In this document: positions 1 through 38,110 of the stretch, one piece after another
Layout: every line of letters starts with the position of its first letter
Numbering within the stretch: the first letter of the stretch is position 1
Origin: Desulfuromonadales bacterium
GTDB taxonomy: Bacteria; Desulfobacterota; Desulfuromonadia; Desulfuromonadales; Geoalkalibacteraceae
Length of the DNA: 38,110 bases
Direction of reading: 5' to 3'
NCBI GenBank assembly: GCA_024636255.1
Contig: JAGXHK010000077.1
Span: 1-38,110, forward strand
Position numbers and translations under genes: made by a program
The notes under the pieces: model-generated
Database searches by the model: none
What the model was told of the DNA's origin: nothing
What the model saw: the letters and a program-made list of their open reading frames with translations, nothing else

Positions 1-188
1 AGGGGATGAGCCCAGCTCGGCGCCAGCAGGGCATCGGTGATGTTAATCGCGGTCGGATCCTGCGCAAGCGGCGCCAGAGCTGCCAGAAGAAACATCAGCA
101 GCACGATGGCAGCACCGCAGAGGGCCATGCGGTTGCGGCGCAGCCGCTTCCAGAAGACATCGCGGAGAAAAGACGTTTTTCGAAACAT
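1..188 (-). CDS. ABC transporter permease (DppC/OppC-like), C-terminus cut by the window edge
   Basis: Reverse complement reads MFRKTSFLRDVFWKRLRRNRMALCGAAIVLLMFLLAALAPLAQDPTAINITD..., a typical DppC N-terminus. It lies directly downstream of a DppB-like gene on the same strand. Confidence 0.85.
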   Translation of the reverse strand, partial: MFRKTSFLRDVFWKRLRRNRMALCGAAIVLLMFLLAALAPLAQDPTAINITDALLAPSWAHP

Positions 189-208
189 CGCGTTACTCAC
201 TCACTGCA

Positions 209-1183
209 TCAGCGGTTGCGGATGCGCGGATCGGCCATTGCGTAACCGAGATCGGCCAACAGGTTGCCGACCAGCGTCAGCACGGCCCCGATGACCAAAA
301 CTCCCATGATGGCCGGATAGTCGCGCATCATGACGCTGTCGTAGAACATCTTGCCCATGCCGGGAATGGCAAAGATCGTTTCAAAGATCACGCTGCCGCC
401 GATCAGGGTCGGAACCGAGAGCCCGAGAATGGTAATCACGGGCAGCAGCGCATTGCGCAGAGCGTGCTTGTAGATCACCGCACGCTCTCCAAGCCCCTTG
501 GCCCGGGCGGTCAGAATATAATCCTGGCGCACAACCTCAAGCATGTTCGAGCGCATGTAGCGCGAAAAGCCGGCAAGGCCGCCAAAGGCAGAGACGAATA
601 CAGGAAGCATCAGATGGTGAATGATATCCCAGATCCGGCCCGGCAGGCTCAGATACTCGTAGTCCATCGACGTAATCCCCGAGATGGGGAAAAGCCCGTA
701 GCGCACACCAAGAAAATCCATCAGCAGCAGGGCCAGCCAGAAGGATGGGGTCGCAAACCCGATGAAGACGAAAACCGTCGTCGCCCGGTCGAAAAAGGAG
801 TTCTGGCGAACCGCCGACAATATGCCGATCGGCCCGGCAACCCCCAGGATCAAAATGATCGAGGCCACATTGATGGCAATGGTAATCGGCAGTCTTTCGG
901 CGATTTTATCCATCACCGGACGCCGGTCCTGGGAGAAAGAATCGCCGAAATCGAGTTTGACAAGCCGTCCCAGCCAGGTGCCGTACTGAACCAGAAGCGG
1001 CTTGTCCAGATCGTACTGCGCGCGCAGTCGTTCCTTGAGGTCGGCGCTCGCCTCGGGATTGAGTTCGGTCTGAAGATCCGTCGGCTCGCCGGGCGCCAGG
1101 TGAATTACCACGAAGGAGATAAGGGTGATTCCCAGCAGTAATGGAATCATCATCAAAAAGCGTTTGGCAAGATATCGCAGCAT
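209..1183 (-). CDS. Peptide/nickel-type ABC transporter permease (DppB-like)
   Basis: 324 aa; [34 protein letters not shown] and the permease loop [38 protein letters not shown]. Confidence 0.95.
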
Positions 1184-1198
1184 GGGTCGGATCGTTTC

Positions 1199-2815
1199 CT
1201 AGTGTTTGTACTTCTGCTCGCCTGCAGGCACCCACCAGCGGATAAAGTTGTAACTGATGCCAGCCGGCGCCGGTTCAATACCACGGAAGCGCGCGGCCAC
1301 AACGGGCAACGCGTCAGGGACAAAGAGAAACACATACGGCTGCTCTTCAGCGAGAATTTCCTGAAAGCGCCGGTAGTATGTCTTTCGCTCCTGTTGATCA
1401 AGCGTGCGCCGTCCTCGCTCGAGGAGCTCGTCAACCTCGTCGTTTTTGTAATTGATGAAGTTGAGCTGCCCCGCACCCGTTTTGCTCGAATGCCAGACAT
1501 TGAATGCATCGGGGTCGGGGGGGATCGTCCATCCCATGATGATTGCGTCGAAATTGCCGGGGTTGACGAACTCCTTGAGAAAAGAAGCCCATTCAATCAC
1601 ACGCAGCTGAACGTCGATACCAATGTCTTTGAACCGGCGCTGGATGATTTCACCGCTCTTGACGCGCTGGTCGTTTCCCTGGTTGGTAAGAATATGGAAG
1701 GCGAAGGGCTTGCCGGCTTTATCGAGGATGCCGTCGCCGTTGCTGTCGCTCCATCCGGCATCGGCAAGCAGCTCTTTGGCCCGCTGCGGGTTGTAGGGAT
1801 AGCGTTTGACATCCGGGTTGTACGGCCAGGTCCCCGGCTTGTAGGGCCCGGTGGCGGTCTGGCCCAGCCCGAGCAGGACGCCGTCGATGAGCTCCTGCTT
1901 GTCGATCGCGTAAGCCAAGGCCTGCCGCACTCGTTTATCCTGAAACATGGGACGGCGCTGGTTGAAACCAAGATAGGTATAGGCGAACGCAGGGTAGCGA
2001 TACTTGTTGAACTTGCGTTTGAAGACGCTTGTATCGGTCTGCCTGGCGTACTGCAGCGGGGTCAGGCCCATCTGATCGAGTCCGCCAGCCTGCAGTTCGA
2101 GAAACATGGTCGAGCTGTCGGGGATAATCCGATAGATCACCCGCCCGATATAGGGACGTCCTTCGAAATAATCGGGATTGGCCTCGAGAACCACCTTTTC
2201 ACCCGTCTTCCATGCCACAAAAGTATAGGGTCCGGTGCCGATAGGCCGGCGCGCCAGAGGGCTCTCCGTCACCTTTTCGCCTTCGAGCAGGTGCCGGGGG
2301 TGAATGGCCAGCGCCCAGCTGACCAGCGCGGTGGCCAGCGGCTCGTCGTAGGTCACCCGGAAGGTATACGCATCGGGAGCTTCGGCACGGGCGACCTTCT
2401 GATAGCGCTCGGCATAGGCGGTCGGTGTCTGCGGATCGATCATCAGCTCATAGGTAAACATAACGTCGGCCGAAGTAAACGGCGCGCCGTCATGCCAGGT
2501 GACCCCCTGGCGCAGATGGAAGGTAATGACCCGTCCGCCCTCTGTAATCTCCCACGACTCGGCCAGATCTCCTTCGAGTTCCATGTTCTTGTCATAGCGG
2601 ACCAGCCCGTTGTAGACCAGCCCGACGATATCGGAGGAAGCCGAATCGGAGGCCAGGGCGGGGATCAGATTGCTCGGCTCACCGATGGATCCTTGAATGA
2701 TTGTGCCGCCATACGCCGGCTCTGCCGCCTTGCCTTCGGCAGGCATGCGGGGCTGCTCACGTTCGCAGCCGGCCAGAAGAGCGGCAATCAGTATGAAAAA
2801 GAAGACGTTGCGCAT
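1199..2815 (-). CDS. Peptide-binding lipoprotein, SBP family 5
   Basis: Lipobox in MRNVFFFILIAALLAGC; SBP_bac_5 pattern (YNGLVRYDKNMELEGDLAESWEI, TFHLRQGVTWHDGAPFTSADV). AGGAG precedes the ATG at 2815, so this start is preferred over the longer ORF start at 2839. Confidence 0.93.
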   Translation of the reverse strand: MRNVFFFILIAALLAGCEREQPRMPAEGKAAEPAYGGTIIQGSIGEPSNLIPALASDSASSDIVGLVYNGLVRYDKNMELEGDLAESWEITEGGRVITFHLRQGVTWHDGAPFTSADVMFTYELMIDPQTPTAYAERYQKVARAEAPDAYTFRVTYDEPLATALVSWALAIHPRHLLEGEKVTESPLARRPIGTGPYTFVAWKTGEKVVLEANPDYFEGRPYIGRVIYRIIPDSSTMFLELQAGGLDQMGLTPLQYARQTDTSVFKRKFNKYRYPAFAYTYLGFNQRRPMFQDKRVRQALAYAIDKQELIDGVLLGLGQTATGPYKPGTWPYNPDVKRYPYNPQRAKELLADAGWSDSNGDGILDKAGKPFAFHILTNQGNDQRVKSGEIIQRRFKDIGIDVQLRVIEWASFLKEFVNPGNFDAIIMGWTIPPDPDAFNVWHSSKTGAGQLNFINYKNDEVDELLERGRRTLDQQERKTYYRRFQEILAEEQPYVFLFVPDALPVVAARFRGIEPAPAGISYNFIRWWVPAGEQKYKH

Positions 2816-2841
2816 GCGTTTGTTTCTCCTGCGAAGCATGT

Positions 2842-3609
2842 TCAGGGCAGACTGCGAATCTCCACCCCTGCTGGCGGCTCGAGATCAAAGCGCTCCCGAG
2901 GAATGGCCGTGTTGGTCTGCACGTCGGAGAATTCAAGCGATGCCGAAGCCTGCGCGGCAGGCATCTGCAGATCGACGGCAAGCGGAAAAGGGTGTACGCC
3001 CTGCCTGAAGTGCGTGTAGCGAATCTGCAGCTGCAACACATCCTCAAGCAGATAATCGGCACCTTGCAGGCGCTGTTCCCGGTCGAACAAGAGGATCTGT
3101 CGCAGCTCCTGATCCCCCAGCAGAATCAGTCGGTACCCCTCCTTTGTCGACTCGATGCCGACCTCGTTATGGGCAATAACGGGCACCTGGTAGAGAAGGA
3201 TATGCACAAGATCGGCGATCTGCAAGGGGATCGGAACAAACCTCTGGAAATTGTCCAGCGTCGCTGCGCCATGGTAGTAGACGCCATCGCCGGGAAGATA
3301 GACGCTCAGCGTGTCGCCGTCCGTTGCGCTGACCAGCATGGGCTGGCCGAAAGGGCTGAGTGTCTCGGCGCGCAGGCGATCGGGCTTTTCAACAAACAAC
3401 ACCTGCCGGGCAGAGACATCGCGTTCGCGCAGGCGCACCTTGACTCTGGCCAGTCCTTTCGCGGAGCGGAAGGCCCGAGACACCTGCGCAAGCTCCTCGA
3501 GCAAGCGCTCCTTAAGCGCCGCGTCGGCAGGAAGCATCGGCGGCACAGGTGCCTTGGGTGCGCAGGCGACGAGCAGAAAAAGCAAAAGGAGGAGCAGCAG
3601 ATGGCGCAT
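2842..3609 (-). CDS. LolB/DUF4292-like lipoprotein
   Basis: MRHLLLLLLLFLLVACAPKAP lipoprotein signal; the body resembles outer-membrane lipoprotein-sorting (LolB/DUF4292) proteins (VKVRLRERDVSARQVLFVEKPDRLRAETLSPFGQPMLVSATDGDTLSVYLPGDGVYYHG). Confidence 0.7.
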   Translation of the reverse strand: MRHLLLLLLLFLLVACAPKAPVPPMLPADAALKERLLEELAQVSRAFRSAKGLARVKVRLRERDVSARQVLFVEKPDRLRAETLSPFGQPMLVSATDGDTLSVYLPGDGVYYHGAATLDNFQRFVPIPLQIADLVHILLYQVPVIAHNEVGIESTKEGYRLILLGDQELRQILLFDREQRLQGADYLLEDVLQLQIRYTHFRQGVHPFPLAVDLQMPAAQASASLEFSDVQTNTAIPRERFDLEPPAGVEIRSLP

Positions 3610-3611
3610 GA

Positions 3612-5333
3612 TCAAGGTCCTCCCAGCATCTTAAGTTTTTCAGAAACACCTTTAGCGTCCGGATCGAGCTCGAGAACCCGGCGATAAACCTGGCGTGCTT
3701 TTTCACGCAGCCCCAGAGCCCGGTAAACGTCTGCGAGATGTTCCTGAACCAGAGGATCTTCCGGGAGCATGTCAACCGCTTCTTCGAGATGCTTCCGGGC
3801 CTGCTGGTAGCGACCGCGTTGAAATTCCACCCATCCAAGGGTGTCCAGAATGTATCCTTCACGCTTCAGCTCGATGGCTTTTTGCGCCATCGCCAATGCC
3901 TCTTCGAGATTTTCGCCGGTTTCTGCGAAATGATATGCCAGGTAATTCAGGGCATCGGCATGTTCGGGCGCACGTTCCAGCACCTCTCGCATCTTGCGCA
4001 CGGCGGCAGTCCAGCGCTCCATTTTGCCGTAGATCAGACCTTCGCGATAAAGGAAGGACTCGTCTTCGGGAAAGCGCTCTCGCCCCTCCTCCAGAACGGC
4101 AAGGGCCTTTTCAGGCTGATTCTGCTGCTCGTAAAAGGCGGCCAGGTAGAGAAAGTACTGAGGCAGGGGCTCAGAGCCACGCATCGCTTTGCGCAGCAGC
4201 GCGATCCCTGCCTCGGGACGGGCGAGACGCTGGTAGATAAAGGCGGCATGCAGGGTAGCTTCGGGATACAGGTCGCTTTCAGCGGGAATCGCTTCAAACT
4301 GGCGCAATGCATCCTTGAGCTCGCCTTTTTGTCCGAGGGCGGTTGCAAGATAGTAGCGGGCCTGATGCTGCTCGGCGTCCTGGGCCAGTATTCGCCTGAA
4401 GCTCTGAGCGGCGCGATCCCAATTTTCCTGCTGCAGATAGATCAGTCCCAGTTTGCTCAGAGTTTCCGGTTCGTCGGGATAGGCGGCCAGGGTTTGCTCA
4501 AGAATGTCGCGCGCCTCGGCAAAACGCTCCTGCGACACAAGCAGGCGTACCAGGTGGTGACGGACAGAGAAATCGCGCTCCAGCGTGTCAATCGCTTCGC
4601 GGTAAACTTTTTCCGCTCGCTGCGCTTCGCCTTCTTCCTCCAGCATGCCGGCAAGTTCGAGGTAGGCGCTGGTAAACTGCGGATATCTCTGCAAAACCGC
4701 ACGGTACTCCTCTTCGGCAAACACTCTCAGGCCGGTCTCACGGTAGAGACGGGCCAGAGTATAGTGCCCGATGAGCGAATCTGGATTGCGTTCAAGCAAC
4801 GCCTTCAGGACTTCGGTCGCTTTTCCGGTATCATCGGCGCGCGCATAGGCGATGCCGAGTTGAATATAGGCCTCTTCATTCTCGGGAGCCAGGGAAATGA
4901 CCTTTTCCAGATGGGGGATGGCCTCTTTGCTTCTATCCTGCTGGACGAAGATTTCACCGAGCAACAGGTGAGCCTCAAGGTTGTCCGGACTCAGGATACT
5001 GGCGTCCTCGGCGAGTCGCACGGCTTCATCGATCTGCCCCAGGCGCAGATAAAGCCGCGCCAGGGCCATTTTCAGGAAAGCCGAATTCGGGTCGAGCTTC
5101 ACCGCTTCTGAGAGAAAATCGACCGCCTGGTCCAACCGACCCTCCCCAGCCGCAAGCTGGGCCTTGGCGAAGAGACTGAAACGGCGGTTCTGATCCCCAG
5201 TCATCACCGAAGTCGACTCGCCGGATGCGCGCACCTCTGCCGAAACGGGCCCGAGGGGAGCCTTTTTATTCTGGGGACCGAAACAACCGGCCAGAATCAA
5301 TGTGCTTAAAATTACGGCTAAGTATCTGAACAT
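3612..5333 (-). CDS. TPR-repeat lipoprotein
   Basis: Lipoprotein signal MFRYLAVILSTLILAGCFGP at an internal ATG, followed by many TPR-like repeats (LDPNSAFLKMALARLYLRLGQIDEAVRLAEDA...). Confidence 0.88.
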   Translation of the reverse strand: MFRYLAVILSTLILAGCFGPQNKKAPLGPVSAEVRASGESTSVMTGDQNRRFSLFAKAQLAAGEGRLDQAVDFLSEAVKLDPNSAFLKMALARLYLRLGQIDEAVRLAEDASILSPDNLEAHLLLGEIFVQQDRSKEAIPHLEKVISLAPENEEAYIQLGIAYARADDTGKATEVLKALLERNPDSLIGHYTLARLYRETGLRVFAEEEYRAVLQRYPQFTSAYLELAGMLEEEGEAQRAEKVYREAIDTLERDFSVRHHLVRLLVSQERFAEARDILEQTLAAYPDEPETLSKLGLIYLQQENWDRAAQSFRRILAQDAEQHQARYYLATALGQKGELKDALRQFEAIPAESDLYPEATLHAAFIYQRLARPEAGIALLRKAMRGSEPLPQYFLYLAAFYEQQNQPEKALAVLEEGRERFPEDESFLYREGLIYGKMERWTAAVRKMREVLERAPEHADALNYLAYHFAETGENLEEALAMAQKAIELKREGYILDTLGWVEFQRGRYQQARKHLEEAVDMLPEDPLVQEHLADVYRALGLREKARQVYRRVLELDPDAKGVSEKLKMLGGP

Positions 5334-5506
5334 CTGGCGAAACCTCCCGTCACCGGCAACAAATCGGAAACGGCGCAAAAGTTCGACAATCATACGCGAT
5401 GGGCAAAGCAAGCGTCAAACTGTTTCAATCCCGCTCAAGTTTCTTTACAGGCGTGCCGATTGTGCTAAAGTTTTCTGTAAATTCTGGGATTTAGCCCGGA
5501 GGGCGA

Positions 5507-7084
5507 ATGGATTATCGGATCATACACAAGGCACTTCTGCAACCTGAGGCCTATCCCGATGCGCCGGGGGAAATTTCTTTTCTCGAAACGCACATTTCGC
5601 GCCTCTATTTCACCGCAGATCATGTGTACAAAATCAAAAAACCTGTAAATTTCGGCTTCCTCGATTTCACAACACTCGATCGCCGGCGGTTTTACTGCCA
5701 GGAAGAAATTTCGCTCAATAACCGGTTCTGCCCCAATACCTATCTGCGCGTGGTCGACATTCGCGAAAAGAACGGCCGGATTCGCATTGATGGCGAAGGA
5801 GAGGTTGTCGAGTACGCCGTTCTCATGAAACGACTCCCCCGAGAACGTATGCTCGATCGGCTGATCGATGCGGGCGACCCTTTTCTGCAGGGCGAAATGG
5901 GCCGGCTTGCCCGCTACCTGGCGGAGATCGAGAGCACAGCACGCGTCTGCCGCGACAATGAACGCAGCAACCTGGAAACGGTCCAGCGCAACTGGCGCGA
6001 GAATTTCGATCAGGTCGAGCCCTACGTAGGCCGGACACTCGAAAGAGTCGCTCAGGAGGCGACTCGCACCTATGTAGATCGGTTTCTGAGTGAAAATACA
6101 GAGCTGCTCAAGGAGCGGGAGGAGCAGGGATATGTGCGCGAGGGACATGGCGACCTGCACGCCGAACACATCGTCCTGACCGATCCGATCTGCATTTTCG
6201 ATTGCATTGAATTCAACCGCCGCTTCCGTATTGCCGATGTGGTTGCGGATATCGCCTTCCTGCTCATGGATCTCGATTTCAGAGGACGCCGCGATCTGGC
6301 CCGGCGTTTGCTGCAAGAGTACGTGAAGGCCAGCGAACCCGATCCCGGATTTAACAGGCTTCTGCCCTTCTATAAGATTTACCGGGCGTTCGTACGCGGC
6401 AAGGTCAATTCCTTTCTCTTTGGCGATGAATCCGCCGAGGAGGCAGAGCGCGAAAAAGCCGCTCACCACGCCAGGCGATATTTCAATCTCGTCCAGGGCT
6501 ATCTGTGCCCGCAGGTGCTGATTCTGACCTGTGGCCTCATGGGAACCGGAAAGAGCACCATAGCGCAGGAACTTGCCGATCTGCTGGCGGCCGATCTGTG
6601 GCGATCCGATGTGCTGCGCAAGGATCTGGTCGGGCTCCCTCCTGCGCAGAAACGCGAGGATCCATACGGCACGGGCATCTATGCCCCGGCGTTAACCCGC
6701 CGGACCTACGACCAGATGCTGCAACACAGCCGGGAAAGCCTTAAAGCTGGACAAAGCGTCCTCGCCGATGCATCCTTTGCAAAGCGTGAGGACCGCGACC
6801 GATTCCAAGAAGAAGCACGCCGCCTCGGTATACCCTGTCTGCTTGTGCACCTGCACTGCCCTGCCGAAACGGCGCTGGAGCGGCTCGATGCCCGCCGTGA
6901 CCGCCCGGATGAGGCCTCCGAGGGGCGGCGCGAACTCTATCGCGAACAGGAAAAATCCTTCTCACCTCCCGAATCGGATGAAAATCCGCTTATGATCGAC
7001 ACGACTGACTCACTCGATTATAGTGTGCACCTTATTCTCGGCGAACTTCTTCGCCGCGGGGGAGAGCCGCATGAAGGATCTTAG
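5507..7084 (+). CDS. Two-domain protein: aminoglycoside-phosphotransferase-like (COG2187-type) plus P-loop kinase (COG0645/Zeta-like)
   Basis: Brenner-type motif GHGDLHAEHIVL...IFDCIEFN in the N-terminal half; Walker A LTCGLMGTGKSTIAQEL in the C-terminal half. GGAG precedes the ATG. Confidence 0.85.
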   Translation: MDYRIIHKALLQPEAYPDAPGEISFLETHISRLYFTADHVYKIKKPVNFGFLDFTTLDRRRFYCQEEISLNNRFCPNTYLRVVDIREKNGRIRIDGEGEVVEYAVLMKRLPRERMLDRLIDAGDPFLQGEMGRLARYLAEIESTARVCRDNERSNLETVQRNWRENFDQVEPYVGRTLERVAQEATRTYVDRFLSENTELLKEREEQGYVREGHGDLHAEHIVLTDPICIFDCIEFNRRFRIADVVADIAFLLMDLDFRGRRDLARRLLQEYVKASEPDPGFNRLLPFYKIYRAFVRGKVNSFLFGDESAEEAEREKAAHHARRYFNLVQGYLCPQVLILTCGLMGTGKSTIAQELADLLAADLWRSDVLRKDLVGLPPAQKREDPYGTGIYAPALTRRTYDQMLQHSRESLKAGQSVLADASFAKREDRDRFQEEARRLGIPCLLVHLHCPAETALERLDARRDRPDEASEGRRELYREQEKSFSPPESDENPLMIDTTDSLDYSVHLILGELLRRGGEPHEGS

Positions 7085-7313
7085 GCCAACCCAGATCAAA
7101 GAAGCCTGGACCCTGCTCTTTGTGCTGGGCGTGATCATGATCAACTATCCATTCATACATATCTTCAACAAGGAAACCACCGTTTTCGGCAGTCCCCTGC
7201 TGGTGGTCTATTTCATGGTCGGATGGCCGCTGTCCATTCTGGTCGTCTACATTTTCGTGCGACATCTTGAACATCAACCAACGGAAGACGAAGGGAAAGA
7301 TTCCGAAGAATGA
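7071..7313 (+). CDS. Small two-TM membrane protein, CbrX-like partner of an SLC5-type sensor
   Basis: MKDLRPTQIKEAWTLLFVLGVIMINYPFIHIFNKETTVFGSPLLVVYFMVGWPLSILVVYIFVRHLEHQPTEDEGKDSEE; two hydrophobic segments. It overlaps the upstream gene by 14 nt and the downstream gene by 4 nt (ATGA). GGGGAGA precedes the ATG. Confidence 0.8.
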   Translation: MKDLRPTQIKEAWTLLFVLGVIMINYPFIHIFNKETTVFGSPLLVVYFMVGWPLSILVVYIFVRHLEHQPTEDEGKDSEE

Positions 7314-10300
7314 TCTCCGTTCAACTCGTCGCCCTGATCTCACTGGCGTATTTTGCTCTGCTCTTCGGTGTGGCGTATTTCGCCGATAAACGTCGTGAAG
7401 CTGGACGCAGCATTATCTCCAATTCCCATATCTATTCCCTCTCGCTGGCCGTTTTCGTCACGACATGGACCCTTTACGGCAGTGTGGGCCGCGCCGCGAC
7501 CAGCGGACTCGATTTTCTGCCCGTCTATCTCGGTCCGACTCTGATCGCCTTCACCTGGTGGTTTTTTCTGCGCAAGATGGTGCTGGTCAGCAAAGAGCAC
7601 AACATCGTGAGCATCGCCGACTTTATCTCCAGCCGTTACAGAAAGTCGGCAGTGCTCGGCGCGATCGTCACAATCTTTGCGGTGATCGGGATCATGCCCT
7701 ACATCGCCCTCCAGCTCAAGGCGGTGGCGCACACCTTCGATCTGTTGACAACAACACAGGTCGGCCCGGGCGGCAGCGCACAATTTACCCCGCTGGCTCC
7801 CCGCATGGACACCGCGTTCATCGTCGCAACCGTCCTTGCCTTGTTCGGAGTCCTGTTCGGGGCCCGCCGCCTTGACGCTTCGGCCCGTCACGAGGGGCTC
7901 GTCGCCGCCGTGGCTCTGGAGTCGATCATCAAGCTGGTCGCTTTTCTGGCCGTTGGCGTGTTCGTGACTTACGGTCTATTCGATGGCTATGCCGATATCT
8001 TTCAGCGCTTTTTCGCCACTTTCCCGGACCGTGATTACCTGGTGACAATTGGCACCACCCAGATTCCCTATGCCAAATGGTTCTCCCTGACATTTATCTC
8101 CATAATGGCGGTGATGTTTCTACCCCGCCAGTTCCATATCATGGTCATCGAGAATTCGGATCCCAAGCATATCAAGAGTGCCATGTGGCGCTTTCCAGCC
8201 TACATGTTTTTGATCAATCTTTTCGTTATTCCCATCGCCCTTGGCGGCCTGCTCATGTTCGGCGGCGATACGACCCATGCCGACTATTTCGTGCTTCACC
8301 TGCCCCTCGAGTCAGGGCATCACTGGCTGGCACTGCTCGTTTTTCTCGGCGGATTTTCCGGAGCGGCCGGCATGGTTATGGTCTCCTCCATCGCGCTGGC
8401 CACGATGATTCTCAATCACCTGGTGATGCCGATCGTGATCAAGCTTCGCTTCGAATCTCACGATCTCTCGGGATTTCTGATCAATATGAAGCGCCTTGCC
8501 ATCGTGGCCGTCATTTTCCAGGGGTATCTCTATTACAAGATCATCGGCGACTCCTTTGCTCTGGTGAATATCGGGCTGATCTCCTTCGTTGCCGCCACCC
8601 AGTTCGCTCCTGCGGTAATCGGCGGTCTTTACTGGCGCCGTGGCAACGTGAGCGGCGCCACCACCGGCCTTCTCCTCGGCTTCGTCGTCTGGTTCTACAC
8701 GCTGCTCGTCCCCTCGTTCGTGCGCTCCGGATGGGTGAAGACGGATATTCTCGAAAACGGTCTTTTCGATCTTCCGCTGCTGCGCCCCACCGAGCTTTTC
8801 GGTCTGAGCGGATTCGACCTGTGGACCCACTCACTGTTCTGGACGATGTTTTTCAATCTTTCGGCCTACCTGCTCGTCTCTCTGCTCACCCGGCCCAACA
8901 GCATCGATCGTGAGCAGGCCGCCAAATTCGTCGACCCTGAAAGCTATCGAGAAGAAGAGCAGAAACGCAGGCGCATAAGTAAAGCACCGACGATCATGGA
9001 GTTCGTCAACCTGATGGCAAAATTCATCGGAGAAAAGCAGGCGCATGCCACCATCGCTGAATATCTGGGCGACCGCGAGATCGACGAGCGCGGCAGTCTC
9101 TCTGAGTATGATCTCCCCAATCTGAAGCGTTTTGCCGAACGCACTCTGGCCGGATCGGTGGGGACCGCCCCGGCGCGAATCATCATTGAGAACTATCTCT
9201 CCGCCCGCGGCAGCGAAATGGAGGATGTTTTCGATATCTTCGGCACCGTCACGTTGAGTCGGACCGCCAGCCGGGAACAGCTCGGCGTGCTGTATGAGGC
9301 GGCAAGCATCGCCGCCAGCGGCGAGGAGCTCAAAAACATACTGGATAATATTCTCGAGCTGCTGATGCGCCAGTTTAAGTTTGATCTGTGCGTTATCCGC
9401 ATACTTGACGAGGACCGCAATTCCCTGATCGTGCGCTCGCAGAAAGGGATGAGTTCCGAACATCTGGGCGAGTCAGAACGCGACCTGTCAATGGACACCT
9501 ACATCGGCGAAGCTTTTCTTACCAATTCAGTGAATAAAGTCAACGATACCGATTTTCTTGAAAAGCCCCACTCGGCGCAGATTATCCATCGCGAAGGCAT
9601 TAAATCGTTCGCCCACGCACCGATTACGGTCGAGGGGCAGCCGATGGGTGTGCTCTCTGCCTTTTCCCGCTCGGTGAAGGGCATTTTCACCGAGGAGTTT
9701 GTCGAGCGTTTTCGCAGCCTCGCCGGGCAGATCGGCGTTGCCTGGCGTAATGCTTCCCAGACCAGAAGGCTGATCGAAGTGCGCGGCCAGGAACGCGAAC
9801 TGCAGATTGCTAAAAACATTCAACTCGGTCTGTTGCCGACCCAAACGCCAAAAACGACTGGAATCTCTCTGGCCGGAATTTGTGTCCCGGCCAGGCAGGT
9901 CGGAGGAGACTACTACGATTATCTCGAACGCGGTGAGAACGGCATCGATCTGATCATCGCCGACGTTTCAGGACATAACGTGGGAGCGGCGCTGATTATG
10001 GCCGAAGCGCGGACCTTCATCCAGGCCCAGGCCCGCCAGATCGACTCGGCCAATGAGATTATGGAGGCGATCAATCGCTTTTTCTACGCCGACCTGACAC
10101 GAGCCGAATTATTCATCACCATGTTTTACCTCAAGTACAACAGCGCAAACCACGAGATGGCCTACGCCAGCGCGGGTCACAATCCGCCGCTGATCTGGCG
10201 CCGCGATTCCAACGCCTGTGAATGGCTGGACGCCGAGGGTCTGATTCTCGGCATCAGGAAAGAAGTTGTTTTCGAAGAAAAGAAGGGGACATTGAACCCT

Positions 10301-10519
10301 GGCGATCTCGTATTACTCTATACCGACGGCATTATCGAAGCCGAAAACGCTCGAGAGGGATTCTTCGGTCGCGATCGCCTGTGCGCCCTGGTGAGTGAAT
10401 ATCACGATCGGCCGCCACAGGAGATCATCAATAACCTGCTTGACCAGGTCAGACTTTTTACCGGCATGCAGACCTTCAACGATGACGTGACAATGATCGT
10501 CATGCGGGTCGAAAAATGA
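7310..10519 (+). CDS. SLC5 (sodium:solute symporter)-type sensor / STAC-like linker / GAF / SpoIIE-type PP2C phosphatase fusion
   Basis: About 540 aa of SSS-like transmembrane sequence, then a STAC-like segment (TIMEFVNLMAKFIGEKQAHATIAEYLG...LPNLKRFAERTLAGSVGTAPARIIIENYL), a GAF-like region, and SpoIIE motifs (PARQVGGDYYDYL, IADVSGHNVGAALIMAEA, GDLVLLYTDGIIEAEN, NDDVTMIVMR). Confidence 0.9.
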   Translation: MISVQLVALISLAYFALLFGVAYFADKRREAGRSIISNSHIYSLSLAVFVTTWTLYGSVGRAATSGLDFLPVYLGPTLIAFTWWFFLRKMVLVSKEHNIVSIADFISSRYRKSAVLGAIVTIFAVIGIMPYIALQLKAVAHTFDLLTTTQVGPGGSAQFTPLAPRMDTAFIVATVLALFGVLFGARRLDASARHEGLVAAVALESIIKLVAFLAVGVFVTYGLFDGYADIFQRFFATFPDRDYLVTIGTTQIPYAKWFSLTFISIMAVMFLPRQFHIMVIENSDPKHIKSAMWRFPAYMFLINLFVIPIALGGLLMFGGDTTHADYFVLHLPLESGHHWLALLVFLGGFSGAAGMVMVSSIALATMILNHLVMPIVIKLRFESHDLSGFLINMKRLAIVAVIFQGYLYYKIIGDSFALVNIGLISFVAATQFAPAVIGGLYWRRGNVSGATTGLLLGFVVWFYTLLVPSFVRSGWVKTDILENGLFDLPLLRPTELFGLSGFDLWTHSLFWTMFFNLSAYLLVSLLTRPNSIDREQAAKFVDPESYREEEQKRRRISKAPTIMEFVNLMAKFIGEKQAHATIAEYLGDREIDERGSLSEYDLPNLKRFAERTLAGSVGTAPARIIIENYLSARGSEMEDVFDIFGTVTLSRTASREQLGVLYEAASIAASGEELKNILDNILELLMRQFKFDLCVIRILDEDRNSLIVRSQKGMSSEHLGESERDLSMDTYIGEAFLTNSVNKVNDTDFLEKPHSAQIIHREGIKSFAHAPITVEGQPMGVLSAFSRSVKGIFTEEFVERFRSLAGQIGVAWRNASQTRRLIEVRGQERELQIAKNIQLGLLPTQTPKTTGISLAGICVPARQVGGDYYDYLERGENGIDLIIADVSGHNVGAALIMAEARTFIQAQARQIDSANEIMEAINRFFYADLTRAELFITMFYLKYNSANHEMAYASAGHNPPLIWRRDSNACEWLDAEGLILGIRKEVVFEEKKGTLNPGDLVLLYTDGIIEAENAREGFFGRDRLCALVSEYHDRPPQEIINNLLDQVRLFTGMQTFNDDVTMIVMRVEK

Positions 10520-10662
10520 AGGCTTCACTTCAGATTCGCACATGGCGAATGGAAGGGAGATATGGTATCGTAGTGATTAACGCGCTTTCAAAAATATCGG
10601 AGAGCAAAAAGGATCGGCTTCTGCTGGAAAATTCAGATTTTTGAAATGAAGGAGATATTCCA

Positions 10663-10998
10663 ATGATTCTTAAAGTTGAAGAAAAAGACGATGTTGTTTT
10701 AATTCAGGTTAAGGAGGAGCGTCTGGATGCCCACAACAGTGGCGAATTGAAAAATCAGATGCTCAACCTGTTCGAAGAGGGAAAAAATCATATCGTCATT
10801 GATCTTCAGGATGTCCGTTTCGTCGACTCTTCAGGTCTCGGCGCCCTGGTCTCCGGTTTCAAGAATGCCAGCGCGCGTAATGGCAACCTCAAGCTCTGCG
10901 GTCTGCAACCCCAGGTCAAGTCTATGTTCGAGCTGACCCGGCTGCATCGGGTCTTCGAGATCTTTCCCGGCACGGATGAAGCCCTGGACAGTTTCTGA
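10663..10998 (+). CDS. STAS-domain anti-sigma factor antagonist (SpoIIAA/RsbV-like)
   Basis: 111 aa with the phosphoacceptor motif HIVIDLQDVRFVDSSGLGALVSG; GAAGGAGAT precedes the ATG. Confidence 0.93.
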   Translation: MILKVEEKDDVVLIQVKEERLDAHNSGELKNQMLNLFEEGKNHIVIDLQDVRFVDSSGLGALVSGFKNASARNGNLKLCGLQPQVKSMFELTRLHRVFEIFPGTDEALDSF

Positions 10999-11018
10999 CC
11001 GGGGCCTGCGGGGGGCAT

Positions 11019-11441
11019 ATGAAGAACGAAAAAATAGAGGTGGACATCAAGGTCCCCAATCAGACCCGCTACCTGAGTCTCATTGGAAAGATCGGTGAAG
11101 ATATCGCACGGACCCTCAAGCGCTACAAAGGTGATCGTGAAGAACTCGCCTATCATATCAACCTGGTTCTGACCGAATCGATGACCAACGCGATCCGGCA
11201 TGCGCACGAGGGGGATCCGACCAAAGAGGTGCACCTGACGATCTCGATTCAGGAAAGCAATCTGGTCATCAAGGTCTACGACCAGGGGCAGGGTTTCGAC
11301 ATCAGTAAAGCCCCCATGCCGAAATTCAAATGCCTCGACGAGCATGGTCGGGGCGTCTTCATCATTCACTCCCTGATGGACAGCGTCACGTACCGCGAAT
11401 TTGACGGCGGCCATGTCCTCGAGATGATCAAGGCCCTTTGA
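11019..11441 (+). CDS. ATP-binding protein / anti-sigma factor serine kinase (SpoIIAB/RsbW-like HATPase_c_2)
   Basis: 140 aa; N-box LTESMTNAIRHAH, G1 YDQGQGFDI, G2 EHGRGVFIIHSLMD. Confidence 0.92.
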   Translation: MKNEKIEVDIKVPNQTRYLSLIGKIGEDIARTLKRYKGDREELAYHINLVLTESMTNAIRHAHEGDPTKEVHLTISIQESNLVIKVYDQGQGFDISKAPMPKFKCLDEHGRGVFIIHSLMDSVTYREFDGGHVLEMIKAL

Positions 11442-11444
11442 ACG

Positions 11445-12065
11445 TCAATTCAGATCGAGCAGCTTCAGCAACTCGAGATGCGCTCCAATCATGTCGTGTT
11501 TTCTCCACTCCCCTTTATAGCCAACGAAGCGCACCCCTGCCTTGCGGGCCGCTTCGCAGTCAAGGGAAGAGTCCCCGATGAAAATCAGTTCCCCGGCAAC
11601 ACATTCAAGTCTTTCGGCAGCTACCAGCAGCATGTCTGGGTAAGGCTTGGGGCGAGCCACATCGCCACTTGTCACAACCGTCGTAAAAAAATCAGCGATT
11701 CCGAAGTGATCCAGCAGGCCGGCTACGCTCTGACCGCGATTGGTGGCAACGCCCAGCACAAACCTGCGGCTGAGCAGGGACAAGGTTTGTTCGATTCCGG
11801 GTTCACTGCGCAGGTGCGGGAGAAATCGCCTGTAATCGATATCTGCGGCAACAGCGAGGGCTTCCTCGACAAGGTCTTCGCCCAGCAGGTTTTTGAGCAC
11901 CTGCGGACTGGCCGCAGTATGGCAGAGATGAATCGTCTCCTTGTCCAGGGGATCGATGGCCGGCCGGCCGAACTGCCCCAGAATAGCGCCGTAGTAGGCC
12001 AGATTGGCGGACTGACTGTCGAACAGAACGCCATCACAGTCATAAATAATTCCTTTGGTTTTCAT
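11445..12065 (-). CDS. HAD-superfamily phosphatase (phosphoglycolate-phosphatase-like)
   Basis: MKTKGIIYDCDGVLFDSQSANLAYY (DxDG motif) and ELIFIGDSSLDCEAARKAGVRFVGYKGEW. Starts within a 4-nt overlap with lgt. Confidence 0.9.
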   Translation of the reverse strand: MKTKGIIYDCDGVLFDSQSANLAYYGAILGQFGRPAIDPLDKETIHLCHTAASPQVLKNLLGEDLVEEALAVAADIDYRRFLPHLRSEPGIEQTLSLLSRRFVLGVATNRGQSVAGLLDHFGIADFFTTVVTSGDVARPKPYPDMLLVAAERLECVAGELIFIGDSSLDCEAARKAGVRFVGYKGEWRKHDMIGAHLELLKLLDLN

Positions 12066-12850
12066 CGCCCCGCCCCCTGCCGCCGCTGACAGTACCAGAT
12101 CCCGGCCAGACCGAGCAGGATCATGGGCAGCGAGAGCAGCTGTCCCATGGTCGCATTCACCCACAAAAATCCCAGATGCGCATCGGGCTGGCGAAAGTAT
12201 TCCACCAGGAAGCGAAACAAACCGTAAAGGGCGAAAAAGGTAAAAAATGGAACCCCATGAGGCGCTTTACGGCGCTGCAGGAGGTAAAGAATCGTGAAAA
12301 GAACCGCTCCCTCCAGAAAGGCTTCGTAGAGCTGGCTGGGGTGGCGTGGTTCTGGTCCCGCCCCCGGAAAAACCATCGCCCAGGGCACATCAGTCGTTCT
12401 TCCCCAAAGCTCACCGTTGATGAAATTTCCGATTCGCCCCAGACCGATGCCCGGCGCAGCAGCGGTCACCAGAACATCTCCCGTCAACAGAACCGGCAGC
12501 GACCGGCGATAACAGAATAGAACTGCAGCGACGACGACTCCGAGCAGACCGCCATGAAAACTCATGCCGCCTTCCCAAACCGCGGGAATCTGCAGTGGGT
12601 TCTCCAGGTAATATGGCAGATTGTAGAAAAGAACATATCCTAGCCTTCCCCCGATAATCACGCCGATGACGGTCGAGAAGAGCAGATCCGAAATCCCATC
12701 CTTGTCCAGGGGCACATTGCGAAGGCGCACCAGGTGCCGAATCAGGAAATAGCCAATGGCAAATCCGAGCAGGTACATCATTCCGTACCAGCGCACGGAA
12801 ACGGGGCCGAGGCTGATAATGACCGGATCAAACTGGGGATAAGGTATCAT
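12062..12850 (-). CDS. lgt: Prolipoprotein diacylglyceryl transferase
   Basis: Lgt motifs VRWYGMMYLLGFAIGYFLI, GGRLGYVLFYN, MSFHGGLLGV, GIGLGRIGNFINGELWGR, RHPSQLYEAFLEG. Confidence 0.97.
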   Translation of the reverse strand: MIPYPQFDPVIISLGPVSVRWYGMMYLLGFAIGYFLIRHLVRLRNVPLDKDGISDLLFSTVIGVIIGGRLGYVLFYNLPYYLENPLQIPAVWEGGMSFHGGLLGVVVAAVLFCYRRSLPVLLTGDVLVTAAAPGIGLGRIGNFINGELWGRTTDVPWAMVFPGAGPEPRHPSQLYEAFLEGAVLFTILYLLQRRKAPHGVPFFTFFALYGLFRFLVEYFRQPDAHLGFLWVNATMGQLLSLPMILLGLAGIWYCQRRQGAGR

Positions 12851-12865
12851 AAGAAAGTCCTGGTA

Positions 12866-13810
12866 TCAGGTTGCAGGCTGATGAGTACCGCGGCGGAAGG
12901 CTTCGAGGACGGCGCTCAAATCCTCAGGAAGTGGAGCTTCCACCTCGAGAGGGCGTCCACTGACGGGGTGATTGAGAATGAGACGCCGGGAATGGAGAAG
13001 ATGACGCAGGATCTTTAGCCCGCCAGCCTGGTCCGGGCCGCCATAAAAACCATCGCCGAGCAAGGGATGCCCAAGCTCAGCCAGGTGAACGCGGATCTGG
13101 TGCGATCTTCCCGTCACAGGCTGCACTTCGAGCAGCGCGGCTTCGGAAAACGTTTCGAGGACACGGTATCGGGTCACAGCTTCCCTGCCGCCGGAGGTCA
13201 CAGACATCATACGGTTGCCATTGCGACTGCGAACCAGACGGGAGCGAATCTCACCCTGTCCTTCGCAGGGGCATCCGGCCACCAGGGCAAGATAAACCTT
13301 CGTGATCTCGCGTCCGCTGACGGCGGCCGTCAATCCCTTATGCGCTTGAGGATGGATTGAGAAAACCATAACGCCGGAGGTATCACGATCAAGCCTCTGC
13401 ACCATTCCCAGTTCGGGTTTCAGATGTGGCCGCCAGGGATCCTGCAACATTCGCAAAAGGGCCTCATAGAGAGTACCTTTGAAACGGGCATGTGTCGGCT
13501 GGGTATCGACCCCGGCAGGCTTATTCAGGGCAAGAAGGAATTTATCGCGATATAAAATATGCGCATCCCGTACCACAAAAGGTTCCAGGGACAGACCATC
13601 GACGTGGACTTCTATTTCCTCATCGCCCTGCAGCGCGCGGGTACACTTGCGCTGCCGGCGGCCTTCCACATGAACTCCGCCAAGATCAATAATTTTGCGC
13701 AACTGGGTACGGGAGAGGTTCTCAACCTGCTCGGCGAGAAACTGATCCAGCCTCTTTCCTGAATCCCGACCGGAAGTCTGCAGTCGATAAAGAGCTCGCC
13801 TTGCCCTCAA
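12866..13810 (-). CDS. RluA-family pseudouridine synthase
   Basis: S4-like N-terminus (GKRLDQFLAEQVENLSRTQLRKIID) and catalytic motif MVQRLDRDTSGVMVFS. TTG start at 13810 preceded by GGAGGAG. Confidence 0.93.
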   Translation of the reverse strand: MRARRALYRLQTSGRDSGKRLDQFLAEQVENLSRTQLRKIIDLGGVHVEGRRQRKCTRALQGDEEIEVHVDGLSLEPFVVRDAHILYRDKFLLALNKPAGVDTQPTHARFKGTLYEALLRMLQDPWRPHLKPELGMVQRLDRDTSGVMVFSIHPQAHKGLTAAVSGREITKVYLALVAGCPCEGQGEIRSRLVRSRNGNRMMSVTSGGREAVTRYRVLETFSEAALLEVQPVTGRSHQIRVHLAELGHPLLGDGFYGGPDQAGGLKILRHLLHSRRLILNHPVSGRPLEVEAPLPEDLSAVLEAFRRGTHQPAT

Positions 13811-13894
13811 AGGCTTCTCCTCCTTGCTGGCAGCATGCCGATGCAGGCAAAAGTCCCAGCAAATAAAACGAAACCCTTTTCAGCGTCACCGGCT

Positions 13895-13923
13895 TTGACA
13901 ATCTGAAAATTGCTGTTAAACAT
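13895..13923 (+). promoter_or_regulatory. Candidate sigma70-type promoter for the structured RNA
   Basis: TTGACA (13895-13900), 17-nt spacer, AAACAT (13918-13923). The -35 is perfect and the -10 weak (3/6). The predicted start falls at about 13930, at the 5' end of the closing stem. Confidence 0.45.
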
Positions 13924-13929
13924 TTTGAT

Positions 13930-14132
13930 TACCGGGATGTGCGTGTCCAGTTTGCAAGTAACGACCAACATAAAGCATTTATTGCCTCGGAAAAAACCTC
14001 GCGGTGAGCCAGCCCACCTCTTTGAGTGGGACGCCTAAAGCGGTTTTCAGAGGCGAGCTATGGTGACCACGGTCAGAGTCTGAGCAAACTGAATCGCCAT
14101 CCCGGTGCCGGTCAATCTTCAGCACTTTTTTT
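13930..14132 (+). ncRNA. Candidate stand-alone structured small RNA with a rod-like closing stem; family unknown, 6S-like architecture is one hypothesis
   Basis: TTGACA at 13895-13900 lies about 30 nt upstream. ACCGGGATG (13931-13939) pairs with CATCCCGGT (14098-14106), GCG (13941-13943) with CGC (14095-14097), CAGTTTGC (13948-13955) with GCAAACTG (14084-14091), and GACC (13963-13966) with GGTC (14071-14074). A T7 run lies at 14126-14132. No plausible ORF covers the region. Confidence 0.55.
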
Positions 14133-14150
14133 CGGCTTCCGGTCCAAATG

Positions 14151-14183
14151 AAAAGGCCGCCGTCTACAAAACGGAGGCCTTTT
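14151..14183 (-). terminator. Intrinsic terminator, possibly bidirectional, downstream of the thioesterase gene
   Basis: AAAAGGCC-G-CCGT-CTACAAA-ACGG-A-GGCCTTTT hairpin just beyond the thioesterase stop (14220, minus strand). Confidence 0.7.
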
Positions 14184-14219
14184 CTCGCAAAATAGAGTAT
14201 GTATGTGCCGCCGTCTGAA

Positions 14220-14609
14220 CTATCTCTCGAGAATATGTCGATCAAGCACAAAGCATGTAAAATCACCATCCAGAACGGCCGCTCCCGACTCGGTCGAGCA
14301 GAGAACATGCACGACGAATTTGCGGTCGCGGCGCTCCACCACTTCAGCCTGAGCTGTCACCTTATCTCCAACCTGGACAGGGGCAGTAAATCGAACCTGT
14401 GCACTTCCAAGGACCACATTCGGATCATTCACCGCCAGCATTGCCGCGTAATCAGCAAGGCCGAAAGTAAACCCACCATGGGCCAGACCCCGCTCGTCAG
14501 CAGCCATCTGCGACCCGACGCTCAATCGAACGGTGGCCGATCCTTCGCTCAACTGGACAGGCTCGCCGACAAGTTCAGCTGAGATCTGTGAATGCGTTTT
14601 GATATCCAT
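14220..14609 (-). CDS. Hotdog-fold thioesterase (PaaI-like)
   Basis: 129 aa; GSQMAADERGLAHGGFTFGLADYAAMLAVN and VRFTAPVQVGDKVTAQAEVVERRDRKFVVHV. Confidence 0.88.
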   Translation of the reverse strand: MDIKTHSQISAELVGEPVQLSEGSATVRLSVGSQMAADERGLAHGGFTFGLADYAAMLAVNDPNVVLGSAQVRFTAPVQVGDKVTAQAEVVERRDRKFVVHVLCSTESGAAVLDGDFTCFVLDRHILER

Positions 14610-14627
14610 AATGATAACGTCACTCGA

Positions 14628-14942
14628 TCAGCGTGCAATCGAAGCGACTGCGGGCACGACAATGCTGCTGTTGACCCGTTCACGCAATTCTTTGCCCGTT
14701 TTGAAAAACGGGGTTTTTTTCGGTGGAATCTTCACCAGGTCACCGCTTTTCGGATTTCGCGCTTCCCGGGCGTCACGCTCGCGAATGGTAAAGGAACCAA
14801 ATCCGCGAATCTCAACGCGATCACCGCCCACCAAAGCATCACTGATGGTGTCAAAAATGGTATTGACGATCAGTTCGGCTTCTTTTTTGTTAAGATTTCC
14901 GCTCTCGTCGGACAACTGCTCAATCAATTCGCTTTTCGTCAT
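14628..14942 (-). CDS. ihfB: Integration host factor beta subunit (HU/IHF family)
   Basis: MTKSELIEQLSD...IEIRGFGSFTIRERDAREARNPKSGDLVKIPPKKTPFFKTGKELRERVN, the IHF/HU DNA-binding arm signature. Confidence 0.93.
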   Translation of the reverse strand: MTKSELIEQLSDESGNLNKKEAELIVNTIFDTISDALVGGDRVEIRGFGSFTIRERDAREARNPKSGDLVKIPPKKTPFFKTGKELRERVNSSIVVPAVASIAR

Positions 14943-14957
14943 AGGGATACCTCCTGC

Positions 14958-15854
14958 TTAACGTCCAGACCATAAAAATTGGAATCCAGGGATATTCTTT
15001 TTCTGTACATCAAGCCAGATCTCCCGAAGCCCCTGCTCGATCAGAAAATCAAGAAGCCCGGGTGAATCTTTGGCAGGGTAGATCACTTTGGGATCTCCGT
15101 CGATCCCGCCGAGTTCCGCAGCCACCTTTATCGCATCCTGCAGGTTGCCGAGTTCGTCGATCAAACCGAGCGCCTTACCTGTTTGACCGGAGAAAATGCG
15201 CCCGTCGGATATCCTGAGGACCTCATCCTCATTCATCCCCCGCCCTTCGGCCACAGCACGAATGAACTGGCCGTGAACATCGCTGACGAGATCCTGAAGA
15301 ATCATCTGCTCGTCCTCAGACATGGGTCGCACCGGAGAGCCGAGGTCCTTGTGCTCGCCGCTTTTCACCACAGTTGTCGAAAGACCGATTTTATCGAGGA
15401 GTTCCTGGATATTCGTGAACTCCATTATGACCCCGATACTCCCGGTAATTGTTCCGGGATTGGCGAGGATGCGGCGTGCCGGTGCCGCTACATAATACCC
15501 GCCCGAGGCCGCTACAGAGCCCATGGAAACAATGACTGGCTTGATCTGGTCGGCTTTTTTGACTTCGGCGAATATTTCTTGAGACGGTCCGACGCCACCG
15601 CCGGGAGAGTTGACCCTGAGAACAATGGCCTTAACCTGAGAGTCATCGCGGAAACGGATGAGACGTTCGTTTATGTCTCGAGACGAGACAATCACGCCCT
15701 GAATTTCTACAATCGCTACCTTTTCGCCAACGGCTAGCCAAGAACTGCCAAAGAAACCGCCGACTGTAAAAATCGCAGCCAGAAAAAGAACAAAGATGAC
15801 GCTGAATATAAGCAGCGCCATCAGGAAAGGTCGCTTCCTCATGTAGTCAACCAT
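14958..15854 (-). CDS. sppA: Signal peptide peptidase SppA
   Basis: MVDYMRKRPFLMALLIFSVIF TM segment; SppA motifs AIVLRVNSPGGGVGPSQEI, VSMGSVAASGGYYVAAPARRILANPGTITGSIGVIME. The start at 15854 lies downstream of the terminator hairpin at 15867-15892. Confidence 0.95.
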   Translation of the reverse strand: MVDYMRKRPFLMALLIFSVIFVLFLAAIFTVGGFFGSSWLAVGEKVAIVEIQGVIVSSRDINERLIRFRDDSQVKAIVLRVNSPGGGVGPSQEIFAEVKKADQIKPVIVSMGSVAASGGYYVAAPARRILANPGTITGSIGVIMEFTNIQELLDKIGLSTTVVKSGEHKDLGSPVRPMSEDEQMILQDLVSDVHGQFIRAVAEGRGMNEDEVLRISDGRIFSGQTGKALGLIDELGNLQDAIKVAAELGGIDGDPKVIYPAKDSPGLLDFLIEQGLREIWLDVQKKNIPGFQFLWSGR

Positions 15855-15866
15855 TGGCAAAACAAG

Positions 15867-15892
15867 GCCCCCGGTGCCGAAGCACCGGGGGC
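15867..15892 (-). terminator. Intrinsic terminator/attenuator between rpsA and sppA
   Basis: Minus strand GCCCCCGGTGC-TTCG-GCACCGGGGGC, an 11-bp perfect stem with a UUCG tetraloop, followed by CTTGTTTTG. Confidence 0.75.
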
Positions 15893-15913
15893 TCATGACA
15901 AGCTCAGAAAAAC

Positions 15914-17671
15914 TTACTCCTCGTCTTCCTTATCCGAAGCCTGCTTCATGGCACCCTGCAACAGATCGCCAAAGCTGGATGTCGCCTCTTTCTGCGCACC
16001 GAGAAAAGCATCGACCTCGGCCTTCTCTTTCTGGTGGGAAAGCTTCTTGATCGACAGAGCGATTTTGCGCTCTTCGGTGTCGACATTGAGAACAACAGCT
16101 TCGAGATCGTCGCCGACTTTTGCGAAATCCTTGGGCGATTCGATCTTTTCCTTGCTGATCTCGGACACATGGATCAGCCCTTCGATTCCCTCTTCGATCT
16201 CGAGAAAAATACCGAAATCAGTCACGGAGGTCACAGTGCCGTGCACGATCGTACCGGCGGGGTAACGGGCCGGGATGGTCGACCAGGGATCGGAGGCAAG
16301 CTGCTTGATTCCGAGAGAGAAACGCTCATTTTCACGGTCGATATTCAGAACAACCGCCTTGACCGTATCCCCTTTCTTATAAAGCTCGGAGGGATGCTTG
16401 ACACGCTTGGTCCACGAAAGGTCGGAGATGTGAACGAGACCGTCGATCCCTTCATCAACGCCGACGAAAATACCGAAATCCGTAATATTCTTGACCTGGC
16501 CCTCGATGATCGTGCCGACCGGGAACTTCTCGCCGATCACATCCCAGGGGTTCGGTTCGGCCTGCTTGAGGCCGAGAGATATACGCCGGTTCTCGGCATC
16601 TACGGCGAGGACAACCGCTTCTACGTCGTCGCCGATATTGAGAACCTTGTTCGGGTGCTTGATTCGCTTGGTCCAGCTCATCTCCGAGACATGGATCAAG
16701 CCCTCAACCCCCTCTTCAAGCTCAACGAAGGCGCCGTAATCCGTCAGGCTGACAACCTTGCCGGTCACCTTGCCCCCGACCGGATAACGCTCTGCAGCGG
16801 CCTCCCAGGGATCGGGCGTAATCTGCTTGAGGCCGAGAGAAACGCGCTCTTTCTCACGGTCGTACTTGAGAACCTTAACGTTGACCTTGTCACCGACTGT
16901 GAGAATATCCGAAGGATGATTGACCCGTCCCCACGACATGTCGGTAATGTGCAGCAGGCCGTCAATGCCGCCAAGATCTATAAATGCACCATAATCGGTA
17001 AGATTCTTGACCACGCCTTCGAGCACTTTGCCTTCTTCAAGAATCTCCAGCGTCTGGCCGCGCATCTGCTCTCGCTCTTCTTCGAGGAGAACCCGGCGTG
17101 AGAGAACGATGTTCCCGCGACGCTTGTTAAGTTTGATAATCTTGAATTTAAACAGTTGCCCGATGAGCTTTTCAAGATTGCGAACCGGCCGCAGGTCGAC
17201 CTGGGACCCGGGCAAGAAGGCATTCACACCGATATCGACGGAAAGGCCGCCCTTGATCCGGGAAACGATGCGCCCGTCAACGACAGCATCCTCTTCGAGA
17301 GTATTCCAGACCTTCTGCTGATCGGCTTTTCTTTTCGAGAGCCTGACCAGGCCTGTTTCGGCGTCTGTCCCTTCGAAAAGGACGTCGAACTCATCGCCGA
17401 CCGAGAATTCCGGCTTTTCCCCATCTTCGGCGAACTCAGACTGAGAAATGATTCCCTCGGACTTGTAACCAACGTCGACAACGACCGAGTCAGGATTCAC
17501 CTGCACCACCGTTCCCTTGACGACATCGCCGGGTTTCAACGCCCTGTGAGATGAATCGAGGAGTTCGGCAAAGCTCAGCTCTGACTCTTCCCCTTCAAAC
17601 TCATCCCCCTCATACTCGTCATCCATGAGCTCATCGTCGTTCTGGTTGATCGTTTCCTTGTTTTCCACCAT
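15914..17671 (-). CDS. rpsA: 30S ribosomal protein S1
   Basis: Repeated S1 modules (GKVLEGVVKNLTDYGAFIDLGGIDGLLHITDMSWGRVNHPSDIL, GKVTGKVVSLTDYGAFVELEEGVEGLIHVSEMSWTKRIKHPNKVL, ...). The ATG at 17671 (MVENKETI) fits better than the longer ORF start. Confidence 0.96.
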   Translation of the reverse strand: MVENKETINQNDDELMDDEYEGDEFEGEESELSFAELLDSSHRALKPGDVVKGTVVQVNPDSVVVDVGYKSEGIISQSEFAEDGEKPEFSVGDEFDVLFEGTDAETGLVRLSKRKADQQKVWNTLEEDAVVDGRIVSRIKGGLSVDIGVNAFLPGSQVDLRPVRNLEKLIGQLFKFKIIKLNKRRGNIVLSRRVLLEEEREQMRGQTLEILEEGKVLEGVVKNLTDYGAFIDLGGIDGLLHITDMSWGRVNHPSDILTVGDKVNVKVLKYDREKERVSLGLKQITPDPWEAAAERYPVGGKVTGKVVSLTDYGAFVELEEGVEGLIHVSEMSWTKRIKHPNKVLNIGDDVEAVVLAVDAENRRISLGLKQAEPNPWDVIGEKFPVGTIIEGQVKNITDFGIFVGVDEGIDGLVHISDLSWTKRVKHPSELYKKGDTVKAVVLNIDRENERFSLGIKQLASDPWSTIPARYPAGTIVHGTVTSVTDFGIFLEIEEGIEGLIHVSEISKEKIESPKDFAKVGDDLEAVVLNVDTEERKIALSIKKLSHQKEKAEVDAFLGAQKEATSSFGDLLQGAMKQASDKEDEE

Positions 17672-17743
17672 TAAAGAGAAACCCCCTAACAAATTTCCTG
17701 CCGATTAACAGCAGGTTCGTGTCTTTTTGACAACAGGAAGGGA

Positions 17744-17772
17744 AGATAGCACATAGGTCTGCAAAAAACAAA
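17744..17772 (-). promoter_or_regulatory. Candidate sigma70 promoter for rpsA
   Basis: Minus strand TTGTTT-N17-TATCTT with an extended -10 (TGC TATCTT). Confidence 0.5.
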
Positions 17773-17780
17773 TCTTAATT

Positions 17781-18620
17781 TTAATCTTCGAAATTCGTCA
17801 GCCTGTTCACCACGTCGTCAATAATCCAGTGCGGCGTGGACGCTCCGGCGGTGATTCCGACCGAGGTGCATTCATGAAACCAGCCGGGCTCGATCTGCTC
17901 AGCAGTTTCGATGTGATATGTCCGTGGCTGAATCTGACTGCAGATCTGGGCCAAGCGGTTGGTATTGGCGCTGTTGAATCCACCGATGACCAGGACCACG
18001 TCCGACAGGTCGGCGATCCGGCGCGCTTCCTCCTGGCGTACCGAGGTCGCATCGCAGATGGTATTGAAGATGCGCAGTTCGGCGCTTCTGGAAAGACAGA
18101 GATCGGCGATCCTGCGCAAATTTTCATAGGACTGAGTGGTCTGGGCCACCAAGCCAATGCGCCTGCGCCGCGGAAGTGATTCAGCTTCCTCGGGCGAACC
18201 GACGACCCAGACCTCTCCCGAGGCGGCGAAAGAGACAATCCCCTGGACCTCGGGGTGCTCTTTTTCTCCCACGATGATCACTGTGTAGCCGTCCCGGCTG
18301 AGCTGTGCAGCATGTTCCTGAGCGTTTTTGACGAACGGACAGGTGGCATCGATGATTGTCAAATCGCGCGCGGCTATCGCCTCCAGTTCAGAGGATGTCA
18401 CCCCATGGGAGCGCACGATGACCGCGCCTTTCTCGATGTCCTCGACACGTTGGATTACGCACACCCCCTTGTCCTCGAGCGTTTTAACGAGCTGCGGAGA
18501 ATGAATGATCGGTCCAAGCGAGCAGATCGGGGCATGCTCCTCGACCGCCTCGAAGGCCATCTTTGTCGCTCGCTTGACGCCAAAGCAATACCCGGCGCTC
18601 TTTGCGACCTGAACTTTCAT
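17781..18620 (-). CDS. ispH: 4-hydroxy-3-methylbut-2-enyl diphosphate reductase
   Basis: MKVQVAKSAGYCFGVKRATKMAFE, CPFVKNAQEHAAQLSRDGYTVIIVGEKEHPEVQGI, VGITAGASTPHWIIDDVV. Confidence 0.97.
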   Translation of the reverse strand: MKVQVAKSAGYCFGVKRATKMAFEAVEEHAPICSLGPIIHSPQLVKTLEDKGVCVIQRVEDIEKGAVIVRSHGVTSSELEAIAARDLTIIDATCPFVKNAQEHAAQLSRDGYTVIIVGEKEHPEVQGIVSFAASGEVWVVGSPEEAESLPRRRRIGLVAQTTQSYENLRRIADLCLSRSAELRIFNTICDATSVRQEEARRIADLSDVVLVIGGFNSANTNRLAQICSQIQPRTYHIETAEQIEPGWFHECTSVGITAGASTPHWIIDDVVNRLTNFED

Positions 18621-19330
18621 GGCCGATCTCCATCGGAACGGATCGGCAGCCCGGCGGCACGCCGCCGCTGCTGAGCAACAGCCGCCATCTGCTCGAGCAC
18701 CTCGGATATCTCCAGTTGGGTTGAATCGATAATCACAGCGTCCTCTGCCGGTATCAACGGTGCATGTGTGCGGTTTCGGTCCGCGGCGTCGCGCGCCTTG
18801 ACTTCGGCAATGGTCGTCTCCAGATCCACTTCAAGGCCTTTGGCCTGCAGCTCCTCAAAGCGCCGGCGCCCTCTTTCCCGGGCCGATGCTTCGAGAAAGA
18901 ATTTCACCTCGGCGTCGGGAAAGACAACGGTTCCGATGTCGCGCCCCTCGAGCACCACTCCTCCCCCTGCCCCCATCTGGCGCTGCAGGAAAACCATCGC
19001 CGCGCGCACCCTGGGGTGAGCGGAAATTCTTGAGGTCAACAGGCTGATCTCAGGGGTGCGTATCGCCTCGCTGACATCCTTCCGATTCAGCAGAACGCGC
19101 TGATCGTCATTACTGCGCACGAAACTGATTTCAAGGTGAGAGCAGATTTGGGCAAGCGCTGCCTCATCTGAGGGATCGAGCCCATCGCGCTGAGCCGCCA
19201 CCGCGACACAGCGATACATCGCCCCCGTGTCGATATGGATATAGCCGAAGCGCCGGGCAAGCAGCCCGCTCAAGGTGCTCTTGCCGGCCCCTGAGGGGCC
19301 GTCGATGGCAATGATCGGTTCACGTTTCAA
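18617..19330 (-). CDS. cmk: Cytidylate kinase
   Basis: IAIDGPSGAGKSTLSGLLARRFGYIHIDTGAMYR and VLEGRDIGTVVFPDAEVKFFLEASARERGRRR. 4-nt overlap with ispH. Confidence 0.96.
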   Translation of the reverse strand: MKREPIIAIDGPSGAGKSTLSGLLARRFGYIHIDTGAMYRCVAVAAQRDGLDPSDEAALAQICSHLEISFVRSNDDQRVLLNRKDVSEAIRTPEISLLTSRISAHPRVRAAMVFLQRQMGAGGGVVLEGRDIGTVVFPDAEVKFFLEASARERGRRRFEELQAKGLEVDLETTIAEVKARDAADRNRTHAPLIPAEDAVIIDSTQLEISEVLEQMAAVAQQRRRAAGLPIRSDGDRP

Positions 19331-19386
19331 AACAGCAGACTCCTGCGGCTCTGAATATATAGATACGGCCGCTGTTTGATAAAGCT

Positions 19387-20682
19387 TTAATCGCGACGCA
19401 GTTGCGCCAGAAGATCCCAGAAGCCGGGAAACGAGGTTGCGGTGCAGCCCGTGTCACTGATTCGCACCTCCCTCTTGGCCCGCAGGGCGGCTACAGCCAT
19501 GCTCATGGCGATGCGGTGATCCCCGTGAGAACTGACCTGCCCTCCGTTCAGTTCATTGCCGCCATGAATAATCAGTCCGTCCTCGAGAGCCTCGACACGC
19601 CCTCCAAGCTTATTGAGTTCGGCACAGATCGCAGCGATCCGATCTGTCTCTTTGACCCTGAGCTCACGCGCGTCGCGAATCACGGTGGTTCCTTCGGCAA
19701 AGGCGGCGGCCACACTGATAACCGGAAATTCATCGATAGCGCGCGGGACATCTTCACCGCCGATTTCAATGCCCTGGAGCCTGCTGGTGCGCACCAGCAG
19801 ATCGGCGACCGGTTCGCCGCAGACCTCGCGCTCATCTTTCAGTTCGATGGATCCGCCCATGCGCCTCAGAAGATCGATGACCCCACTGCGGGTGGGATTG
19901 ATCCCGACACTTCGGATCATCATCTCTGAGTCGGGAACGATCAGCCCCGCGACGAGGAAAAATGCAGCTGACGAGATATCTCCCGGCACGATGACCTCGC
20001 AGCCGTTCAGGCGCGGACGAGGAGCGATCGTGACGCCTCCGACAAAGGGGCGGACCTCGGCGCCGAAATAGGCGAGCATCCGTTCGCTATGGTCACGCGA
20101 ACGGTGGGATTCGTAAACCGTTGTACTCCCCTTGGCATAAAGGCCCGCCAGCAAAAGAGCCGACTTGACCTGAGCGCTGGCGATCGGAGAGTGGTAGGTG
20201 CGTCCCTGGAGCGGGCTGCCCTCGATGGCCAGAGGAGCCAGATTGCCGCCGTCGCGACCGCGAATCCGGGCCCCCATTTCAGCCAGGGGAGCTGTCACCC
20301 GGCGCATGGGACGGCGGCGCAGATATTTGTCGCCGCTTAGGACAGAGTGAAACTTCTGCCCTGCAAGCAGCCCGGTCATCAGCCGCATGGTGGTCCCGGA
20401 GTTGCCGCAATCAAGAACGTCATCCGGCTCGCGCAGGCCGTCAAGGCCACGCCCGCAGATGATCAGTTCTCCCTCGCCGCACTCCTCGATCTCGATTCCC
20501 ATACCGCGAAATGCCCGCAGGGTCGCCAGATTGTCTTCCCCCTGCAGGAACCCGCGAACAACGGTTTTTCCCTCAGCGAGCGAACCAAGCATGATGGAGC
20601 GATGGGAGATTGATTTGTCGCCCGGCACTCTGAGCTCTCCCTGCAGAGAACCGGCGGGTGTTACGCAGCGGGTATCCGTCAT
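19387..20682 (-). CDS. aroA: 3-phosphoshikimate 1-carboxyvinyltransferase
   Basis: LRVPGDKSISHRSIMLGSLAEG, DCGNSGTTMRLMTGLLAGQ, LRVKETDRIAAICAELNKLGG, SHGDHRIAMSMAVAALRA. Confidence 0.97.
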   Translation of the reverse strand: MTDTRCVTPAGSLQGELRVPGDKSISHRSIMLGSLAEGKTVVRGFLQGEDNLATLRAFRGMGIEIEECGEGELIICGRGLDGLREPDDVLDCGNSGTTMRLMTGLLAGQKFHSVLSGDKYLRRRPMRRVTAPLAEMGARIRGRDGGNLAPLAIEGSPLQGRTYHSPIASAQVKSALLLAGLYAKGSTTVYESHRSRDHSERMLAYFGAEVRPFVGGVTIAPRPRLNGCEVIVPGDISSAAFFLVAGLIVPDSEMMIRSVGINPTRSGVIDLLRRMGGSIELKDEREVCGEPVADLLVRTSRLQGIEIGGEDVPRAIDEFPVISVAAAFAEGTTVIRDARELRVKETDRIAAICAELNKLGGRVEALEDGLIIHGGNELNGGQVSSHGDHRIAMSMAVAALRAKREVRISDTGCTATSFPGFWDLLAQLRRD

Positions 20683-21569
20683 GTGTTCTCCTCTGTCGAC
20701 AAGGTCAGAATCCCGTCACGCAATTCCTTGGAACGCCTGAAAAAGCGGTAGAGTGCATCTGCATCGCCGCTGCTTACATTCTCCTTGAGTTCGGCGAAAT
20801 ATCGCTCGAAGCCCTCCATCATCTCAAGTAAGGCATCACGATTGGTCAGAGCAATGTCGCGCCACATGGTCGGATCCGAGGAGGCAATGCGGGTAAAATC
20901 GCGAAAACCACCGGCCGAATAAGCAAGTATGTTCTCATCATAGCGATCGTATGAACCGACCCCGTTGACCAGGGCATAGGCCACCATGTGCGGAAGGTGG
21001 CTGATGGCGGCGAGCACCCGGTCGTGCTTCTCGACATCCATGATCACCACTTCGCAACCCGCTGTCTCCCACATGCTGCGCACCAGTTCAAGTGCATGCA
21101 CGTCCGTGTGGGCGCTCGGGGTGAGAATGCAGCGCCGCTTCCGATAGAGCGTCGCAAAAGCCGCCTCGGCACCGCTTTTCTCGGTGCCGGCAATCGGATG
21201 CCCCGGCACGAAATGCACGTCGGCGCGCAGGTGCGGTTCGATGGCGCGGATCACCTCGGCCTTGACGCTGCCGCCATCGGTCAGAATTGCACCTGGTTTG
21301 AGATGGGGCATGATCTGGCAGGCCATTGGGCCAAGCGCCTGGACAGGGGTGGCCAGAAAGACGACATCGGCCTCGCGAACCCCTTCTGCCGGGTCTTGCG
21401 TGACCCGGTCGACCACTCCCAGCTCGAGCGCCTTTTCGAGGTTGGACAGGCTGCGCCCGATACCGATGGTTTCACCCACCGCATGGGCCTGCTTGAGGGA
21501 AAGTGCAAGTGAGCCGCCGATCAGCCCGACTCCGAGGATTGCGAGGCGGGGGATTAGAACATCACTCAT
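20679..21569 (-). CDS. tyrA: Prephenate dehydrogenase
   Basis: LAILGVGLIGGSLALSLKQA Rossmann motif; HFVPGHPIAGTEKSGAEAAFATLYRKRRCILTP; HDRVLAAISHLPHMVAYALV. 4-nt overlap with aroA. Confidence 0.94.
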   Translation of the reverse strand: MSDVLIPRLAILGVGLIGGSLALSLKQAHAVGETIGIGRSLSNLEKALELGVVDRVTQDPAEGVREADVVFLATPVQALGPMACQIMPHLKPGAILTDGGSVKAEVIRAIEPHLRADVHFVPGHPIAGTEKSGAEAAFATLYRKRRCILTPSAHTDVHALELVRSMWETAGCEVVIMDVEKHDRVLAAISHLPHMVAYALVNGVGSYDRYDENILAYSAGGFRDFTRIASSDPTMWRDIALTNRDALLEMMEGFERYFAELKENVSSGDADALYRFFRRSKELRDGILTLSTEENT

Positions 21570-22642
21570 AAGCGCGCTTTCGGATAGGAGCCGAGAACCT
21601 TGACGAACTGGCAGTACTGATGCAGTTCTTCGATCGCCTCCTTCACACCTGGATCGACAATGTGGCCGATAACATCGAGGAAGAAAATGTATTCCCAGGC
21701 TTTCGACTTCAGCGGTCGGCTTTCGATCTTTGTCAGGTTGAGTTGGCGTTTACTGAAGGGTTCGAGCATCCGATAGAGGATGCCGGGTTCGTCTTTGACA
21801 CTGAACATGATGGAGGTTTTGTCGTGGCCGCTGCGTCCGGGCATCTGTCGGCCGATGATGAGAAAGCGCGTGAAGTTGCTTGGATTGTCGGCTATTTTCT
21901 GTTTGACGACCTTGAGTCCGTAAAGGTTGGCCGCCATCTCGCTGGCGATCGCGGCGGCGCTGTCGTCTTCGGCGGCGAGTTGAGCGGCCAGCGCCGTACT
22001 GGCCACATCGACCTGGGGCAGTTCGGCAAGATTTTCCTCCAGCCACTTGCGGCACTGGGCCAGTGCCTGCGGATGAGAGATGATCTTGCGCACATCCTCG
22101 AGCTTTCCGGTGCGCGAGAGAAGATCGTGGGAAACCTCCAGGAGGATCTCGGCATTGACCTTGAGATCAGACTCCATAAACATATCGAGGGTATGGGAGA
22201 CGATCCCTTCATTTGAATTCTCAACCGGGACGACGCCGTAGTGAGCCCGTCCCCGCGCGACCTCGTCGAAGACCGCAGAGATGCTTTTCTGGGGCACCAG
22301 CTGGGCCGAAAGACCGAACTGCTGCATGCCGGCCACATGAGTGAACGTCGCCTGGGGGCCGAGAAAGGCGACTTTCATGGGCTCTTCCAAAGAGAGAGAG
22401 GCCGAAATGATTTCGCGAAACACCCTGCGGATCGCCTCTGAGGGAAAAGGGCCAGGATTCCCCTCGATCAGCCGGCGGTAAATAGCCTGTTCGCGGCTGG
22501 GGACATAAAACTCCTTGTTTTCTCCGGCCTTAGCCCTGCCCACTTCGATAACCACCCGGGCTCGCTCGTTGAGCAGATCCAGAATTTTATCGTCGATGGT
22601 ATCGATTCTCTGCCGCAGTTCGGAAAGTCTCTTGGCAATCAT
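21566..22642 (-). CDS. pheA: Bifunctional chorismate mutase / prephenate dehydratase
   Basis: Chorismate mutase N-terminus (MIAKRLSELRQRIDTIDDKILDLLNERARVVIEVGRAKA), PDT domain (VAFLGPQATFTHVAG...VVPVENSNEGIVSHTLDMF), ACT domain (MFSVKDEPGILYRMLEPFSKRQLNLTKIESRPLKSKAWEYIFFLDVIGH). Confidence 0.96.
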   Translation of the reverse strand: MIAKRLSELRQRIDTIDDKILDLLNERARVVIEVGRAKAGENKEFYVPSREQAIYRRLIEGNPGPFPSEAIRRVFREIISASLSLEEPMKVAFLGPQATFTHVAGMQQFGLSAQLVPQKSISAVFDEVARGRAHYGVVPVENSNEGIVSHTLDMFMESDLKVNAEILLEVSHDLLSRTGKLEDVRKIISHPQALAQCRKWLEENLAELPQVDVASTALAAQLAAEDDSAAAIASEMAANLYGLKVVKQKIADNPSNFTRFLIIGRQMPGRSGHDKTSIMFSVKDEPGILYRMLEPFSKRQLNLTKIESRPLKSKAWEYIFFLDVIGHIVDPGVKEAIEELHQYCQFVKVLGSYPKARL

Positions 22643-22792
22643 CGCAAAACTCCTGCTGAAGGCGAGCAATTTAGTCTATCTTCGGGCAAAAAGCAACATT
22701 GGCACTGCGAGAGCGATTGCGCTCTTGACCCCGGATATCAGCGATGAGTACACTTCAGGCGTTTGCAATCTATACGAAATCGGGAGGCCATC

Positions 22793-23983
22793 ATGGCAAT
22801 TGCGCAAAAAGTTCACGGATTCATCGAAAAATCTTCATGGATCCGCAAGATGTTCGAAGAGGGAGCTGCTCTGCGGCGTGTCCACGGGGCGCAAAATGTC
22901 TTTGACTTCTCCCTGGGGAATCCGACCGTAGAACCGCCCCCGGCCTTGCATGACGAATTGCTGCGCCTCGCCCGCCATCCCGAACCCGGAATGCATCGGT
23001 ATATGAATAACGCCGGATACGACGAGACGCGTGTCGCGGTCGCCGAAGTTCTCTCGGAAAAAGCCCGGATCCCCCTGGAGGCCAAACATGTCGTGATGAC
23101 CTGCGGGGCGGGCGGCGCGCTCAACGTGGTGCTCAAGACGATCCTCAACCCCGGAGAAGAAGTCATCATCCTGACGCCGTACTTCGTCGAGTACAGGTTC
23201 TATATCGACAATCACGGCGGGGTTCCCCGCGAGGTGTGGACCAACCCGGAGACATTCCAGCTCGATCTTGCGGAGATCGAAAAGGCGATCGGTCCGCAGA
23301 CCCGCGCCATCATCCTCAACTCCCCCAACAATCCCACCGGAGTCATCTACAGCCGGGCGGATCTGACGGCGCTTGGCGAGATTCTGCAGCGCAAGGAGAA
23401 GGAGCTCGGCCGCCAGATCTATGCCATTTCCGATGAACCCTATGCCCGTCTGAGTTACGATGGCGTGGAAGTTCCCGGCATCTTCTCCTGCATCCGCAAC
23501 AGCGTCGTCGCCACCTCGCACTCGAAGGACCTCGCCCTGCCTGGAGAGCGTATCGGCTACCTGGCCGCCAATCCAGACATGGAAGAGGCCGAGCTGTTCA
23601 TCGAAGGCGCCGTTTTCTGCAACCGGGTCCTCGGCTTCGTCAATGCGCCGGCCCTGATGCAGCGCCTGGTCGCTAAACTTCAGCGTGCGAGTGTGGACAT
23701 AGCGGAGTATCAGAACAAACGCGATCTGCTCTACGATAATCTCAGCGCACTCGGCTTCACCATGGTGAAGCCGGCCGGCGGCTTCTATTTATTCCCGCGC
23801 TCTCCCCTTCCCGACGACATCCAGTTTGTGCGGCTGGCTCAGAAACACAATATTCTCGTGGTTCCGGGCAGCGGCTTTGGGGCACCGGGCTTCTTTCGCA
23901 TCGCCTACTGCATCGATGCCGAGGTCATTCATCGCAGCCTGCCGGCCTGGTCGAAGCTCGCCAGGGAAGCCGGGCTGGGTTGA
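22793..23983 (+). CDS. PLP-dependent class I/II aminotransferase
   Basis: NPGEEVIILTPYFVEYRFYIDNHGG, ILNSPNNPTGVIYSRADL, VVATSHSKDLALPGERIGYLAANP (PLP-lysine region). GGGAGG precedes the ATG at 22793. Confidence 0.93.
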   Translation: MAIAQKVHGFIEKSSWIRKMFEEGAALRRVHGAQNVFDFSLGNPTVEPPPALHDELLRLARHPEPGMHRYMNNAGYDETRVAVAEVLSEKARIPLEAKHVVMTCGAGGALNVVLKTILNPGEEVIILTPYFVEYRFYIDNHGGVPREVWTNPETFQLDLAEIEKAIGPQTRAIILNSPNNPTGVIYSRADLTALGEILQRKEKELGRQIYAISDEPYARLSYDGVEVPGIFSCIRNSVVATSHSKDLALPGERIGYLAANPDMEEAELFIEGAVFCNRVLGFVNAPALMQRLVAKLQRASVDIAEYQNKRDLLYDNLSALGFTMVKPAGGFYLFPRSPLPDDIQFVRLAQKHNILVVPGSGFGAPGFFRIAYCIDAEVIHRSLPAWSKLAREAGLG

Positions 23984-24004
23984 CTCCCATCCTTATTTCT
24001 GGCG

Positions 24005-24046
24005 CAGGCAAAAAAATGGGCTTTCTGGCCCGTTTTTTTTTGCCTG
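24005..24046. terminator. Bidirectional intrinsic terminator between the convergent aminotransferase and recJ genes
   Basis: CAGGCAAAAAAATGGGC-TTTCT-GGCCCGTTTTTTTTTGCCTG, with A- and T-tracts on both sides of the hairpin. Confidence 0.85.
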
Positions 24047-24057
24047 CCACGCAGATT

Positions 24058-25785
24058 TTAATTGTTCGCGACGCGAAAGTCTCTGATGCGCAACTGAATC
24101 GAGAGGCGGCCTTTCCATTGATTGAGCTGGGGTGAGAACAGCACCTCAAGCGGGCCCTGCAGTTCGCGGCGGCGCTCCGCCATGCCGAATGCGATGGCGG
24201 GAAAGCTACAGCCGCCCTGGCGCAGGACGAACTGCAAATGTCCGCGACCCACCTCGCGCACCTGCTGCGCTCGTGCCTCACCCCCCATAAAAACAGGCTC
24301 AGGGTTACCCATGCCGAAAGGAGCCAGACCTGCAAGTTCCCGGACCCCTTCGAAATCAAGCTCCTCGAGAAAAACTTCGCCGTCGTGTCCGATGCGCGGC
24401 GTCAGCAGTTCCTGCTCCAGACGCTGGCGGGCAAACAATTCAAAGGCCGCAGCGAAGTCCTTGACCTGTTCGGCCTTCAGACCAATTCCGGCGGCCATTT
24501 CATGCCCGCCGAAGGCCTGCAGCGAATCGGCGCAGGCGGCCATGGCCTGATAGAGATGAAACCCTTTGATGGAGCGCGCCGAGCCCTTGCCCGTGTCGCC
24601 GTCAAGCGCAATCAGAACCGTGGGTCGATGGTAGCGCTCGACCAACCGGCTGGCGACGATGCCGATGACTCCGGGATGCCATCGTTCGTCGGCCAAGACG
24701 ATTGTATGTGTCGCCTCCCGCACCCCTCCCCCGGCGATCCTCTCCAGGGCCTGCGCAAGCGTCTGTTCCTCGATCGACTGCCGTTGACGATTGCAGGCAT
24801 CGAGGCGCTGCGCGAGCCCCTGCGCGCTCGAGAGTGAATCCGTCAGCAGCATCGCCACCCCTTGTGCCGCATCCTCAAGCCGGCCGGCCGCATTGAGGCG
24901 CGGTGCCAGTTGAAAAGCGACGCTGCCGCAGGAGATCTCGCGAACACCGGAAACATCTTTCAGCGCGCGAATTCCCGGTCGCCGGGCATTGTCGAGCAGC
25001 GTCAATCCAAAGCGCGTCAGCAGACGGTTAACGCCGCGCAGCGGAACGAGATCGGCAATCGTCCCCAAGGCAACCAGATCGAGGCCGAGACGCAGATCCG
25101 GCTCGCAGCGCTGGTTGAAATGGCCGCGGCTGCGCAGCTCCCTGCGCACGCCCATCAGAAGAAAAAACGCAACCCCTGCACCGCAGAGATCACGGAAACA
25201 GGCAGGCTGCCCAGGCAGGTGCGGATTGATAAGGGCCAGCGCCTGAGGCAAATCCTCTGGAGCCTGATGATGATCGGTAATGATCAGATCAAGCCCGAGC
25301 GCTTTTGCTTGCTGCGCTTCTTCCCGCGCAGTAATGCCGCAATCGACCGAAATCGCAACCCTGGCACCATTCGCCGCGGCTCTCTCCAGGGCGGCGCCGG
25401 AGAGTCCGTATCCTTCCTGCAGACGCAACGGGATATAAAAATCGACGACACCGCCAAAAAGACGTAGAAATTCGACCAGCAGCGCGGTACCGGAGATACC
25501 GTCGACGTCGTAGTCGCCATGGATCGCAATCTTTTCGCGGCGCTCGACCGCATCGGCGATGCGCCTTGAAGCGGCCTCCATCCCGGAAAGCAGGTGCGGG
25601 TCGGGCAATTCTGCAAGACGACCCGATAAAAAGGAGCGGCCTGCGTCCACCTCCACAATCCCGCGACGGGCCAGGACCTGCGCCGTCAAAGGCCTCACAT
25701 CCAGTGATCTGGAAAGTGAGTCGACGGTCTGCGGCTGCGGCTCAGGACAGCGCTGCTCCCAGCGGCGACGGTTTATGGGCTCCAC
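24058..25785 (-). CDS. recJ: Single-stranded-DNA-specific exonuclease RecJ
   Basis: KIAIHGDYDVDGISGTALLVEFLRLFGG (DHH), LIITDHHQAPEDLPQALALINPH, FGGHEMAAGIGL. Likely GTG start at 25785 overlapping the upstream gene's 3' end. Confidence 0.95.
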   Translation of the reverse strand: MEPINRRRWEQRCPEPQPQTVDSLSRSLDVRPLTAQVLARRGIVEVDAGRSFLSGRLAELPDPHLLSGMEAASRRIADAVERREKIAIHGDYDVDGISGTALLVEFLRLFGGVVDFYIPLRLQEGYGLSGAALERAAANGARVAISVDCGITAREEAQQAKALGLDLIITDHHQAPEDLPQALALINPHLPGQPACFRDLCGAGVAFFLLMGVRRELRSRGHFNQRCEPDLRLGLDLVALGTIADLVPLRGVNRLLTRFGLTLLDNARRPGIRALKDVSGVREISCGSVAFQLAPRLNAAGRLEDAAQGVAMLLTDSLSSAQGLAQRLDACNRQRQSIEEQTLAQALERIAGGGVREATHTIVLADERWHPGVIGIVASRLVERYHRPTVLIALDGDTGKGSARSIKGFHLYQAMAACADSLQAFGGHEMAAGIGLKAEQVKDFAAAFELFARQRLEQELLTPRIGHDGEVFLEELDFEGVRELAGLAPFGMGNPEPVFMGGEARAQQVREVGRGHLQFVLRQGGCSFPAIAFGMAERRRELQGPLEVLFSPQLNQWKGRLSIQLRIRDFRVANN

Positions 25786-26648
25786 GACACCCCCGCTCCG
25801 TCGATCGGCCCCTTGCACAGAGGCGTAAAGCGAACCCGCCCCAGATACGCGTCGCGACGCCCGTCGAACAGCGTCGCCGCGATCCTTTCGGAATCCAGGC
25901 CTCCCCAATAGTTGCGCTGAAAGATCACGTCTTCAGGAACCTCTTCCCCCAGCACCACGCTATAGCGCTGGCTGCTCAGGATCTCGTTCTCTACAATCTG
26001 GTAATCCTGCGGATGAGCTGTTATGAAAAAGGCTTTTTCGTTGTCGACGAGCCGGTTGCGAGAAATGGCGGGCGCCCCGAAATGAAAGCGGATACCGGTG
26101 CCATTGTCATGAATCAGGTTGTGCTGGATGAGAAACTGGCTGGAATGGAAACGAATGGCCACCAGATTTCTGTCGAAGATTGATTCTTCGACAGCGACAA
26201 TGGATTCCTGACTGTGCAGGGCGCTGTCAGCCTGGGTAAAGCGACAGAAGCGGAAACGGGCACCCGGGCTGCCCTGCAGGTTGATTCCGCCCCAACTGCC
26301 AGCCGGAGCGCTATCTTTGGCATAGCGGAAAACGATCGGCCGCTCGGCAGTCCCCTCGGCGAGAAGTTCGCCGCGAACAATCAGTTCGCTGCCCGGGAAA
26401 TGCGGGTGTTCGGTCAGCCGGTCTTCACCGGTATCTGGCGGCAGAAAAATGATCGTTGTGCCAGGCTGAATGGTCAGCCGGCTGTGTTCAGCAAGGATCA
26501 CGTCGCCGCGCAGATAAACGGTTCCGGACCAGACCAGGTCGCCCTTCCACTCCCCGGTCAGCAGGGGGCGCCGGGCACAACCCGAGAGCACCACAAGGGC
26601 CAGAAGAAGGACAAACGCAAAATTTCGGTTTGAGAATAAAAAAGTCAT
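25773..26648 (-). CDS. Lipoprotein with right-handed parallel beta-helix (NosD/pectate-lyase-like) repeats
   Basis: Signal and lipobox LLLALVVLSGCARRP; beta-helix-like segments (GDVILAEHSRLTIQPGTTIIF, SQFLIQHNLIHDNGTGIRFHFGAPAISRNRLVDNEKAFFI). Confidence 0.8.
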   Translation of the reverse strand: MTFLFSNRNFAFVLLLALVVLSGCARRPLLTGEWKGDLVWSGTVYLRGDVILAEHSRLTIQPGTTIIFLPPDTGEDRLTEHPHFPGSELIVRGELLAEGTAERPIVFRYAKDSAPAGSWGGINLQGSPGARFRFCRFTQADSALHSQESIVAVEESIFDRNLVAIRFHSSQFLIQHNLIHDNGTGIRFHFGAPAISRNRLVDNEKAFFITAHPQDYQIVENEILSSQRYSVVLGEEVPEDVIFQRNYWGGLDSERIAATLFDGRRDAYLGRVRFTPLCKGPIDGAGVSWSP

Positions 26649-26657
26649 CGGTCAAAA

Positions 26658-26681
26658 AAAGGCCGGCTTTCGCCGGCCTTT
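26658..26681 (-). terminator. Intrinsic terminator between the TPR gene and the beta-helix lipoprotein gene
   Basis: Minus strand AAAGGCCGGC-GAAA-GCCGGCCTTT followed by TTTT: 10-bp stem with a GAAA loop. Confidence 0.9.
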
Positions 26682-26694
26682 AAAAATGCAGGGA

Positions 26695-27279
26695 TTAATT
26701 CTGCGGCGCACCGACGGGCGATGTCGGCTGAGCCTCCAAAGAGGCAAGTTCCTGCCGGATCTGTTCTGCGCCGGGGCCGGAGGGGTTAAGTTCGAGATAG
26801 CGCGACCAGATCTGTCTCGCCTTTGCAAAATCCTGCAGGTCATAGCGATAAACCACGCCGAGGTTATAAAGACTCTGCAGATGCCGGGGATTGATTTCGT
26901 TCGCCTTCCGGAAGTTCTCCACGGCTTTGTCGAACCAGCCCACCTGTCGGAACATGATTCCCTGATCGGTCAGTACGTCAGGGTCAGAGGCATTGAGTTG
27001 CAGGGCTTTGCTGTATGCTTCGATCGCCTTCATCGGTTGATTGGAATCGAAGTACGTATGCCCCAACTGGACCCAGGCATCGCGGTTTTCCGGTTCGCGG
27101 CGGACGATATCCGTGAGCATCTGAATGTTCTGCTGGTAATTGACTGCTGGAGCGGGAGCCGCGGAGGTCGCAGGGGCTGAGGTTCGATTCGGCTTATCCC
27201 CCATGCTGCTGAGCAATACTCCCACCAGAACTCCGATGATCATTGCGGCGCCGACCAGCATCCAGGTCTCTTTTTTCAT
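26695..27279 (-). CDS. Membrane-anchored TPR protein
   Basis: N-terminal TM MKKETWMLVGAAMIIGVLVGVLLSS and TPR repeats (RDAWVQLGHTYFDSNQPMKAIEAYSKALQLN...). 4-nt overlap with secF. Confidence 0.88.
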   Translation of the reverse strand: MKKETWMLVGAAMIIGVLVGVLLSSMGDKPNRTSAPATSAAPAPAVNYQQNIQMLTDIVRREPENRDAWVQLGHTYFDSNQPMKAIEAYSKALQLNASDPDVLTDQGIMFRQVGWFDKAVENFRKANEINPRHLQSLYNLGVVYRYDLQDFAKARQIWSRYLELNPSGPGAEQIRQELASLEAQPTSPVGAPQN

Positions 27280-28214
27280 GATGTCACCTCCTGTTCCTGC
27301 TCCGCATTGGCCCTTTTGCCGCTGCGCCAGTTCTCCCAGTAAATCAGAACCTGGCTGGCTACGAAAACAGAGGAATACGTACCAATGACAATCCCGACCA
27401 GCAGCGCAAAAGCAAAATTATGGATGACGCCGCCACCGAAGAGAAAGAGCGCCAGTACAACCAGAAGGGTTGTACCCGAGGTCAGGATGGTCCGGGAAAG
27501 CGTCTGGTTGATACTGCGATTGATAACTGCGGCGAAACCTTCGCGGCCGTGTTTTCCGAGATTCTCGCGGATTCGATCGTAGATGATGATCGTATCGTTG
27601 AGCGAATAACCGATGATTGCCAGAAATGCGGCGATAATCGGCAGATCGAATTCCTTGCCGAAAAGCGAAAAGACTCCCAGGGTAATCACCACATCGTGGA
27701 ACAGGGCGACAATGGCACCGATCGCAAAACGGAATTCAAAGCGCCAGGTCACATAGATCAGGATGCCGAGCATCGCATAAAGAATCGCCAGCAAGCCTTT
27801 TTCGCGCAGGTCCTTTCCGACCTGCGGGCCGACCATCTCGGAACGGCGCAAATCAACACTCGCTTCCCCGAAAGTTTCCTTGAGGTTGCGGGTAATCACC
27901 AGGGAAAGCCCCTCGAGTTCTCCGGAGGTAGATTGGGTCCGGATCAGAAATTCGTTCGGCTCGTCCCCGAACTGCTGGACGACGAGACTGCCGAGCTCGA
28001 CGTCGGCCAGTGCTTTCTTGATCTCCGCGGCGCTGGTCGGCGCATCGAATTTGACCTGCACAAGCATTCCGCCGGCGAAATCGATTCCGTAATTGGGACC
28101 GCCCTTGATCACAAGGGAAACCAATCCGGCAAGTATCAGAGTGATCGAGAGGATCAAGGCCAGCTTGCGCTTGCCGATAAAGTCGATATTCACATCCGGT
28201 TTGATCAGCTGCAT
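27276..28214 (-). CDS. secF: Protein translocase subunit SecF
   Basis: FIGKRKLALILSITLILAGLVSLVIKGGPNYGIDFAGGMLVQVKF and FLAIIGYSLNDTIIIYDRIREN. Confidence 0.97.
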   Translation of the reverse strand: MQLIKPDVNIDFIGKRKLALILSITLILAGLVSLVIKGGPNYGIDFAGGMLVQVKFDAPTSAAEIKKALADVELGSLVVQQFGDEPNEFLIRTQSTSGELEGLSLVITRNLKETFGEASVDLRRSEMVGPQVGKDLREKGLLAILYAMLGILIYVTWRFEFRFAIGAIVALFHDVVITLGVFSLFGKEFDLPIIAAFLAIIGYSLNDTIIIYDRIRENLGKHGREGFAAVINRSINQTLSRTILTSGTTLLVVLALFLFGGGVIHNFAFALLVGIVIGTYSSVFVASQVLIYWENWRSGKRANAEQEQEVTS

Positions 28215-28224
28215 GAAAGACTCC

Positions 28225-29823
28225 TTAGATACTCAGCCGCTTGATCTGGCGTCGTTCGAGGAAAAAATCGAAGATGACGCGGCTGACGAAAATCGCCGTA
28301 AACAGCGAGGCGATGATACCGATCGACAGTGTCACCGCAAATCCCTTGACTGGGCCGGTGCCGAACTGAAAGAGAACCAATGCGGCAATCAGAGTCGTGA
28401 TATTGGCATCGATAATCGTTAGAAACGCCTTGCTGTAGCCGGCATCCAATGCAGCCCGAGCGGTTTTGCCGATGCGCAGCTCTTCCCGGATGCGCTCAAA
28501 GATCAAAACATTTGCGTCAACCGCCATGCCGACCGTCAGAACAATGCCGGCGATACCGGGCAAAGTCAGTGAAGCCTTGAAAAGTGAAAGCATCGCCAGA
28601 ATGAAGACCAGATTGAGAATAAGCGCGGCATTGGCGACCAGGCCCGCAAGGTTATAGTACAGAATGATCGCCAATATGACCAAAGCGCCGCCGACGAGAA
28701 CCGAAATGACCCCCTGCCGGATCGAATCATGGCCAAGGGAAGGGCCGACGGTACGATTTTCAAGGATTTTCACCGGAGCCGGAAGAGAACCGGCCCGCAG
28801 GACAATGGCCAGGTCCGTTGCCTCCTGCTCAGTGAAAGAGCCGCTGACCTGAGCACTGCCGCCTGAGATTCGCTCGCGGATCACCGGCGCGGAATAGACG
28901 GTATCGTCAAGCACGATGGCCATTCGCCGTCCGACATTGGCCGCGGTGAGCTGATCAAAGCGCTTGGCGCCCAGTGAATTGAAATCCATGGCGACATAGG
29001 GTTCATTGAACTGCGGGCTGATGCGCACCTGAGCATCGGCGAGCTGGTCGCCGGTGAGCACGGTCTTCTTCTCAACCACAATGGGCGTCTCGCGCACGGC
29101 GCCGGTACGGGGATCGACCTGCCGCTCATAAAGCACCTCGGTTCCGGGAGGAAGGTCTCCCTCTACCGCCTTTTGCGGGTCAACGTCCTCTACAACCATT
29201 TTGAATTCGAGCAGAGCCGTTTTGCCGATCAGCGAAATCGCCCGTTCCGGTTCCTTGATTCCCGGCAGTTGAATAAGGATGCGATCGTCACTCTGTCGTT
29301 GCAGAACCGGCTCGCTCACGCCGAACTGATCGACCCGGTTGCGCATGGTTTCAAGCGCCTGCCGCAAAGCATAATCGCGAATAGCGGCCACCTCTCTTTC
29401 GCTGAGCCGAAACTGCTGTTGGATATAACCGTCCCCGCTCGAGGTCGCCACCGGTTCGAGCGAAGGATAGTTTTCCTCGATGAGATCGGTGACGAGCTGC
29501 GCAGTCTCCTGGTCATAGAGCGTGACCGAAAGGCTTTCCTCGGAACGGCGCTCCACGCGCTTGAAAATGACGTCCCTCTCCCTGAGAAGCTGCTCGGTCT
29601 GGTCAACCAGACTGTCGACACGGTTCTCGACGGCTTCATCGACCTCGACGCCGAGCACCAGATGCATTCCGCCCTGCAGGTCGAGGCCGAGATTGATGGG
29701 TTCGAAATTCCCGGTCCACCATTGTGGCAGGCTCTGTCCGGCGAAGGTCGGCGCGAGCACGATCACCGACAGGGCGATCAGCGAGATGACGAGCGCCCCG
29801 CGCAGCTTGAGGCTCTTGGACAT
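28225..29823 (-). CDS. secD: Protein translocase subunit SecD
   Basis: NLGLDLQGGMHLVLGVEVDEAV and GIVLTVGMAVDANVLIFERIREELR. Confidence 0.97.
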   Translation of the reverse strand: MSKSLKLRGALVISLIALSVIVLAPTFAGQSLPQWWTGNFEPINLGLDLQGGMHLVLGVEVDEAVENRVDSLVDQTEQLLRERDVIFKRVERRSEESLSVTLYDQETAQLVTDLIEENYPSLEPVATSSGDGYIQQQFRLSEREVAAIRDYALRQALETMRNRVDQFGVSEPVLQRQSDDRILIQLPGIKEPERAISLIGKTALLEFKMVVEDVDPQKAVEGDLPPGTEVLYERQVDPRTGAVRETPIVVEKKTVLTGDQLADAQVRISPQFNEPYVAMDFNSLGAKRFDQLTAANVGRRMAIVLDDTVYSAPVIRERISGGSAQVSGSFTEQEATDLAIVLRAGSLPAPVKILENRTVGPSLGHDSIRQGVISVLVGGALVILAIILYYNLAGLVANAALILNLVFILAMLSLFKASLTLPGIAGIVLTVGMAVDANVLIFERIREELRIGKTARAALDAGYSKAFLTIIDANITTLIAALVLFQFGTGPVKGFAVTLSIGIIASLFTAIFVSRVIFDFFLERRQIKRLSI

Positions 29824-29892
29824 GGCAGTTGTTTCTCCTTTGCAGTCATTCAGCCATCGGCGAGAGATGGCAATGAGAAGGGTTCCCCCTTT

Positions 29893-30207
29893 TTATTGCT
29901 GTTCCTTCTTGCTGGCGATGGACGCCCGGTTGATCTTGACCTTGACGCCGCTGGCGATTTCAACGGTGACTACGTTATCCTGCAGACCCGCCACCTTGCC
30001 GTGAAGACCGCCGGCTGTCACGACAGGATCTCCCATCTGCAATGACTCGATCAGTTCCTTGTGCTGTTTGGCCCGCTTCTGCTGGGGACGGATCAGCAAA
30101 AAATAGAAGATCGCGAACATGATCACCAGCATGATGATCCCTTCGTAACCGGGGCGGCCGCCTTCTGCGCCGGCACCGCCGGCCATGGCAAAAGCTTCAG
30201 AAATCAT
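29893..30207 (-). CDS. yajC: Preprotein translocase subunit YajC
   Basis: MLVIMFAIFYFLLIRPQQKRAKQHKELIESLQMGDPVVTAGGLHGKVAGL; adjacent to secDF. Confidence 0.96.
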   Translation of the reverse strand: MISEAFAMAGGAGAEGGRPGYEGIIMLVIMFAIFYFLLIRPQQKRAKQHKELIESLQMGDPVVTAGGLHGKVAGLQDNVVTVEIASGVKVKINRASIASKKEQQ

Positions 30208-30281
30208 TGTGTCCTCCTGTTTAGGGTCGTCAAAAAATAGAGGTGAAGACGGCCGAAGCGCCTCCTTCACACCTTAACTGC

Positions 30282-32451
<2,170 letters not shown>

Positions 32452-32580
32452 TGCTCGTTCTATCTAAGAGTGGTCCCATCCTCGGCCTTCGCCGCGAATT
32501 CAGCGTTACAATCAACCATAAAAGAGGAAGGAAAGTCAACTTGTTTCCCACATTGCAAATAGCCGCAATTATGCGATATA

Positions 32581-32595
32581 GATAATGATTCGCAT
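32581..32595 (+). promoter_or_regulatory. Possible Fur-box-like operator upstream of the SH3-domain gene
   Basis: AGATAATGATTCGCA (from 32581, including the preceding base) matches the 7-1-7 TGATAATnATTATCA consensus at 11 of 14 positions. It sits within the dyad ATGCGA-N13-TCGCAT (32571-32595). Confidence 0.25.
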
Positions 32596-32757
32596 AACGG
32601 CGGGGACCTCGCACAGACGGCTGCGATACAGTAGCGCGAACAGGGCTCAGGCTGAAATCTCTTGATTCAGCAGCGGGATTCTTTAAGAATGGATCGTTGA
32701 CTTTCTGAACTCAAGGATAGCGAACAATTTTAAATGATTCGCTGAAAAGGAGAAACA

Positions 32758-33330
32758 ATGTTTTTTCGTGCCGCGTTCTTTACATTTCTGCTCGCCATGG
32801 TTGCAACGTGCGTGACGGCGTCCCCCGGAGACAAACTCTACGTACTTAAAAGCGGGGTCAATGTCCGCTCCGGGCCGAGCACCGACAGGACGGTGGTGAT
32901 GCAACTCAATAAGGGGCATGAACTGACCGAAATCGAACGCCAGGGGCCATGGATACACGCTGAGATTTCCTGGACGGGTGGAGAAGGCTGGATTCACGAT
33001 TCGCTTACAGGGAGCACCCCGCCCGATGGTACTTCGGCGCCCCGGACAGACGCAGAGCTTGAGTCTTTCATTCAGGATATTGAAAACCTCAATCGTGACG
33101 TCCGGGAAATCCTGGGAGATGTGTTTTTTAAACGGGTGAGAGAGGTAGAGGATGGATCGGTGCAACTGACAGCGACACGCATCTGGCTGTCAGCGCCGCA
33201 GGAACAGCGGGAGAAGGATCTTGTTTCACTCTTCGCGCTCTGGCAGGCACATCAGGGACCGGAAACGCCGGTCGCTCTCACCATCACAGATTCGCGCGGA
33301 AACCCGGTGATGGAAAAATCATCCCGCTAA
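32758..33330 (+). CDS. Secreted SH3-domain protein
   Basis: Signal peptide MFFRAAFFTFLLAMVATCVTASPG followed by SH3_3 pattern KLYVLKSGVNVRSGPSTDRTVVMQLNKGHELTEIERQGPWIHAEI...GWIHDSL. Confidence 0.85.
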   Translation: MFFRAAFFTFLLAMVATCVTASPGDKLYVLKSGVNVRSGPSTDRTVVMQLNKGHELTEIERQGPWIHAEISWTGGEGWIHDSLTGSTPPDGTSAPRTDAELESFIQDIENLNRDVREILGDVFFKRVREVEDGSVQLTATRIWLSAPQEQREKDLVSLFALWQAHQGPETPVALTITDSRGNPVMEKSSR

Positions 33331-33384
33331 GCGGTGGTCGCGCCGCATCCCTGGACCGCACACCAAGAACACATCTCGGTGCGC

Positions 33385-34422
33385 TCAGGGAAAGACCGGC
33401 AGGCCTGTCAATCCGAGCGCTTCCTCGAAGCCGAGCATCAGGTTCATATTCTGCACCGCCTGCCCTGCTGCACCCTTGACAAGGTTGTCGATGGAGGCGC
33501 ACACAACGACCCGCTGCGAGCGTAGATCGCTCACCACGTTCAGATCGCAGAAATTGCTTCCCCGCACCCTGGCAATATCGGGCATGACCCCTTCCCCCAG
33601 CAAGCGCACGAAAAATTCGCCGCTGTAGGCTTCGCGATAAACTTCACGCAGATCGCTGGTGGACATGTCCGACTTCAGGCCAGCGTAACAGGTCGCAAGA
33701 ATCCCCCGACTTACGGGGAGCAAGTGGGGAGTAAACGTCACCCTTACCGATTCCGCGGCAACCTCGGAGAGCGTCTGCTCAATCTCCGGTGTATGCCGAT
33801 GAGCGCCGACTCCGTAGGCTTTAAATCCTTCATTCACTTCACAGAAAAGGCTGCCGACCTTGGCTGAACGCCCGGCGCCGCTGGTCCCGGATTTACAATC
33901 GGCAATCAGGCTGTGCCGGTCGACAAGGTCGTGGCGGAGAAGCGGGCCCATGGCCAGCGCGACGCTGGTGGGATAACATCCCGGATTGGCCACCAGACGG
34001 GCTTCACGGATTTTCTCCCGGTAGAATTCAGGCAGCCCGTAGGCGGCTTCCCCGAGCAGCTCAGGACTGGTATGCTCCTGATACCAGTGGCTGTAAACGT
34101 TCACATCGCGCAGGCGATAATCCGCCGAAAGATCAACGACCCTCTTTCCGGCTTCGAGCAGCGGGGGCACCACATCCATGGCGGTCTTGTGCGGCAGGGC
34201 AGTGAAGAACAGGTCGGCCTTCCCTGCAACCAGACCCGGGTCGACAGGATCGCAGATAAGATTGACCTGCTCGGCCAGGGACGGAAAAACCGCCGAGATC
34301 TCTTCGCCGACGTTCTGCCGGGATGTCACGCACGCAAGCTCAACAGAGGGATGGCTGTGCAACAGGCGAATGAGTTCGACGCCGGTATAACCGCTGGCAC
34401 CGACAACCGCGACCCTGATCAT
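33385..34422 (-). CDS. argC: N-acetyl-gamma-glutamyl-phosphate reductase
   Basis: [62 protein letters not shown]. Confidence 0.96.
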
Positions 34423-34596
34423 GGTGAAACTCCTTGGCGGCATAAGAGCCGCAGGCGAGCGTCCTGCCGGACTTTGCATGCACCTTCTGTAAAAAACCGG
34501 CAAAACCGGTTATATTCATGCAGCATTTAGCTGAATAGACCCGCTAATCGCTCTCTGATTTTATAAATTTTGTTCTCGGCATGACTTCGGATAAAG

Positions 34597-34628
34597 AAAA
34601 AGGGAAACCTTTGCGGCTTCCCTTTTTT
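34597..34628 (-). terminator. Intrinsic terminator downstream of rpsI
   Basis: AAAAAGGGAA ... TTCCCTTTTTTT hairpin just past the rpsI stop. Confidence 0.8.
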
Positions 34629-34652
34629 TCTCTTCTATCGTCCGGCAGAGGA

Positions 34653-35045
34653 TTAGCGCTTCGAGAACTGGAAGCTCCTGCGTGCGCCGCGCTGGCCGTA
34701 TTTTTTACGCTCTTTTACGCGGGAGTCCCGGGTAATAAAGCCGGCTCGCTTGAGCACCGGACGCAACTGAACATCCGCCTGCAGAAGGGCCTTGGTGATG
34801 CCGTGCTTGATGGCCCCCGCCTGGCCGGAGGGCCCACCGCCGTCGACATTGACGAAAATGTCGAATTTACCGACATTGTCGGTCAACTCGAGAGGCTGCA
34901 TGACCACCATTTTGGAGGTCTCGCGGCCAAAGTAATCATTCAGGGATTTCTTGTTGACCGTGATGTTTCCCTGCCCCGGAGTAATCCGTACGCGGGCCAC
35001 CGAGGTCTTTCTCTTGCCGGTTGCTGAAATCATCTGCTCAGCCAT
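34653..35045 (-). CDS. rpsI: 30S ribosomal protein S9
   Basis: [35 protein letters not shown] and C-terminal [18 protein letters not shown]. Confidence 0.97.
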
Positions 35046-35072
35046 CGATGTCTCCTGGCTCCTGTATATGCG

Positions 35073-35501
35073 TTAAATCGAAAGTTCTTTAGGCTGCTGG
35101 GCGGCGTGGGGATGCTCGTCTCCGACATAGACCTTAAGCTTCTTGAACATCTTGCGGCCAAGCTTGTTTTTGGGAAGCATTCCCTTGACCGCTTTCTTGA
35201 TCAATTCGTCGGGCTTTTTCTCGAGCATCTGTTGCGCGTTGATCGAGCGGATACCGCCGGGGTATCCGGTGTGACGATGGTACATCTTGTCCATCATCTT
35301 GTTTCCGGTCAGCCTGATCTTTTCCGCATTGATGACAATAACGAAATCACCGGCATCAACACTGGGCGTATAGATCGCCTTGTGCTTGCCGCGCAACACG
35401 CGGGCAATTTCAGTAGAGGCACGACCCAGGACAAGTTCCTTTGCGTCCAGGACATACCAATTCTTTTTAACTTCGGGTTCTTTGGCGATCTGGGTGCTCA
35501 T
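35073..35501 (-). CDS. rplM: 50S ribosomal protein L13
   Basis: [70 protein letters not shown]. Confidence 0.97.
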
Positions 35502-35557
35502 TTATATCCTCTCCAACGAAATTCCGTGATGAATGTACGGGGCTCACAGAAATTGAG

Positions 35558-35586
35558 AACTTATCCGAAACCTTCGGGCATGTCAA
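35558..35586 (-). promoter_or_regulatory. Sigma70-type promoter for rplM-rpsI
   Basis: Minus strand TTGACA-N17-TAAGTT, about 57 nt upstream of the rplM start. Confidence 0.7.
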
Positions 35587-35700
35587 GACAAATCCCCCGG
35601 AAAAAATTATTCCGAATGGGACCCATCACGATGGTTGATGATCGTGGCGTGTGATAGCATGCTTTGCATGTCGATACCAAGTTTTTTTTGATAATCAGGA

Positions 35701-36156
35701 CTAAAGGATATGCGGTTTGATGCACAGGACCGGACAGGATGCATGCTGAACGACCCGTTCTGCCGTACTGCCGATGAGCAGGTGGGACAATCCGGAACGA
35801 CCATGCGTGCCGATCGTGATCAGTCCGATACTCTGCTGGTCGGCAAAGCGGCAGATCTCCTTGAAAGGGATGCCCGCAGCCACCTGATATTTGACTGGAA
35901 GATCGGGGGCCTTCTCCTGGCGCTGACGCACTTCGCGCTCGAATTCGGCCATCGCTTCGCTGCTCTGCCGCTCAAGATCTGTACGCGGCATTCCGCCCAG
36001 GTCGCTGAAATAATCCAGATCGCCGGTGACCACGACATAGAGCAGGTAGAGCTCCACATCGAAGTGCTCCCGCAGCCCCATGGCGAAGTCAAACGTCTCC
36101 CAGCTATAGCGGGAGAAATCGATAGGCACTAGGACTTTACAGTGTTTTTTCATCAT
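35701..36156 (-). CDS. Universal stress protein (UspA family)
   Basis: KVLVPIDFSRYSWETFDFAMGLREHFDVELYLLYVV and LITIGTHGRSGLSHLLIGSTAERVVQHASCPVLCIKP (G-2x-G-9x-G-S/T motif). Confidence 0.95.
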   Translation of the reverse strand: MMKKHCKVLVPIDFSRYSWETFDFAMGLREHFDVELYLLYVVVTGDLDYFSDLGGMPRTDLERQSSEAMAEFEREVRQRQEKAPDLPVKYQVAAGIPFKEICRFADQQSIGLITIGTHGRSGLSHLLIGSTAERVVQHASCPVLCIKPHIL

Positions 36157-36229
36157 CTCACAGGTTCCGTTTCGGGTAACTTGGGAGACTATATCCCGCC
36201 CTATCGGTTTTGCAACTCCATCGGGGCCT

Positions 36230-36970
36230 TCAGTACCAAACCTCCATCAGACACAGGCCCTGCGGCGGCGCGGTGCGACCGGCCCGGCCCGCTCCCAAAT
36301 CGCCCCGCAGCAGTAAATTGACATCACGCGGCTTTTTTTTCCCAAGGCCGACCTCCACCAGAGTTCCGACCATCACCCGAACCATGTTCTTGAGAAAACC
36401 CGCGCCGCGCACATCGACATGAAGAAAATCCCCCTCCTGAGAAAGCGTGACGGAAAAGATTTTGCGCTCGGTTGTCAGAGCCGCACAGCCGCTGGTGCGA
36501 AAGGCAGAGAAGTCGTGATGCCCGACAAAAAAGACGGCCGCTTCAGCCATGGCAGGAAGGCTCAAAGGGGCTCGGATATGCCAGGAGGTGCGCGCCGCGA
36601 GAGGAGAGCGGACTTTAGAGCGATACAGGGTATAACGATACCACTTGCCCTTTGCATCGAAGCGCACATTGAAATTTTCGTCAACCTCCCTGACCTCGCG
36701 CACCGCGACATCCGGCGGGAGCAGACCGTTCAGGCCCTCACGGTAGGCTTTCAGGGGAAGCTGACGCGGACTGCGCAGTTGGGCGGCCATGCCGCGGGCG
36801 TGAACCCCGGCATCCGTACGACCGGATGATGTCACCCGGACCGCCTCTCCCAGCAGTCGGGCCAGAGCATCCTCCACCACGTCCTGCACGCTGACTCCGT
36901 TGGGCTGTACCTGCCAGCCGACAAAACGCGTCCCGTCGTATTCAATGATCAGGCAAATATTTTGCGTCAT
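36230..36970 (-). CDS. truA: tRNA pseudouridine(38-40) synthase
   Basis: IEYDGTRFVGWQVQPNGVSVQDVVEDAL, SSGRTDAGVHARGMAAQL, VDVRGAGFLKNMVRVMVGTLVEVGLGK. Confidence 0.96.
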   Translation of the reverse strand: MTQNICLIIEYDGTRFVGWQVQPNGVSVQDVVEDALARLLGEAVRVTSSGRTDAGVHARGMAAQLRSPRQLPLKAYREGLNGLLPPDVAVREVREVDENFNVRFDAKGKWYRYTLYRSKVRSPLAARTSWHIRAPLSLPAMAEAAVFFVGHHDFSAFRTSGCAALTTERKIFSVTLSQEGDFLHVDVRGAGFLKNMVRVMVGTLVEVGLGKKKPRDVNLLLRGDLGAGRAGRTAPPQGLCLMEVWY

Positions 36971-37744
36971 CTAGATTAACCAGACCAGCAACGCGACCCA
37001 GAGCACGGCCCCTCCGATGAGAACGAACCCAAGCGCAAGGCTACCCTGCTCATGCGCAGTTTCAGGAGTTATGATCTCTTTTCCCAGCGCCAAACTTTGG
37101 GCCAACTGATCGGCCCGATCGACCATACCCAGAATCACCGGGGTGAGCAGATCGCGAAGAGATATACCCCAGCGCAGCAGGGAAATTGTCTTCTGGCGCC
37201 TCCTTCCCGCTCCGGCAGCGATCAGTTCTTCACGCAGGAGGGGAATGAAATGCAGAGTCAAAAAGAGAATTTCGGCGATGCGCTGTGCCGGCAGACCGAG
37301 GCGCCCGAGAGGGGCCAGCAATGACCCGATTCCGGCGGCAAGCGCCCAGGCGGACGAGGTCAGCGTCAACATGGAGGAAAAGATCACCGCAAGAGAAAGC
37401 CGCATAACAACCGTTAGGCCGTGCAGCAGGCCGTCGCGCGAAAAAAATTCCAGGCCCCAGAGCGTATGTCCCGGCGAAAGCAGTGTATGCAGAAGAACCG
37501 TAAATAGAAACAACCAGCGGAAAACCCACAGACCCCGCCACCAGATACGCGGCGAAACCCCCGACATCGCAATAAGAATGCCGCTGAGCAGCCCGAGGCC
37601 GGCGAGCTGGGCAGGCTTGGGCAGAGCGAATGCCGCAGTGACCAATACCGCCAGAACCAGCAGTTTACAGCGCACATCGGTGCGGTGCAGCAGAGAACGT
37701 CCGGCGACAAAACGCCCGATAGTCAGATCATCGATCAGGGACAT
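36971..37744 (-). CDS. Energy-coupling factor transporter transmembrane protein (EcfT/CbiQ family)
   Basis: Hydrophobic protein with EcfT/CbiQ layout (LIDDLTIGRFVAGRSLLHRTDVRCKLLVLAVLVTAAFAL...ILFLTLHFIPLLREEL...MVDRADQLAQSLALGKE). Abuts truA. Confidence 0.82.
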   Translation of the reverse strand: MSLIDDLTIGRFVAGRSLLHRTDVRCKLLVLAVLVTAAFALPKPAQLAGLGLLSGILIAMSGVSPRIWWRGLWVFRWLFLFTVLLHTLLSPGHTLWGLEFFSRDGLLHGLTVVMRLSLAVIFSSMLTLTSSAWALAAGIGSLLAPLGRLGLPAQRIAEILFLTLHFIPLLREELIAAGAGRRRQKTISLLRWGISLRDLLTPVILGMVDRADQLAQSLALGKEIITPETAHEQGSLALGFVLIGGAVLWVALLVWLI

Positions 37745-37756
37745 GAGCGAATGCAC

Positions 37757-37786
37757 GAAAAGGGAGCCACCCGGCTCCCTTTTTGT
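37757..37786 (-). terminator. Intrinsic terminator between asd and the ecfT-like gene
   Basis: AAAAGGGAGCC-ACC-CGGCTCCCTTTTT hairpin. Confidence 0.8.
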
Positions 37787-37810
37787 AGACTGTTGCGGCT
37801 TGCATCGAAT

Positions 37811-38110
37811 TTAGGTAATTTGATCTGCCAGCTGACGGGCAATCTGCACCGCATTCAACGCCGCCCCTTTTCGGATGTTATCAACCACAACCCAGAGATT
37901 AAGTCCGTGCTCGAGAGATGCGTCCTCGCGGATGCGACCGATCAGGACCTTGTCTTGCCCGGCGGCATCAACGGGATGCGGCCAGATATCGGCCGCGGGG
38001 TCGTCGATGATTTCCACCTCGGGGACCGCTGCAAGAATTTCGCGGGCCCTGCTGGCGGAAATTCGGGTATGGGTTTCGACGTTAACCGACAGGCTGTCCC
38101 CGTAAAATAC
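37811..38110 (-). CDS. asd: Aspartate-semialdehyde dehydrogenase, C-terminal part (N-terminus beyond window)
   Basis: Reverse complement reads VFYGDSLSVNVETHTRISASRAREILAAVPEVEIIDDPAADIWPHPVDAAGQDKVLIGRIREDASLEHGLNLWVVVDNIRKGAALNAVQIARQLADQIT. Confidence 0.93.
   Translation of the reverse strand, partial: VFYGDSLSVNVETHTRISASRAREILAAVPEVEIIDDPAADIWPHPVDAAGQDKVLIGRIREDASLEHGLNLWVVVDNIRKGAALNAVQIARQLADQIT

Follow-up and report, generated by a model that had tools for sequence, protein, structure and literature searches.

A CbrA-like transporter sensor that is probably coupled to a partner-switching phosphatase in Desulfuromonadia

A transporter-like membrane domain joined to a SpoIIE-type phosphatase raises the question of how a sensor of this kind came to act through such an enzyme, and on what the enzyme acts. 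The stretch of Desulfuromonadales DNA that we analyzed (38,110 nucleotides, hereafter the window) carries such a gene at positions 7310..10519 of the forward strand, on which all of the features described below also lie, and genes for a STAS protein and a HATPase follow it. An earlier note on this DNA had proposed that the 1069-amino-acid product links a transporter-like sensor to partner switching in place of a two-component output. To our knowledge, experiments have so far shown CbrA-type transceptors only with two-component outputs.

The coordinates, reading frames and domain order that the note had given for the 1069-aa protein were all correct. Residues 5–633 align to the SLC5-STAC chain of CbrA (PDB 10ed; phmmer E=3.6e-78), which places a LeuT-fold SLC5 membrane domain at residues ~5–540 (7322..8929), with a fold match to SGLT2, and a STAC domain at residues ~562–632 (8993..9205), where the structure model has four helices. 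Pfam searches recovered the SpoIIE, GAF, STAS and HATPase domains that had been expected, but SSF (PF00474) had no match in the 1069-aa protein itself, such that Pfam SSF alone would miss the SLC5 domain; a paralogue of the protein does match SSF (E=1.7e-11). The assignment as a 13-TM SLC5 domain is based on the phmmer match to 10ed and the folds of the model rather than on a count of membrane helices, and the CbrA match together with the fold search ruled out an unrelated membrane domain. Next come a GAF domain (GAF_2, E=9.3e-15; residues 673–811, 9326..9742) and a SpoIIE-type PP2C phosphatase domain (PF07228, E=1.5e-52; residues 877–1067, 9938..10510), in which the metal-binding aspartates D867, D885, D1006, D1058 and D1059 are invariant in 119–120 of 120 sequences. 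Thus, on the two points by which computation could have overturned the earlier reading, the front end does have its SLC5-STAC match and the phosphatase retains its aspartates. The AlphaFold2 model (pLDDT 81.6) agrees with this architecture: its GAF domain matches 2qyb of Geobacter sulfurreducens (TM 0.84, 45% identity), its PP2C domain matches SiaA, RssB and SpoIIE, and a continuous helix (residues 795–841, 9692..9832) runs from the GAF domain to the output.

Taken as a whole, the SLC5-STAC-GAF front end has its closest relatives among histidine kinases. Versions of it from other Desulfobacterota (44–51% identity, GAF included) lead into a HisKA/HATPase_c kinase output, and homology between the two versions ends inside or just after the helix at 795–841, with matches to GAF-bearing histidine kinases stopping at query residues 817–845. 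In a tree of the front ends all SpoIIE versions form one clade (support 99/100) nested among the kinase versions, a pattern that requires one change and indicates a single replacement of the output, either in Desulfuromonadia or earlier. The neighbors of the kinase versions were varied (REC-kinases, enzymes of the aconitase/isocitrate-dehydrogenase family, DUF294) and gave no consistent clue to a ligand.

The genes downstream go with the phosphatase. The first encodes a STAS protein resembling anti-sigma-factor antagonists (10663..10998; PF01740, E=1.4e-23), in which the DSSGLG motif, with D55-S56-S57-G58, is invariant in 109/109 sequences; the protein aligns with SpoIIAA, and S56 is its expected phosphoacceptor. 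The second encodes an RsbW/SpoIIAB-like HATPase, a putative serine kinase (11019..11441; HATPase_c_2, PF13581, E=1.5e-24; aligned with RsbW 6m36 and SpoIIAB), whose N-box residues E53 and N57 are invariant in 105/105; both assignments had been made correctly from the sequence. A STAS gene adjoins the SpoIIE version at 101 of 112 loci and a HATPase gene at 95 of 106, whereas neither adjoins any of the 26 histidine-kinase versions of the front end. The pair therefore tracks the SpoIIE output and not the front end, and together with the front-end phylogeny this supports the proposal that a transporter-like sensor was rewired from a two-component output to a phosphatase. In the three genomes G000, G001 and G002 the STAS protein of the locus is the only single-domain STAS (PF01740), and the HATPase is the only strong RsbW-like match. 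A search for a dedicated sigma factor near the operon found none, the 3–5 sigma70 region-2 matches per genome all lying elsewhere, and a scan for promoters and terminators gave nothing convincing. Some genomes contain additional SpoIIE proteins, and some duplicated SLC5-SpoIIE copies have no STAS or HATPase neighbors.

The gene immediately upstream goes with the front end instead. An 80-aa ORF (7071..7313, ATG at 7071), absent from the earlier note, is co-oriented with the SLC5 gene, overlaps it by ATGA and encodes a protein with two predicted transmembrane helices. Such an ORF precedes 108 of 117 SpoIIE versions, 4 nt being the commonest overlap, as well as 17 of the 24 histidine-kinase versions with room for it, and hence accompanies the front end whichever output follows. 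W52 and P27 are invariant in the alignment of the family. Its likeness to CbrX, the small subunit of CbrA, is one of position, overlap and two hydrophobic helices, and a comparison with solved chains (PDB) found no sequence similarity. Farther upstream, and likewise missed before, lies P0002 (5507..7084), a fusion of an APH-like domain (PF01636, E=1.6e-07) with an AAA_33 P-loop kinase (PF13671, E=2.4e-26). P0002 shares 14 nt with the small ORF and is probably the first gene of the operon, but its membership in the sensor-switch system is doubtful. A homologue occupies the same place at 48 of the 107 SpoIIE loci with room, and a P0002-type gene adjoins STAS in genomes that lack the SLC5 protein.

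A match to the SLC5-SpoIIE protein, nearly always full length, was present in 132 of 146 Desulfuromonadia genomes, which ruled out a chance fusion or one created during assembly of a metagenome-derived genome. Several genomes have lost parts of the system. One has lost the front end together with the small ORF and keeps a stand-alone 267-aa PP2C protein with the STAS-HATPase pair; the genomes of one family (f4) have lost the whole sensor-phosphatase and retained the pair, implying that another phosphatase can serve the pair. Outside this family, orthologous STAS and HATPase are missing as well from all six genomes in which the SLC5-SpoIIE protein is absent.

The nearest characterized counterpart is CbrA of Pseudomonas, an SLC5-STAC-PAS-histidine kinase bound by CbrX (PDB 10ED, PMC13022988). 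Besides the SLC5-STAC front end, the two proteins have in common the Na2-site lysine (CbrA K196, here K208 at 7931–7933, present in 119 of 120 SpoIIE versions) and most pocket residues, with W55, F71, Y75 and F406 kept and CbrA S53, A56 and F248 replaced by T51, T54 and S264, in a residue comparison usable to ~530, beyond which the numbering departs from the published residue names. A kinase paralogue within the class (L035–L039) has the same nine pocket positions except F49; its DUF294 nucleotidyltransferase neighbor only suggests that it is CrbS. The CrbS/MxtR-type hybrid kinases, which respond to acetate, have the same SLC5-STAC architecture with a kinase output (PMC5715377). The protein studied here differs from CbrA in having GAF and PP2C domains in place of PAS and DHp-CA and in having no response regulator; lacking the HisKA and HATPase_c output, it is not a member of the CbrA/CrbS-type kinases despite its homologous front end. 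Its output resembles the RsbU-RsbV-RsbW and SpoIIE-SpoIIAA-SpoIIAB systems, which likewise have adjacent PP2C, STAS and HATPase genes with intact catalytic motifs, but here the sensor is SLC5-STAC-GAF, no cognate sigma factor gene lies nearby, and the hosts are Gram-negative anaerobes. Our literature search found no earlier description of an SLC5/SpoIIE system in Desulfuromonadia. The only related statement was one sentence in a review on SSS+GAF+PP2C_SIG+HATPase_c proteins of Actinobacteria (PMC7918813); by that description these also combine SSS with GAF and PP2C_SIG, but they carry HATPase_c in the same polypeptide, and STAC, a CbrX-like ORF and STAS are not mentioned there.

Taken together, the front end that precedes both kinds of output, the single SpoIIE clade, the STAS and HATPase genes that track it, the natural deletions and the invariant catalytic residues support the explanation that this protein is, as judged from its sequence, probably a CbrA-like transceptor whose two-component output was replaced by a PP2C phosphatase acting on a partner-switching pair. 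A small solute, by binding or by proton-coupled transport, would change the conformation of the SLC5 domain, and STAC and GAF, possibly with a cytoplasmic GAF ligand, would relay this change through the helix to the phosphatase domain. When active, the phosphatase would dephosphorylate S56 of the STAS protein, which would then bind the HATPase and pull it off its target; with the phosphatase off, the HATPase would phosphorylate STAS and hold the target. Solute binding or flux could in this way set STAS phosphorylation. Because CbrA without its SLC5 part can still signal when highly expressed, and growth on histidine does not require CbrX (PMC7918813, PMC13022988), the SLC5 domain here may, by analogy, be only modulatory. 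The survival of the STAS-HATPase pair in family f4, the lack of a dedicated sigma factor gene near the operon and the duplicated copies without STAS or HATPase neighbors also weigh against the model. A stronger version of the proposal, which we consider evenly balanced between right and wrong, is that the small subunit and the pocket were kept while the whole output was exchanged once from kinase to phosphatase, such that the point which a proton-coupled SLC5 domain has reached in its transport cycle directly governs partner switching by serine phosphate throughout the class, Geobacter included.

The same evidence bears on where the signal enters and which way it runs. The cytoplasmic GAF domain could be the real sensor, with SLC5-STAC serving as a transporter or anchor that delivers its ligand or localizes the phosphatase and the partner switch operating unchanged. 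That the GAF domain is conserved together with the front end whether a kinase or a phosphatase follows fits this reading, as do the ability of the soluble part of CbrA to signal and the need for its PAS domain in the expression of a target gene (PMC7918813), but the class as a whole conserves STAC, the small ORF and the pocket residues, and the one shortened example lost the sensing unit whole rather than being reduced to GAF-PP2C; we regard the idea as a tentative possibility. That information instead flows backward, with SLC5 transport as an output under the control of the cytoplasmic domains or of the PP2C/STAS/HATPase module, appears very improbable: this front end also occurs ahead of histidine kinases, where information runs to the kinase, and PP2C-STAS-HATPase persists without any SLC5 domain, even though STAC was first proposed as a regulator of solute transport (PMC4834066) and stand-alone STAC proteins exist.

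Only slightly less improbable is that the SpoIIE domain has its substrates elsewhere and that the neighboring STAS-HATPase module is regulated separately. Such independence would account for the survival of the pair in family f4, for the further SpoIIE proteins of some genomes and for the duplicated copies without STAS neighbors, but it is at odds with the adjacency of STAS and HATPase at most loci, their co-loss with the SLC5-SpoIIE protein outside f4, the stand-alone PP2C protein retained beside them in one genome and the absence of any other single-domain PF01740 STAS from three genomes.

What is new here is the swap of a kinase for a phosphatase on one front end, with the small ORF tracking the front end and STAS and HATPase tracking SpoIIE. 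This supports CbrX-like small proteins as partners of the transporter and not of the kinase, and having two enzymes behind one sensor opens the coupling of SLC5-STAC to a cytoplasmic enzyme to comparison, with a PP2C assay being simpler than that of a phosphorelay. Nutrient uptake or binding may control genes through a serine-phosphate signal instead of a histidine-kinase signal, in which case Geobacter and related bacteria would possess a conserved and as yet unexplored switch linked to nutrients.

The window is contig C160 of a genome that is 82% complete; the closest named relative in our scans was a Geoalkalibacter MAG (76% identity). Five plus-strand genes (5507–11441) form a probable operon, downstream of which lie minus-strand genes. 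The first gene, encoding an APH/AAA_33 kinase fusion (5507–7084), overlaps a small ORF encoding an 80-amino-acid two-helix membrane protein (7071–7313), which in turn overlaps, at the sequence ATGA, the gene for the 1069-amino-acid SLC5-STAC-GAF-SpoIIE protein (7310–10519). Genes for a STAS protein (10663–10998) and an HATPase (11019–11441) follow.

An earlier note had read the 1069-amino-acid protein as an SLC5-STAC front end followed by a GAF-like region and a SpoIIE/PP2C phosphatase. Pfam matched both GAF and SpoIIE; the front end was supported by alignment of residues 5–633 to the SLC5-STAC cryo-EM chain of the Pseudomonas histidine kinase CbrA (PDB 10ed, E=3.6e-78), but not by any Pfam SSF match in the protein itself. 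The GAF alignment was to structure 2qyb (residues 666–820, E=5.5e-34), and PP2C chains aligned with the C terminus. An AlphaFold2 model built from 21 orthologues (pLDDT 81.6, pTM 0.60) placed STAC helices at residues 562–632 and joined GAF and PP2C by a single continuous helix (residues 795–841); its Foldseek matches were SLC5 transporters (SGLT2), RssB/SiaA/SpoIIE phosphatases and 2qyb. The 2qyb entry describes a GAF region of a putative membrane protein from Geobacter sulfurreducens. It shares 85% identity with the corresponding domain of a full-length SLC5-SpoIIE protein (in locus L141), so this 2007 structure is very probably a solved domain of the SLC5-SpoIIE family; the literature searched held no discussion of that architecture alongside it.

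The catalytic and phosphoacceptor residues are strongly conserved: the PP2C metal-binding aspartates (D867, D885, D1006, D1058 and D1059) are invariant in 119–120 of 120 aligned orthologues and the STAS phosphoacceptor motif DSSGLG in 109/109, as are E53/N57 of the HATPase (105/105). In the SLC5 domain, K208 corresponds to CbrA K196, the Na2-site lysine reported to explain coupling to protons rather than sodium (PMC13022988), and is kept in 119/120 SpoIIE versions and 26/27 kinase versions of the front end. Pocket residues W55, F71, Y75 and F406 are also kept, and three differ from CbrA (S53 to T51, A56 to T54 and F248 to S264). The domain is therefore likely to be proton-coupled, and its ligand need not be histidine. 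Since kinase versions have nearly identical pockets, the two outputs may share ligands.

At E<=1e-60 the protein matched 132 of 146 Desulfuromonadia genomes, nearly always at full length. Among 297 genomes sampled across the phylum, SpoIIE-bearing full-length matches were confined to this class; outside it the match ended at or before residue 845, and the proteins sampled carried HisKA and/or HATPase_c, some with receivers. In a front-end tree rooted on CbrA, all SpoIIE versions formed a single clade among kinase versions (support 98; 99/100 under a mixture model). The output changed once, and because every other branch consists of kinases, a switch from kinase to phosphatase is the more parsimonious reading. 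A 2021 review gives one sentence to actinobacterial SSS proteins with GAF, PP2C_SIG and HATPase_c (PMC7918813), and GGDEF outputs have been reported with STAC (PMC5715377); in the literature searched, which was short on subscription journals, we found no description of SLC5-STAC-GAF-SpoIIE beside STAS and RsbW, or of a kinase/phosphatase output exchange. Separately, a protein with 64% identity is encoded on a contig from a MAG labelled Chloroflexi; this contig is likely mis-binned Desulfuromonadia. The class also has a kinase paralogue of the front end (L035–L039), with a DUF294 nucleotidyltransferase (L036) or a HAMP-RNase_T protein (L035) as neighbor, possibly its CrbS-type acetate system.

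Where the flanking sequence was long enough to tell, 108/117 SpoIIE versions had the small ORF, 101/112 had STAS and 95/106 had HATPase as neighbors. Kinase versions had STAS or HATPase downstream in 0/26, and the small ORF in 17 of the 24 with room, a count that omits L012 and L051, both representing one SLC5-SpoIIE gene in a complete genome (G024). That gene is broken near the GAF start by one in-frame TAG, which may be a sequencing error, a pseudogene mutation or recoding. From these neighbor counts, the small protein goes with the SLC5 part and STAS-HATPase with the phosphatase; this agrees with CbrX, the small subunit of CbrA, which binds the SLC5 domain (PMC13022988). One genome carries, besides a complete locus, tandem SLC5-SpoIIE paralogues ~4.7 kb apart (L049:8085–11294 and 15996–19187) without STAS or HATPase neighbors.

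Three genomes (G000, G001 and G002) have no single-domain PF01740 match besides the module's STAS, the remaining matches lying in transporter-sized frames of 499–593 amino acids, and no strong RsbW-like match besides its HATPase. These genomes encode one (in an incomplete assembly), five and three SpoIIE domains, respectively. Sigma factors were scarce in the genomes examined, and none adjoined the module. To the architecture, conservation, gene linkage and single output change observed here, work on CbrA, RsbU and SpoIIE would add a mechanism in which the ligand state of SLC5 is relayed through STAC, GAF and helix, sets PP2C activity toward STAS S56, and so controls HATPase binding. Outputs were exchanged within or just past the GAF-output helix, as expected if one movement drives either enzyme. 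The main input may be SLC5 or GAF; the overexpressed soluble part of CbrA can signal without SLC5 (PMC7918813).

Several genomes carry natural deletions. G088, where only the phosphatase part matched, lacks the front end and small ORF; flanked there by the APH/AAA gene on one side and STAS-HATPase on the other is a gene for a stand-alone 267-amino-acid PP2C whose catalytic residues are intact. In G114 the match is limited to residues 7–306. Outside one family (f4), six genomes lack SLC5-SpoIIE (G070, G073, G110, G130, G148 and G151); neither they nor G114 have orthologous STAS and HATPase, G110 giving weak matches only. These genomes represent three genera, so the co-losses are not many independent events. 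The APH-like/AAA_33 gene still adjoins STAS-HATPase in genomes without the sensor. All eight f4 genomes (L155–L162) lack the small ORF and SLC5-SpoIIE gene and keep STAS-HATPase and the downstream genes; their pair must therefore be served by another phosphatase or have another role. With the sensor-phosphatase cleanly lost, f4 is a natural test of alternative partners for STAS-HATPase.
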